A stretch of 64,000 nucleotides of DNA from Bacteroidales bacterium (GTDB lineage Bacteria; Bacteroidota; Bacteroidia; Bacteroidales; GCA-2748055): contig JARGFP010000017.1 of NCBI GenBank assembly GCA_029210585.1, forward strand, positions 37,256 to 101,255, given 5' to 3'. Positions 1 through 64,000 of the stretch are shown here, one piece after another. Numbering within the stretch: the stretch's first letter is position 1; every line of letters starts with the position of its first letter. Below the pieces are notes generated by a model that searched no databases, was not told the DNA's origin, and saw only the letters and a list, made by a program, of their open reading frames with translations. The position numbers and the translations under genes were made by a program.

Positions 1-2
1 CA

Positions 3-284
3 CTTGCAGGATGTACCGGTATGGATGTGGTTTCCATACTACGGAAAATGCGCGTGGAATACGATGCACTTACCATTTCCATCGATGCCGATATGGATGA
101 GGAATTCCCCAAACCTTTTACTTCCATGAAGGTGATTTATAAATTTTCAGGCAAGGATCTGCCCCTGGATAAAATACAGAAGGCCGTGGATCTTTCCAAG
201 GACAGGTATTGCGGGGTTTCAGCCAATTACAAGGCCTCTTTCCCTGTGGCGCATGAGATCAGGCTGAACGGAGAAACTGTCTGA
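3..284 (+). CDS. OsmC family protein, 5' truncated by window edge
   Basis: Frame is open upstream of the listed ATG (LAGCTGMDVVSILRKMR...), a typical OsmC C-terminal half with the conserved GCT motif and DRYCGVS. Confidence 0.85.
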   Translation, partial: LAGCTGMDVVSILRKMRVEYDALTISIDADMDEEFPKPFTSMKVIYKFSGKDLPLDKIQKAVDLSKDRYCGVSANYKASFPVAHEIRLNGETV

Positions 285-287
285 TCC

Positions 288-1307
288 CTAAAATGCTGCG
301 GAAAACTGTTCCAGGAACCGCGCATCATTTTCAAAATACAAACGAAGGTCCTTCACTTCGTACCTGAGCATGGTGATGCGCTCAATGCCCATGCCAAAGG
401 CAAAGCCGGTGTATTTGCGACTGTCGATGTCGGAGTGTTCCAGTACATTGGGATGCACCATGCCGCAACCAAGGATTTCCAGCCAGCCGGTATATTTACA
501 AATATTGCAGCCTTTACCTCCACAAATCCTGCAACTGATATCCATTTCAGCCGATGGTTCCGTGAAGGGGAAAAATGAGGGACGAAACCGTGTTTCTGTC
601 TCACCACCAAACATCTCCTTCGCAAAATACATCAATGTCTGCTTCAGATCTGCAAAGGACACATTTTCATCAATATACAAGCCTTCAACCTGGTGAAATA
701 TACAGTGCGCCCGGGCTGAGATTGCCTCATTCCTGAATACTATTCCGGGAGAGATTGTACGGATGGGAGGCTGGGTGTTTTCCATGACACGTACCTGCAC
801 AGAGGAGGTATGCGTCCGCAGCAACACATCAGGATCCTTTTCAATGAAAAAAGTGTCCTGCATGTCCCTGGCAGGATGTTCTGGCGGAAAATTCAATGCT
901 GAAAATACATGCCAGTCATCTTCTATTTCGGGACCTTCTGAGATATTGTACCCAAGACGGGTAAATATACCAATGATCTGGTTCCGCACAATGGAGATGG
1001 GATGACGCGCACCCACTGGCATAGACTTACCGGGAACCGTCATGTCGGGAATTGCATCCGCACCGGATGAAGCAGACAGTGCAGATTTCATCTCCTCTAC
1101 TTTTCCGGTTACAAATTGCTTCAGGGTATTGATCTGCTGACCGGTCTCTTTTTTCTTATCAGCAGGAACCGACTTAAAATCAGCAAAAAGCGCATTCAGA
1201 TGTCCCTTCTTACCCAGGTACGCTATCCTGAATGCTTCAACGGCTTCAGGACTGTCGGCTTCAAAACGCTTCGCATCTTCCAGCAATTGTCTGATTTTCT
1301 TTTCCAT
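288..1307 (-). CDS. pheS: Phenylalanyl-tRNA synthetase alpha subunit
   Basis: 339 aa; class II aaRS motifs (FRNEAISARAHCIFHQVEGLYID, GFAFGMGIERITMLRY). Confidence 0.97.
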   Translation of the reverse strand: MEKKIRQLLEDAKRFEADSPEAVEAFRIAYLGKKGHLNALFADFKSVPADKKKETGQQINTLKQFVTGKVEEMKSALSASSGADAIPDMTVPGKSMPVGARHPISIVRNQIIGIFTRLGYNISEGPEIEDDWHVFSALNFPPEHPARDMQDTFFIEKDPDVLLRTHTSSVQVRVMENTQPPIRTISPGIVFRNEAISARAHCIFHQVEGLYIDENVSFADLKQTLMYFAKEMFGGETETRFRPSFFPFTEPSAEMDISCRICGGKGCNICKYTGWLEILGCGMVHPNVLEHSDIDSRKYTGFAFGMGIERITMLRYEVKDLRLYFENDARFLEQFSAAF

Positions 1308-1355
1308 GGTGAATGATTATGAGGCGGTAAAGGTAATAAAAATCAACAACAGCCC

Positions 1356-2033
1356 TTATTTGAGACGGATGGAAAAAATGATATCATCCAGCGGACGGGC
1401 ATTGTTGTCGGTGGGCATCACAGCAATGGCATCAACAACATCCAAACCTCTGATGACCTCACCGAAAACGGTATAACCATCATCAAGATGTGGCGTTCCG
1501 CCAATGGTGGTATATGTTTCAATCTCTTCTGGTGTGAAGGGATCATGCACCTCGCGGGTTTGCAGGGTGGCCAGCTGCGCTTCGTTCAGAACCTGTCCCT
1601 GGACGATGTAAAACTGCGATCCGGATGATCTCTTTTCCGGGTTGACAGCATCTCCCTGCCGCGCGGCAGCCAACGCTCCTTTTTTGTGAAAATATTGTTC
1701 ACGTATTTCTGCTTCAATGGTATACCCGGGACCCCCGGTCCCAAGCCGCTGCCCTTTTTCAGCTCCTTTTGAATGGGGATCCCCTCCCTGGATCATGAAA
1801 TTATTGATGACCCGGTGAAACAATTGACCGTCGTAATATCCGTTTTTAATCAGTTTGATCATGTTGTCCCTGTGCAGCGGAGTGTCATCATACAACAACA
1901 ATTCTATATTACCCAGGGAGGTTTCCATCACGATCACTTTTCCGTTGCTGCTTGCTGCTTGCTGCGCTTGAACTGCAGGCAACATTACAGCCAGCAGAAC
2001 ACTTAAAAATAAAATACGTATCATAATTTTCAT
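1356..2033 (-). CDS. Secreted cyclophilin-type peptidyl-prolyl cis-trans isomerase
   Basis: Signal peptide (MKIMIRILFLSVLLAVMLPAVQAQ) then cyclophilin motifs FHRVINNFMIQGGDP, GSQFYIV; start moved in from the ORF-track start. Confidence 0.92.
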   Translation of the reverse strand: MKIMIRILFLSVLLAVMLPAVQAQQAASSNGKVIVMETSLGNIELLLYDDTPLHRDNMIKLIKNGYYDGQLFHRVINNFMIQGGDPHSKGAEKGQRLGTGGPGYTIEAEIREQYFHKKGALAAARQGDAVNPEKRSSGSQFYIVQGQVLNEAQLATLQTREVHDPFTPEEIETYTTIGGTPHLDDGYTVFGEVIRGLDVVDAIAVMPTDNNARPLDDIIFSIRLK

Positions 2034-2102
2034 TGTTTTAGTGGAAGACATTTGCATAACATTCCGTATCTTCAATATGTTTTACAACGAAAGTATAAAA
2101 TT

Positions 2103-2951
2103 ATGGTCATAGCGCTTGCAGGATACAATGGTTTTATTGGTTCGCACATCAGGAAAAGGTTACATGCACACGATTTTATCATGCTTTCAAGAGACGATCT
2201 GTACGGTTCAGCCAGCGCATTGGCACGAAAGATATCAGGAAGTGATGTACTGATCAATACGGCGGGATTCCGCATTACTGCAAGATGGACAAAAAAGAAC
2301 CGGGAGAAAATTCACAGCAGCCGCATCGTTGTCACCCGCCAATTGGTGCAAGCCATTAGCCTCGCAGAACAGAAACCTGCAGTGTTTATGACTGCTTCTG
2401 CAATCGGTATCTACAGGAACCAGATGGAACATACTGAGGACTCCCGGGCATATGCTGATGATTTTCTGGCAAAAGTGGTCCGTGACTGGGAAGCTGCAGC
2501 AGACACTGTTACGGGTGATGTACGGCTGGTAAAAATGCGTTTTGGTATGGTACTGGGTGGCGACGGGGGAGCGTTGCCGAAACTTTTGAGATTGTTTAAA
2601 TGGGGACTGGGAGGTGTGATCGCCTCCGGGAAACAGGTCTACTCGTTCATACATATTGAAGATTTGACCGGTGCAATTGCGCATATCCTGGAACAAAAAG
2701 GGGAAGGAGTATACAATTTTACGGCTCCCGTCCCGGTAACCAGCAAAACGTTTACCAACACTATAGCGAAAAAACTGCACCGGCCTGCAATGATTCCCAG
2801 TCCTGGATTTTTGATGCAAATTGTCATGGGAAAAGCGGCCATCGTGGTGACAAAGGGACAAACTGTTTATCCTAAAAAGCTACTCGATGAAGGATATAAG
2901 TTTACCTTTGCTACCATTGATGAAGCAATAGAAAACCTGGCAGAGCAGTAG
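2103..2951 (+). CDS. TIGR01777-like NAD-dependent epimerase
   Basis: MVIALAGYNGFIGSHIRKR nucleotide-binding start, FMTASAIGIY, RFGMVLGGDGGALPKL. Confidence 0.85.
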   Translation: MVIALAGYNGFIGSHIRKRLHAHDFIMLSRDDLYGSASALARKISGSDVLINTAGFRITARWTKKNREKIHSSRIVVTRQLVQAISLAEQKPAVFMTASAIGIYRNQMEHTEDSRAYADDFLAKVVRDWEAAADTVTGDVRLVKMRFGMVLGGDGGALPKLLRLFKWGLGGVIASGKQVYSFIHIEDLTGAIAHILEQKGEGVYNFTAPVPVTSKTFTNTIAKKLHRPAMIPSPGFLMQIVMGKAAIVVTKGQTVYPKKLLDEGYKFTFATIDEAIENLAEQ

Positions 2952-4439
2952 ATGAACCCGATAAAGCAACTATTTGGTCAAACGGCTGTTTATGGCATGG
3001 GCATCGTTTTACCACGCTTGCTGAACTTTGTCATTCTCACCCCTTTTTACACCAGGAGATTTGATACAGGGGAATATGGCATCATCACGGAATTGTATGC
3101 CTATGTGGTACTATTGCTGATAATTCTGACCTATGGCATGGAAACCGGTTTTTTTAGGTTTGCAAGCAACAGTAACAAAAAGAATACGATCTATACCAGC
3201 ATCCTGCTTTCAGTTTTTTCAACCTCCCTGTTGTTTGTGATCGTGATCCGGATGCTCATGCAACCGCTTTCGGAATGGCTTCAATATGGCGGTAATCCTG
3301 AATATATACTCTGGCTGGCGATCATTGTTGCAGCAGATGCTTTTACAGCGATTCCCTTCGCCAGGATCCGGCTGTACAACAAGGCAAAAAAATATACGCT
3401 GATCAGGATCATTGAGATCTCTGTCAACATTGGTTTGAACCTGTTTTTTATCAAGTATTGCCGGGATAACTACGAATCCGTGGCATGGATCAGTAAGATC
3501 TACGACCCGTCAATAGGAGTGGGGTATGTGCTGATCTCTAACCTGGTATCGTCCCTGTTGAAGATAATCCTGTTGTCTGCAGAGATCTTTGCGTTCCTGA
3601 AAGGAAAATTCGACCTGCAGCTTTTCAGGCAGGTACTGAAATATTCCTATCCGCTGCTTATTGCCGGACTGGCAGGAGCAGTGAATGAAGCGCTCGACCG
3701 TGTCCTGTTGAAACACCTGCTCGATCCGGCATCTGATCCCATGGGACAACTGGGTATCTATGGGGCAAATTACAAGATCGCCGTACTCATGACCCTCTAT
3801 GTACAGGCATTCCGGTACGCAGCAGAACCGTTTTTCTTTTCAAAATCCGGTGAAAAGGACGCCAAAATTCTGTATGCGGATGTAATGAAGTACTACATTA
3901 TCCCGGGTTTGCTGATCTTCCTGGTGGTAAATGTTTACCTTGAATACTTCAAACTATTTATTGGACCGGAATTCAGGGAAGGGGTGCACATTGTCCCAGT
4001 TGTGCTGATGGCCAACCTGTTGATCGGAATCTTTTTCAACCTCTCTATCTGGTACAAACTGGAAGACAAGACGATGATTGGTGCAATGCTCGTTATCACG
4101 GGTGCACTCATTACCATTGTTGTCAATATCACTTTTGTTCCGGGGTTTGGATACATTGCTTCCGCATGGGGACACCTCCTGTGCTATTCCGTGATGATCA
4201 CCCTGTCTTACCTGCTGTCGCGGAAACACTTCCGTATTCCATATGATTTCAGGAGGATATTGATTTATTTTATTACCATTGTGGGGTTCTTTTATGCCGA
4301 CCGGTTGTTAACTTTGCAGGATAGTTCAGTGACAAATGTTCTCAAACCAGTCTGGATCTTAGCCGCATTGGTGATCTTCTATGTTGGAGAGAAGCAGGGA
4401 TTTGTGAAATACACAAAAGCGGTGAATAAAACAGGGTAA
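2952..4439 (+). CDS. Oligosaccharide flippase / MATE-like membrane protein (Wzx-like)
   Basis: 495 aa, about 12-14 hydrophobic segments, N-term [27 protein letters not shown]. Confidence 0.85.
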
Positions 4440-4440
4440 T

Positions 4441-4875
4441 ATGAAAATCAAAATTGTAAACAAATCAGGCAACCCCTTGCCTTCCTATTCAACCGAACAT
4501 GCTGCAGGCATTGACCTGCGGGCCGATCTCACGGAAGAGGTCGTCTTGGAGCCGCTGCAAAGAAAACTGGTACCAACAGGCATTTACCTGGAACTGCCTG
4601 TTGGGTATGAGGCGCAGATCAGGCCCAGGAGCGGCATGGCACTAAAACACGGGATATCCGTACTGAACACACCAGGAACCATCGATGCTGATTATCGCGG
4701 TGAAGTTGGCGTAATTGTTGTTAATCTCTCTTCTGAAACTTATGCAATCAGCCCGGGGGAACGAATATGCCAGATGGTGATCAGCAAACATGAAACAGCG
4801 GAATGGGTGGAAGTGGAGGAATTGCAACATACCGATAGGGGAGCAGGAGGTTTTGGACATACAGGAAAAAGATAG
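4441..4875 (+). CDS. dut: dUTP diphosphatase
   Basis: Motifs [40 protein letters not shown]. Confidence 0.97.
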
Positions 4876-4891
4876 GAAGGAATTGGAATTT

Positions 4892-6583
4892 ATGATATTC
4901 AGGAAATCAGCATACATGATGCTGCTTATGTTGATTTGGTGGCCAGCACACGCACAATCGGAAAATACCGATTACCAGTATGCGCTCATCGAAGCAGTGA
5001 AGCAGAAAAATCTGGGCAATGTCCCGGGCGCCATTGAACTTTATAAAATGGTGCTGGAAGAAAACAGCAATGTTGCTGTGGCCCACTATGAGCTGGGAAC
5101 CCTCTTCGCCCTTATGGGCAACAGGGAGAAAGCGGCACATCACCTGGAAACTGCGGTAACGATGGATCCCGGCAACAAATGGTATTTTGAAAGCTATGTG
5201 GATGTACTGCTTATGATACAGGACTTCAAATCAGCACAGCACATGCTGAAGGCCCGAATCGGTACTGATAAGGGGAACGTGGATCACCTCTACAAACTGG
5301 CCAATGTTTATTTCCTCGATAACAAATCCCGGAAAGCCATTAAAACACTTGAAAAAATTGAGAGGGAACATGGCCTCTCTGAAAAGATTACTTTGCTGAA
5401 AGCCAATATTTATGAAAAAAGAGGGGATTATAAAAAAGCACTCAGCGAAGTCGAAGCAATCCTGGATCGCTTTCCGGAATCCGTTCAGTTCCATTTGGTG
5501 GCAGCCGAACTGGCCATGAACAGCAACGATGAAGACCTGGCGGCCAGGTATTACCGGAAGGTGTTTGACCTGGACAGCCTGAACATTTATGCCCTTACCA
5601 ACCTGACGGATTATTACAGGGAGAAGAAGGAATACAAAAACAGTTTTTTCTACCTGGACAAATCCTTTCAGAGTGACGAAATCGACTATGACAAAAAGAT
5701 GGCCATTCTGAGTTTCTATCTCTCCGATGAATACTTCTCCAGGAACCATGGAAAGGAACTTGAAAAGCTGCTTGTAACGATGATGAATAAATATCCGGAC
5801 AGGAGGGATGTGCATCTTTTTGCTTCCGACTTCTTTATTAAGAACATGAAGTACAGGGAAGCACTGGATGCATTGCTTCCTCTGCTGAATAAGAAGCAGG
5901 AAAAATATCCGCTTTGGCGACAGGGTATCCTGCTTGCCAATGCCACCGGCAGAATGGAAGACCTGCTGAAGATTACTTCAATGGCCGTGGAAATGTATCC
6001 CGACAGCGCGGAAATGATTTTTTATAAGGGGATTGCAGCGTACGAAAACGAAAAGTATGAGGAAGTAATACTTACATTCAGTGACGAACAGCTGGCCCGG
6101 GTGGACGATCAGGATCTAAACGGCCAGGCAAGAATGCTGCTTGCAGAATCATACAACCAGCTTGAAATGTACGATGTTTCTGACAGTATATTCAGGGAAA
6201 TAATTCGTTCAGATCCCGATAATTATCTGGTAATGAATAATTTTAGTTACTATTTGTCACTGAGGGAAGAATCGCTCGATGAAGCAGAACGGCTCAGCCG
6301 GATTACGATCGAAAAGGAACCACAAAACGGGACCTACCTGGATACCTATGCCTGGATATTGTATAAACGAGGCGAGTACGAGGAGGCGGAAACGTACATC
6401 ATGCAGGCCCTGAAGTGGGGTGGAGAAGGAGACCTCGAGGTAAATCTGCATGCAGCAGAAATCTATAAGTCGCTCGGTAATATTCCCATGGCAAGAGCGT
6501 TTTATCAGAAAGCCCTGGTCCTCGGTGGAGATAAAGAAGAACTGATCAGGAAACTGGAGGCGCTGAATGGCAGGATGGAGTAG
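4892..6583 (+). CDS. Tetratricopeptide repeat protein, exported
   Basis: Signal-like N-terminus MIFRKSAYMMLLMLIWWPAHAQ and many TPR units; start moved in from 4790. Confidence 0.88.
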   Translation: MIFRKSAYMMLLMLIWWPAHAQSENTDYQYALIEAVKQKNLGNVPGAIELYKMVLEENSNVAVAHYELGTLFALMGNREKAAHHLETAVTMDPGNKWYFESYVDVLLMIQDFKSAQHMLKARIGTDKGNVDHLYKLANVYFLDNKSRKAIKTLEKIEREHGLSEKITLLKANIYEKRGDYKKALSEVEAILDRFPESVQFHLVAAELAMNSNDEDLAARYYRKVFDLDSLNIYALTNLTDYYREKKEYKNSFFYLDKSFQSDEIDYDKKMAILSFYLSDEYFSRNHGKELEKLLVTMMNKYPDRRDVHLFASDFFIKNMKYREALDALLPLLNKKQEKYPLWRQGILLANATGRMEDLLKITSMAVEMYPDSAEMIFYKGIAAYENEKYEEVILTFSDEQLARVDDQDLNGQARMLLAESYNQLEMYDVSDSIFREIIRSDPDNYLVMNNFSYYLSLREESLDEAERLSRITIEKEPQNGTYLDTYAWILYKRGEYEEAETYIMQALKWGGEGDLEVNLHAAEIYKSLGNIPMARAFYQKALVLGGDKEELIRKLEALNGRME

Positions 6584-7304
6584 AAATATAGCAATATGTG
6601 GCCTGGTCTGCGGTATGGTCTTTTCCTGTACACCGCTGAAAAGATTGGGAGGCGGAAACAATGTTTCACCCGCGAAACAGGGTACGCTATCTGATTTCTG
6701 CGCCACTGATAAATCATTTAAAACGCTGTATATTAGTGGAATAGACGCAAAAATTATTATTGATAATAAGGAATACGATTCGCGTGTTTCGCTCTACTAC
6801 CTTCCCGATTCGCTTTTTCTGCTGAGCGCGGTAAATAGTGGTTTCGAAATAGTCAGGCTGGGCGTGGCACCAGACAGTACCGTGTATATCAACAGGCTGG
6901 ATAAACTGGCTTACATCATCAGGAGCAAGGATACAGGGTATGCTCCGCCGGTGCTGTTCCGGGACCTGGAAAGATTACTGAACAGGCAGTTGCTCTGTGA
7001 AGGATCTGTGGTGGAAAGCGTAAGCGACAGCCTACTGCTGTTGGACCATTCTGAACAGGATATATCTAAAAAGATTTTTTACAGGCTCCCGGGTCCAAAG
7101 GTATGGAAATTCGAGTTTTTCCAGAAGAAGACAGGTGAGTATGTGGTTGGGGAATTGGACGCAGAGCAAAAAATTATCATATATTCGAATTATATTATGG
7201 ATAACATTACGCTGAAGGCGGAAGGTGGAGATGTTGAATATAACAAAGTACTGGATGTAAACCTGGCTGTAAACAGGAGAAAATACACTATAGTTTATTT
7301 ATAA
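6567..7304 (+). CDS. DUF4292-like lipoprotein
   Basis: Lipobox-like GMVFSC; position between TPR protein and EnvC as in other Bacteroidales. Confidence 0.72.
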   Translation: MAGWSRNIAICGLVCGMVFSCTPLKRLGGGNNVSPAKQGTLSDFCATDKSFKTLYISGIDAKIIIDNKEYDSRVSLYYLPDSLFLLSAVNSGFEIVRLGVAPDSTVYINRLDKLAYIIRSKDTGYAPPVLFRDLERLLNRQLLCEGSVVESVSDSLLLLDHSEQDISKKIFYRLPGPKVWKFEFFQKKTGEYVVGELDAEQKIIIYSNYIMDNITLKAEGGDVEYNKVLDVNLAVNRRKYTIVYL

Positions 7305-8488
7305 TGATGCGGCTTCTTGTATTTATAGCAATATTACTGGGTACGGTAAATATGGCTGCCCAGGATAAGGTTGCGCTGGAAAAGCGAAAGGAATCCACAT
7401 TAAAGGAACTTGAGATCGCCAGGGAACTGCTCGATAAAACAAGGGATAAAAAGCAAAACACCATTCACCGTGTCACCTTGCTGAACAGGGGTATCAACAG
7501 CAGGGAACAGTTGATCAGGAATATCATCCGGGAAATTGACCTCATGGACAAGGGAATTGATGACCTGGAAGATGAAATTCGTAAGCTGGAAAGGGATATC
7601 AGGAAAGGAAAAGAGGAATATGCACATATCCTGTACAGTGTCTTTAAAAACCATACGGATGAGGAAAAAATGATGTACCTGCTGGCAAGCAAGGATATCA
7701 ATGAGTTCTATCAGAGGATTAAATATATGAAATACCTCAAGGATTACAGGGAAAGAAAGGTGGAGGAGCTCGAAAAAATGATGGAGCGGCTTGCAACCAG
7801 GTCGCAGGAACTGATAGAGGCAAGGAACCAACAGGCGGCATTGCTGGAGGAAAAAGAACGGGAAAACAATGAGCTACTGAAGGAAAGAAGCCAGAGAAAC
7901 AGCATGATCCGGCAACTGGCCCGGGACGAACAACGCATCAGGAAAGAGATAGAGAAAAAAGACAGAATACGTAAGGAGCTCGAAGACAGAATACGCAAGA
8001 TTATCGAAGAAGAGACTAGGAAAAATGCAGGTAATACATTGTTGTCCTCCCTGACACCCGAGCAACGGCTTGTGGGGAACAGCTTTTTGCAGAATAAAGG
8101 ACGGCTGCCATGGCCGGTGGAAAGAGGCGTGATTACCACAAAATATGGCCTGGTCGATCATCCTGTGCTTGATGGGGTGAAAATTCCCAGCAATGGGATT
8201 GATATCAGTGCGCCTCCCGGAACAAAAGCCAGGGCCATATTCGATGGAGAGGTTACCGGGGTGTATGCGATACTTGGAGCAAATTATGCAGTGATCATGA
8301 TGCACGGAGAATACATTACCGTTTACCAAAACCTGGTGGATTCCATGGTGAAAGCAGGCGATAAGGTGTCCGCAAAACAGATACTGGGAACGATACATTC
8401 AGACCCTGGAGAAAATATTGCCGTGATGACATTACAGGTGTGGAAATCAAAGGAAATTCTTGATCCGGAGCATTGGCTGTCGAAATAA
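7304..8488 (+). CDS. EnvC-like murein hydrolase activator (coiled coil + degenerate LytM/M23 domain)
   Basis: Long coiled coil then LPWPVERGVITTKYG...GIDISAPPGTKARAIFDGEVTGVY. Confidence 0.9.
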   Translation: MMRLLVFIAILLGTVNMAAQDKVALEKRKESTLKELEIARELLDKTRDKKQNTIHRVTLLNRGINSREQLIRNIIREIDLMDKGIDDLEDEIRKLERDIRKGKEEYAHILYSVFKNHTDEEKMMYLLASKDINEFYQRIKYMKYLKDYRERKVEELEKMMERLATRSQELIEARNQQAALLEEKERENNELLKERSQRNSMIRQLARDEQRIRKEIEKKDRIRKELEDRIRKIIEEETRKNAGNTLLSSLTPEQRLVGNSFLQNKGRLPWPVERGVITTKYGLVDHPVLDGVKIPSNGIDISAPPGTKARAIFDGEVTGVYAILGANYAVIMMHGEYITVYQNLVDSMVKAGDKVSAKQILGTIHSDPGENIAVMTLQVWKSKEILDPEHWLSK

Positions 8489-8540
8489 GATGTAACCTTT
8501 TTATGGCTGTTGTCGTATACGAAAGCTCCATTTATTAGCG

Positions 8541-8936
8541 ATGAGAAAGGATTTCGAAATATCTTCAGCTTCAGAGAATTTACGGATCGTTGAGAAGGTG
8601 ATCGACGATATGTCACTCGAACTGGATTTGACAGACGAAGTGTATGGCAATGTGCTTGTAGCAACCATGGAAGCTACGAATAACGCCATTGTTCACGGGA
8701 ATAAATCGGATCCAAACAAACAGGTACAACTGGAAATTATTAAAAACGAAGAAGTACTGGTGATAAAGATCAAGGACCAGGGAAATGGGTTTGATTATGC
8801 ACATGTACCTGACCCTACAGCACCTGAAAATCTGGAAAAGATCAACGGACGGGGAATCTTTCTGATGAAACGACTTTCTGATGACATCATGTTTTATGAC
8901 GACGGCAGGATTGTAGAACTTAAGTTCAGGGTGTAG
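8541..8936 (+). CDS. ATP-binding protein, RsbW-like anti-sigma/histidine kinase-like ATPase
   Basis: ATMEATNNAIVHGN (N box), IKDQGNGFD, GRGIFLM. Confidence 0.88.
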   Translation: MRKDFEISSASENLRIVEKVIDDMSLELDLTDEVYGNVLVATMEATNNAIVHGNKSDPNKQVQLEIIKNEEVLVIKIKDQGNGFDYAHVPDPTAPENLEKINGRGIFLMKRLSDDIMFYDDGRIVELKFRV

Positions 8937-9376
8937 TGCCTGTTTTCTTTCATTCAGAGACTACCGACTTTTCCCTTGAAAAGCAACACTTGTTGCAGAA
9001 ATGGATTCAAACAATTCTGTCGGAACACAACAAACAAGTCGGTAACCTGAACATCATTTTTACTTCCAATGACTACCTCCTTGAAATTAACAGGAAATAT
9101 TTAAACCACAACTACTTCACAGACGTTATATCCTTTGATGACAGTGATGGAAACGTGATATCCGGTGATATTTTTGTAAGTATCGACCAGGTAAAAATCA
9201 ACAGCATGTTCCATAATGTTGGTTTTATTAACGAACTTTGCCGCGTAATGATCCATGGTGTGTTGCACCTGGTCGGGTTCAATGATGCTAATGCAGCACA
9301 GCAACAGGTCATGAGAGAACTTGAGGATCATGCACTCAATGTTTTAGAAGTGATGGATAATGGAAAAGATATATGA
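8936..9376 (+). CDS. ybeY: Endoribonuclease/rRNA maturation factor YbeY
   Basis: HGVLHLVGFND metal site; GTG start overlapping upstream stop (TAGTG). Confidence 0.94.
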   Translation: MPVFFHSETTDFSLEKQHLLQKWIQTILSEHNKQVGNLNIIFTSNDYLLEINRKYLNHNYFTDVISFDDSDGNVISGDIFVSIDQVKINSMFHNVGFINELCRVMIHGVLHLVGFNDANAAQQQVMRELEDHALNVLEVMDNGKDI

Positions 9377-11234
9377 TGTCATAGTAGTTGGAGGTGGTCA
9401 TGCCGGGTGTGAAGCAGCAGCTGCTGCAGCCAACCTGGGCAGCAGGACATTGCTGATCACCATGGATATGACAAAATTCGCTCAAATGTCCTGCAATCCT
9501 GCCATGGGCGGTATAGCCAAAGGCCAGATCGTGCGTGAAATCGATGCGTTGGGAGGATATTCAGGAATCGTTACCGACCGGTCGATGATTCAGTTCAGGC
9601 TCCTGAACAGGTCAAAAGGTCCGGCAATGTGGAGTCCTAGGGCCCAATGCGACAGGGCGGTCTTTACACTGGAATGGAGAAAGGTGCTGGAGTCTGTCCC
9701 CAACCTGGATTTCTGGCAGGACAAAGTGAACAGGCTGATCATTGAGGATGGTGCAGTGCGGGGCGTGGAAACAACCATGGGTATTCCTTTTCATGCCAAC
9801 GCCGTGATCCTTACCGCGGGTACTTTTATCAACGGACTCATGCACATTGGCGATGTGAAAATGAAAGGAGGAAGAATCGGAGAACCACCATCAGGAGGAA
9901 TCAGTGAACAACTGGCAGAACTTGGTTTCGAGGTGGGAAGAATGAAGACCGGTACACCTGCACGCATCGACGGGAGAAGTATCGATTTTTCCCTGATGGA
10001 CGAACAACCCGGTGACCAGGAAGGAAGGAAATTCAGCTTTCTCGATGATACACAGGATTATTCCGATCACCGCAGCTGTTATATCACCCATACCAACCCG
10101 GACGTTCATAAGGAACTGGAAAAAGGCTTTGCATCCAGTCCTCTTTTCAATGGCTCAATCGATGGCGTAGGACCACGATATTGTCCAAGTATCGAGGATA
10201 AAATTGTAACATTTTCCGAGAAGCAGCAACACCAGCTTTTCCTGGAGCCCGAGGGACGGCATACGGTTGAGTATTATATCAACGGCTTTTCGTCTTCACT
10301 TCCCTGGGATGTGCAGTTCGATGCGTTGAGAAAAGTGAGGGGATTGGAAAATGTAAAAGTGTTCCGTCCAGGGTACGCGATCGAATATGATTATTACCCG
10401 CCAACACAACTGAAGCATACCCTGGAGACAAAGAACCTGGAAAACCTCTATTTTGCAGGCCAGGTAAATGGAACCACCGGGTATGAAGAAGCTGCTGCGC
10501 AAGGGATGATGGCAGGAATCAATGCACACCTGCATCAAATCTTCAGAGACAAGTTTGTCCTGGGCAGGGACCAGGCCTATATCGGGGTTCTGATCGACGA
10601 CCTGGTTACAAAGGGCGTGGATGAACCCTATCGTATGTTCACGTCAAGAGCCGAATACAGGATCCTGTTGCGTCAGGACAATGCAGATGAACGGCTCACC
10701 CCCTTGAGTTACGAGATTGGGCTGGCCGGGAAGGAGAGGATGGAACTGCTTCAGAAAAAAAGAGCAGGGATACAGGCCCTCAAAAAAAGACTTGAATCCA
10801 CCAGTGTCGATCTTGCAGCCATCAATGCTTTCCTTGAAAAATCCGGGACGACACCGCTGAAGGAGAAAACAAAATTCATTAATGTGGCGAAGCGGCCACA
10901 AATTGACTTGCAGCAATTATTGTATACGTTCAATATGGAACCGGATGCGGAATTGTATTCTGACAACCTGCGAAAGGAGATCATGGAAGCTGTCGAGATA
11001 AGTATTAAATACGAAGGATATATTTCCCGTGAAAAACTGATGGCGGAAAAAATAAGCAGGCTGGAGAAGATTAAACTTGGATCCAACCTCGATTACAACC
11101 GTTTCAAAAGCATCTCTACAGAGGCCAGGCAAAAATTATCCAGGTTACGACCGGAGACGATAGGGCAGGCCTCACGCATCTCCGGCGTTTCCCCAAGCGA
11201 TATCAGCGTGCTCCTGGTATATATGGGACGTTAG
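9360..11234 (+). CDS. mnmG: tRNA uridine-5-carboxymethylaminomethyl(34) synthesis enzyme MnmG
   Basis: VIVVGGGHAGCEAAAAAA, SCNPAMGGIAKG, GTPARIDGRSID. Confidence 0.98.
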   Translation: MEKIYDVIVVGGGHAGCEAAAAAANLGSRTLLITMDMTKFAQMSCNPAMGGIAKGQIVREIDALGGYSGIVTDRSMIQFRLLNRSKGPAMWSPRAQCDRAVFTLEWRKVLESVPNLDFWQDKVNRLIIEDGAVRGVETTMGIPFHANAVILTAGTFINGLMHIGDVKMKGGRIGEPPSGGISEQLAELGFEVGRMKTGTPARIDGRSIDFSLMDEQPGDQEGRKFSFLDDTQDYSDHRSCYITHTNPDVHKELEKGFASSPLFNGSIDGVGPRYCPSIEDKIVTFSEKQQHQLFLEPEGRHTVEYYINGFSSSLPWDVQFDALRKVRGLENVKVFRPGYAIEYDYYPPTQLKHTLETKNLENLYFAGQVNGTTGYEEAAAQGMMAGINAHLHQIFRDKFVLGRDQAYIGVLIDDLVTKGVDEPYRMFTSRAEYRILLRQDNADERLTPLSYEIGLAGKERMELLQKKRAGIQALKKRLESTSVDLAAINAFLEKSGTTPLKEKTKFINVAKRPQIDLQQLLYTFNMEPDAELYSDNLRKEIMEAVEISIKYEGYISREKLMAEKISRLEKIKLGSNLDYNRFKSISTEARQKLSRLRPETIGQASRISGVSPSDISVLLVYMGR

Positions 11235-11250
11235 TGTTCCACGTGGAACA
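11235..11250. promoter_or_regulatory. parS: parS site 1 (ParB/Spo0J-type centromere)
   Basis: Perfect 16-bp palindrome TGTTCCACGTGGAACA directly after the mnmG stop. Confidence 0.93.
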
Positions 11251-11259
11251 TTCATGAAA

Positions 11260-11275
11260 TGTTCCACGTGGAACA
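11260..11275. promoter_or_regulatory. parS: parS site 2
   Basis: Second identical TGTTCCACGTGGAACA, 9 bp after the first. Confidence 0.93.
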
Positions 11276-11325
11276 CGTGTCGTTTCCTTTAACGTGTATG
11301 TATATTCTGAAAATCCAGTTGGCTT

Positions 11326-12957
11326 ATGTTGTTATACAAAAATCTGATCGACATCCACAACAGGGAAATGTACCCGGCCCGGATAGAAATCAGACAAGGT
11401 CGTATCTCGGGAATTTCACCTGCGCACCAACCCGTAAAGGGGTATATCCTCCCGGGATTTATCGATGCGCATGTACATATTGAAAGCACCATGGTTGCCC
11501 CTGTTGCTTTTTCACGGGAAGCAGCACGGCATGGCACGACCGGTATTGTTTCAGATCCACATGAAATTGCGAACGTACTGGGAGCGGAAGGGGTCGAATT
11601 CATGGTAAATAATGCGAAAAACACACCACTCAAAATTGTGTTTGGCGTCCCAAGTTGTGTGCCTGCAACTCCGTTCGAATCTTCCGGAGCCAGCATAGAT
11701 GCCGAAGCAGTGAAAAAATTGTTGCAAATGCCTGAAATCGGATATCTTTCAGAGATGATGAATTATCCCGGCGTCGTATATCAGGATGAACAGGTGATGC
11801 AGAAAATAGAGGCAGCACACCAACAAGGGGTTCCGGTCGACGGACACGCTCCCGGGGTGATGGGGGAGGAGCTGGTAAAATATGCGGGTGCCGGGATCAC
11901 TACAGATCATGAATGTTTTACTTACGAAGAGGCAGTTGAGAAGATCGGGCAGGGAATGCATATCCTGATCCGTGAAGGAAGTGGCGCAAAGAATTTCAAT
12001 GCACTCATTCCTTTATTAAGGAATTATCCCGACAAGGTGATGTTCTGTACAGATGACCTCCATCCTGATGACATGGTGCATGGGCACATCAACCTTTTGG
12101 TTAAAAAGGCGATCAGTGCAGGCTATGATCTTTTTGATACATTGCGGGCGGCCAGCCTGAATGCGATCAGGCATTATTCTATGGATGTGGGTACGCTCAG
12201 GGTGGGGGACCCTGCTGATTTTATCCTGGTGGATTCTCCCGAACATTTCCAGGTGGAGGCTACCTATATCAACGGGGAACCCGTATATCTCGATGGAAAA
12301 GTAACTATTCCTGAAATTGTGCCTTCTGCGGTCAATAAATTTCTGATTGGGGAGATCAGAGCAACGTCCATCAGGGTACAACAGGAGGGAGATTTGCTGA
12401 GGGTCATCCAGGCGATAGATGGTGAACTGATCACCAGGGAGAAGGTGGTTGCGCCGCGCATTGAAAATGAATTTGTTGTTTCGGATACAACGAATGATAT
12501 CCTGAAGATCGTTGTGGTGAACCGGTACACGACCGCCCCCCCGGCAGTTGGTTTTATCCACGGATTCGGACTTACAAAAGGGGCCCTGGTCTCCAGCATC
12601 GCGCACGACAGTCACAATATCATTTGTGTGGGAACCGATGACGCCAGCATTACCGAAACCATTAACTGGGTGATCCGGAACAAGGGAGGCATTGCACTGT
12701 ATGATGGTGAAAAAGTACGCGGACTACCGCTTGAAATTGCAGGGATCATGTCATCCGGATCCGTAGCCTATGCTGCAGGCAAATACAAGGACTTGTCAGA
12801 AGCAGCCTCCGCCCTGGGTACCCGACTGAAAGCGCCCTTTATGACACTTGCTTTTATGGCCCTGTTGGTAATACCCGATTTGAAAATGAGTGATAAAGGA
12901 TTGTTTGACGGACGGACGTTCTCCTTTACACCACTGTTTGTTACAGAGAATGAATAA
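11326..12957 (+). CDS. ade: Adenine deaminase
   Basis: ILPGFIDAHVHIESTMVAP, GTTGIVSDPHEIANV, HGFGLTKGALVSSIAHDSHNI. Confidence 0.95.
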   Translation: MLLYKNLIDIHNREMYPARIEIRQGRISGISPAHQPVKGYILPGFIDAHVHIESTMVAPVAFSREAARHGTTGIVSDPHEIANVLGAEGVEFMVNNAKNTPLKIVFGVPSCVPATPFESSGASIDAEAVKKLLQMPEIGYLSEMMNYPGVVYQDEQVMQKIEAAHQQGVPVDGHAPGVMGEELVKYAGAGITTDHECFTYEEAVEKIGQGMHILIREGSGAKNFNALIPLLRNYPDKVMFCTDDLHPDDMVHGHINLLVKKAISAGYDLFDTLRAASLNAIRHYSMDVGTLRVGDPADFILVDSPEHFQVEATYINGEPVYLDGKVTIPEIVPSAVNKFLIGEIRATSIRVQQEGDLLRVIQAIDGELITREKVVAPRIENEFVVSDTTNDILKIVVVNRYTTAPPAVGFIHGFGLTKGALVSSIAHDSHNIICVGTDDASITETINWVIRNKGGIALYDGEKVRGLPLEIAGIMSSGSVAYAAGKYKDLSEAASALGTRLKAPFMTLAFMALLVIPDLKMSDKGLFDGRTFSFTPLFVTENE

Positions 12958-14782
12958 ACACCACGAGCAACATATTGAGAGCATACTGAAAGGATTGCCC
13001 CCTGACCCGGGCGTCTACCAGTTTTACGATCATACAGGAAAAATTCTGTATGTGGGGAAAGCGAAAAATTTAAAAAAAAGGGTTACGTCCTATTTTAGAA
13101 AATCTGCATACGATAGTTTCAAGGTAAAAGTCCTGGTTGAAAAAATTGCCGATATCCGCCATATTGTGGTTAATTCGGAGTCGGATGCATTGCTGTTGGA
13201 AAATAACCTGATTAAAAAATTATTACCCAGGTACAATGTGCTGCTGAAAGATGATAAAACCTTTCCATGGATCTGTATTAAGAACGAACCTTTTCCCAGG
13301 GTGCTCCTCACACGCAATGTGATCAACGACGGTTCAAAATATTACGGACCTTATACTTCTGCTTCAACAGTGCGCACCCTGCTGGACCTTATCCGGCAGA
13401 TCTATTCATTGCGAACCTGTAAATACCAACTTACCCCTGAAAATATTGCTGCTGGAAAATTCAAGGTATGCCTGGAGTACCACATTGAGAATTGCATGGG
13501 TCCGTGCGAAGGATTGCAGGACGAAGCAGACTACAATGCATCGATCGAACAGATCCAGGAGATACTGAAAGGGAATCTTGCAGGTGTGATCGCATTTCTG
13601 AAAAAGGAAATGAAAACCTTGGCAGCAGCATACAAATTTGAAGAGGCAGCAAGCATGAAGTTGAAGGTGGAAGCACTGGAGAAATTTCAGGCCAAATCAA
13701 CCATCGTGAACCCTTCCATAAAGAATGCAGATGTATACAGTATCGTGAACGAGGAAAAATATGCGATTGTCAACTACTTAAAAATCACTAAAGGAGCTGT
13801 TATTCAGGCACATACGGTAGAAATTCAAAAACGACTGAATGAGACATCCAGCGAAATTCTGGCGTTTGCCATCACCGATATAAAGGAAAGGGTACGGAGT
13901 GATGCCAAAGAACTCATTCTGCCCATCGACCTCTCTGAAGAATTTTCCTGGTACAGGATCACGGTACCGAAAAGGGGCGACCGGAAAAAATTGCTGGAAC
14001 TTTCGGAACGCAATGCCCGGATGTATCAACTTGAAAAGAAAAAAAGGGAAGCGGAGGCCCCGAAGCAATACCCGGCGCAGCGAATTCTTACCACGTTGCA
14101 ACAAGACCTCAGGATGTCTTCCTTTCCTGAACATATCGAATGTTTCGACAACAGCAACATACAGGGATCAGATCCGGTAGCCGCATGTGTTGTGTTTAAG
14201 AATGCGCGGCCGGCCAAAAAAGAATACCGCCACTTCAATATTAAAACAGTTACCGGCGCTGACGATTTCGCTTCCATGGAGGAGGTGATCTACAGGAGGT
14301 ACCACAGGCTGCTTGAAGAAAAAATGGAATTGCCGCAACTGGTGATCATCGACGGTGGCAAGGGACAGTTAAATGCAGCAATGCGGAGCATCGATCAACT
14401 GAAGCTGAGGGACCGCATTGCCGTGATTGGAATCGCAAAAAAACTTGAGGAGATCTATTTTCCCAATGATCCCGTTCCGCTGTACATCGATAAGAACTCG
14501 GAATCGCTCAGGCTGATCCAGCAGCTGAGAAATGAGGCACACCGCTTCGGGATTGCGTTCCACCGGTTAAAACGCTCCGGGGGGATGATCCGCTCTGAAT
14601 TGCTCTCAATACCAGGTGTTGGGGAGGGGTCTGTACAAAAACTATTTAAGACTTTTAAATCTGTGGAGGCCATGCAAAATGCTGACGAAGCCGAACTGGC
14701 CAGCGTGCTCGACCGGCAAAAAGCCCGCAAAATAAAGGCCTGGTTTGAGCAGATCAGTAAAAATCAACAGGAAAATCCCTGA
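12950..14782 (+). CDS. uvrC: Excinuclease ABC subunit C
   Basis: GIY-YIG start (PGVYQFYDHTGKILYVGKAKNLKKRV), ECFDNSNIQG, LVIIDGGKGQL; ATG overlaps the ade stop. Confidence 0.97.
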   Translation: MNKHHEQHIESILKGLPPDPGVYQFYDHTGKILYVGKAKNLKKRVTSYFRKSAYDSFKVKVLVEKIADIRHIVVNSESDALLLENNLIKKLLPRYNVLLKDDKTFPWICIKNEPFPRVLLTRNVINDGSKYYGPYTSASTVRTLLDLIRQIYSLRTCKYQLTPENIAAGKFKVCLEYHIENCMGPCEGLQDEADYNASIEQIQEILKGNLAGVIAFLKKEMKTLAAAYKFEEAASMKLKVEALEKFQAKSTIVNPSIKNADVYSIVNEEKYAIVNYLKITKGAVIQAHTVEIQKRLNETSSEILAFAITDIKERVRSDAKELILPIDLSEEFSWYRITVPKRGDRKKLLELSERNARMYQLEKKKREAEAPKQYPAQRILTTLQQDLRMSSFPEHIECFDNSNIQGSDPVAACVVFKNARPAKKEYRHFNIKTVTGADDFASMEEVIYRRYHRLLEEKMELPQLVIIDGGKGQLNAAMRSIDQLKLRDRIAVIGIAKKLEEIYFPNDPVPLYIDKNSESLRLIQQLRNEAHRFGIAFHRLKRSGGMIRSELLSIPGVGEGSVQKLFKTFKSVEAMQNADEAELASVLDRQKARKIKAWFEQISKNQQENP

Positions 14783-15005
14783 GATTAGCGATGCCTGGTC
14801 AAAAAGTTAACGGAGAGAAGATTGATCCCCAAAAGAACTTAAATTTTCAAGTTTTTTTGTACCGAAGTGGACCAGCTGTAAGTTGAAATTAACAACACAT
14901 TAAAATGGTAAATAGGATTGCATAAAAACAGAAAATAAGAATGCTTCTTTTTCCGATTTAAATATACACAATTTCAGAGCGCGCAAACCCCGGAAAACAA
15001 CATCG

Positions 15006-15980
15006 CTATTTATTGCGTTCCACGGTAAACGTAACCAGATCAAGCAGGGACTGACGTGCTGCAGATTCAGGGAAACTGTTCAAAATATCCTCTGCTTTCT
15101 TTTTGAACTCATACATTTTCTTCTCTGCAAAATCCAACCCATCATGTGCCCTGACAAAATCGATCACCTGGAAGATTTTGTTATTGCTCATGCTTCCATT
15201 GCGTATGAGTTTCAGGATGGAGCGTTTCTTGGAACGGGAACTGTGTTCCAGTGCATAGATAAGGGGCAGTGTGAATTTTTTCTCCTTCAGGTCATTCCCT
15301 GCAGGCTTGCCGGTGATGCCAAGTGGCTGGTAATCAAACAAATCGTCCTTGATCTGAAAGGCCATGCCGATATCAATCCCCATCTGGTATACCCTGTCGA
15401 TCTCTTCCTGCGTGGCTCCTGAGGATTTTGCTCCGCTGGCGGTACAGGCTGCGATCAATGTGGCGGTTTTTTTCCTGATCACTTCGTAGTAGGAGGCCGT
15501 GTCAATATTCAGCTTTCTTGATTTTTGCAACTGGAGAAGTTCGCCTTCACTCATCTCGTTAACCGCATCTGCCACAATATCCAGCAGGTCATGGTCGCGT
15601 TTGCGCGAAGCCAACATCAATCCCCGTGCAAGGAAATAATCGCCCATCAGTACCGACAGTTTCGATCGCCAGATGGCATTCATGGAGAACAACCCCCGGC
15701 GTTCGTATGATTCATCCACAACATCATCGTGGATCAGCGTGGCTGTGTGCATCAACTCAATGAGCGTAGCCGCGGTATAGGTGGAATCCGTAATAGTACC
15801 TGTCATCTTGGCCGTGAGAAAAACAAACAGCGGACGCATCTGCTTCCCCTTGTTATGCAAGATATAGGAAGAGATAATGTTCAGCAATGTAACATTACTG
15901 TGGATGGCCCCCCGGAAGGTTTTCTGAAAAGTTTTCATCTCTTCAGCAACCGGTCGCCGTATATTATCTAAGTTTGGCAT
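15006..15980 (-). CDS. Polyprenyl (trans-isoprenyl) diphosphate synthase
   Basis: LIHDDVVDE (FARM) and IKDDLFDY (SARM). Confidence 0.94.
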   Translation of the reverse strand: MPNLDNIRRPVAEEMKTFQKTFRGAIHSNVTLLNIISSYILHNKGKQMRPLFVFLTAKMTGTITDSTYTAATLIELMHTATLIHDDVVDESYERRGLFSMNAIWRSKLSVLMGDYFLARGLMLASRKRDHDLLDIVADAVNEMSEGELLQLQKSRKLNIDTASYYEVIRKKTATLIAACTASGAKSSGATQEEIDRVYQMGIDIGMAFQIKDDLFDYQPLGITGKPAGNDLKEKKFTLPLIYALEHSSRSKKRSILKLIRNGSMSNNKIFQVIDFVRAHDGLDFAEKKMYEFKKKAEDILNSFPESAARQSLLDLVTFTVERNK

Positions 15981-16213
15981 GCAATTTTGCTATCAGCGGC
16001 AAATTTATAAATAAATCAGCGTCTTAGCGCCGAAAACGAAAATTATTACCTCCATCTCAGTCCTGGTGGAGGATAGTGAAATGTACAGGGACGGGAAATT
16101 TTTGAAACAGAACCAATTTTCTATCTGAAAACTAGACGAATGGTGCCATTCATACGTTTAATTATTGATATATTTGTATATGCTGATATATTACACAACC
16201 AAGGAAGAATAAG

Positions 16214-16519
16214 ATGTCGAAATTTACCGATGTAAGCGCCGAAAAAATCGAAAGTGCAGCCAATATGATGAAGGCAATCGCACACCCCATGCGGTTGGCA
16301 ATATTGGGACATCTGTCAGATGGTGAGGAACTTACAGTTACAAAAATTCACGAACTGGTCAATATTGAACAGTCAACAGCTTCGCATCACCTGGGCATCC
16401 TTAAAGACAAGGGAATACTTGTTTCCCGGCGCGAGGGAAAAAATACATGGTACACGATTAAAAACAAAAACCTGAAAAAACTGGTTGAGTGCATCAATGT
16501 CTGCGCATGTGTGGATTGA
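16214..16519 (+). CDS. ArsR-family winged-helix transcriptional regulator
   Basis: IAHPMRLAILGHLSDGEELTVTKIHELVNIEQSTASHHLGILKDKGILVSRREGKNTWYTI; C-terminal CINVCACVD. Confidence 0.9.
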   Translation: MSKFTDVSAEKIESAANMMKAIAHPMRLAILGHLSDGEELTVTKIHELVNIEQSTASHHLGILKDKGILVSRREGKNTWYTIKNKNLKKLVECINVCACVD

Positions 16520-16534
16520 AAAAATACCGATTAT

Positions 16535-16984
16535 ATGGATAAGGTAAGAGTAACCAAGGAATTTTCTTTTGAGATGGCGCATGCGCTGTGGAATTATGAC
16601 GGGGCATGTAAAAACATTCATGGCCATTCATACCGGCTTTTTGTTACCATAAAGGGAGAACCGATTTCAGATGAAAACCATGTAAAATTTGGAATGGTAA
16701 TGGATTTTAAGGATCTGAAAAGCATTGTAAATCAACATGTAGTGGAAGTGCTCGATCACAGCCTCGTGGTCTTCAGCAATGCAGAGGGAGATACCCTTGC
16801 ACAGGTCAGGAAAATGTATGAAAAAGTATATGTGTTCGATTTTCAACCCACGTGCGAAAATCTGGTGATCCACATTGCCTCCACCATCACACCCAAGCTA
16901 CCCCCATACCTCTCCCTTTATTCTTTAAAACTGTACGAAACCGCTACCTCATATGCCGAGTGGTATGCATCTGATAACGCCTGA
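16535..16984 (+). CDS. queD: 6-carboxy-5,6,7,8-tetrahydropterin synthase / PTPS family
   Basis: FEMAHAL, HGHSYRLFVTIKGE, VMDFKDLK, LDHSLV, PTCENLV. Confidence 0.88.
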   Translation: MDKVRVTKEFSFEMAHALWNYDGACKNIHGHSYRLFVTIKGEPISDENHVKFGMVMDFKDLKSIVNQHVVEVLDHSLVVFSNAEGDTLAQVRKMYEKVYVFDFQPTCENLVIHIASTITPKLPPYLSLYSLKLYETATSYAEWYASDNA

Positions 16985-16989
16985 ATTGA

Positions 16990-19767
16990 ATGAGTGAACC
17001 AAAAAAACTGTTTTTACTGGACAGCTATGCCCTGATTTTCAGGTCATACTATGCTTTTCTTAAAAACCCGATGCGCAATAACAGCGGGATGAATACCTCC
17101 ACGGTATTCGGATTCACCCTTACACTTGATGAACTGCTGAGAAAAGAGGCTCCGACACATATCATGGCTGCGTTTGATGCCTCCGGTCCCACGTTCCGGC
17201 ATGAATTGTATGAGCCCTACAAGGCCAACAGGGATGCAACCCCGGAAGATATTAAAGAATCAATTCCCTGGGTAAAGGACCTGTTAACGGCATACCAGAT
17301 ACCGGTCATCGAAAAGCTGGGGTACGAGGCCGACGACATCATTGGAACCATTGCCAAAAAAGCAGAAAAAGAAGGCTTCGAGGTGTACATGGTTACACCT
17401 GACAAGGATTTTGCCCAGCTCGTCAGTGAAAGAATATATATGTATAAACCCGCCCGTTCCGGCAATGGTGCCGAAATCCTCGGGATCGACCAGGTAAAGG
17501 AAAAGTTCAGGGTAGAGGAACCGCACCAGGTCATCGATATCCTGGCCCTTTGGGGCGATGCTTCCGACAACATCCCGGGAGCCCCCGGAATTGGTGAAAA
17601 AACAGCCAAAAAACTGATTGAGAGCTTTGGCTCCATTGATGGGGTATATGAAAATATTAGCAGCCTGAAAGGAAAGCAACGCGAAAACCTTGAAAATGCA
17701 CAGGAACAGGTCCGGCTTTCAAGGAAACTGGCCACGATAATTGTCGATGCCTCCATCGAATACGACCTTGGGCTTGCAGAACGAAAACCCATTGAAAAAG
17801 CAAAGCTTTCAGCGATCTTTGATGCGCTCAACTTTAAAAACCTGCACAGCAGAATCCTCGGTGAAGAAGAAATTATAAGCAATTCACAAAAAGGACAACA
17901 GGAATCTTTATTTGGAGAAACAATTCAATCGGCTGGTGCACCAGCCACTTCATCAAAAAACATCCACACCCAGCCGCATGCATACCACCTTGTGACGGGT
18001 GAAAAGGACATCAACAGTATGCTTGACCGGTTGGAGGAACTGGATAAATTTTGTTTCGATTCAGAAACAACCGGCCTGGATACTATTGATTCTAAGATAG
18101 TTGGGCTCTCCTTTTGCTGGAAGGCACATGAAGCATATTATATCGATCTTTCTGCTTACGACCCTGTCCCGGAAAGCATCATAGCCCGTCTGAAGAAAGT
18201 TTTTGGCAACAGCGAGCGCCTGGTGATCGGTCAAAACCTCAAGTATGATCTGCACATGTTAAAAAATTATGGGATTGAGGTTACGGGAAGTTTATTTGAT
18301 ACGATGGTTGCACACTACCTGGTGGTGCCTGAAAGGAAGCATGGACTGGATGCAATGGCGGAAGAATATTTTGGCTATACCAAGGTGAAGACCGAGGAGA
18401 TGATCGGAAAAAAGGGAGCCCGGCAGCAGAATTTCAGGGACCTGGATCCTGAAAAGGTGAAGGATTATGCCTGTGAGGATGCAGATATCACCTGGCTGCT
18501 TTATGAAGTGCTTGAAAAGGAGCTGAAAGAAAAAGGAGTGGATACATTGGCATGGGATATCGAAATGCCCCTGGTGCGGGTGCTGATGGAAATGGAACAC
18601 GCGGGGGTGAGCCTCGACAGGAAGGGACTGGCGGATTTCGCAGAAGACCTGCGCAATGAACTGATCGGTATTGAAAAAAGGATTTTTGAACTGGCCGGAC
18701 AGGAATTCAATGTCGGGTCTCCCAGGCAACTCGGGGAGATACTCTTCGACAAGCTCAAAATCATTCCTGATGCAAAAAAGACAAAAACGAAACAATACAG
18801 CACCGGTGAAGATATACTGATCACCCTGGTTGATAAGCACGAGATTGTGCAGCAGGTACTCAATTACAGGTCAGAAAAGAAATTATTGAACACATACGTG
18901 GATGCATTGCCAAAGTTGGTGCATCCTGCAACAGGACGCATCCATACTTCGTTTAACCAGACGCTGGTGACCACGGGGAGACTTTCTTCCAATAACCCCA
19001 ACCTGCAGAATATTCCCATCAGGGAGGAACGGGGTCGTGAGATCCGCAAAGCCTTTACCAGTTCAGATGCACAGCACAGGTTTCTTTCAGCAGACTACAG
19101 CCAGATCGAACTCAGGCTGATGGCACACCTGAGTAAGGACGAGAACATGATCAGGGCATTTATTGAGAAGGAAGACATACACACTACCACGGCATCCAAG
19201 GTTTATAACGTGCCGATTGATGAAGTTACAAAAGACATGCGTTCAAGGGCCAAGACAGCCAACTTCGGGATCATATACGGGATATCGGCCTTCGGGCTTT
19301 CACAACGGATGCGCATTCCACGCTCAGAAGCCAAAGAACTGATTGACGGCTATTTCAACACCTATCCTTCGGTGCGGACGTTCATGGATAAATGCATTGA
19401 AAAGGCCAGGGAGAAAGGGTATGTGGAAACCATTTTCGGAAGAAGAAGGTACCTGCCGGATATACACTCCAGGAATTCCATGATCCGTGGCAATGCAGAA
19501 CGGAATGCGATCAATACCCCTATCCAGGGAACGGCCGCTGATATTATCAAAATCGCAATGGTATCTGTATTCCGGGCATTCCGGGAAAAAGGGCTTTCCA
19601 CGGAGATGATCATCCAGGTACATGATGAACTGAACTTTAACGTACCACTGAATGAACTTGAAACCGTTCAAAAGATCGTCAGAAATTCAATGGAGCAGGC
19701 CGTGGAACTGTCCGTTCCCCTGGAAATCGATATGAACCACGGCAGCAACTGGCTGGAGGCCCACTAA
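16990..19767 (+). CDS. polA: DNA polymerase I with 5'-3' and 3'-5' exonuclease domains
   Basis: FDSETTGLD exo motif, SADYSQIELRLMAHLS, RAKTANFGIIYGIS, IQVHDEL. Confidence 0.98.
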   Translation: MSEPKKLFLLDSYALIFRSYYAFLKNPMRNNSGMNTSTVFGFTLTLDELLRKEAPTHIMAAFDASGPTFRHELYEPYKANRDATPEDIKESIPWVKDLLTAYQIPVIEKLGYEADDIIGTIAKKAEKEGFEVYMVTPDKDFAQLVSERIYMYKPARSGNGAEILGIDQVKEKFRVEEPHQVIDILALWGDASDNIPGAPGIGEKTAKKLIESFGSIDGVYENISSLKGKQRENLENAQEQVRLSRKLATIIVDASIEYDLGLAERKPIEKAKLSAIFDALNFKNLHSRILGEEEIISNSQKGQQESLFGETIQSAGAPATSSKNIHTQPHAYHLVTGEKDINSMLDRLEELDKFCFDSETTGLDTIDSKIVGLSFCWKAHEAYYIDLSAYDPVPESIIARLKKVFGNSERLVIGQNLKYDLHMLKNYGIEVTGSLFDTMVAHYLVVPERKHGLDAMAEEYFGYTKVKTEEMIGKKGARQQNFRDLDPEKVKDYACEDADITWLLYEVLEKELKEKGVDTLAWDIEMPLVRVLMEMEHAGVSLDRKGLADFAEDLRNELIGIEKRIFELAGQEFNVGSPRQLGEILFDKLKIIPDAKKTKTKQYSTGEDILITLVDKHEIVQQVLNYRSEKKLLNTYVDALPKLVHPATGRIHTSFNQTLVTTGRLSSNNPNLQNIPIREERGREIRKAFTSSDAQHRFLSADYSQIELRLMAHLSKDENMIRAFIEKEDIHTTTASKVYNVPIDEVTKDMRSRAKTANFGIIYGISAFGLSQRMRIPRSEAKELIDGYFNTYPSVRTFMDKCIEKAREKGYVETIFGRRRYLPDIHSRNSMIRGNAERNAINTPIQGTAADIIKIAMVSVFRAFREKGLSTEMIIQVHDELNFNVPLNELETVQKIVRNSMEQAVELSVPLEIDMNHGSNWLEAH

Positions 19768-19769
19768 CA

Positions 19770-21455
19770 CTAATGTGCCCCGGCAACAGTATGTTTTGCA
19801 AGCGTCCCCTCTTTACCATTCAGGATATTTTGAACCTGTATCGTATTTGAGATCACCTCCAACGCTTTATCGAGCTGGATATCATTGCGGATCTGCTTCC
19901 TGATCCTGCCACTGTGATAATAATAGCGGCCTGCGATCTCCTCCTCCATGATCTGCTGGATTTCCGCGCGGAATGTTTCCATATCCTTCATATTGTTGTG
20001 TGAAAGCTTTTCTTTCAACGCCGCGAATTCTTCTTCAGATAACTGGTAATACTTTTCGCGTTTTGCCGTCTCCACGAGGGTTGAAAAGGCTTTTTCACTG
20101 GCCGTTTCGTATTCAAAATCCTTATCGGTTACAAAATCCCGGAATGCTTCATATTCCGTATCCGTTAAATTGAATACAGCGGGACTTTCAATGGTGTCTT
20201 TCGTGTTCCTGAATTTGGTGGCATAATCGAAAAACATGTTTTCCGTATACAACCGCAATGTGATCTCACTCAGGTTCTCCGGAACCACTTCAATATCAGG
20301 CCGGATCCCGCCGCCGTCGTATACCACGCGCCCATTCCTGGTCTCGTATTCACTGATGAGTGAATCCGGTACCGCTCCCACACTTCCATCTTCATTCCTG
20401 TGGGTGTAATCAAGGGCCTGGATGCACCTGCCGGAAGGGATGTAGTATTTTGCCGTGGTAACCTTGAGTTGTGCATTGTACTTGAGTGGACGCGTGGTCT
20501 GAACAAGCCCCTTCCCGAAGGTGCGTTGCCCGATAACCACGGCACGATCAAGGTCCTGCATGGCACCGGCAACAATCTCGGAAGCGGAGGCAGATCCCCG
20601 GTTCACCAGCACTACGATCGGGATTTCCGTGTCCAGCGCCTGTTCGGTTGTCTTGTATTCACTGTCCCATTTTTTCACCTTTCCTTTGGTGCTGACAATC
20701 AATTCTCCCTTGTCAATGAAAAGGTTACAGGTTCTTACAGCCTCAATCATCAGTCCGCCGGGATTGCTGCGCAGGTCCAGTACCAGCCGGTTGAACGATG
20801 CGTTCTTTTTCAGGTCAAGAAAGGCTTTTCGCACCTCTGCGGAAGCATTGGTGGTAAAATTGCTGAGTCGTATGTATCCAGTATGATCCGACAGCATGCC
20901 ATGATAGGGAACATTGGTGATCACGATTTTTTCGCGCTTCATGCCGACATCGAGCACTTCCTCAGTATAGGGTCGTTTTGCCTTGACATTCAGCATGGTA
21001 CCCGGCTCACCCTTGAGCAACTCACTTACCTCCGATATATCCATTCCGCTGGTCTTTTTACCCGAAACCTCCACGAGGACATCCCCGGCACGCAATCCCG
21101 ATTTAGCTGCAGGAAAGTTTTCGTAGGGATCTGCAATAATGATCTGGTCGTCGGCCCTTCGGATCAGACTGCCGATTCCGCCATATTCTCCGGTGGTCTG
21201 GAAATTAAAATCATCCATCTCTTTTTCAGGAATATAGGTAGTATAGGGATCGAGCTCATTCAGCATGGAATTGATGCTCGTGGTAACCAGCTCCTCGGGG
21301 GAGGTCTCGTCCACATAAAACATGTTGAGCTCCCGGAACAGGGTGCAGTAGATGTCCAGGTTCTTGACGATCTCAAGATCCCGGTTGTTGATGGTGGTGA
21401 ATCCTGCGCCCAGCACCAATACCAGGATTCCCGTAATAATAATCTTCTTTCTCAC
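19770..21455 (-). CDS. S41 family C-terminal processing peptidase with PDZ domain
   Basis: GYIRLSNF, LRSNPGGLMIEA, NRGSASASEIVAGAMQD, GQRTFGKGLVQ. Confidence 0.95.
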   Translation of the reverse strand: MRKKIIITGILVLVLGAGFTTINNRDLEIVKNLDIYCTLFRELNMFYVDETSPEELVTTSINSMLNELDPYTTYIPEKEMDDFNFQTTGEYGGIGSLIRRADDQIIIADPYENFPAAKSGLRAGDVLVEVSGKKTSGMDISEVSELLKGEPGTMLNVKAKRPYTEEVLDVGMKREKIVITNVPYHGMLSDHTGYIRLSNFTTNASAEVRKAFLDLKKNASFNRLVLDLRSNPGGLMIEAVRTCNLFIDKGELIVSTKGKVKKWDSEYKTTEQALDTEIPIVVLVNRGSASASEIVAGAMQDLDRAVVIGQRTFGKGLVQTTRPLKYNAQLKVTTAKYYIPSGRCIQALDYTHRNEDGSVGAVPDSLISEYETRNGRVVYDGGGIRPDIEVVPENLSEITLRLYTENMFFDYATKFRNTKDTIESPAVFNLTDTEYEAFRDFVTDKDFEYETASEKAFSTLVETAKREKYYQLSEEEFAALKEKLSHNNMKDMETFRAEIQQIMEEEIAGRYYYHSGRIRKQIRNDIQLDKALEVISNTIQVQNILNGKEGTLAKHTVAGAH

Positions 21456-21696
21456 AGGTATATGTTTTTATTAAAGTCTTATGATTTAATTCGTTATAAT
21501 TTCCGTTTTCTCTCCTGTTGCGTTGTTCTTACTCCTTCTGAGAACGCAAGTGTTAATATTGCTGTTGTATTCCCAACACGGACAGCTACAAATATATCTT
21601 AAAATATACGGAATCCTTCACCGATCTCCCCGGACCTCGGGAACATTAACGTTTTTTAAGTAATGTCATAAAAGTAGAACGGATGATTATTCTGCA

Positions 21697-21704
21697 TATC
21701 TTTG
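21697..21704 (+). promoter_or_regulatory. Bacteroidota -7 element (TATCTTTG) for the DUF4271 gene
   Basis: Exact TAnnTTTG match 11-18 nt before candidate ATGs, implying a very short leader; no clear -33 TTG. Confidence 0.45.
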
Positions 21705-21714
21705 CCGGAAATCT

Positions 21715-22518
21715 ATGGGAATGAGCGTTCAGAACAGGATCGACACCATCGCAGGTATCGCTGATACCACCGGGTCGGAACCATGTGTGAAGGCACTGGC
21801 TGCGCCTCTATCCGGTGAGCGAACGCTCCCGCCGGAAGCATTTCTCTCCGAACCCGGTTTCCTGGTAGAAAACGCTTCCGAAGAATGGCACTTCTATTTC
21901 CTTGTTTTCCTGCTGATCGCATTTGCCGTGTCACGGGCTTTCCTGGGACAATTACTGAACCCCACCTTTACTGCCGCTGTGAGGTACAGCACCGCCGTGG
22001 GAATGTATAAAGACAACAGCCAGTTACAACGGCAGATTGATACAGTGCTGTATGGATTTTACTTCGTTTCCACGGGTTTTTTCACAATGCTGATCGCCGG
22101 GCACTTTCACTTGTTTCCCTATGGTCTCCGGGGTGTTGAACTGTTCGGTTTTTTCACAATAGTGATCATGCTGGTATTTTTCCTGCGCATTGTCGTGGTG
22201 AACATCGTCGGACATGTTTTTCTCAACCTGAAATTATTCAGGGCATACCTCTATCATGCATTTATTTATAACAAGCTTACAGGAATACTGTTGCTCCCGA
22301 TGGGTATTGTTATCGTCTATACAAACGGGATACTCAATGATATCGCGGTATGGTCCGCCCTGGCGATAATCGGTGTAATGCTGGTAATGAAAATTTACAG
22401 GGGCATCCTGTTCGCCATAAAGTACCGGGTTTTAAATTTCTATTTGTTTTTGTACCTTTGTGCCCTTGAATTGGTACCAATGTTATTGTTGTACAAGTGG
22501 TTTACGATCATAGTGTAG
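21715..22518 (+). CDS. DUF4271 family membrane protein
   Basis: Multiple TM helices; position upstream of hemD-rnpA as in Bacteroidales. Confidence 0.75.
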   Translation: MGMSVQNRIDTIAGIADTTGSEPCVKALAAPLSGERTLPPEAFLSEPGFLVENASEEWHFYFLVFLLIAFAVSRAFLGQLLNPTFTAAVRYSTAVGMYKDNSQLQRQIDTVLYGFYFVSTGFFTMLIAGHFHLFPYGLRGVELFGFFTIVIMLVFFLRIVVVNIVGHVFLNLKLFRAYLYHAFIYNKLTGILLLPMGIVIVYTNGILNDIAVWSALAIIGVMLVMKIYRGILFAIKYRVLNFYLFLYLCALELVPMLLLYKWFTIIV

Positions 22519-22548
22519 TTGTAATACAGAACTAAAGGTAGAAGAAAT

Positions 22549-23307
22549 ATGAGCAGAATCAAGAAAATTTTGGTCTCACAACCCCAGCCCGAGAATGACA
22601 AATCCCCTTACTTTGATCTGGCCGAGAAACACAATCTGAAAATTGATTTTCGTCCATTCATCCATGTTGAAGGAATCAGTACGAAAGAGTTCCGTCAATC
22701 CAAAGTAGACCTCTCTAATCACTCCGCAGTGATTTTTACAAGCAAAACCTCCATCGATCACTATTTCAGGATTGCAGATGAAACCCGGGTAACAATTCCC
22801 GATACCATGAAGTATTTCTGTATATCCGAATCGACGGCGTACTACCTGCAAAAGTACATCGTGTACCGGAAAAGGAAAATCTTCTTTGGAAAAGGAAAGA
22901 TGGAAGATCTCGTTGAGATTATGATGAAACACAAGGATGAAAACTTCCTGGTTCCGCTTTCTGCCGCACACAAGGAAGAGATCCCGGTGCTTCTTGAAAA
23001 ACACAAATTTAAATTTACCAAATCGATCCTGTATAAAACAGAATGCAGCGATCTCTCCGACCTGGCAGATGTGAATTACGACGTGCTGGTGTTTTACAGT
23101 CCGTCCGGTATCAAGTCCCTGCTGCAGAATTTCCCCGATTTCAAGCAGAACAATACCAAAATTGCATCTTTCGGTGACAAGACCGCCAGAGCTGTCGAAG
23201 AGGCAGGACTGAGGCTCGATATCAAAGCACCGGCGCCACAGGCGCCTTCCATGACCATGGCGCTGGAAAGTTTCATCGAACAGCACAATAAAAATGGGAA
23301 AAGCTGA
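22549..23307 (+). CDS. hemD: Uroporphyrinogen-III synthase family protein
   Basis: ILVSQPQPE, VIFTSKTSIDHYF, VLVFYSPSGIKSLL, IASFGDKTARAVEEAG. Confidence 0.85.
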   Translation: MSRIKKILVSQPQPENDKSPYFDLAEKHNLKIDFRPFIHVEGISTKEFRQSKVDLSNHSAVIFTSKTSIDHYFRIADETRVTIPDTMKYFCISESTAYYLQKYIVYRKRKIFFGKGKMEDLVEIMMKHKDENFLVPLSAAHKEEIPVLLEKHKFKFTKSILYKTECSDLSDLADVNYDVLVFYSPSGIKSLLQNFPDFKQNNTKIASFGDKTARAVEEAGLRLDIKAPAPQAPSMTMALESFIEQHNKNGKS

Positions 23308-23328
23308 TCCGGGAACATAACATATAAC

Positions 23329-23355
23329 AAAGGGGGGAGCAATCCCCCTTTTTTT
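23329..23355 (+). terminator. Rho-independent terminator-like hairpin between hemD and rnpA
   Basis: AAAGGGGG-GAGCAAT-CCCCCTTTTTTT, ending at the base before the rnpA ATG. Confidence 0.8.
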
Positions 23356-23742
23356 ATGGCAACATACACTTTCAATAAACGTGAAAAACTAAAGAGCAGG
23401 AAATCGATCGAGTCCCTGTTCAGGTCGGGAAGTACTTTCTCCTCGCCTCCTTTTCGCCTGCTGTACCGTAAGGTGGAAGACCTTCCCGTACCAGTACAGA
23501 TGACGGTTGCCATTCCCAAAAGAAGCGTCCGCCGGGCGGTGGACCGGAACCTGCTCAAACGCAGAACCCGCGAAGCCTACCGTCTGCAAAAAAACAGTCT
23601 CCTTAAAAAAGTGACCGAAAAAAAAGCCTGCTACCAGATTCTGTTGCTTTACCATTCTGACGGTATCGCCGACTTCAGAACCATCCAAAGCGCCGTCCGG
23701 GTCCTGCTCACCCGGCTCGAACAGGCGGTAGACAAACAATAA
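23356..23742 (+). CDS. rnpA: Ribonuclease P protein component
   Basis: YTFNKREKLKSRKSIESLFRSG, AIPKRSVRRAVDRNLLKRRTREAYR. Confidence 0.95.
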   Translation: MATYTFNKREKLKSRKSIESLFRSGSTFSSPPFRLLYRKVEDLPVPVQMTVAIPKRSVRRAVDRNLLKRRTREAYRLQKNSLLKKVTEKKACYQILLLYHSDGIADFRTIQSAVRVLLTRLEQAVDKQ

Positions 23743-23803
23743 GTATTGGTATTGTTCCAGGCCTTGCTTACCTTTAAAGGATAAAATCCCAAAATCACGC
23801 ACC

Positions 23804-26800
23804 ATGAAATCTTCCCGCTCTGTCATTCTCGCAGCAGCAACTGCGCTGTTATTCTTCTATGCCTGCAATCGCCCCGGAAAAGACCGCCTGGAAACCCCGG
23901 CTTATAACCCCATGATCGCCGCATTTACCAGTGGGATCATCTCTTCCGAATCCACCGTGAAAGTGCGATTCGCTGAACCAGTTGCCGATTCCGTGGAAGT
24001 AAACAGCACCGTGGATAAAGGGATCATGACCCTGGATCCTCCTGTGGACGGAACGGTATATTTCATTGACCGGCAAACCATCGGGTTCAGACCGGATGGA
24101 CGTTTCAGACAGGGAACTGCCTACGATGTGCGTGTCAGGCTGGACAAGCTGTTTCGAAACACCACCACTTCAACAACATTCGATTTTCGTTTCCACACCA
24201 TCGAGCAACACCTCGGCATTGAACTGGAAGGCTTCCGGCCCTACAACGATTACGCCCCTGAAATGAATTACCTCACTGCTAGGCTGACTACCGCCGATAT
24301 TGCCGATCCCGAAGCCGTAAGGGAAGTGATCGGAGTGGTACAGGAAGGCCATGAACTGCCGGTGAGATGGGAACACGGACCCGACGGGAAGGTGCACCAG
24401 TTCACGATTGACAGCATACGACGGGGAGACACGGAACTGGTTGTGGAAATCCGGCACGACGGACAGGCGATCAGTTCAGCACAACAGGGCAAGGAAATAT
24501 TCGAGTTGCCGGCCCTGGGCGATTTCAAGGTGATCAGTCACCGGCTGGTGCAGTATCCTGAACAGCACGTGCTGCTGAGCTTTTCCGACCCCTTGCGCAA
24601 AGATCAGTCACTCAACGGATTGATCCGGCTGAGTAATGATACCGATATGCGGTTCATCGTGGAGGGAAATATGGTGAGGGCATACCCGAATGTACGGCAG
24701 AGCGGATCACGAACCCTCTTCGTAGAACCAGGCATCCGGAACACCGCGGGAAAAGGGCTTGTCACCGGGCAAAGCTTCGAAATCATCTTCGAAGAAATCA
24801 AACCTTCTGTGGAACTGCTGGGCAACGGGGTGATCATACCCACAGCAGATGAAGTGAAATTACCTTTTAAAGCAGTGAACCTCAGGGCTGTGGATCTGAA
24901 AGTGATCCGTATCTATGAAGACAATATTGCACAATTCCTGCAGGTGAACCAGCTCGACGGAAACAGGGAACTGAAACGAGCCGGGAGACTGATCCTGAAG
25001 AAGACCATCAGCCTGGTGGCCGATCAGCCTGTCAATTACGGACAATGGAATACTTTTTCACTGAACCTGACCGAACTGGTGAAAACAGAGCCGGGTGCTA
25101 TCTATCGCGTGGAACTGAATTTCAGGCAGATCCATTCCATGTATGCCTGCAAGGATGAACCACCGGCAGCGCTTCCGGAACCGGAAGACAATTATGACGG
25201 GATTGAAGAAGAGGACCTGTCCTACTGGGACTCCTATGAAAACTATTACAGCGACTGGGACTACTACGATTATGAAGGATACAACTGGGAAGACCGTGAA
25301 GACCCGTGTAAGCCGGCTTATTATGGAAACCGCCGTGCGGTCTCGCGAAACATCCTGTCCAGCAACATGGGACTCATCGCCAAATACGGGGCCGGGGAAC
25401 AACTCCATGTAACAGTCACCGATCTGCTCCAGGCCACGGCTGTGTCAGGAGCCACCGTGAAGGTGTACAATTTCCAGCAGCAACTCCTGGCCGAAGCGCC
25501 GACGAACAACTCCGGCATGACAACGATCGACCTGGATGCCAGGCCTTTCCTTGTGGTGGCGGAACAGGGCGGACAAAAAGGGTACCTGCGGATGGTGGAC
25601 GGAGCAGCGCTATCGTACAGCATGTTCGATATTTCAGGAACAGTGGTACAGAAAGGAATCAAAGGTTTCCTTTATAGTGAAAGAGGCGTCTGGCGTCCGG
25701 GAGATTCCATCTATATCAACCTGGTCCTGAACGACAGTGAGAATCCGCTTCCTGAAGGACACCCGGTGGCCTTCGAACTCAAGGATCCTCAGGGAAAAAT
25801 TGTAAAGAGAAACATTGCTCCCGGAAATACCACCGGTTTTTACCCCTTCCATACCCGTACAGCCACCAACGCACCCACGGGCAGGTATACGGTAACTGCC
25901 TTGGCAGGAGGAGTCACCTTTACAAAGGGACTCCAGGTGGAGACCATCAAACCCAACCGCCTCAGGATTGCACTTTCTTTTGAACAGGGCGACACCATCT
26001 GCCCGGAAAAAGGGCCGGTCACCGGAACACTTTCAGGAGAATGGCTTACGGGAGCAACGGCAAGCGGACTGCGTGCCGAATTGGAGGTGCTCCTTCGGTC
26101 TGCGAACACGGCCTTCAAAGGATACGAAGCGTATACCTTTTCAGATCCCACGAAAAAGATCGATCGTCCCGGAACCACCTTCTGGGAAGGAAATACCGAC
26201 CAGTCAGGACAAGCCCGCTTTTCCCGTCAGCTCAATATCGGCGGGGAGGCCCCCGGAATGCTCCATGCCATATTCACCACCAGGCTGTTCGAGCGCTCCG
26301 GCGAATTCAGTATCGATCAGAAAACCGTTACCTGTTCTCCCTACAATACCTATGTGGGTATCAAAACGCCTCCGGGTGACAAACAGGGAATGCTCCTTAC
26401 CGACACTGCGCATACAGTAGACGTAGTCACCCTCGACACGGAAGGAAATCCTGTTGAAAAACCGGGCCTCGAAGTGAAGGTATACAATCTGTCATGGCGA
26501 TGGTGGTGGGACGCTTCCTTCGAGAACCTCGCCTCCTATATGGGAAGCAGCTCCATGGCACCGGTCTATGAAACAACGATCAACACGAAGAAAGGCAGCG
26601 GGAAATTCAACTTCCGTATCGATTATCCCGAATGGGGACGTTACCTGGTAATGGTGAGGGACCAGGGCGGACACAGTGCGGCAAAGATCGTCTATGTCGA
26701 CTGGCCGGGCTGGGCAGGAAGGGCCGGAAAAGGAGATCCGGATGCTGCTTCCGTGCTGGCGTTCAGTTCAGATAAAACTACCTATACCGTGGGCGAAACA

Positions 26801-29365
26801 GCCCTGGTCACGATCCCCTCCTCCGCGAAAGGAAGGATCCTGGTGAGCCTGGAAAATGGCAGCGGGGTACTGCGCCAGGAATGGATCGAAACCAGCGGTT
26901 CGGAAACAAAATACCAGCTGGAAATCACCCCGGAAATGACACCCAATATCTATGTGTTTGCGTCACTGATTCAGCCACATGGACATGCGGAAAACGACCT
27001 GCCGATCCGTATGTTTGGCGTCATCCCCGTCAAGGTGGAGGACCCCGCTACCAGGCTTTACCCGCAACTGGAAATGCCGGATGAACTCCGCCCGGAAAGT
27101 ACGGTGCGGATTGAGGTGACAGAAAAATACAACAAAAAGATGACCTACACCATTGCCATGGTGGACGAAGGACTGCTGGATCTTACGCGATTCAGGACGC
27201 CTGATCCCTGGGCAGCTTTTTTTGCCAGAGAGGCACTGGGTGTAAAAACCTGGGACATGTTCGACCAGGTGCTGGGGGCTTTTGGAGGAAGGATCGACGG
27301 TATCTACAGCATCGGGGGAGGTATGGATGAAAGCGGGGCAGGGGCCAAGGATGCCAACCGCTTCCCGCCCATGGTGGAATTCATTGGTCCGTTTACCCTC
27401 GACGGAAAACGAAATGTCCACGAGATTACAGTACCCAATTATATCGGCTCGGTCCGGACCATGCTCATTGCCGGTAATAACAAGGCCTATGGCCATATGG
27501 AAAAGACAACGCCTGTTAAGCAGCCGCTGATGCTGCTGGCCACCCTGCCCCGGGTGCTGGGTCCGGGAGAACAGGTGGCCCTGCCAGTGAATGTATTCGT
27601 TATGGAAGAGGGGATCGGGCAGGTGGAGCTGGAAATATCAACGAACGACATGCTGATATCCGCCGAAAAGAAGAAAACCGTCGCCTTCAGTGAAACAGGC
27701 GACAAGATCATCGGGTTCATACTGAAAACTCCGGAAAAAACCGGGGTGGGTAAGGTGCATATCGAAGCTGTATCCGGCAGGCACCGGGCTTCGTACAACA
27801 TCGAGTTGAACATTCGCTCTTCAAACCCGCCGGTGACCAGCTTCATTACAGCCGCCGTGGAACCTTCCGAAACATTCAGCAAGGAATTCGATTACGTGGG
27901 CATGCCGGGCACCAATGAGCTGATGCTCGAAGTATCGAACATCCCGCCCATCGATTTCGGAAGAAGGCTCAAAAACCTGCTCCGTTATCCGCACGGGTGC
28001 GTCGAACAGGTCACCTCAGCCGCTTTCCCGCAGTTGTTCCTTGGCGATGTGGTGGAGCTGACTGAGACGGCGGCGAAAAAAGCGGAAAACAATGTCAGAC
28101 AAGCCATCACAAGTCTCACTGCATTCCAGCTGTCCGATGGCGGTTTTTCCTACTGGCCGGGGTCCGTCAAAGCTTCCGACTGGGGAACGTCCTATGCCGG
28201 GCACTTTCTGCTGGAAGCAAAAGAAAAGGGATTCGGGGTTTCAGAAGCCGTGCTGCAAAACTGGAAACGTTACCAGCGCAAGGCAGCCCGGAGATGGAGC
28301 ATTGCCGGCTCTACAAATATATACGAGATCAGGCAGGAGCAACTCCTGCAGGCCTGCCGGCTTTTCACCCTGGCACTCGCCGGAGATGCAGAGATCGGAT
28401 CCATGAACAGGTTGCGCGAACGTACCGACCTGCTTCCGGAAGCAAAATGGAGACTGGCCGCAGCGTATGCGCTGTCAGGTCAAAAGGAGACAGCCCGTGA
28501 ACTGGTTACCAACGTACCCACCCAGGTGGAAGAATACTATGATTCAAGGTACACGTTCGGAAGCCGGACCCGCGACCAGGCAATGATCCTCGAGGCGATG
28601 ATCCTGATCGGGATGAAGGAAAACGGGCTACTGCTGCTCGAACAGGTCGCGGAACAGCTGAGCTCCCGGAAGTGGATGAATACGCAGGCCACAGCATACA
28701 GCCTGATGGCCGTGGCCAAATATACCGGAGGAAGAACATCAGACGACCGGCTGGCGTTTACCTATGCCTTTAACAATGAGGCCAGGAAGAAAGCCGAAAC
28801 CGGTCTGCCGCTTGCCCAGGTAGCCTTCGATCCGGGCGATGCGGAAAAGGGAAAATTCGAGGTGGAAAACCAGACCGAGGGCATCATGTTCGTCAGCATC
28901 ATCAACACCGGTCTGCCCAAACCAGGCGAGGAACAGGCCATGGAGAACAGCCTGCGGGTGCAGGTGTATTATGCCGATATGGAGAACAACCGCATCTCCC
29001 CGGAAAAGATACCCCAGGGAACGGATTTTAGGGCGGTATACCGGGTGTACAATCCGGGAACCATGGGCACACTTGACAATGTGGCGCTCACGACCATCTT
29101 TCCCCCCGGCTGGGAAATCCATAATGAAAGAATGTTCAGCACCGCCGGGTCAGACGAGTCGTTTACGTACCAGGATATCCGGGACGACAGGGTAATGACC
29201 TATTTCTCCCTGCCGCCCAATACATCCAAAACCTTTTCCATCAGGCTGAATGCGGCATACGAGGGCAGGTACTACCTTCCTTCAGTAAAAGTAGGGGAGA
29301 TGTACAAAAATGACGTGCAGGCAGTCGTGCCCGGAAGGTGGATCGAAGTACCTGCACGAAATTGA
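23804..29365 (+). CDS. Bacterial alpha-2-macroglobulin family lipoprotein
   Basis: 1853 aa; lipobox FFYAC; MG2-type region (GYLYSERGVWRPGDS-like) and thioester motif GCVEQ. Confidence 0.95.
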   Translation: MKSSRSVILAAATALLFFYACNRPGKDRLETPAYNPMIAAFTSGIISSESTVKVRFAEPVADSVEVNSTVDKGIMTLDPPVDGTVYFIDRQTIGFRPDGRFRQGTAYDVRVRLDKLFRNTTTSTTFDFRFHTIEQHLGIELEGFRPYNDYAPEMNYLTARLTTADIADPEAVREVIGVVQEGHELPVRWEHGPDGKVHQFTIDSIRRGDTELVVEIRHDGQAISSAQQGKEIFELPALGDFKVISHRLVQYPEQHVLLSFSDPLRKDQSLNGLIRLSNDTDMRFIVEGNMVRAYPNVRQSGSRTLFVEPGIRNTAGKGLVTGQSFEIIFEEIKPSVELLGNGVIIPTADEVKLPFKAVNLRAVDLKVIRIYEDNIAQFLQVNQLDGNRELKRAGRLILKKTISLVADQPVNYGQWNTFSLNLTELVKTEPGAIYRVELNFRQIHSMYACKDEPPAALPEPEDNYDGIEEEDLSYWDSYENYYSDWDYYDYEGYNWEDREDPCKPAYYGNRRAVSRNILSSNMGLIAKYGAGEQLHVTVTDLLQATAVSGATVKVYNFQQQLLAEAPTNNSGMTTIDLDARPFLVVAEQGGQKGYLRMVDGAALSYSMFDISGTVVQKGIKGFLYSERGVWRPGDSIYINLVLNDSENPLPEGHPVAFELKDPQGKIVKRNIAPGNTTGFYPFHTRTATNAPTGRYTVTALAGGVTFTKGLQVETIKPNRLRIALSFEQGDTICPEKGPVTGTLSGEWLTGATASGLRAELEVLLRSANTAFKGYEAYTFSDPTKKIDRPGTTFWEGNTDQSGQARFSRQLNIGGEAPGMLHAIFTTRLFERSGEFSIDQKTVTCSPYNTYVGIKTPPGDKQGMLLTDTAHTVDVVTLDTEGNPVEKPGLEVKVYNLSWRWWWDASFENLASYMGSSSMAPVYETTINTKKGSGKFNFRIDYPEWGRYLVMVRDQGGHSAAKIVYVDWPGWAGRAGKGDPDAASVLAFSSDKTTYTVGETALVTIPSSAKGRILVSLENGSGVLRQEWIETSGSETKYQLEITPEMTPNIYVFASLIQPHGHAENDLPIRMFGVIPVKVEDPATRLYPQLEMPDELRPESTVRIEVTEKYNKKMTYTIAMVDEGLLDLTRFRTPDPWAAFFAREALGVKTWDMFDQVLGAFGGRIDGIYSIGGGMDESGAGAKDANRFPPMVEFIGPFTLDGKRNVHEITVPNYIGSVRTMLIAGNNKAYGHMEKTTPVKQPLMLLATLPRVLGPGEQVALPVNVFVMEEGIGQVELEISTNDMLISAEKKKTVAFSETGDKIIGFILKTPEKTGVGKVHIEAVSGRHRASYNIELNIRSSNPPVTSFITAAVEPSETFSKEFDYVGMPGTNELMLEVSNIPPIDFGRRLKNLLRYPHGCVEQVTSAAFPQLFLGDVVELTETAAKKAENNVRQAITSLTAFQLSDGGFSYWPGSVKASDWGTSYAGHFLLEAKEKGFGVSEAVLQNWKRYQRKAARRWSIAGSTNIYEIRQEQLLQACRLFTLALAGDAEIGSMNRLRERTDLLPEAKWRLAAAYALSGQKETARELVTNVPTQVEEYYDSRYTFGSRTRDQAMILEAMILIGMKENGLLLLEQVAEQLSSRKWMNTQATAYSLMAVAKYTGGRTSDDRLAFTYAFNNEARKKAETGLPLAQVAFDPGDAEKGKFEVENQTEGIMFVSIINTGLPKPGEEQAMENSLRVQVYYADMENNRISPEKIPQGTDFRAVYRVYNPGTMGTLDNVALTTIFPPGWEIHNERMFSTAGSDESFTYQDIRDDRVMTYFSLPPNTSKTFSIRLNAAYEGRYYLPSVKVGEMYKNDVQAVVPGRWIEVPARN

Positions 29366-29368
29366 ACC

Positions 29369-31903
29369 TTGCTGATGAGGAAGACCCGGTGGCGGAAGAA
29401 ATATGGTATCGTGGCAGCACCAGTCATTGTACTGCTCGTGGTATTCTGGATCTCGCTTCCCGCGGAACTGTTCGATGATCCTTTGTCAACAGTGGTATAC
29501 GACAGGGAAGGGGAGTTGCTGGGGGCGCGTATCGCTGCCGACGGGCAGTGGCGTTTTCCCGGGATCGATTCGGTTCCGGTAAAATACAGCACGGCCCTGG
29601 TGGCATTTGAGGACCGTTATTTCTACCTGCACCCGGGGGTGAATCCGGGGAGCCTCCTCAGGGCCCTGTTCCTGAACCTGGAGGCCGGAGAGATCCGGAG
29701 CGGGGGAAGCACCATCACCATGCAGGTAATGCGCATGTCACGCAAGGGCAAACCCCGGAACATCGGTCAGAAAATCATCGAAGTATGGCTGGCACTGCGG
29801 TACGAGTGTTCAGCAACCAAGGAAGAGATACTGAACACCTATGCCGACAATGCTCCTTTCGGGGGAAATGTAGTGGGACTGGAAGCTGCGGCATGGCGCT
29901 ATTTCGGGACGTCGCCCCACAACCTCACATGGTCGGAAGCAGCGCTGCTGGCAGTATTGCCCAATGCTCCTGCCTTGATTCACCCGGGCAGGAACAGGGA
30001 AGCGTTGCAACAAAAGCGGGACCGGTTGTTGGAGGTGCTGCGAAACCGGGGTGAGATCGATTCACTCACCTGCAGGATGGCAATAGCGGAACCTTTGCCC
30101 CGGGAACCACTCCCACTGCCCAACCTGGCACCCCACCTTGCCGATGGTGTGATGCTGGAGAAAGAACGGAACAGGCTGCACTCCACGCTCGACCACCGCT
30201 TGCAGGAACGGATTATTGAACTGACGGATATCAGGCAGGAACAATTGCGCGCCAATGAAGTACACAACATGGCTTGCCTGGTGATGGAAGTGGAGACAGG
30301 GGAGGTGCTTGCCTATGTGGGAAACAGCCGTGTCCGGCAGGGAGAGGAGCATGGGAACAGCGTGGATGTGATCCCCGCACCCCGGAGCTCGGGAAGCATT
30401 CTCAAACCGATCCTTTTTGCGGGAATGCTGGACAACGGGGACATCCTTCCCGCCACCCTGGTGCCCGATGTGCCGGTGCGCTACTACGGGTACGCCCCCA
30501 AGAATTATGACCGCCAGTATGAAGGGGCTGTCCCGGCGTTCGAGGCCCTGAGCCGGTCACTGAACATTCCTTCTGTAATCATGCTGAATCATTACGGTGT
30601 AGACCCGTTCCTGGGATTGCTCCGGAACCTGGGATTCACTACGTTCACCCATTCCCACCAGCACTACGGACTCACACTTATCCTGGGCGGGGGCGAAACC
30701 ACCCTCTGGGAACTGGCAGGGGTATACAGTAGCATGGCGCGGGTGTTGAATCATTATACAGCGGGCAACGGAAACTATTTTCCCTCGGATTACCACATGC
30801 CGGTGCTGGAACAACCATCCGGTGGTCCCCGAATGAATGACCGGGCCGGAACCGGAAAAGCGCATCGACCCGGAAAAGCGCATCGACCTGGAGAAGCTCA
30901 CGGACCAGCGGCGCAACCCGGAAGTGGACAGGCAGCAAGCCCCCGTCCCGTACCAAATGACTTTCCCGAAAGAAAGGGAGATGTGGGACCAGGAAATCTT
31001 CCCGGATCCGGCGAACTCCAGGAAGAAGGGCTCCTGTCCGCATCAAGCATCTGGCTGACATTTAAATCATTACTTGAGGTAAACCGTCCGGAAGAATTAT
31101 CATTATGGTATTTATTGTCATCGAGCAGAAATATTGCCTGGAAAACAGGAACCAGTTACGGGTTCCGGGATGCCTGGGCGGTAGGTGTCACGCCGGAGTA
31201 CCTGGTGGCCGTTTGGGCGGGGAATGCCGATGGGGAGGGGCGGCCCGGGCTTTCCGGGATCACAGCCGCTGCGCCGCTGATGTTTGATGTATTCAGCATC
31301 CTGCCACCGACCACGTGGTTCAGGGCACCGCTCGATGACCTGGAAGAAGCTGAAGTCTGCAGGCAATCAGGCTACCTGGCCGGGCCTTATTGCAATGAAA
31401 GGGATACGATCCAGGTTGTTCCAAGGGGAACAGAAACCCCCCGCTGTCCCTATCACCGGCTGATCCATACCGACCAGGAAGGCGCGTTCAGGGTCAACAG
31501 CGATTGCTACCCGGTGCGCAACATGAAAACAACCTCCTGGTTCGTGCTTCCTCCGCTGATGGAGTGGTACTACGAACAGAACCACCCGGCCTACAAAACC
31601 CTTCCCCCGGTGATGGAAGGCTGTGTCGACGGCTCAGTAGAGGAACTGGAGATTGTCTACCCTGAATGGGACAGTCACCTGGTGATTCCCAGGGAGCTGG
31701 ATGGCAGCAGGGGAAAAGTAGTGCTGGAGGTGGCCCACCGTCACCCGGCTACCAGGGTGTTCTGGCATGTGGACGAAGCTTATGTGGGAACCACGCAGTA
31801 TACCCATCAGTTGGCGGTGGATATGGATCCGGGAACACACACGCTCACCGTGGTGGATGCGGATGGAAGCAGGGACGAGGTAAGGTTTGAGGTGTTAAAA
31901 TGA
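29369..31903 (+). CDS. pbpC: Penicillin-binding protein 1C
   Basis: Transglycosylase EDRYFYLHPGVNPGSLLRA, GGSTITMQVMR; transpeptidase SSGSILKPILFAGM, KTGTSYGFRDAW; directly downstream of A2M. Confidence 0.95.
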   Translation: MLMRKTRWRKKYGIVAAPVIVLLVVFWISLPAELFDDPLSTVVYDREGELLGARIAADGQWRFPGIDSVPVKYSTALVAFEDRYFYLHPGVNPGSLLRALFLNLEAGEIRSGGSTITMQVMRMSRKGKPRNIGQKIIEVWLALRYECSATKEEILNTYADNAPFGGNVVGLEAAAWRYFGTSPHNLTWSEAALLAVLPNAPALIHPGRNREALQQKRDRLLEVLRNRGEIDSLTCRMAIAEPLPREPLPLPNLAPHLADGVMLEKERNRLHSTLDHRLQERIIELTDIRQEQLRANEVHNMACLVMEVETGEVLAYVGNSRVRQGEEHGNSVDVIPAPRSSGSILKPILFAGMLDNGDILPATLVPDVPVRYYGYAPKNYDRQYEGAVPAFEALSRSLNIPSVIMLNHYGVDPFLGLLRNLGFTTFTHSHQHYGLTLILGGGETTLWELAGVYSSMARVLNHYTAGNGNYFPSDYHMPVLEQPSGGPRMNDRAGTGKAHRPGKAHRPGEAHGPAAQPGSGQAASPRPVPNDFPERKGDVGPGNLPGSGELQEEGLLSASSIWLTFKSLLEVNRPEELSLWYLLSSSRNIAWKTGTSYGFRDAWAVGVTPEYLVAVWAGNADGEGRPGLSGITAAAPLMFDVFSILPPTTWFRAPLDDLEEAEVCRQSGYLAGPYCNERDTIQVVPRGTETPRCPYHRLIHTDQEGAFRVNSDCYPVRNMKTTSWFVLPPLMEWYYEQNHPAYKTLPPVMEGCVDGSVEELEIVYPEWDSHLVIPRELDGSRGKVVLEVAHRHPATRVFWHVDEAYVGTTQYTHQLAVDMDPGTHTLTVVDADGSRDEVRFEVLK
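30852..30905 (+). repeat. 18-bp tandem repeat x3 inside pbpC
   Basis: CCGGAAAAGCGCATCGAC x2 exact plus CTGGAGAAGCTCACGGAC. Confidence 0.9.
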
Positions 31904-32006
31904 GGGTATGCCCGGCAAGTAAACCGGGGCATGAACTATTGGGCTGCGATGGTTCAGCAGTCTTTGGCAGATTACGTGAAGATATGCAGGTATTCAGCCG
32001 GTAAGC

Positions 32007-33944
32007 CTAATTCAAAATAATCCGTTCCCCGATCACAGTGGAGATTTCGTTCTTGGCACCCTCGAGGTCTCGCAGGTGGGCCATCAGCTCCATCACCAGG
32101 TCCCCTTCCCTGCTTTTTTCTGCCTCACCGATCTGTTTCCTGAGGTCTTCAAGTGCCATTCCCACCACGCGGAGCTTGTACAGCAACAGGGCTTTGGGAA
32201 CTTCCACACCAAGGTTTTCCCCCGGCAATTCGATATAGGATTCCTTCCTTTTCCAGACATTGCTGAGCTCATACTTGGAGGTGACAATGTCCACCGCCAG
32301 GTCCTGCACCTCCTTGCTGTCGTGAAAGGTGAACACCCGTTCGGAGATTTCCCTGCCGGAATCGATCATGGCTTTTACATCTTCAAAGACCTGCTTGTAT
32401 ACCAGGTTGGTGAATTCCAGTTCATCATTTTGTATCTCACGGATGATATACTGCGCCACGGTGATGTCTGCATTTTCCTCCCCCGACAACTTCAGCTTCT
32501 GGTTGCCGAATTTCAACAGGAAATAGATGATCTCCCGTTCCTCGATCTCGGAGTAAACATTCTGTACAAAGGAAGGGACTGTCGGTTGTTCCGGTACCAC
32601 CAGCTGGTCGGGCCGGAACCGCTCCTTTTTCCAGGCCTGTTCGCGGCGCCTTTCGCGGATCTTATTGACTTCGTTGTACAATACGGCCTCTTCGGTATCC
32701 AGGAGCTTGCTGCACTCCTTCAGGAATACAGAACGCTTGATCCCGTCCGGGATCACGGCAACCGACCGCACAATGTCGGTGATCATATTGGCCCGCTTGA
32801 TGGGGTCGTTTTTCGTATCCGAGATCAGCACTTCGGTTTTGAAGGTGATGAAATCCTGCTCGTGGCTGTCAATGAATTCAATGAATTCTGAAGAATTCCT
32901 GCCCTGCGAAAAGGAGTCGGGATCTTCACCGTCCGGGAAAAGCACCACTTTCACGTTCAATCCCTCTTCCAGGATCATATCAATACCCCGGAAGGATGCC
33001 TTCAGTCCTGCTTCGTCCCCGTCGTACAGTACCGTGATGTTTTCTGTAAACCGCTTGATCAGGCGGATCTGTTCCGCCGTAAGCGCCGTTCCGGAAGAGG
33101 AAACCACGTTCCCGATCCCGGCCTGGTGCAGGGCGATGACATCGGTATATCCTTCCACCAGGAAACAGCGGTTGCTGCTGACAATGCTCTTTTTTGCCTG
33201 GAACAGGCCGTACAGTATGCGACTCTTATGGTAGATGTCCGATTCAGGTGAGTTGAGGTACTTGGCAATGTTCTTGTCCGATTTCAGCGTGCGGCCGCCA
33301 AAGCCCACCACGTTGCCCGAGATACCATGGATCGGGAAAATCACACGCCCGGCAAACCGGTCAAACACATAGTCCTCCTTCTCGATCGTCAGCCCGGTCT
33401 TTACCAGGAACTCCTTCTTGTACCCGGCTTTCAGTGCACTGTTGGTGAGCGCTTTCCGGTCCTCCGGACTGTACCCCAGCTGAAACTTCCTGGTGGTATC
33501 GTCGCGAAATCCCCGCTGCCGCAGGTAACTGAGCCCTACCGCTTTGCCTTCTGCGGTGTTCAGTTGTTCGGTGAAGAATTTCTGTGCATAGGAAGTGACA
33601 GCCAGCAGGCTTTCACGCTCATTGCGTTGCTGGATCTCCTCAGGCGACATTTCCGTCTCCTCGATCTCGATGTTGTACTTGCGCGCCAGGTACTGCAGGG
33701 CCTCAGGGTAGGATAGTTTTTCATGTTCCATGAGGAAACCCACCGCATTCCCGCCTTTGCCGGAACTGAAATCCTTAAAGATTCCCTTGGACGGAGAAAC
33801 CATGAACGACGGGGTCTTTTCGTTGGAGAAAGGACTGAGCCCCTTGTAATTGGTTCCCGACTTCTTCAGCGTTACATAATCGGAGATCACCTCCACGATG
33901 TCCACCACGTCGAATATTTTATTGACTGTCTCCTGGCTGATCAT
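32007..33944 (-). CDS. dnaG: DNA primase
   Basis: TOPRIM (CFLVEGYTDVIALHQAG, LYDGDEAG), VIFPIHGISGNVVGFGGR; N-terminal CHC2-like fold without Cys/His. Confidence 0.96.
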   Translation of the reverse strand: MISQETVNKIFDVVDIVEVISDYVTLKKSGTNYKGLSPFSNEKTPSFMVSPSKGIFKDFSSGKGGNAVGFLMEHEKLSYPEALQYLARKYNIEIEETEMSPEEIQQRNERESLLAVTSYAQKFFTEQLNTAEGKAVGLSYLRQRGFRDDTTRKFQLGYSPEDRKALTNSALKAGYKKEFLVKTGLTIEKEDYVFDRFAGRVIFPIHGISGNVVGFGGRTLKSDKNIAKYLNSPESDIYHKSRILYGLFQAKKSIVSSNRCFLVEGYTDVIALHQAGIGNVVSSSGTALTAEQIRLIKRFTENITVLYDGDEAGLKASFRGIDMILEEGLNVKVVLFPDGEDPDSFSQGRNSSEFIEFIDSHEQDFITFKTEVLISDTKNDPIKRANMITDIVRSVAVIPDGIKRSVFLKECSKLLDTEEAVLYNEVNKIRERRREQAWKKERFRPDQLVVPEQPTVPSFVQNVYSEIEEREIIYFLLKFGNQKLKLSGEENADITVAQYIIREIQNDELEFTNLVYKQVFEDVKAMIDSGREISERVFTFHDSKEVQDLAVDIVTSKYELSNVWKRKESYIELPGENLGVEVPKALLLYKLRVVGMALEDLRKQIGEAEKSREGDLVMELMAHLRDLEGAKNEISTVIGERIILN

Positions 33945-34136
33945 ATAACATTCAGAATATCAGAGTATTTGCTGCAAATTTGCAACGATAAAATTAGTTA
34001 AAGTTGCTGAAATAACCTATTTTTATCTGCAGCAAATAGTGCATGCCTTGTAACACTGGTTGTACGCGTCGAACCGGGCCGGAACGAACAAAATCCTGGC
34101 CTGGCAATGACCATACTTTAACTAAGATATTTACGG

Positions 34137-34334
34137 ATGAAACAAAAAGGACAAATACTGCTGGTTGCAGGAATCCTGCTGACTTTGCTCTACCTGGTGC
34201 TGACCAACTACGTTGTGCCGGAAAGCAGATGGATATTGATTTTTTCGGAGATTTTGCTGCTGGTATCAGCCGTCATGGTCATCTGGGGCTTTATCCTGGT
34301 GGTGCGTTCAATATTCAGGAAACAGAACAAATGA
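34137..34334 (+). CDS. Small two-TM membrane protein, unknown function
   Basis: 65 aa, two hydrophobic helices, basic C-terminus (RSIFRKQNK), directly upstream of the sirtuin gene. Confidence 0.6.
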   Translation: MKQKGQILLVAGILLTLLYLVLTNYVVPESRWILIFSEILLLVSAVMVIWGFILVVRSIFRKQNK

Positions 34335-34343
34335 CAGTATAAA

Positions 34344-35021
34344 ATGAAAAAACTGGTTGTATTATCAGGTTCGGGTATCAGTGCAGAAAGCGGCATACGC
34401 ACGTTTCGTGACATGGGAGGTCTCTGGGAGGAATACGATGTTACCGAAGTCGCGAGTCCTGCCGCCTGGCGGAACAACCGTGCATTGGTCCTGCGGTTCT
34501 ACAATGAACGCAGGAAGGCTTTGCTCGAAGCAGAACCGAATGCCGCGCACAAGGCACTGGCGGCGCTGGAAGAAAGATTCGATGTACAGATCATCACGCA
34601 GAATGTGGATGACCTGCATGAGCGGGCCGGGTCGACAAAGATCCTGCACCTGCATGGCGAATTGCGCAAGGCCCGCTGCACGGTGAATGAACATGACATC
34701 TACAACATTGAAGGATGGGAACTGAAGGAGGGCGACTGCTCTGCTTCCGGACACCAGCTGCGGCCCCATATCGTATGGTTCGGTGAAATTGTCACTGCGA
34801 TCGAAACGGCTGTGCCAATGGTTCATGCAGCGGACCTCCTGCTGGTGATCGGCACCTCGCTGAATGTCTACCCTGCTGCCGGTCTGATCCATCATACCCG
34901 TAGGGGAGTCCCGGTGTTCGTGATCGACCCGGGTGAACCCCTTGGTGTCGGCGGCATGGATGTTACCTTTATCAACAAGACTGCCACGGAAGGGATACTG
35001 GATTTTATGGCGATGATTTGA
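34344..35021 (+). CDS. cobB: Sir2 family NAD-dependent protein deacylase
   Basis: GSGISAESGIRTFRD, TQNVDDLHERAG, HLHGEL, LRPHIVWFGE, VIGTSLNVYPAAGL. Confidence 0.94.
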   Translation: MKKLVVLSGSGISAESGIRTFRDMGGLWEEYDVTEVASPAAWRNNRALVLRFYNERRKALLEAEPNAAHKALAALEERFDVQIITQNVDDLHERAGSTKILHLHGELRKARCTVNEHDIYNIEGWELKEGDCSASGHQLRPHIVWFGEIVTAIETAVPMVHAADLLLVIGTSLNVYPAAGLIHHTRRGVPVFVIDPGEPLGVGGMDVTFINKTATEGILDFMAMI

Positions 35022-35233
35022 AATCCGTCATCATCCGCTTTTGATAAGAAGTCAGTCACCTGGATCAACCTGGCGGACACCACAGGGGATTATATATATT
35101 TAAATAACATTTAATATATGTATATAAATAATTATTTAGATATATATATCAGGCTTTACAAATTACCAGGGAAATTGATATTGGGAATTGAATTTTCCGT
35201 ATCTTTCGTTTGCACTTATAAAACAATTCCATC

Positions 35234-35548
35234 ATGATATTTACAACAACTGAAACCATCCCGAACAGGGAGGTCATTGAAATTCTTGGCATTGCCCGCG
35301 GAAGTACCGTACGTGCCAGGAACATTGGGAGGGATATCTTCGCCGGACTGAAGAACATCGTGGGCGGGGAGATCGAAGAATATACCCGGCTCCAGGCACA
35401 ATCGCGCGAACAGGCCTTGCAGCGCATGGAGGAGGATGCCAAAAAACTGGGCGCCGATGCGGTAATCAATGTACGTCTGGCAACTTCCGTGATCACACAG
35501 GGAGCTGCCGAGATACTGGCATATGGTACAGCCGTAAAACTTAAGTAA
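35234..35548 (+). CDS. YbjQ/UPF0145 family protein
   Basis: 104 aa; TETIPNREVIEILGIARGSTVRARNIGRD, GADAVINVRLATS. Confidence 0.92.
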   Translation: MIFTTTETIPNREVIEILGIARGSTVRARNIGRDIFAGLKNIVGGEIEEYTRLQAQSREQALQRMEEDAKKLGADAVINVRLATSVITQGAAEILAYGTAVKLK

Positions 35549-35549
35549 G

Positions 35550-35684
35550 ATGCCCTGGATTGCAAAATTCATCATCGGCCTTGAAGTACTCCTCTTCATC
35601 GCTGCCGTAGTGATCATCATTGCACTGATCTTCAGGAGAATTGAGATCAGGAAAAGGGAAAATTTTGAAGACAGGGACAATTGA
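35550..35684 (+). CDS. Small single-TM protein (44 aa)
   Basis: MPWIAKFIIGLEVLLFIAAVVIIIALIFRRIEIRKRENFEDRDN*, starts 1 nt after the YbjQ stop; below the ORF-track cutoff. Confidence 0.5.
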   Translation: MPWIAKFIIGLEVLLFIAAVVIIIALIFRRIEIRKRENFEDRDN

Positions 35685-35880
35685 TTCCTGTCTTTTTTCT
35701 TCTCCGCACCATCGCTTGCCAAAACTGAAGGTGAAATTCAAAGGTTTCACGGTACTTTTTTGCCTGTTCCTGTAAATTGTTTCCCGACATTTCACCTGCC
35801 AGGGGAAAAAGTGATATCTTGTTTCTGGCTGTTCAAAAAACAAGGAACAGTCAGATTGTTTACGGAGTAACCAAGCGCAT

Positions 35881-36453
35881 ATGCCCGACAAGATTTTCGA
35901 AGACAGCAGTTTTGAACAGGTGGACTATACCAGGGAAGCACCCGGGCAGGGCATCTACGAGAACTGCACTTTCAAGTCATGCAATTTCAATAACACAGAT
36001 TTGCAGGGACTTGTGTTTGTCGCTTGTGTCTTCGAAACCTGTAATATGAGCATGGCAAACCTGAAGAATGTCACGCTCCAGGAGATCGAATTCAGAAACT
36101 GTAAAATGACCGGTCTGCGCTTTGAGGACTGCAATCCAACGTTGCTTTCCTTCCGGTTCGATAACTGTATGCTGCAGCTTTCTTCCTTCATTGAGCTGAA
36201 GATGCCGGGGACGTTCTTCAATAACTGTAACCTCCAGGAAGTTGATTTCTCAGGGGCAAATCTGACCCGCGCGATGATCAGGCGATGTGACCTGTACAAG
36301 GCCGTTTTCGACAATACCATCCTCGAGGAAGCCGATCTGCGTACAGCAGAGAATTATTCCATCGACCCGGAAAACAACTACATACGCAAAGCAAAAGTGG
36401 CTTCCGAAGCATTGCCTGGTCTGCTGGAAAAATACGACCTGGAGATTGAATAG
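35881..36453 (+). CDS. Pentapeptide-repeat protein (Qnr/McbG-like fold)
   Basis: 190 aa of A(D/N)LxN-type repeats (ENCTFKSCNFNNTDLQGLVF...), C-terminal NNYIRKAKVASEALPGLLEKYDLEIE. Confidence 0.88.
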   Translation: MPDKIFEDSSFEQVDYTREAPGQGIYENCTFKSCNFNNTDLQGLVFVACVFETCNMSMANLKNVTLQEIEFRNCKMTGLRFEDCNPTLLSFRFDNCMLQLSSFIELKMPGTFFNNCNLQEVDFSGANLTRAMIRRCDLYKAVFDNTILEEADLRTAENYSIDPENNYIRKAKVASEALPGLLEKYDLEIE

Positions 36454-36460
36454 CGCCTGG

Positions 36461-37291
36461 CTACCTGGCCAGTTCCCTGCCACACTCCAACCAGGTTTCA
36501 TAACCTCCCGGAAACAGGTATACATTGTTGTACCCCAGCTCCATTGCCGCAGCAAGAAATGCCTTGCTCATCTCCTCAGCACCCTGAGAATCATATACCA
36601 CGATTCTGGCCTGGCGCCAGGGAATACGGCCTGTTAGCGCCATGCCCCCGTCCTTGAGGGTAAACACGCCATCCACCGTGTCCACCAAAGATGCTGCAGG
36701 TATGTTCTCGGCACCGGGCAAATGACCCGCCAGCTGTTCTTCACCACTGAACCACGAGGGAGGGTGCACGTCCACCAGTACTTCCAGGCTGTCCCCAAAT
36801 GGAAAATTTGCATCATACCAGTCTGTGAAACCGGCTTCATTCATAAGTAAAAAATCACCATGTGTACCCTGCCAGTCTTCGGGACCACCCTTGTAAAACC
36901 TAACCCGGCTGTATCCCAGTTGCGCGATGGATTTGGCGGCCCAGTAGGCGATTGTATCGTTCGATGAAGAGTAAATAATGAATTCCCAACGGTCATCATA
37001 CCGCTGGGTAATGGCCTTGCCTCCATTGACAATATACCCGTTGGTATCAATAAAGAAATCCAGTTCGAGGTTTTCTGCAAAGGGAAGGTGCCCTGCATTG
37101 AAATCTTCACGGTCGCCCAGGTCGATCAGGTTGACCCAGTATTGTTCACGCATGTCAGGATCCAGCGGGTTGATCGTCCCGCGTAACTCCGGGTAATTGA
37201 TTTCACTCAGGTAAAACACTTCGGTATCGGGGGTCCTGATACAGGAGGCGGAAGCCAGCAATAATACTATAAAGGATATGGATTTCTGCAT
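36461..37291 (-). CDS. Lipoprotein with two rhodanese-like domains
   Basis: Lipobox SASC; GHLPFAENLELDF...YSSSNDTIAYWAAKSIAQLGY and GHLPGAENIPAASL...YDSQGAEEMSKAFLAAAMELGYNNVYLFPGGYETW. Confidence 0.85.
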   Translation of the reverse strand: MQKSISFIVLLLASASCIRTPDTEVFYLSEINYPELRGTINPLDPDMREQYWVNLIDLGDREDFNAGHLPFAENLELDFFIDTNGYIVNGGKAITQRYDDRWEFIIYSSSNDTIAYWAAKSIAQLGYSRVRFYKGGPEDWQGTHGDFLLMNEAGFTDWYDANFPFGDSLEVLVDVHPPSWFSGEEQLAGHLPGAENIPAASLVDTVDGVFTLKDGGMALTGRIPWRQARIVVYDSQGAEEMSKAFLAAAMELGYNNVYLFPGGYETWLECGRELAR

Positions 37292-37329
37292 GTAAGATTT
37301 TTTACAAAAATAACAAGATACACGTCATA

Positions 37330-37350
37330 TGCATGGGAAAAACCCATGCA
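37330..37350. promoter_or_regulatory. Perfect inverted repeat in divergent intergenic region
   Basis: TGCATGGG-AAAAA-CCCATGCA. Confidence 0.6.
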
Positions 37351-37572
37351 AATTACCTGTCTTCATGATCAATCTTGCTGCTTCGGGGTTGCGTGTACCC
37401 ATCCTTTTTGTATATATTTTTAATTTCATCTAAATTACACTCCCGTTTTGGAGGTGATCAGTGAATGCACACTTAAATGATCTGGATGAACCGGGGCTGA
37501 TAATAATGACAACAATGAACCAGGCCAAAACAACTGTGGCAGGAGGGTCTGCCCAATAAAAAAAACAGACAG

Positions 37573-38193
37573 ATGAGATTGAAAATAGAGGTACTGACAA
37601 TCCTGCTTGTCCTGGCATTCCAGGCATCCGGACAAAAATTCCAGGGAGGGTTAACTGCAGGGCTGAACGCAGCCAGGATAGATAACGATACCGATGAACT
37701 CTATGGTAAACTCGGACTGAATGCCGGTGCTTTTGTGGCCCGGCAAACCAGCATCGACCTACTGTACTGGCAGCTGGAACTCAAATATACCTCGCGCGGG
37801 AAATACGATATCCAGCGCGACCTGGCCGGAAATATCATGGGACTGGACCTGATCGACCTGCGCTATATCGAAATGCCGGTATCATTGCACTATTTCATCA
37901 ATGAACGGATACAGGCAGAACTGGGGTTTGCCCCGGATGTATTGATCCGGGAATATTATGCGGATGAAAATGGAGCCATACCGCTCGACAATGCCAATGA
38001 CCTCCGAAGGTTTGGCATCACCGCATTTGCCGGTGTAAACTTTTTCGTGCGTCCCGAACTGGCCTTTGGCATCCGGTTCAACTATTCAGTCGTCCCGTTT
38101 TACAAATTCGACGCATATGCCGTACGTTACCGGAATTCCGGCTGGTTCCACGATGTGCTGAGCATCAACGCCAGGTACTACATCAGCCGCTGA
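37573..38193 (+). CDS. Outer-membrane beta-barrel (PorT-like) protein
   Basis: Signal peptide ending FQASGQ; amphipathic strands, final strand SINARYYISR. Confidence 0.82.
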   Translation: MRLKIEVLTILLVLAFQASGQKFQGGLTAGLNAARIDNDTDELYGKLGLNAGAFVARQTSIDLLYWQLELKYTSRGKYDIQRDLAGNIMGLDLIDLRYIEMPVSLHYFINERIQAELGFAPDVLIREYYADENGAIPLDNANDLRRFGITAFAGVNFFVRPELAFGIRFNYSVVPFYKFDAYAVRYRNSGWFHDVLSINARYYISR

Positions 38194-38327
38194 CCAAACA
38201 GCGACAGCCCCCAGATCTATAGCCCCCGCAGCCAAAGAAAACACACCTGAAGATCCTGAAGCAAGAGGTCCTGCAGCGACAGATTCCGTAACGACAGATT
38301 CCGCAAATCTGATCCCCCTGTTGTAAC

Positions 38328-39014
38328 TCAAGCGCAGGCTAAAGTAGCTACATAAATCCCGGCTCCCGGCAGCCTTTTCAGGGTGGTGGCACAGGCTTCC
38401 AGGGTGGAGCCGGTGGTGACCACATCATCAATCAGCAGGAATGTAAGATCGCTGTACCCTTCAGCTTCCCTGCACAATCCGAACACATCCTCCATGTTCT
38501 CCCACCTTTCGTACCTGTTCCTGCGGGTTTGAGAGGCGGTATTTTCCCGGCGGAACAGGATCCGTTCATGCAGCGGAATCCCGGTAATTTCAGCAACGCC
38601 CTGCGCAATTAGGCTGCTCTGGTTGTATCCGCGGATGCGTTCTTTTTTTGGATGCAACGGAACGGGAACCACCAGGTCGGCCTGCGACAGCACACTGTTT
38701 TTCAGGGCATGACCAAGCATCCGGCCCAAGAAAACTCCCATCTTCCTGTGGCCTTTGTATTTCAGCAGGTGCAGCAACGGCTGGTACTTCGACCCCTTCT
38801 CGAAGCGGAGCAGGGAAAAGGCGCCCTCCATTTCGATTCTTCCCCAGAACAGTTGTGCCACAGGATTTTCCGGATCATTGATGTAATGGGTGAAGGGCAT
38901 TTTCTGTTCACATGACAAACAGATGACCTCTCCCGGGAGATGCAGCACGTTGCCACATACCGGGCAGTACAAAGGGAAAAAGAATCCTGTGATGTCATGA
39001 ACCCAACGCCTCAT
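38328..39014 (-). CDS. ComF family phosphoribosyltransferase
   Basis: C4 zinc motif CPVC...CLSC; LLIDDVVTTGSTLEACATTL. Confidence 0.93.
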   Translation of the reverse strand: MRRWVHDITGFFFPLYCPVCGNVLHLPGEVICLSCEQKMPFTHYINDPENPVAQLFWGRIEMEGAFSLLRFEKGSKYQPLLHLLKYKGHRKMGVFLGRMLGHALKNSVLSQADLVVPVPLHPKKERIRGYNQSSLIAQGVAEITGIPLHERILFRRENTASQTRRNRYERWENMEDVFGLCREAEGYSDLTFLLIDDVVTTGSTLEACATTLKRLPGAGIYVATLACA

Positions 39015-39072
39015 ACCTGTTCATGTGACATACATCGAAAATATCGCCGGGACTTATGTGTTTTTTTATTCC

Positions 39073-40110
39073 TTACGGCTTACCTGTTTCCTGCTTTTTT
39101 ACCAGCTCCTTCGTGGAGAGCAACCCGCAGGCGGCATAAATGTCCTCTCCGCGACTGGCACGAACCGTGGTAACGATACCCTGGTCATTCAGCGCTTCCC
39201 TGAAGGCATTGATCCGTTCATTGGTGGAGGTGTCCAGCGGCGTATCCGGAATGGGATGGAAACGGATCAGGTTGATCCGGCACCGGATCCCTTTCAGAAT
39301 CCTGGCAAGCTCCTTTACGTGTTTCGGTGTATCGTTCAGGTCACGGAACATGATGTATTCAAACGATACCCGGCGCTGTCTGCCGAAATCCCATGAGCGA
39401 ATCTCCTGCAACACCTCTTCCAGCGGGTACACCTGCTGGATGGGCATCAGCATTTTACGCTCCGATTCAAAGGGGGAATGCAGACTCACTGCCAGGTGGG
39501 CCTCGCTCTTTTCAAGGAATTCTTTCATTGCAGGAATAATGCCGATGGTCGAGACCGTAATCCGGCGTGGACTCATGGCAAACCCCCAGGCGGAGGTCAG
39601 GATTTCCAGGCTCTTCAGCACTGCTTCCAGGTTGTCGAGCGGTTCTCCCATGCCCATGTATACAATGTTGGTCACCTGCTCCCACTCGTCAATACTGCGC
39701 AACTGGTTGAGGATCTCCCCCGCGGTAAGATTGCCCTGGAATCCCTGTTTTCCGGTCATGCAGAACAGGCACCCCATCTTGCATCCTACCTGTGTGGAGA
39801 CACATACGGTATGCCTGTCTTTATCAGGAATATAGGCGGTTTCAACGAATTTCCCTACAGTCGTGTTGAACAGGTATTTCTTTGTGCCGTCCGTAGAGGT
39901 CTGCACATTCCTGTAAGGGGCCATCCCGAGGGTATACTTCGCGTTCAAAGCCGCCCTGGCATCTTTGGAAAGATTGCTCATCTCGTCAATGGACCCGATC
40001 TTTTTCTTATACAGCCAGTCGGCCATTTGCCTGGCCGAAAAACCAGGCAGTTCAAGTGCGCCGGCAACCTGTTGAAGTTCTTCGAGTGTTTTTCCAAATA
40101 GTGGTTCCAT
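39073..40110 (-). CDS. rlmN: 23S rRNA (adenine(2503)-C(2))-methyltransferase
   Basis: CVSTQVGCKMGCLFCMTGKQGFQGNLTAGEI, VYMGMGEPLDN. Confidence 0.97.
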   Translation of the reverse strand: MEPLFGKTLEELQQVAGALELPGFSARQMADWLYKKKIGSIDEMSNLSKDARAALNAKYTLGMAPYRNVQTSTDGTKKYLFNTTVGKFVETAYIPDKDRHTVCVSTQVGCKMGCLFCMTGKQGFQGNLTAGEILNQLRSIDEWEQVTNIVYMGMGEPLDNLEAVLKSLEILTSAWGFAMSPRRITVSTIGIIPAMKEFLEKSEAHLAVSLHSPFESERKMLMPIQQVYPLEEVLQEIRSWDFGRQRRVSFEYIMFRDLNDTPKHVKELARILKGIRCRINLIRFHPIPDTPLDTSTNERINAFREALNDQGIVTTVRASRGEDIYAACGLLSTKELVKKQETGKP

Positions 40111-40111
40111 G

Positions 40112-40768
40112 TCAGAAATAGATTTCCGAGATGATCTGGTTGAACGGGATGCCCCTTTCGATCAGCAAATCCCGGGTTTCAACCACCATCTCCGCCCTCC
40201 CACAAAGATAATACTTGAAATCTTCCGGCAAGGTGGCGGCGTTGCGTAAATAATCCGTGACCCTCCCGTGATAGACATCCCTTGCTTCCTCTCCTGAACA
40301 GCAGCGCAGGTAATCATCCCCGAGGGCATCCGAAAATTCATTGTAAAAATAAAACCGCTCCAGGTAACGCTCCCCGTGGATCAGAACCTTGTTGCCGAAT
40401 TGCCCGGAACGGAACATGGAATAAAATGGAGCAATGCCGGTCCCGCTGGCAATATAGATCGCCCGGGCAGGGTCGTACAGGAACTCCCCCCTGGGCTCCG
40501 TTATCCAGATGGTATCCCCCTGACCGAGATCACTGAGACGTGGCGTGAGATATCCTTCATCGATCACATTGTACAGAATCCTTACCTCTTCTTCTGTCTC
40601 TCCACTGCAGATGCTGTAGAGGCGGCGCGGACCGTCTTTTTCAATGCCGATCCCGATTACCTGTCCGGCCCTGAAACTGAAATCACGACTGAATCCCAAA
40701 AGGTACACGCCTTCAGCGATCTCCTCTGAAAAGGTGAGGGTCTGTTCCGATAAAATATGCTGGTGCAT
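40112..40768 (-). CDS. Ferredoxin--NADP reductase-like flavoprotein
   Basis: RRLYSICSG, YIASGTGIAPFYSM, YYLCGRAEMV. Confidence 0.9.
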   Translation of the reverse strand: MHQHILSEQTLTFSEEIAEGVYLLGFSRDFSFRAGQVIGIGIEKDGPRRLYSICSGETEEEVRILYNVIDEGYLTPRLSDLGQGDTIWITEPRGEFLYDPARAIYIASGTGIAPFYSMFRSGQFGNKVLIHGERYLERFYFYNEFSDALGDDYLRCCSGEEARDVYHGRVTDYLRNAATLPEDFKYYLCGRAEMVVETRDLLIERGIPFNQIISEIYF

Positions 40769-40792
40769 ACTGTATGATTAGCGACTGTATGA

Positions 40793-41584
40793 TTATCGGA
40801 CCGACCGGGTCCGGCCCCCGTCCACGAAAAAGGTTTCCCCGGTCACATACGAGGCAGCATCTGACAACAGGAAGGTGGCTGCCTTGCCAAATTCATCCGG
40901 ATCGCCGTACCTGCCCATGGGAATGTTGCTGTAATTGATGTTTTGTACCTCTTCCACGGTCATCCGCCATTCACGCGAGTTGATCAGGTCCAGCGATTTC
41001 AGCCGCTCGGTACCGAACAGGCCCGGAACCAGGTTATTGATACGAATCCCCTGTCGTGCAAGGTCGAAGGAAAGGCTTTTTAACAGGCTTGAAACACCCG
41101 ATCTCATGACATTTGAAAGTAACAGGTTGTCAATGGGTTCCTTTATACTAACTGAAGTAACAGTTAAAATGGATCCGCTTTTTTGTTTCCGCATCTGGGG
41201 CAGGACCTGCCGGATCATGCGCACCGTCCCCATCAGGGTGAGTTCAAAGCCTGCAACCCATTTCGAGTCGTCCAGATCGTCAAATCTTCCGGCGGGGGGA
41301 CCGCCTGCATTCACGACCAATCCATCGATCCGTCCGAATTTCTCCATCGTGTTCTTTGTCCATGCTTCAATGGTAAACGGATCGGTAATGTCCATTACAG
41401 AAGGAAAAATCTCTGCATCACTCTCCTTCCGGATTTCCGTGGCGGCTTGTTCAATATGTTTTACATTGCGGCTTGCAATGGAAAGTTTCGCACCTTCTTT
41501 TGCCAGGTTGCGGGCAATGGCAAATCCCAGCCCCGAGCTCGAGGCCGCCACCATCATCACTTTATCTTTTAATCCAAGGTCCAT
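40793..41584 (-). CDS. Short-chain dehydrogenase/reductase
   Basis: AASSSGLGFAIA, NAGGPPAGRF, YVTGETFFVDGG. Confidence 0.93.
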   Translation of the reverse strand: MDLGLKDKVMMVAASSSGLGFAIARNLAKEGAKLSIASRNVKHIEQAATEIRKESDAEIFPSVMDITDPFTIEAWTKNTMEKFGRIDGLVVNAGGPPAGRFDDLDDSKWVAGFELTLMGTVRMIRQVLPQMRKQKSGSILTVTSVSIKEPIDNLLLSNVMRSGVSSLLKSLSFDLARQGIRINNLVPGLFGTERLKSLDLINSREWRMTVEEVQNINYSNIPMGRYGDPDEFGKAATFLLSDAASYVTGETFFVDGGRTRSVR

Positions 41585-41627
41585 AATTGTATCGAATAAG
41601 TTGACAAAAGTGTAACATTACAGCGTG

Positions 41628-42233
41628 TCAATTGTTTTTCTTTTTTCCCACAAACTGAAGCACAACCGCCTCCCCCTGGTGGAAGGATCCCTCGTCAAGC
41701 GGCCGTACCAGTTGATTGAGTAAGGCCACCTCCAGGGATCCGAAATCTTCACGCACTTCCGCTTCATCCACCAGGAAATCGACATTGCCGGGACCGCCGG
41801 TGTTGCGGTGCACCTGTTCCTTGTGAAATTTTTCCATAATAAGGGTGCCGCCTGGGGCCAGCATGGTCAGTAACCGTGCATGAAATTCCCTCCGCATCTC
41901 AGCGGGCTGGTGGGTAAAGAACAGCCCGATGGCATCATACTGCACACCCTGGTTGTCAAATTCCAAGTAAGAGGCCAGGGTATACTGAATGGTTACGCCT
42001 GCCTCTCCGGCAAGTCTGTGTGCTTTGATTTGTCCGGCATCACTCACATCAAACGCGTGTACTTCCCAGCCCAGTGATGCAGCAAAAACCGCATTTCTTC
42101 CTTCTCCTTCCCCGGGGAGCAGGATCTTCCCGGGCTTCAGTTGCAGTAACTGCTCCCGGAAAAACGTGTTGGGCTCCCTGCCATATACATACGCTTCAGT
42201 GCTGTATCGCTCGTTCCAGAATTCTTTCATCAT
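41628..42233 (-). CDS. Class I SAM-dependent methyltransferase
   Basis: FWNERYSTEAYVYGREPNTFF, ILLPGEGEGRNAVFAASLGWEVHAFDVS. Confidence 0.9.
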   Translation of the reverse strand: MMKEFWNERYSTEAYVYGREPNTFFREQLLQLKPGKILLPGEGEGRNAVFAASLGWEVHAFDVSDAGQIKAHRLAGEAGVTIQYTLASYLEFDNQGVQYDAIGLFFTHQPAEMRREFHARLLTMLAPGGTLIMEKFHKEQVHRNTGGPGNVDFLVDEAEVREDFGSLEVALLNQLVRPLDEGSFHQGEAVVLQFVGKKKNN

Positions 42234-42464
42234 TATATATTTAATTTATAGACTGAGGTGCATTCACCCTACTTCACCGAAAGCTTCTTGCTTTTAAAAA
42301 ATGCTCCGCCTGTTCCAGTCACTCTTCTCATATTTAAATAACCACCAGCAGTGTATTTTGTTAGATATCAATCAGAGGAGGGACATACTTTCTTCCTTTC
42401 GATCTGAATCTCACGGGGAAAATGATTTTTTCGAAGTACAGTACGCCAAAACCAACAGGATATA

Positions 42465-42505
42465 TAAAGAAAAAAAGCCCGGCAAAAAATGCCGGGCCGG
42501 GGGTT
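42465..42505 (-). terminator. Rho-independent terminator, minus strand
   Basis: Minus strand GCCCGGCATTTTTTGCCGGGCTTTTTTTC. Confidence 0.85.
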
Positions 42506-42798
42506 TGACCATTTAGCAGGTCTGCATGGATAAGGAGGTATTGTGAGAACACATACGGTTTCTGTATCTGTTCAAAGGCAAATGTAGCGTATGGAATCTG
42601 AAAGAATGTGAAGACAATCTTAAGCTTAGGTAAAGAAATAGCTACAATCAAAAAACAATGGCTACCAGGCTGGTCTGAATTTTTAAAAAAGGAAGATAGA
42701 CGGTCGGCCTCATTAATGGTAATCGACGTCCTGGCCTCGCCGGCCGGTACTCCCGGTACCTGCCGGGCACTGCGCAAAAGCATGCATTTTCTTCCGGA

Positions 42799-44004
42799 CT
42801 AATTATCACCTTCCAACTTGGAAATCACCACTGCTCCCACGCTGTCACTAAAGACATTCACCGTGGTGCGGAACATATCCAGGATCCGGTCCACGGCCAG
42901 AATGATACCGATCCCTTCCAGCGGCAGGCCCACGGCATTCAGAATGATCGACATCATCACCAGTCCGCTCATGGGGATGGAGGCAGCCCCGATGGATGCC
43001 AGGATGGCGGTGATCACGATGATCCCGTTCTGCGCCAGGGTGAGATCAAATCCGTATACCTGTGCAATGAAGATCGTGGCCACACACTCATACAAAGCCG
43101 TTCCATCCATGTTGACGGTGGCCCCGATCGGCAGTACAAACCCGGCAGCTTTCTCCGAGGCGCCGCTATGTTCGGTCACCGCTTTCATGGTAAAAGGCAG
43201 GGTCACAATGGTGGAGCAGGTGGAAAAGGCAGTGAGCAGGGCGGTGACCATGCCCCGGTAATGTGTTGCCGGACTGGTTTTTCCCACGAATTTTAATATC
43301 AGGGGCAGTGTGACCAGGAAATGAATGGATAGTCCGGCCAGCACAATCAGGAAATATTTTCCCAGCGGGACAAAGGCATCAAAACCGGTTTCTGCCACAA
43401 TGATGGCAACGATGCCGAATACACCAACCGGGGCGGTCCATATCACGAAAAGGGTCAGCTTCATCATCGATTCAAATCCTGCCTGGAAGAAGTCCCCCAG
43501 CAGCACGCGCTTCTTTTCCTGCAATTGGGTGACGAAAAAGCCGAACAGGATGGAGAAAAAAATCACCGGGAGCACATCTCCGCGGGCCATGGCTGCAAAT
43601 ACATTTTCAGGAATGATGTCGAGGATCAGCTCGCCGATTCCCTTTTCCACCACCCCGATGGTGTCCGGATCCGCCTCCAGTCCGAGGTTGACCCCTACTC
43701 CCGGCTTGAAAATATTTACCAGCACCTGGCCGGTCAGGATCGCAAGCAGGCTGGTGGAAAGGTAATAGGTGATGGTGCGCAGGGTGATCCGGCCCAGTCC
43801 GCGCGATGAACCAACTTTCACCACCGCGCTGACAATGGAGGTGATCACGAGCGGGAGAATGGCCATTTTCAGCAGCCTCAGGAAAAGTTCCTTCATGGGT
43901 GTGGCCCAGGGCACAATGGATTCACCCGCCAGCCACCCGGCCAGGATGCCGAGGAAAAACCCCGCGAAGACCAGGACCGTTAATGTGTATTTCCCGCGTT
44001 TCAT
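42799..44004 (-). CDS. Dicarboxylate/amino acid:cation symporter (DAACS family)
   Basis: [44 protein letters not shown]. Confidence 0.94.
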   Translation of the reverse strand: [401 protein letters not shown]

Positions 44005-44109
44005 CGAAAAACATTCAAATAAGCAAACATCGGGTGATTCTCCAAATGAAAAGGTACTTTTCTCCCCGGAATGTGTTTTTCTGCTGCTCCTTTCTCCTAC
44101 GAAATTGCG

Positions 44110-44190
44110 TTTTTCTGCTGCTCATGAAAGCGCTATTCCTTAAAGTACCCGGCCGTTCCATTGTTGTATATTTTCCGGAAACGGCTTTTA
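44110..44190. repeat. Imperfect direct repeat, copy A, upstream of mutS
   Basis: TTTTTCTGCTGCTCATGAAAGCGC...CCGTTCCATTGTTGTATATTTTCCGGAAACGGCTTTTA. Confidence 0.75.
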
Positions 44191-44219
44191 CCTGGTTATT
44201 GCTGCGTTTCAACGCATGT

Positions 44220-44299
44220 CATTTCTACTGCTCCTGAATGCCCCTTTCCGTAAAAGACCAGCCATTCCATTGTTCTTTTTTTCCGGAAACGGCTTTTCT
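44220..44299. repeat. Imperfect direct repeat, copy B, upstream of mutS
   Basis: CATTTCTACTGCTCCTGAATGCCC...CCATTCCATTGTTCTTTTTTTCCGGAAACGGCTTTTCT. Confidence 0.75.
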
Positions 44300-44370
44300 T
44301 TCAAAATAACTTCCTGTCACTTCGCAAATCCCGTTCAATCCGTTATTTTTGAGATACAAATTTTTGGGAA

Positions 44371-47019
44371 TTGTCTGACACTGCAAAACATATCGTCGAA
44401 ACGCCCCTGATGAAGCAATACAACACCATCAAGGCGAAACACCCGGATGCGATCCTGCTCTTTCGTGTAGGGGATTTCTATGAAACATTCGGCGAAGATG
44501 CCATCCGTACGGCCGACATCCTGGGGATCACCCTTACACGCCGTGCCAACGGCGCCGCATCCTTTGTCGAACTGGCCGGCTTCCCGCACCATGCGCTCGA
44601 CACATATCTCCCCCGGTTGGTCAGGGCCGGACAACGGGTGGCCATCTGCGAGCAACTGGAGGATCCCAAAATGACCAAGAAAATCGTCAAGCGCGGAATC
44701 ACCGAACTGGTGACCCCCGGGGTGACGACCAACGAAAATGTGCTGGAGCATAAAGAAAATAACTTCCTGGCCGGTCTGTATATCGACAGCAACATGGCAG
44801 GGATCTCCTTTTTGGATATTTCCACAGGTGAGTTCCTCACGGCGGAAGGGAATTTTGAATACATCGACAAGCTGATCAGCAGCTTTGCACCCAAGGAAAT
44901 CCTGATCCAGCGAAGTCAAAATGCCTTCTTTGGCGAAAAATTCGGGACCGGGTATTACACCTACCCCATGGAGGACTGGGTGTTTACCGAGGACAATGCA
45001 CAGGATAAATTGCTGAAGCACTTCAAGACAAAGAACCTGAAGGGATTCGGGGTGCACCGCCTGAGGCACGGGATAATCGCCAGCGGGGCGGTGTTGCAGT
45101 ACCTCGACCTTACCCAGCATACGCAGACCAGCCATATCACCAACCTTTCCCGGATCGAGGAGGACCACTATGTGTGGCTCGACCGGTTCACGATTCGCAA
45201 CCTGGAAATCTTCCAGGCGATGCACGACGGGGGGAAAACATTGCTGGAGGTGATGGACCGCACTGTTTCACCCATGGGATCCAGGTTGCTGAAACGCTAT
45301 CTGGCACTGCCGCTAAAGGATATCCTCCTGGTACGGGAGCGACATAAAATGGTGGATTTCTTCCTGGAGAACACGGAATTTTCAGAAGAGATCGGGGGAC
45401 ATATCCGCCAGATCGGCGACCTGGAACGGGTGATCTCCAAAGTGGCGGTTGGGAAGGTGACACCCCGGGAGATCGTCCATCTGAAAAATGCCCTGGCAGC
45501 CATCGATCCCATCAAGCAGGCATGCAAAAATTCCGGTCTCACCGCACTGAAACGAATTGCAGAACAGATCAACCCCTGCGCGTCGGTCAGGGAACGGATC
45601 GAAAAAGAGATTAATGAAGATCCGCCCAACCTGGTCAGCAAGGGGAACGTGATTGCAAAAGGAGTGTCGCCCGAACTCGATGAGCTGCGCCACATCATGC
45701 ATTCGGGCAAGGATTTCCTGAAGGAGATCCAGCACCGGGAGATCGAACGTACCGGCATTTCCAGTCTGAAAATCGCGTTTAACAATGTCTTCGGATACTA
45801 TATCGAGGTGCGGAATACCCACAAGGACAAGGTCCCGCCTGAGTGGATGCGCAAACAAACACTGGTAAATGCCGAAAGATACATCACGGAAGAGCTGAAG
45901 GAATACGAGGAGAAGATACTGGGGGCAGAAGAGAAAAGCCTCACGCTGGAGGCGGAAATCTTCAATAACCTGGTATTGAGCCTGGGAGAATACCTGCAGG
46001 CCATCCAGCTCAATGCTTCACTGATCGCACGCCTGGATGTGCTGCTGGCCTTCGCGACGATCGCGCGGGAAAACAACTATGTACAGCCGGAACTGAATGA
46101 CTCTACGGCCATCGATATCAAGGCGGGCCGCCATCCTGTGATTGAAAAGCAGCTACCGGTGGATGAAGAATATATCTCCAATGATGTCTACCTCGACAAT
46201 GATGCGCAGCAGGTGATCATCCTCACAGGTCCCAACATGTCGGGGAAATCTGCCCTGCTCCGGCAGGTGGCGCTGATCACCCTGATGGCGCAGGTGGGCA
46301 GCTTCGTGCCGGCAGCTTCGGCTAAGCTCGGCTGGATGGACAAGATCTTCACACGGGTAGGGGCCTCCGATAATATTTCGTTGGGGGAATCTACCTTTAT
46401 GGTTGAAATGCTGGAATCTGCCAGCATCCTGAACAACCTTTCCGACCGCAGCCTTGTCTTGTTGGATGAGATAGGCAGGGGAACAAGTACCTATGATGGC
46501 ATCTCCATCGCCTGGGCCATGGTGGAATATATCCATGAACATCCCAAGTGGAGGGCAAAGACATTGTTTGCCACGCACTATCATGAACTCAATGAGATGG
46601 AATCTTCCTTCGGAAGGGTGAAAAACTATAATGTTTCTATCAGGGAAATGGAAAACAGGGTGGTTTTCCTGCGCAAGCTGGTGCGTGGCGGCAGTGAACA
46701 CAGTTTCGGAATTCACGTTGCAGAGATGGCAGGTATGCCGAAAAGCGTGGTAAAGCGGGCCAACCAGATTTTAAAGGAACTGGAAGCCGGCAACCGGGAG
46801 GCAGCGGAGGGATCCGTAACCGGTGGACGCATCAGTAAACCCGTTGGAGAAATCGGGGGCAACCGGGAAGGCATGCAGATGAGCTTTTTTAATTTGGATG
46901 ACCCGGTGCTGAAACAGATACGCGATGAGATCGCCAATACGGATATTGATAACCTGACCCCGGTGGAGGCACTGAACAAACTGAATGATATCAAGCGCTT
47001 TATAGGGCTGAAGAAATAA
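44371..47019 (+). CDS. mutS: DNA mismatch repair protein MutS (TTG start)
   Basis: [31 protein letters not shown]-type Walker [23 protein letters not shown]. Confidence 0.97.
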
Positions 47020-47112
47020 GGAGCGATAATAAAAAAACGATCATCGAACGAACGGCATCAAAAGCTTTCTGAAAAGCAGGAACAAAATCAGAAGGGTTGT
47101 CGTATCAGTAAA

Positions 47113-47139
47113 CGGGCATTGAAGTGATTGAAATGCCCG
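47113..47139. other. Hairpin in 5' region of GH5 gene
   Basis: CGGGCATT-GAAGTGATTGA-AATGCCCG, 8-bp perfect arms, no U tract. Confidence 0.5.
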
Positions 47140-47198
47140 GGAGGACAGGAAAGCCAGGAAAGAAAAGCCATAACTACGAACTACTACTATTGATTGCC

Positions 47199-49736
47199 AT
47201 GAAAAAACAACTACTACTGAGCGTAATGCTGGGCGTGAGCCTGGTTGTTGTGGGACAAACCCGGGCCCACGAGATCAACGAACGACTGGGCCGCGGAGTG
47301 AACCTGGGGAACAGCTTCGAGGCACCACGTGACCAGAGCTGGGGCGTGGAGGTCGAAGCAGAAGACCTGGAGAATATTGCCGAACATGGATTTTCTCATG
47401 TGCGGATCCCTGTTCGCTGGAACGATTGGGCCTCCACTTCCCCGCCATATACGATTGAGACTGAATTCATGGATACCATCAGGAAAGTGGTGGATGCTGC
47501 ACTGGAGAACAAGCTGCATGCCATGGTCAATATCCACCATTACGACGATTTCAATGACAATCCCGATGGCACCCATTTGACAAGGTTCCTCGCCATCTGG
47601 AAGCAGATCTCAGAGGCATTCAGCGATTACCCCGACAGCCTGCTGTTTGAATTCCTGAATGAGCCGCACCAGACCATGGATGCGGCACACTGGAACCCGA
47701 TTTTCAAACGTGTGCTGGACACCGTGCGGGTTGACAATCCCACGCGGATCTGCGTGGTGGGTCCGCCCGACTGGAACAATGTAAACAGCGTGGATAAACT
47801 GGTGTGGACGACGGATACCAACATGATCCTGACGGTACACTATTACAATCCTTTTCAGTTTACCCACCAGGGAGCCAGCTGGGTGGGCGACCAGTCACAA
47901 AACTGGCTGGGTACCACGTGGGACAGCACGGCGGCACAACGACAGGCAGTGATCAATGATTTTGCAAAGGTCAGGGCGTTTTCTGAACAACACAATGTAC
48001 CGGTACATGTGGGGGAATTCGGTGCCTACTCGGCTGCTGACAAGGATTCACGGGCCAAGTGGACCGCCTATTGTGCCCGCACTTTTGAATCCTTCGGATT
48101 CAGCTGGGCCTACTGGGAATACCAGGCTGGTTTTGGTGTGTACGATCCTGCGCTTGATATGTGGCGCAATTTTTTGCTGAATGCACTCACGGAACAGATC
48201 GATCCCAACTCCGTTCTTCCGGAACCCTGGGAGATCAGGAACGGTAGTTTTACCAATGGCATGACCGGCTGGGGGCTGAATGTCCAGGGAGAGGCCGTGG
48301 CTGCCAGTGAAGAGGTTGGAGAAACCGCAGTGATCAATGTAACTGCCAGTGACGGCACCGACTGGCACGTGCAGCTGGCCCAGGGCGGGCTCAGGCTGAT
48401 CCAGGGCGGAGAGTACAGGCTCAGTTTTGATGCCTGGGCCGTTGATCCCGGGAAACAGGTTACGGCCTACCTGGGCCAGAGTGTTTCGCCATATGCTGCC
48501 TATTCAGGTTTTGAGACATTCACGCTTTCCACCACCACAGCAAGAAACAGTTTCACCTTTACCATGAACGATCCTTCTGACCCCAATGCACGCGTTGTTT
48601 TCAACCTGGGCCATGCTGCGGGATTACTTTACCTTGACAGCATCGTGCTGGAACAACTGTTTGTGCCGGTCCTTGTGGAGGACCTGGAAATCCTTCCCAA
48701 CCCGGCGGCAATCGCAGAAAAGGATGGAAGTGTGCAGTTGTCTGTGAACGTTATTCCTGAGAATGCAGACAACCAGGAGGTCACCTGGGAAGTAGTTACC
48801 GGCGGGACCCTGGCCACCATCTCTTCCGAAGGGCTGCTCACTGCCACCGGCACGGGGGACGGTATCGTGAAAGTGCGTGTTACCGCAGCTGACGGATCAG
48901 GCACTATTGCAGAACTGATCCTTGAAGTGACCAACCAGCTGCTGGTGGAATCGGTGAGCCTCAATCCCACCAAAACGGTGATCGACACCTATAAGGGTGC
49001 TGCCCGTATCTTTTTCGAAGTGCTTCCTGCAAATGCCTCTGACAAAACACTCTACTGGGAGATGATCCAGGGTGGGGATATTGCTGAAGTATCGCAGGAG
49101 GGCATGGTGACAGCACTTGGGACGGCTGATGGCGAGATAATTATAAAGGCTTCATCGACAGACGGTTCAAATATTTCAGATCAGGTAACACTTACAGTTA
49201 CCAACCAGGTGTTGGCTGAAAGTGTGGCAATCACTGCCCCGGCTATAGTGATCGAAGAACCCGGGGGCACGTTGCAGTTCAGCACGACGGTGCTTCCTGA
49301 AAACACCTCCAGGAAAGCGATCGCCTGGACCCTTACGGAAGGAAAAACGCTGGCCACGATCGACCATTCCGGCCTGCTGACTGCTTCCGGAACCGACAAC
49401 GGCGAGGTGACCGTCAGGGGAGCCGTGAATGACGGTTCGGGGGTATTTGATGAAATGAATGTCACTCTCAGCAACCAGGGTACCGGGGTAAACGGAGTGG
49501 TGGTTGAGGCGCTGAAAGCCTGGGTGACCAACAATAGTCTGCACATAGCATTCCCCGGATCAGTCAGCCAGCAGCAACTCTCCCTGTTTTCCATCGACGG
49601 AAAAAAACTACTGGATAAAGTTATTCCGCCCTACACCGACCGGGTGCAGATCCATATGCACGCCTATAGCGAAGGGATCTACCTGCTGCGCATCGACGGA
49701 CCCTTCGGTGCCGAAGCCACCAGGGTGGTATTTTGA
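47199..49736 (+). CDS. Secreted glycoside hydrolase family 5 (endoglucanase-like) with CBM4/9-like module, three Ig-like (Big_2) repeats and T9SS C-terminal sorting domain
   Basis: GRGVNLGNSFEAP, HVRIPVRWNDW, FEFLNEPHQ (acid/base), HVGEFGAYS (nucleophile); Ig units each ending VTNQ/LSNQ; C-term LSLFSIDGKKLLDK...GIYLLRIDG. Confidence 0.93.
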   Translation: MKKQLLLSVMLGVSLVVVGQTRAHEINERLGRGVNLGNSFEAPRDQSWGVEVEAEDLENIAEHGFSHVRIPVRWNDWASTSPPYTIETEFMDTIRKVVDAALENKLHAMVNIHHYDDFNDNPDGTHLTRFLAIWKQISEAFSDYPDSLLFEFLNEPHQTMDAAHWNPIFKRVLDTVRVDNPTRICVVGPPDWNNVNSVDKLVWTTDTNMILTVHYYNPFQFTHQGASWVGDQSQNWLGTTWDSTAAQRQAVINDFAKVRAFSEQHNVPVHVGEFGAYSAADKDSRAKWTAYCARTFESFGFSWAYWEYQAGFGVYDPALDMWRNFLLNALTEQIDPNSVLPEPWEIRNGSFTNGMTGWGLNVQGEAVAASEEVGETAVINVTASDGTDWHVQLAQGGLRLIQGGEYRLSFDAWAVDPGKQVTAYLGQSVSPYAAYSGFETFTLSTTTARNSFTFTMNDPSDPNARVVFNLGHAAGLLYLDSIVLEQLFVPVLVEDLEILPNPAAIAEKDGSVQLSVNVIPENADNQEVTWEVVTGGTLATISSEGLLTATGTGDGIVKVRVTAADGSGTIAELILEVTNQLLVESVSLNPTKTVIDTYKGAARIFFEVLPANASDKTLYWEMIQGGDIAEVSQEGMVTALGTADGEIIIKASSTDGSNISDQVTLTVTNQVLAESVAITAPAIVIEEPGGTLQFSTTVLPENTSRKAIAWTLTEGKTLATIDHSGLLTASGTDNGEVTVRGAVNDGSGVFDEMNVTLSNQGTGVNGVVVEALKAWVTNNSLHIAFPGSVSQQQLSLFSIDGKKLLDKVIPPYTDRVQIHMHAYSEGIYLLRIDGPFGAEATRVVF
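48675..49478 (+). repeat. Three tandem Ig-like (Big_2) coding repeats, 88/90/90 aa
   Basis: Units 48675-48938, 48939-49208, 49209-49478, each with SVxxxP...VLPxNAxxxxxxWxxxxG.xATIxxxGLLTAxGTxxGxVxVxxxxxDGS. Confidence 0.85.
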
Positions 49737-49833
49737 TTCAGCAAGTAGAGTCAAATTCCAGCTCAAAGAGAGCTTGAAATATGCATTGGTATTTTTGCTA
49801 ACCTTACTATAAGTTTCAAATTTAGGCCCAACA

Positions 49834-50751
49834 ATGAGGAAATTCATAGTACTGTCGCTGATTCTTCTTTCATCCTGTGTCAAGCTTGTCAGTGATGATT
49901 TCCCGGATTATGAATCTATCCCTTCGTTAAACTGTATTCTTGTTTCCTGGGATAGCCTGAGCCTGCAAATTTCCATGGCTGAAAAGATTAGTTCAGATGA
50001 TCTCTCCCTTGTTAATAATGCAAATGTGCAGGTGGAAAAAGGGGTTTCCGGAAATTTTACGCTTGACTTTCAGGGCAATGGGCTTTATACAACAAATAAG
50101 CTTATAGAATCTGGATCTCCTTATCATATTTCAGTCCTTATTCAGGGCTATCCTGAACTTGAAGCCTACGATTCTGTGCCTGCGCCTTGTGGTATTTCTA
50201 TTCTCAATCAGACGAATACTGCAAAAATAAATGAAGATGGATATTATATGCCGGGGATAGAGTTAGAATTTAAGGATGATCCCCTGGCACACGATTATTA
50301 TGAGATTATCATTTACAAAAGAACGGAAGATAATATGTTTCCAGCCCCTGCTTTTAACGAACAGAGCAAGATACTGTTAAATGAAGGATTTGAAGCCTAT
50401 TCCACAGAAAGTCTGGTATTTAGTGATGAGCTTATTGAGGAAGAACATGTCTATATGAATCTGATATATGGTGTTGATTATAGCTCCGGAGCGACGGGAG
50501 GTATAAGACATCAAACAATAAGAGAGCACACGGTAATTGCAGAATTAAGACATATCAGCAAAGAATACTATCTGTTTAAAAAGTCTGTGTATTTCTATGA
50601 GAATTCACGCTATGCAGATTTTATTGAAGGAACAGCAACGGTCTATCCAATCTATTCAAATGTTCAAAATGGACTTGGAATACTTGCATCCTACGCTTCA
50701 TCGTGTGATTCTGTTTTTGTAGAAGAAGAAATAATAATACTATCCAATTAA
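49834..50751 (+). CDS. DUF4249-like lipoprotein
   Basis: Lipobox LSSC; paired with downstream TonB receptor. Confidence 0.75.
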   Translation: MRKFIVLSLILLSSCVKLVSDDFPDYESIPSLNCILVSWDSLSLQISMAEKISSDDLSLVNNANVQVEKGVSGNFTLDFQGNGLYTTNKLIESGSPYHISVLIQGYPELEAYDSVPAPCGISILNQTNTAKINEDGYYMPGIELEFKDDPLAHDYYEIIIYKRTEDNMFPAPAFNEQSKILLNEGFEAYSTESLVFSDELIEEEHVYMNLIYGVDYSSGATGGIRHQTIREHTVIAELRHISKEYYLFKKSVYFYENSRYADFIEGTATVYPIYSNVQNGLGILASYASSCDSVFVEEEIIILSN

Positions 50752-50754
50752 CTA

Positions 50755-53079
50755 ATGACCAGGCTCAGACACATATTGTGCTTCTTGATGCTTTCATTGT
50801 CACCGTTCGTTAGTGCACAGGTTCATATCTCCGGGATAGTCAGAGACAGTGAATCCGGAGAGGTGTTAATCGGTGCCAATGTTTTTGATCCCGGGAGTCT
50901 GAATGGTACTTCAACCGATAACAACGGTTATTTCAGTATGGCCCTGAAAGAAGAAATCGATAGTCTTTGGATTACTTATGTTGGATACACAACAGGAAAA
51001 GTATCCCTCTTTTCAGTAAAGGATACGATCTTAAATATTTCACTTATATCCGGGTCCAACCTGGAAGAAGTGCGTGTAACTGCCAGAAGGAAGCGCACAT
51101 TCAATCAATCTACGCTTTCCAATGAACAACTCATGTATATACCATCCATCGGCGGACAGCCCGATGTGCTTAAAACACTTCAATTATTGCCCGGCGTACA
51201 ATCACAAAATGAAGGATCCAGTAATTTGCTTGTGAGAGGTGGAAGTCCGGACCAAAACCTGTTTTTAATTGACAACGTATCCCTCTTCTACGTAAATCAC
51301 CTGGGAGGCTTTGTGTCTGTATTTAATCCGGAAGTAATCAACGATGTAAGGATATTAAAAGGTGGATTTCCTGCAAAGTACGGAGGTAAGTTATCTTCAG
51401 TGGTAGATCTCACCATGCGGGAGGGTAATGCTAAGGAATTTGACGGATCAGCAGGTATAGGAGTGCTTGGGGCACACCTGACACTCGAAGGACCGATCAA
51501 CGATAAAGTAACATACCTTTTCTCCGGCCGCAAAACTTTTACGGAAGGGCTGCTGGGAATAGCCAGTCTGATACAAGGTGAAGATTATCTGGTGATGTAT
51601 GGATTTTATGATGTAAATGGAAAAGTTACCTGGAGACCAGATGCAAAAAACAGTTTGCAGGCAAATCTGTATCTGGGTGATGACGCCTGGTCGATACGTT
51701 TGTTCGATCGGGAAGATGAAGCCGGGTTTATTAATAAGTGGGGTAATATGATGTTTTCGACGCATTGGAAGCGGATCCTCAATTCAAAATCCAGTGTAAA
51801 CAATATACTTTCTTATACACGCTACCGAATGCGAGATGATCGCTATTTTAAATCTGACAGGACTACTGATACCACCGACTACTTCAGCAATTACCGCTCC
51901 TCTGTATCTGATGTAAGCCTGAAATCTGACTGGAGATACCAAATAAATAGCTGGTATGATATTGACGCTGGCCTGACCTCTTCTTTCCGTTCGTTTGTTC
52001 CAAATGAATTCCTTGAAAACGAGAATGAGCCTGCAAGTAATGCGGAAGTGATCAATGGACTGGAATCGGCCATGTATCTGGAGAATAAAATTTCCCCCAC
52101 TTCCTGGCTTAATGCAAACATAGGCATCAGGGCCACAAATTACATAAGCTCAAATTATTCTGATGTTTTCCTGGAACCAAGAATTGACATTTCATTTTCA
52201 CTGCCCGGATCACAAGTCCTGAATTTAAGTTATATGAAGGGTTCACAGTATTCCCACATGGTTTTTTCTTCGGGTAATTTTCTCAACAACGAAGTTTGGA
52301 TACCAACAATGGAAGGGATGAAACCAGCAAGTGCGGACCAATATGCATTGGGGTGGAAGGGTCAGTTTTCTCACCATATGTTTTCTGGTGAGGTCAATTT
52401 CTATTACAAAAAAATGGAAGACCTACTTACCTTTAAAGAAGGCTTTTCAAATCTACGTGGAGATGTATTGTGGCGAAACAAACTTGAATTTGGAGGGATA
52501 GGAAAATCGTACGGTGCAGAGCTGTTTCTTAGTAAGGAGAAAGGGAAACTTACAGGCTTTTTAAGTTATTCTTACTCACATACTACCCGCCAGTTTGATC
52601 AAATTAATGGTGGAAATGAATACCTTTTCGAATATGACAGACCCCATTCATTTTCCATTGATATACACAGGAAACTAAGCAACAAACTTGTTTTTAATGT
52701 ATTGTGGGTATACCAATCGGGTCTTCCATACACCCCGGCTGTCGGGCGCACGTATATTCCAAATACTTCATACTCTGAAATAAGCTATGACTTTGAAACC
52801 CTGATCTATGGTGAACGCAACAGTTCCCGAATGCTGCCTTACCACAGGATGGATGTCTCACTCTATCTAAAAAGCAAAACAGTAAAAGGGAGGAACGAGA
52901 CCTGGACCTTTTCAATATATAATTTATACAGCAGAGAGAACCCTTACTTCTATTTCTACAATAATCAACCCCGGCTTGATTTTGGTTCCTATGATATAGA
53001 GCGCTATGGTTTCATGAAGCTTTACCAGTTAAGTTATTTCCCAATTATTCCTTCTGTGAGTTATAAGGTGGAGTTTTGA
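50755..53079 (+). CDS. TonB-dependent receptor with N-terminal carboxypeptidase-like regulatory domain
   Basis: VHISGIVRDSESGEVLIGANVFDPGSLNGTSTDNNGYFSM, plug region PDVLKTLQLLPGVQSQNEGSSNLLVRGGSPDQNLFLIDN, beta-barrel. Confidence 0.92.
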   Translation: MTRLRHILCFLMLSLSPFVSAQVHISGIVRDSESGEVLIGANVFDPGSLNGTSTDNNGYFSMALKEEIDSLWITYVGYTTGKVSLFSVKDTILNISLISGSNLEEVRVTARRKRTFNQSTLSNEQLMYIPSIGGQPDVLKTLQLLPGVQSQNEGSSNLLVRGGSPDQNLFLIDNVSLFYVNHLGGFVSVFNPEVINDVRILKGGFPAKYGGKLSSVVDLTMREGNAKEFDGSAGIGVLGAHLTLEGPINDKVTYLFSGRKTFTEGLLGIASLIQGEDYLVMYGFYDVNGKVTWRPDAKNSLQANLYLGDDAWSIRLFDREDEAGFINKWGNMMFSTHWKRILNSKSSVNNILSYTRYRMRDDRYFKSDRTTDTTDYFSNYRSSVSDVSLKSDWRYQINSWYDIDAGLTSSFRSFVPNEFLENENEPASNAEVINGLESAMYLENKISPTSWLNANIGIRATNYISSNYSDVFLEPRIDISFSLPGSQVLNLSYMKGSQYSHMVFSSGNFLNNEVWIPTMEGMKPASADQYALGWKGQFSHHMFSGEVNFYYKKMEDLLTFKEGFSNLRGDVLWRNKLEFGGIGKSYGAELFLSKEKGKLTGFLSYSYSHTTRQFDQINGGNEYLFEYDRPHSFSIDIHRKLSNKLVFNVLWVYQSGLPYTPAVGRTYIPNTSYSEISYDFETLIYGERNSSRMLPYHRMDVSLYLKSKTVKGRNETWTFSIYNLYSRENPYFYFYNNQPRLDFGSYDIERYGFMKLYQLSYFPIIPSVSYKVEF

Positions 53080-53357
53080 TCTCATTTAAAACCAAGTTTG
53101 GATTCCTTTAGGAATTGACGGATGCCTTCGTTAAAGATTTTAGCCTTTTTATAAACCTCAAGTTTTTCGAAATCAAACATAGTTTTCTTTCTGAGAAGAG
53201 TGAGTTTGAGTGTGAGAGTGTTTCGCCGGCGGCTCAAAAAAAACAGAGTATTCGATCATCGCTCTCGCTCTTCACTCTCACTCTGTTTCTGTACCCGGAG
53301 CCGGAACCGGGTCGAAGCGAGCTCCCGGCTTCCTGTACAATATACTTTCAGGTATAC

Positions 53358-53388
53358 AAAAAGCGAAAGAGATTACTCCTTCGCTTTG
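53358..53388 (-). terminator. Terminator downstream of tRNA-Leu
   Basis: Minus strand AAGCGAA-GGAGTAATCTC-TTCGCTTTTT. Confidence 0.8.
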
Positions 53389-53396
53389 TATGAACG

Positions 53397-53482
53397 TACC
53401 CGAAGCCGGAATCGAACCGGCACGGCCATTGCTGGCCACTGGATTTTAAGTCCAGCGCGTCTACCAATTCCGCCATTCGGGC
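53397..53482 (-). tRNA. tRNA-Leu (anticodon TAA)
   Basis: GCCCGAATGGCGGAATTGGTAGACGCGCTGGACTTAAAATCCAGTGGCCAGCAATGGCCGTGCCGGTTCGATTCCGGCTTCGGGTA, long variable arm. Confidence 0.95.
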
Positions 53483-53588
53483 AATATTACAACAGTAGAC
53501 TAATTTAAACCTTTACTTCCCAAGAACCCTTCGCCCTTTCAGCGTGGAATGGCGTCATTGGCCATCCCTGCAGCCTGGCCCCTCCCTA

Positions 53589-53609
53589 AATTGCTCCACC
53601 GGAGCAATT
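53589..53609. repeat. Perfect inverted repeat between tRNA-Gly and tRNA-Leu
   Basis: AATTGCTCC-ACC-GGAGCAATT. Confidence 0.75.
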
Positions 53610-53716
53610 CTTCACGGTCGGCCCTGCCATTCGGGCAAAAAAAAAGAAATCGGGATTTGGAACGGCAAAAATAAGGTTTTTCTATGGATTATAAAACTGC
53701 ACAGCAGCGCTACCAT

Positions 53717-53750
53717 AAAAAAACCACCCCCTGTCTCCAGGAGGTGGTAA
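53717..53750 (-). terminator. Terminator downstream of tRNA-Gly
   Basis: Minus strand ACCACCTCCTGGAGACAGGGGGTGGTTTTTTT. Confidence 0.8.
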
Positions 53751-53758
53751 AAATTACG

Positions 53759-53831
53759 AGCGGGAAACGGGACTCGAACCCGCGACCTCGACCTTGGCAA
53801 GGTCGCGCTCTACCAACTGAGCTATTCCCGC
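53759..53831 (-). tRNA. tRNA-Gly (anticodon GCC)
   Basis: GCGGGAATAGCTCAGTTGGTAGAGCGCGACCTTGCCAAGGTCGAGGTCGCGGGTTCGAGTCCCGTTTCCCGCT. Confidence 0.97.
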
Positions 53832-54007
53832 AATATGTCAATTCCCGTTTCGGGACTGCAAATATAGTATTGAATTTTCATTTGTGCAAACACTTGCTGC
53901 TAAAGAACAGCGCAATTACCTGTCAATAAACATAAATAGTGCATCATTCCCTTTGTAATTTTGTACATTGTATAAACTATTGTTCCAGAACCTTAAACCC
54001 TGAAAAG

Positions 54008-56284
54008 ATGGCCAAATTTACCAAAGAAGATGCCCTGAACTACCACAGCTCAGGAAGACCCGGAAAGATTGAGGTGATCCCGACAAAATCCCACACCACC
54101 CAGCAGGACCTATCCCTGGCCTATTCTCCCGGAGTGGCAGAGCCTTGCCTGGAGATAGAAAAAAATCCCGAGGATGCCTATAAATACACTGCCCGCGGTA
54201 ACCTGGTGGCAGTGATCTCAAACGGCACCGCGGTGCTCGGACTGGGTGATATTGGTGCGCTGGCAGGCAAACCGGTGATGGAAGGGAAGGGATTGCTGTT
54301 TAAGATATTTGCCGACATCGATGTGTTTGATATCGAGGTCGACAGGCACGATCCGAAAGAATTTATCGCAACCGTCGATGCCATCTCCCCGACATTCGGA
54401 GGAATCAACCTGGAGGATATCAAGGCCCCCGAATGTTTCGAGATCGAGGAGAAGCTGAAGAAAATGCTCGATATACCGGTATTCCACGATGACCAGCATG
54501 GAACGGCAATTATCTCAGCCGCCGGATTGCTCAATGCACTCGAACTGGTCAATAAAAAGATCGGGGAACTGAAAGTGGTGGTGAATGGTGCCGGCGCTTC
54601 GGCCATTTCATGTGCAAAATTATATATTTCACTGGGTGTAAAAGCTGAGCATGTGTTCATGTGCGACAGCCGGGGTGTGCTGAATACGCGCAGGACCGGG
54701 CTGAATAAGTATAAGGCGGATTTCGTCAGGGAAACCGATGCCGACACACTTGCAGAGATGATCAAAGATGCAGATGTGTTCCTTGGTTTGTCGGTTGCGG
54801 ATGTATTGTCACCGGAAATGCTTAAAACCATGGCGCCCAACCCCATTGTCTTTGCCATGGCCAATCCCAACCCTGAAATCTCCTACGAGCTGGCCATGGA
54901 GACCCGCGACGATATCGTCTTTGCTACGGGCAGGTCAGACTATCCCAACCAGATCAATAACGTGCTGGGATTCCCGTTCATCTTCCGTGGTGCGCTGGAT
55001 GTGAAGGCAAGTGCGATCAACGAAGAAATGAAAATTGCCGCGGTACATGCCCTGGCCAACCTCACCAAGGAGGATGTGCCCGAAACGGTGAATAAAGCCT
55101 ATAAAACACAAAACCTATCTTTCGGAAGGGAATACATCATTCCCAAACCCCTCGATCCCCGGCTGATCTACCATGTGGCCCCTGCGGTGGCCAGGGCAGC
55201 CATCGAAACAGGAGTGGCACGGGCCAGTATTACCGACTGGGACGCATACAAGGCATCACTGCGTAAGCGGATGGGGCTCGATAACCAGTTGATCAGGGAA
55301 GTAATATCCAAAGCCAGGTCGAATCCCAAAAGACTGGTGTTCAGTGAAGCAGATAATTATATGATGCTGAAGGCGGTGCAGACAATCAAGCACGAAGGCA
55401 TCGCCGAACCGGTACTGCTGGGCGACAAGAAAAGAATCCTGGATATGATTGAAGAGTTCCACCTGGATATTACTGATGTGGAGATCATTGAACAACGGTG
55501 CCCGGAAGCGGATGATCTCAGGAAACGCTATGCGAAACGCCTGTTTGAGAAGCGGGCCCGCAAGGGAATGACTTACGATGATGCCCTGGCAAGCATGTTG
55601 CTTCCCAACCATTTCGGGATCATGATGGTGGAAATGGGTGATGCCGATGCTTTCCTGTCAGGATTTTCCAGCAAATATGCAGATGTGATCCGGCCGGCTA
55701 TTCAGATCACCGGTTCCAACAATCCCAAGAAACATATTGCCGGGATGTATATTGTGCAAACGAAAAAAGGCACCTTTTTCTTTGCCGATACCACGGTAAA
55801 TATTCAGCCTTCGGCACAGACGATCGCAGATACTACAGTACTTGTGGCTGAAAGCGTGCGTCATTTCAATATCGAACCAGTAATTGCGATTGTAAGCTAT
55901 TCCAACTTCGGTACCATCAAGGGCGACAGTCCACAACGCGCCCATGATGCGGTAAAGATACTGCACGAGGAGCATCCTGACCTGGTCGTGGATGGTGAAA
56001 TGCAGATGAATTATGCGCTGAATACAGCATTGCGCATGAAAAAATACCCGTTCAACAAGCTGGGGAAAAAGCAGGTGAACACGATTATTTTCCCGAACCT
56101 GAGCTCCGGAAATATTGCATACAAAATGATGCAGGAGATTGGAGGAGCCGAAGTCACGGGACCACTGCTCCTGGGTATCGGTAAACCGGTCCATATTCTG
56201 CAAATGGAGGCTTCCGTGCGGGAGATCGTGGATATGGCCGCTTTCGCAGTGGTGGATGCCCAATACCAGCAATCCATATTGTAA
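54008..56284 (+). CDS. maeB: NADP-dependent malic enzyme fused to phosphotransacetylase-like domain
   Basis: YSPGVAEPCLEI, LGDIGALAGKPVMEGKG, HDDQHGTAII; C-terminal PTA-like domain. Confidence 0.95.
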   Translation: MAKFTKEDALNYHSSGRPGKIEVIPTKSHTTQQDLSLAYSPGVAEPCLEIEKNPEDAYKYTARGNLVAVISNGTAVLGLGDIGALAGKPVMEGKGLLFKIFADIDVFDIEVDRHDPKEFIATVDAISPTFGGINLEDIKAPECFEIEEKLKKMLDIPVFHDDQHGTAIISAAGLLNALELVNKKIGELKVVVNGAGASAISCAKLYISLGVKAEHVFMCDSRGVLNTRRTGLNKYKADFVRETDADTLAEMIKDADVFLGLSVADVLSPEMLKTMAPNPIVFAMANPNPEISYELAMETRDDIVFATGRSDYPNQINNVLGFPFIFRGALDVKASAINEEMKIAAVHALANLTKEDVPETVNKAYKTQNLSFGREYIIPKPLDPRLIYHVAPAVARAAIETGVARASITDWDAYKASLRKRMGLDNQLIREVISKARSNPKRLVFSEADNYMMLKAVQTIKHEGIAEPVLLGDKKRILDMIEEFHLDITDVEIIEQRCPEADDLRKRYAKRLFEKRARKGMTYDDALASMLLPNHFGIMMVEMGDADAFLSGFSSKYADVIRPAIQITGSNNPKKHIAGMYIVQTKKGTFFFADTTVNIQPSAQTIADTTVLVAESVRHFNIEPVIAIVSYSNFGTIKGDSPQRAHDAVKILHEEHPDLVVDGEMQMNYALNTALRMKKYPFNKLGKKQVNTIIFPNLSSGNIAYKMMQEIGGAEVTGPLLLGIGKPVHILQMEASVREIVDMAAFAVVDAQYQQSIL

Positions 56285-56335
56285 GAAGCGGGGAATAGCA
56301 CATATTTTTCCTATATTTCGACAAATAAGAAAAAT

Positions 56336-57022
56336 ATGTCTTTTCCAAAAATCGAATCATCCAAAGTGCGCACCCTCTCCCTGGATGCCTTCAGGGAAAT
56401 GGATTACTACGCTGTGAATAATTACCACCTCCCGGTGGAGCTGATGATGGAAAGCGCCGGACTGCAGCTGGCCAGGCTGTCTGCCAGCGTTGTGGAACCC
56501 GGGGCTTCGGTACTGGTGGGTGTGGGTCCCGGAAACAACGGCGGAGGCGGACTGGTTGCAGCAAGAAGACTGGAAGCCTGGGGATACCGGGTACATATTC
56601 AAATGCCGTTGCCGACGACACAACAGCTGATCAGGGACCAGCTGAGCCGGACGATCTCCTACGGGGTGGAAAAGGTGATGGAATCGAAATACGACCTGAT
56701 CCTTGACTGTCTGTTCGGTTTTTCGCAGCGCCTTCCACTGCCCGAGGATGTTTCAGAGATGATCCGCCTGATGAACAGCATCAAAGCTGCAAAGATCTCA
56801 CTCGATATTCCCACGGGAATCTGCGAAAACGGCGATTCTGTGAGGTTTCGTGCAGACAAGGTACTGACTGTCGCTGCACCGAAAACCATCCTGCTGAACC
56901 ATATAAGTGAATATGAGCTCTATATCGCAGACGTGGGAATACCCACGGAAGTCTACCTGCGCAATAAAATCGACCATGCATCACTGGGGTTTTACAGGGA
57001 CCAGATCGTACAGGTGGTCTGA
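56336..57022 (+). CDS. NAD(P)H-hydrate epimerase-like (YjeF N-terminal domain only)
   Basis: LMMESAGLQLARL, VGVGPGNNGGGGLVAARRLEAWGY, SLDIPTGICENGD. Confidence 0.85.
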   Translation: MSFPKIESSKVRTLSLDAFREMDYYAVNNYHLPVELMMESAGLQLARLSASVVEPGASVLVGVGPGNNGGGGLVAARRLEAWGYRVHIQMPLPTTQQLIRDQLSRTISYGVEKVMESKYDLILDCLFGFSQRLPLPEDVSEMIRLMNSIKAAKISLDIPTGICENGDSVRFRADKVLTVAAPKTILLNHISEYELYIADVGIPTEVYLRNKIDHASLGFYRDQIVQVV

Positions 57023-57062
57023 TTCTCCGAATAAACCAGTGTTCTGATACCCCGCATAAAAG

Positions 57063-57090
57063 AAAAAACCTCACGCAGGGATGAGGAGGG
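57063..57090 (-). terminator. Terminator at the end of the ECF sigma transcript
   Basis: Minus strand CCTCA-TCCCTGCG-TGAGGTTTTTTC. Confidence 0.7.
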
Positions 57091-57097
57091 TTGTTTT

Positions 57098-57169
57098 CAA
57101 CTAACTAAAACTACTAACTAAACTACCAACTAAACTACTAACTAAAACTACGAACTAACCAACTAACTA
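57098..57169. repeat. CTACNAACTAAA short tandem repeat
   Basis: Four 12-13 bp units (57111, 57123, 57135, 57148) flanked by CAACTAACTAAAA and CAACTAACTA. Confidence 0.9.
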
Positions 57170-57199
57170 TTATCATTAACCCTCGAAAGTCAAATTTGT

Positions 57200-57706
57200 T
57201 TAATTTGCATAATCTTTCAGCGATTCCATTAATTTTTTCCTGGTAAAGAAAATCCGGCTTTTCACTGTTCCGATCTTCAGATCCAGCTTGTCGGCGATCT
57301 CCTTGTATTTATATCCTTCTGTATGCATCAGGAACGGGATTTTCAGCTCATCCTGCAGGGCATCAATGTGCTTGCGGATCTCCTTGTGCTGATAGGTGGA
57401 GTCGGGTTTGATATTGGTCGCCTCCTTGGTGTTGTTCAGGTAATACAGATCCTCTGTCTGGTCCACAATGGTGTTTTGCCTTACTGCCTTACGGTAATTA
57501 TTGATGAAGGTATTCTTCATAATCGTATATGCCCAGGCTTCGAAGTTGGTGAACTCGATGAATTTATCCTTGGATGACAACGCTTTTACATAGGTCTCCT
57601 GGAGCAGGTCCTTGGCAGCTTCCCGGTCCGAGGTAAGGCTCAGTGCAAATCTCTCTAAACGATCTTCCATGTTGATCAGCCTGGTATTGAACTCCATTGT
57701 TGTCAT
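57200..57706 (-). CDS. ECF-type RNA polymerase sigma-70 factor
   Basis: AAKDLLQETYVKALSS, FEAWAYTIMKNTFINNYRK, LKIPFLMHTEGYKYKEIADKLDLKIGTVKSRIFFTRKKL. Confidence 0.94.
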   Translation of the reverse strand: MTTMEFNTRLINMEDRLERFALSLTSDREAAKDLLQETYVKALSSKDKFIEFTNFEAWAYTIMKNTFINNYRKAVRQNTIVDQTEDLYYLNNTKEATNIKPDSTYQHKEIRKHIDALQDELKIPFLMHTEGYKYKEIADKLDLKIGTVKSRIFFTRKKLMESLKDYAN

Positions 57707-57748
57707 AGCTGTAAGCTTTAATTGTTTGCTAATCGATTAATTGTTTAA

Positions 57749-57780
57749 CAAAACTACGATATAGTTGAACACAAAGCAAA
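57749..57780 (-). promoter_or_regulatory. Bacteroidota sigma-ABfr-type promoter for the ECF sigma gene
   Basis: Minus strand TTTG-N20-TAGTTTTG (consensus TTTG-N19-21-TAnnTTTG), about 43 nt before the ATG. Confidence 0.75.
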
Positions 57781-58075
57781 TTTTTATGACCTTTAAATCA
57801 TTGAAATATATGCAATTCTAAATAAGCTAATCTTCGGTATAGGTTATAAATAAAGGAATAAGGGACATATATATCCCTTAATTCTAAATTATATTTTTTT
57901 TTATTTTGTTTACCAGGAAAAGGTTTTTGTTGAACAATCCCTGTTTCAGGGGTTGATTTTGTTGAACATCAGTGGTTGTTACCTGCAAAAATTCCGCCTA
58001 CAAAACAATAAGAATCATTAAAAGGAAACCGTTACGAGTGCAGTTTATTGGCAAGCGACAGAATGGAAATAACAA

Positions 58076-58963
58076 TCAGTTGTCTAGCTTCCTGAGGTAC
58101 TCCTGCAGGTCTGCAACATTCCTGAGCAGGAAATAATTCTTTCCGAAATAGTCGGGACCATTGTTCAGGTAACCTGCAAAGTACAGGATGTTCTTGTCAG
58201 GGAAGGCACCGCCGAGGTCCTTCAGGTAAGTGATGAAATCGGTTTCTGACAGAGGCACGGTAGAGGAGACCAGGATATGGTCGAAATGTCGCGTCGAACC
58301 GGTAGCCAGGATATCAGAATAGGGCACGGATTGTCCCAGGTAGATTACTTCATGACCGGCTTCCTTCAGCAGGTAAAGCGCAAAGAGCAACCCGATCTCG
58401 TGCCATTCTCCCTCGGGAAGGAACAGCAGGAATTTCTGGGCTTTGGGATTGAACACATGGGAGAAATTATCGATGGCTGCAATGATCTTTTGCCGGATCA
58501 GGTTGGAAACAAAATGCTCCTGTGCAGAATTGACATCACCGGCCATCCAGAGCACCCCGATTTTTTCAAGAAACGGATAAACCACATTGGTAAAGGCATG
58601 CGTAAACCCATATTTTGAGACAGTTTTACTTATCAGTGCATTGAATTTGATCTCATCCATGTCGATCATGCTGATGATCAGTGAATCAATGATATTTTCA
58701 AGATTGGGGCTGCTGCTGGAAACACGCAGGATTTCCTCCTTCAGTTCCTTATCAGTGAGCCGGGCTATATTCGAGATCTTGATCCCATGCCTGTTCAGCA
58801 TGGCAACATTCAGGATTTTTTTCAGTTCCTGGTCGGTGTAATACCTGATATTGGTGGTGGTACGATACGGTTCAATAAGATTGTACCGCTTTTCCCATAT
58901 CCTGATGGTGTGGGCTTTAATACCGGAAAGATTTTCTAACTCTTTTATTGAATAAACTGCCAT
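58076..58963 (-). CDS. MerR-family regulator with cobalamin-binding domain (CarH/LitR-like)
   Basis: MerR HTH (YSIKELENLSGIKAHTIRIWEKRYNLIEP) + W-x9-EH (WMAGDVNSAQEH) + ExH (GEWHEIG). Confidence 0.9.
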   Translation of the reverse strand: MAVYSIKELENLSGIKAHTIRIWEKRYNLIEPYRTTTNIRYYTDQELKKILNVAMLNRHGIKISNIARLTDKELKEEILRVSSSSPNLENIIDSLIISMIDMDEIKFNALISKTVSKYGFTHAFTNVVYPFLEKIGVLWMAGDVNSAQEHFVSNLIRQKIIAAIDNFSHVFNPKAQKFLLFLPEGEWHEIGLLFALYLLKEAGHEVIYLGQSVPYSDILATGSTRHFDHILVSSTVPLSETDFITYLKDLGGAFPDKNILYFAGYLNNGPDYFGKNYFLLRNVADLQEYLRKLDN

Positions 58964-59049
58964 CTCTGCATTCCTTTACGTGGTTTTCCGGCAATTTAAC
59001 AAGTTTTGAAGGTGAATTGTTTATTGTTAGGCATGTTTTTTTAAACAAA

Positions 59050-59736
59050 TTAGTTTTTCCTTATTAACATAAGGCCATCACGGATGGTAAGAAATACATT
59101 TTCAATTTGTGCATCCTGTTGCACGATCGTGTTGAATTCGTCTAGTTTACGGGTAGATTCATCCAGAATTGGTGCTTCTGCAACTTTTCCTCCCCAGAGC
59201 ACATTGTCCGCCACAATAAAACTACCTTTTTTCAGCACTTTCATGCATAATTTGTAGTAGTCAGGGTAATGCTCCTTGTTGGCATCGATGAAAATAAGGT
59301 CGAATTCCTCCTTCATGCCGGGAAGGAGGTCCAGGGCATCACCGATCATGAGCTCCGTTTTGTGTGCAATACCTGCCTTATTGAAAAAGGCGCGTACCAT
59401 CTCTTCCAGTTCTTCATTCACTTCGATGGTCACAAGTCGTCCCCCTTCCTGCAATCCTTTGGAAAGGCAGTAGGCAGAATAGCCGGTAAAGGTGCCGATT
59501 TCCAGGATCCTTTTGGGCCGGATCATCTGGCTGATCAGGGAGAGAAATTGTCCCTGTACCTTCCCGGAGAGCATCTGCGGATGGACGGTTTTCAAATGGG
59601 TGGTGCGGAAGAGTTCCTGCAGCACCGGATCTTCATCCGTGGTATGGGCTTCGGCATACCGCGTAATTGATTCAGGAAATTCAAAAGGGTTCACAGTATA
59701 GTTCTTAATTAAAGTATTACCGGTTTTCAGTTGCAC
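59050..59736 (-). CDS. O-methyltransferase (caffeoyl-CoA OMT-like)
   Basis: RILEIGTFTGYSAYCLSKGL, FDLIFIDANKEHYPDYY, GSFIVADNVLWGG. Confidence 0.92.
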   Translation of the reverse strand: MQLKTGNTLIKNYTVNPFEFPESITRYAEAHTTDEDPVLQELFRTTHLKTVHPQMLSGKVQGQFLSLISQMIRPKRILEIGTFTGYSAYCLSKGLQEGGRLVTIEVNEELEEMVRAFFNKAGIAHKTELMIGDALDLLPGMKEEFDLIFIDANKEHYPDYYKLCMKVLKKGSFIVADNVLWGGKVAEAPILDESTRKLDEFNTIVQQDAQIENVFLTIRDGLMLIRKN

Positions 59737-59787
59737 ATTTCGCTGTATATCCGGAGCCCGGGTGCTTTACTTTCAGATCAGCCTGCC

Positions 59788-61014
59788 TTACTTATAGATC
59801 AGCGTGTTCAGGTTGGCCGGGTCGAGCACTTCGTTGGCAATGTCCCGTAGCTTATCCGCTGAAACGGCTTCCAGTTTGCGGGCGATGTCGGGCAGACTGT
59901 CGACCCGGTTGAACAGCAGATGACTTTTGGCCATGCTGAGCATCAGGTGTTCGCTGTTTTCTGAAGAAATGGCAATTTGTCCCAGCAGCTGTCTGCGTGC
60001 ATAGACCAGTCTTTTCTCAGGGATCAGGTTTTTCCGGAGTTTTTTTAATTCTTCTTTTGTCACCTCCAGGGATTTGGAGAAACGGTCCTTGTCGCAGCTG
60101 AAATAGATGTTGACCGCTCCGCTGTCGGTATAGGCCAGGTAGTGTGACTCAGCACTGTACGAAAATCCCCTGCGTTCGCGCAGTGCCATATTCAGCCTGG
60201 AGTTCATCCCCGGTCCGCCCAGGATATTGTTCAGCAGGTGCAGTGCAACCCGGTCAGCATGTTTGTATGAATACGCTTTTCCGGCAATGATGCAATGTGC
60301 CTGGAAGGTGTTCCGGTCCACCACCTGCTTCTGCTTATGGGTAGCCTGTGGGGCCACACGTGGCCTGGTGCGCGTGGTGCCGGGGAGATCAAGGAAATAC
60401 TTTTCAGCAATCTTTACCACGCTTGCGAAGGGGATATTTCCGATGGAGCAAAGCACCAATTCGCACGTGGCGTAATTTTCATTTCTGAATGTTTCCACGA
60501 GTCCGTTCCGGAACCGGTTCAGCGATTCTTTGGAACCAAGGATGTTCCTGCCAATGGGGTGATCGGGGAACAGGAGCTCCTCGGCGTGGTCGAAAATCAG
60601 TTCAGAAGGAGTGTCTTCATAGGTCTGTATTTCACTAAGAATCACCTCGGTCTCCTTCGCCCGTTCTTTTTCTGAGAACAGGGAATTCAGAAAGATGTCC
60701 TGGATCAGCTCGACAGCTTTTTTCAGGTCCTCTTTCAGGAAGGAGGCGTAGATGGCCGTTTCCTCCTTGGTGGTATAGGCATTGATTTCGCCCCCCACAT
60801 CCTCCAGCCTGAAGATGATCTGGTAGGCCGAACGTTTCCTGGTTCCCTTGAAAAACATGTGCTCCATGAAGTGCGCCAGTCCGTGTTCCTCGCTGTTTTC
60901 ATCGCGGGTGCCGGTATGCACCAGCAATCCGAAATGTGCCACATCTGAATTGTTTTGTCTGTGGATCAGCCGGATACCATTCGGAAGGGTATGTGTATGA
61001 TACATTTTTTCCAT
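59788..61014 (-). CDS. M16 family metallopeptidase
   Basis: HFMEHMFFKGT zinc site (HxxEH), GGEINAYTTKEETAIYA. Confidence 0.94.
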   Translation of the reverse strand: MEKMYHTHTLPNGIRLIHRQNNSDVAHFGLLVHTGTRDENSEEHGLAHFMEHMFFKGTRKRSAYQIIFRLEDVGGEINAYTTKEETAIYASFLKEDLKKAVELIQDIFLNSLFSEKERAKETEVILSEIQTYEDTPSELIFDHAEELLFPDHPIGRNILGSKESLNRFRNGLVETFRNENYATCELVLCSIGNIPFASVVKIAEKYFLDLPGTTRTRPRVAPQATHKQKQVVDRNTFQAHCIIAGKAYSYKHADRVALHLLNNILGGPGMNSRLNMALRERRGFSYSAESHYLAYTDSGAVNIYFSCDKDRFSKSLEVTKEELKKLRKNLIPEKRLVYARRQLLGQIAISSENSEHLMLSMAKSHLLFNRVDSLPDIARKLEAVSADKLRDIANEVLDPANLNTLIYK

Positions 61015-61236
61015 CGCCGCAAAAGTAGGCAGAATTCATGGAATATCCCTGTTATGGCAACAGAATGACCGGATTTCCCCTGATATATGCTGAGCCGGCT
61101 AGGGTGGGTCCCTTTCACGACACGGATTTTTTTAGCAGGAGTCATTGCATTGACCGGGAACATCCCCTGTTCCTGTGGAGAATTTTATCGACCGCTCTCA
61201 TGGAAGGACCTGCTAATCATAAACCCACGCCTATTT

Positions 61237-61261
61237 AGAATGATTATAAAGAAATCATTCT
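61237..61261. promoter_or_regulatory. Inverted repeat upstream of the tRNA-Phe promoter
   Basis: AGAATGATT-ATAAAGA-AATCATTCT, 9-bp perfect arms. Confidence 0.5.
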
Positions 61262-61272
61262 TAATGAAAACC

Positions 61273-61303
61273 TTGTTACGTTTCAAAATTGTCATTAAAT
61301 TTG
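61273..61303 (+). promoter_or_regulatory. Promoter of tRNA-Phe
   Basis: TTG-N20-TAAATTTG matches the Bacteroidota consensus. Confidence 0.75.
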
Positions 61304-61380
61304 CGTCGCTTTCGTGCCTGCGTTGTGCAGAGGCATAACAGGCTGTTGCTGAAGGGCAGAAAGTTTTTTAAGTATGTGTC

Positions 61381-61453
61381 GGTGCCATAGCTCAGTTGGT
61401 AGAGCACAGGACTGAAAATCCTGGTGTCCCTGGTTCGATTCCTGGTGGCACCA
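61381..61453 (+). tRNA. tRNA-Phe (anticodon GAA)
   Basis: GGTGCCATAGCTCAGTTGGTAGAGCACAGGACTGAAAATCCTGGTGTCCCTGGTTCGATTCCTGGTGGCACCA. Confidence 0.97.
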
Positions 61454-61468
61454 CCGAAACAAATCACA

Positions 61469-61503
61469 GATCCCGCATAGTCAATGACTTGCGGGATTTT
61501 TTT
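61469..61503 (+). terminator. tRNA-Phe terminator
   Basis: GATCCCGCA-TAGTCAATGACT-TGCGGGATTTTTTT. Confidence 0.88.
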
Positions 61504-61519
61504 GTGGGGGTGTTGATGG
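61479..61519. repeat. Direct repeat, left copy (att-like) at tRNA-Phe terminator
   Basis: AGTCAATGACTTGCGGGATTTTTTTGTGGGGGTGTTGATGG. Confidence 0.85.
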
Positions 61520-61534
61520 AAGTGTTGATGGAAT

Positions 61535-61753
61535 TTAATATTGCGTATAGTATGATGTTTCTGTTTCACCATTATATGTAGTTACCGTTTTATATGATGA
61601 TCCAGACCGATATGTCGTACTACTGTAACCTCCACTTTTAAAGGTGCTTGAAAGCTTCCAATGGTTTATCCTCTGAGTGGAAAAGTTCGTATTTCCTCTG
61701 TTTAGCTTCTTTATTGCTAAGGGTATTAAGTTTATCCTAAGTTTTTTCTTCAT
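61535..61753 (-). CDS. Small Thr/Tyr/Ser-rich ORF, uncertain
   Basis: 72 aa MKKKLRINLIPLAIKKLN...SGGYSSTTYRSGSSYKTVTTYNGETETSYYTQY; no recognised family. Confidence 0.3.
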   Translation of the reverse strand: MKKKLRINLIPLAIKKLNRGNTNFSTQRINHWKLSSTFKSGGYSSTTYRSGSSYKTVTTYNGETETSYYTQY

Positions 61754-61883
61754 GTAGGATTAAACAATATCCCCAAAAAAGGGCATTGCTTTCCTGTAGT
61801 TATTTAATGTTTTGTGTATCAAATTCCATAACTTTATTCTTTCATGCTCAAGTTATTAAAATCAATTCAATAATCCTTACAAA

Positions 61884-62525
61884 ATGGACTGGAATAAATA
61901 CTTCGAAATGGTGATAGACTGGAAAAAACTTCCGGCCTATCGCACAGAACCTAGAATAGATAGCCTGATTGGCTATTATTTGAAAGAAATCCTCAGCAAT
62001 AAATTGGAAGACTCAATCTCTGGAATAATCCCTGAATTTCCACTAAGGTTAGGGACAGTGAATCCTGAAATAAATGATAAAAATTTTGCTGATCGATCAT
62101 ATAAAGTTGATTTCTTGGCTGTTGGAACGGGAGGCAGGAATTATCTTGTTGAATTTAAGACTGATGGTAAATCTCTCAGACCAGGACAGGATAAATATTT
62201 GATTCAAGGCGAAAAGGCAGGAACAGAAAAGATAATTCAAGGAGTACTGAGGATTTCAGGAGTTAGTTCATACAAGGTCAAGTATAAGCACATGCTTGAT
62301 AAGATGCAGAAATATCAACTGTTAGATGAGAATAAACAATATTCAGGACTTAATCCTTCTATGAAAAGGATCTATGTCATTCCCTACAACAAGTCAAATT
62401 CTCCTGATGTCATTGATTTTAGGGATATAGTTGAGTGGTTTGAGCAGAGAACAGGAAAAGATTCTTTTGAATTGGCATTAATGAGGGCTCTTCAGATATG
62501 GTATGATGAAGAGTCTAATCAATAG
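61884..62525 (+). CDS. PD-(D/E)XK nuclease-like protein, unknown function
   Basis: 213 aa; VDFLAVGTGGRNYLVEFKTDGKS fits D-x(n)-ExK; no other family recognised. Confidence 0.65.
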   Translation: MDWNKYFEMVIDWKKLPAYRTEPRIDSLIGYYLKEILSNKLEDSISGIIPEFPLRLGTVNPEINDKNFADRSYKVDFLAVGTGGRNYLVEFKTDGKSLRPGQDKYLIQGEKAGTEKIIQGVLRISGVSSYKVKYKHMLDKMQKYQLLDENKQYSGLNPSMKRIYVIPYNKSNSPDVIDFRDIVEWFEQRTGKDSFELALMRALQIWYDEESNQ

Positions 62526-62836
62526 ATAGTTAACGGACGTTCTGGTTTATCTAGCACTTGAACCTCAACACGAAATACCGGTAAATACCTCACTTTTAAT
62601 ATCACCAATCATTGTTGTTCGGTAAAACCGGATTTTAATTGATATTTAAAATTAACCATCTGATTTACAGATGTGATATTTTTACTTTTCAAATGTAAGT
62701 CCACTTTAATTCAGGGAATAACGAGGTTTTATAGCGCTCTTTGTTTTTTTGTGATTATTCGTTTCAAGAAAAATTGAGGATAAAAGTCCTAGAATTATAT
62801 TTATTATTAATAATATTGGCCTTCAAATTTGATATA

Positions 62837-63379
62837 ATGATTTTTGAAATACTCATAAAACTAAAGGGCTCGAACCCTCAGATATGGAGGCAAGTTCAGG
62901 TTGACGCTTCAATCTCATTGGATAAACTACATCATATCATTCAAGCCTCAATGGGCTGGACGAATTCTCATTTACATTCTTTTTCTATTGATGACATCGA
63001 GTACAGTCATCCGGATTTTAGTGATGCAGATTTTCTGTTTGCCGATTCAACGAAGTATAAACTGAAGGATTTTGCTGAGGAAAGAATTTTGTATGTATAT
63101 GATTATGGTGATTATTGGGAACATGAAATCGAAATAATAAGGAAGATAGATACGCCAATATTACTTAAAGCTGTGTGTATTGACGGGCAGGGAAAATGTC
63201 CTCCAGAGGATGTAGGGGGGATTTATGGCTTTGATGAATTTTTAAAAATAATGGCTGATAAGAATCATCCAGAAAGGGATTCATATATTGAATGGTGTGG
63301 AGAGGAGTTTGATTTAAATGATTTTAGTGCAGTTGAGGCAAATAGCAATTTATTAAGGATATCACTACTGTCCGGTTAA
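62837..63379 (+). CDS. Plasmid pRiA4b ORF-3-like protein; last codons and stop supplied by an inserted element
   Basis: MIFEILIKLKGSNPQIWRQVQVDASISLDKLHHIIQASMGWTNSHLHSFSI, VYDYGDYWEHEIEI, CPPEDVGGIYGFDEFL. Confidence 0.88.
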   Translation: MIFEILIKLKGSNPQIWRQVQVDASISLDKLHHIIQASMGWTNSHLHSFSIDDIEYSHPDFSDADFLFADSTKYKLKDFAEERILYVYDYGDYWEHEIEIIRKIDTPILLKAVCIDGQGKCPPEDVGGIYGFDEFLKIMADKNHPERDSYIEWCGEEFDLNDFSAVEANSNLLRISLLSG

Positions 63380-63570
63380 ACTCAATATGCAATATTTTAA
63401 ATTATAGAAGTATCGTAAACTGCTCAATATGTGAAACATACATTAATCAGATCTTTAAATACCATGCTTTATTCTTTAAAATAAATTCAAGTCGAAAAAA
63501 CATAAGATCACTTGTAGTGGCTATTAATAAAGGCTTACAACAGATTAGCTCAAAATTAACCGGACTAGTG
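63363..63570. mobile_element. 208-bp MITE-like non-autonomous element
   Basis: TIRs CACTACTGTCCGGTTAA / TTAACCGGACTAGTG; perfect 9-bp target duplication TAAGGATAT at 63354-63362 and 63571-63579; no ORF. Confidence 0.8.
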
Positions 63571-63710
63571 TAAGGATATAGGTAAATTTTCTAATTAGTT
63601 TATGATAAACCTTTAAAAATTCCCTCATAGGTTTTCAAACGTAAATAGAGAATATTACTTGAATCTATCTAAATAAGATTTTAAGTTAAAATATATTTCA
63701 ATTGTATTTC

Positions 63711-63751
63711 AGTCAATGACTTGCGGGATTTTTTTTGAGGGGTGTTGATGG
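63711..63751. repeat. Direct repeat, right copy (att-like)
   Basis: AGTCAATGACTTGCGGGATTTTTTTTGAGGGGTGTTGATGG, near-identical to 61479-61519. Confidence 0.85.
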
Positions 63752-63800
63752 TTTTTCCATTTATCCGGGAACTTTAAATCCCCGGATAAATGAAAAAACC
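63750..63800. terminator. Long inverted repeat, bidirectional terminator-like
   Basis: GGTTTTTcCATTTATCCGGG-AACTTTAAATC-CCCGGATAAATGaAAAAACC, 19/20 paired, A/T tracts on both sides. Confidence 0.8.
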
Positions 63801-64000
63801 GTATACTATTGTTACCAAAAATTGTGGTTTCCTTGTTACGAAAAAGAATGCAGTGTTATTTACTGATGAGAATTGTGTGGCGTATTTCTCATATTTTCTA
63901 TTAATATTCCTAATTTATAATAATCAAACAGATATAGACTAATGTATCCTCTAGTTAAAAGAAAAACGATCAATGGTTTAGTGATGACAAATGAAAGATT

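Follow-up and report, generated by a model that had tools for sequence, protein, structure and literature searches.

To judge from its sequence, the 208-bp element at positions 63363-63570 of the window (the whole 64,000-nucleotide stretch of DNA analysed here) belongs to the MITEs, short non-coding DNAs bearing only the ends that a transposase recognises. It was very probably moved in trans by a transposase of the IS4 family and inserted in a stop codon, that of a pRiA4b ORF-3-like gene, and it illustrates neatly, on a small scale, how a passenger element can alter a protein's end. The features concerned are as follows.

62610-62744, minus strand: IS relic, the right end of the type of IS found complete on contig C74 of the same genome (CATTGTTGTTCGGTAAA end plus transposase C-terminal codons)
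62834-63379, plus strand: pRiA4b ORF-3-like gene (PF07929), 181 aa as now read
63354-63362, no strand: target-site duplication, left copy TAAGGATAT, a perfect 9-bp repeat
63363-63570, no strand: non-autonomous element (MITE), 208 bp, 29% GC, without an ORF of its own
63363-63379, plus strand: left terminal inverted repeat CACTACTGTCCGGTTAA, including the new in-frame TAA at 63377-63379
63556-63570, minus strand: right terminal inverted repeat, reading inward CACTAGTCCGGTTAA; the family form CACTAGTGTCCGGTTAA is 2 bp longer
63571-63579, no strand: target-site duplication, right copy TAAGGATAT; its final T plus the following AG formed the original TAG stop

The element and the stop codon of its host gene

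The initial annotation described a 208-bp element with inverted termini, flanked by a perfect 9-bp duplication, and both descriptions were borne out. The terminal core GTCCGGTTAA is complementary at 10 of 10 positions; the ends measure 17 and 15 nt and are a 2-bp gap apart, the right one reading CACTA--GTCCGGTTAA with 2 bp fewer than the left. Next to the ends, the subterminal sequence reads AATCTG(T/C)TGTAAGCCTTTATTAATAG. The element is AT-rich and non-coding, and the sole long frame that touches it is that of the host gene. Its length (MITEs span about 50-1000 bp), lack of coding sequence, inverted ends and target-site duplication are those of a MITE, and its ends are common with autonomous elements, namely full IS4-type elements elsewhere, with related ends on an IS of its own genome. 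It is repeated in the genome, with a copy number (n=2 in an assembly of 116 contigs) that is low for a MITE.

Placement of the insertion within a stop codon, with the new TAA inside the left terminal repeat, was confirmed by reading the frame. The gene now ends AAT TTA TTA AGG ATA TCA CTA CTG TCC GGT TAA (NLLRISLLSG*); with the element and one repeat deleted it ends AAT TTA TTA AGG ATA TAG (NLLRI*), and the uninterrupted sequence expected at an empty site is AATTTATTAAGGATATAGGTAAA. The PF07929 match (192 bits) stops at residue 165 of 181, leaving the added SLLSG outside the Pfam domain. Because these extra residues lie beyond the conserved domain, the effect of their addition is most likely neutral or nearly so.

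Orthologues with an empty site, which the initial annotation had proposed looking for, were not found. The nearest orthologues (59% and 56% identity) are about 13 residues longer, end differently and lack the element, and they are too diverged to be aligned at the site. The contrary outcome that it had considered, the 208 bp recurring as conserved sequence downstream of orthologues, was not encountered either.

IS4-family elements and a second copy in the same genome

A second copy of the MITE was found on contig C11. It is 197 bp long, 77% identical to the window element, and flanked by a different perfect 9-bp duplication, CTGCCGTGC. The copy lies in an intergenic array of degenerate 20-bp tandem repeats (TTCATCTTCCATGCCTGATG; locus L002, 1357-1494). 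When the copy and one duplicate were removed, the 20-bp units came back into phase (offsets 159, 179 and 199), which is an internal demonstration of an empty site. Both genomic copies bear a 2-bp lesion at one end.

The same genome carries a complete IS on contig C74 (3204-4608), with ends CAGTAGTGTCCGGTAAA and CATTGTTGTCCGGTAAA. Its transposase matches DDE_Tnp_1, DUF4372 and NCBIfam transpos_IS4_1 above cut-off; the last score, 204.8 bits against a cut-off of 115, supports the IS4 family only and not a subgroup. Elements of the IS4Sa subgroup are 1150-1750 bp long, have ends of the form CA------T, possess the YREK signature and make duplications of 8-10 bp (De Palmenaer et al. 2008, PMC2266710). 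The C74 element is 1405 bp long with a single ORF of 423 aa, its ends (CAGTAGTGT and CATTGTTGT) have this form, as does the left end of the MITE (CACTACTGT), and its duplication, ATTAATAAT, is 9 bp. The transposase retains an intact Y(2)R(3)E(6)K signature (YKKRWQIELLFKQLK) and the spacing D146-70-D217-103-E321, within the range D(60-110)D(100-150)E. These sequence features allow the IS4 assignment to be refined to elements resembling the IS4Sa subgroup. The window element shares with that subgroup its CA------T ends, a duplication within 8-10 bp and an autonomous 1405-bp YREK element in the same genome, but it is only 208 bp long and encodes no transposase.

Contig C69 has at its edge part of a second transposase of the C74 type (38% identical), so the genome must contain, or once have contained, at least one more IS of this kind. 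Several relatives (L034 on contig C74 at about 3315-3330, and also L056, L058 and L098) were also seen to have the terminal core TGTCCGGTAAA in inverted copy about 120 bp in from the left end, inside the first part of the transposase gene. This inverted copy might be an autoregulatory binding site or a source of short sub-elements.

The initial annotation held that inverted repeats with a 9-bp duplication would fit mobilisation by an IS4-type transposase, and proposed a search for further copies and for an IS with matching ends. The C11 copy, the related ends of the C74 IS and the exact end on full IS4-type elements of other genomes (below) all support this proposal, and the opposite outcome, no other copy and no matching IS family, did not materialise. 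Its statement that no transposase is present held for intact genes in this part of the window; it did not hold for fragments, as the relic at 62610-62744 contains transposase codons. This relic, which immediately precedes the pRiA4b ORF-3-like gene and is separated from the MITE by 620 bp, is related to the MITE by family and is not part of it.

A transposase other than that of C74 may have moved the MITE, because the C74 ends read GGTAAA whereas those of the MITE read GGTTAA. End-by-end scoring of 168 IS ends revealed none that shared MITE sequence beyond the terminal repeat: over the next 45 bp, the best scores were at or barely above the maximum obtained from shuffled ends. An exact pattern search of genome contigs for the conserved right subterminal sequence, aimed at a parent IS, gave no matches. 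Shared subterminal sequence, by which derivation from a particular parent IS through internal deletion would be recognised, was thus not observed among the IS ends examined.

Occurrence of the ends in other genomes

In a collection holding one genome per species, the exact 18-mer end CACTACTGTCCGGTTAAA occurred in at least 119 places in the genomes of other species. It bounds full elements of 1273-1392 bp, five of which (L131, L140, L143, L145 and L193) contain relatives of the C74 transposase and have perfect 9-bp duplications; three more (L210, L223 and L236) were judged to be full elements by size and duplication. The same end bounds seven elements of only 130-202 bp with perfect 9-bp duplications (L135, L158, L169, L214, L218, L233 and L237) and three of 195-310 bp whose 9-bp duplication has one mismatch (L182, L200 and L201). 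The interiors of these short elements, where seen, differ from that of the window element. Flanks of 9 bp matched perfectly in 25 of the 37 end pairs examined, a figure that does not count independent elements, as some loci overlap. One 18-bp end therefore marks widespread IS4-type elements together with their short non-autonomous companions across several phyla, and offers a practical way to annotate MITEs of this sort, which gene-based annotation overlooks.

The window element itself was not found in plasmids or phages. Among 394 genomes of the order that were sampled, matches to it were short and weak only; two in genome G229 share the first 24 bp of the left end (23/24) and have an unrelated interior. 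An IS4-type end joined to a palindromic repeat, GATTCCTCGCTTCGCTCGGAATGACA, was noted in L117 and L118 (both G229) and in L182 (Bacteroidales), the last within a 195-bp element whose 9-bp duplication has one mismatch. This association suggests that the palindromic repeat may travel in IS4-type MITEs.

Proposed history, alternatives and genomic setting

We propose that the MITE was excised elsewhere by an IS4-family DDE transposase (IS4Sa-like, DUF4372 type) working in trans and was inserted at a 9-bp staggered cut, immediately behind the T of the TAG stop that ended the pRiA4b ORF-3-like gene; gap repair would then have produced the 9-bp duplication. As a result of the insertion phase, the ribosome would read on into the left terminal repeat, adding five codons (SLLSG) before it halts at the TAA there. 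We infer both the mobilisation in trans and the order of these events from the arrangement of the DNA.

Non-autonomous elements of this kind are known. MIC231 and the IS231-derived elements of Bacillus, in the IS4 family, are non-autonomous, have IS4-family ends and are moved in trans, and MIC231 carries a cargo gene. The window element is likewise non-autonomous with IS4-family ends, but without a cargo gene, and MIC231 and IS231 belong to a different IS4 subgroup. IS231 makes duplications of 10-12 bp (PMC2266710). In the parts of the published account considered here, QMITE1 and QMITE2 of Coxiella burnetii are short MITEs that overlap gene 3' ends by 1-50 bp, QMITE2 being 150-190 bp long with 7-11-bp duplications, and an in-frame insertion of a Coxiella MITE provides the last 33 residues of EnhC (PMC5896051). 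These parts of the account thus supply a precedent for a MITE at a gene end. They also describe elements that differ from ours in having dozens of copies per genome and another sequence, and they contain no link between a QMITE1 or QMITE2 parent IS and IS4 (PMC5896051). The window element adds to the known IS4-type MITEs; the event is ordinary and involves no new mechanism.

Could the inverted ends and direct repeats have arisen by chance? We searched for a perfect 9-bp repeat directly bounding a segment of 100-600 bp with a 10-bp inverted end match. The real 64-kb window contained exactly one match, and 100 windows of equal length and composition simulated by a Markov model contained one between them; taken alone, this gives only about p = 0.01 per window. 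The repeat structure by itself, without other evidence, is suggestive only. The reality of the element is settled by the second copy with its own repeat, by the complete IS of the genome, and by the recurrence of these ends, with 9-bp duplications, across many phyla, leaving a chance origin with a negligible probability. The element might instead be what remains of a complete IS4-type IS whose middle was deleted after insertion here, rather than a mobile MITE. Its ends do match complete IS elements, and decay of this kind does occur in this region, as the degraded IS end of the same family at a distance of 620 bp shows. Against such an origin stand the interior, unlike any IS end beyond the terminal repeat, and above all the 77% identical, 197-bp copy of that interior elsewhere with a 9-bp duplication of its own, from which it follows that the short form itself moved. 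The second copy largely refutes the remnant explanation, which we regard as very improbable.

It is also unlikely, if somewhat less so, that the insertion was adaptive and was kept because it strengthened the stop (TAG to TAA), ended the transcript or supplied an RNA structure. The new stop is indeed TAA, the plus strand of the element folds better than shuffled sequences (z = -2.86), and insertions at gene 3' ends recur: one of the MITEs compared is located 3 bp after a stop codon, and in Coxiella the ends of several genes are overlapped by MITEs. The inverted ends themselves, however, account for much of the fold. No terminator-like site was predicted in the element, it had no credible Rfam match, and promoter-like sites in it were no more frequent than in shuffles. 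The C11 copy is intergenic, within a tandem array, and only one of 12 short elements examined, the window element, lies in a stop codon. That gene ends tolerate insertions is enough to account for the position. As insertion at a stop codon does least harm, neutral persistence of the MITE is the simplest reading, and neutrality is what we infer.

The window ends at the end of contig C25. A tRNA-Phe gene is located at 61381-61455. Just downstream, a 41-bp sequence (61479-61519) recurs as a direct repeat at 63711-63751 with 93% identity; elsewhere in the family, other genomes too have the first copy conserved next to tRNA-Phe. The 2.2-kb segment between the repeats holds the pRiA4b ORF-3-like gene, the IS relic and the MITE, and no integrase was seen in it. 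This segment looks like a small accessory insertion, and its place next to a tRNA gene like a hot spot for such insertions, which would explain why an orthologous empty site was not found in relatives.

Within the segment, two IS4Sa-type ends in inverted orientation flank the pRiA4b ORF-3-like gene: the relic end at 62610 and the right end of the MITE at 63570. Given this arrangement, the 961-bp segment could conceivably be mobile as a gene cassette, in the manner of MIC231 and its cargo, although we give this only a slim chance. Transfer of the segment as one unit was considered and rejected: its flanks, ATCACCAAT and TAAGGATAT, do not form a 9-bp duplication. The segment therefore did not move as a unit into its present place, and the capacity would be potential only. 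A palindrome with 25-nt arms (88% complementary) was also observed at 63750-63800, shortly before the contig end.
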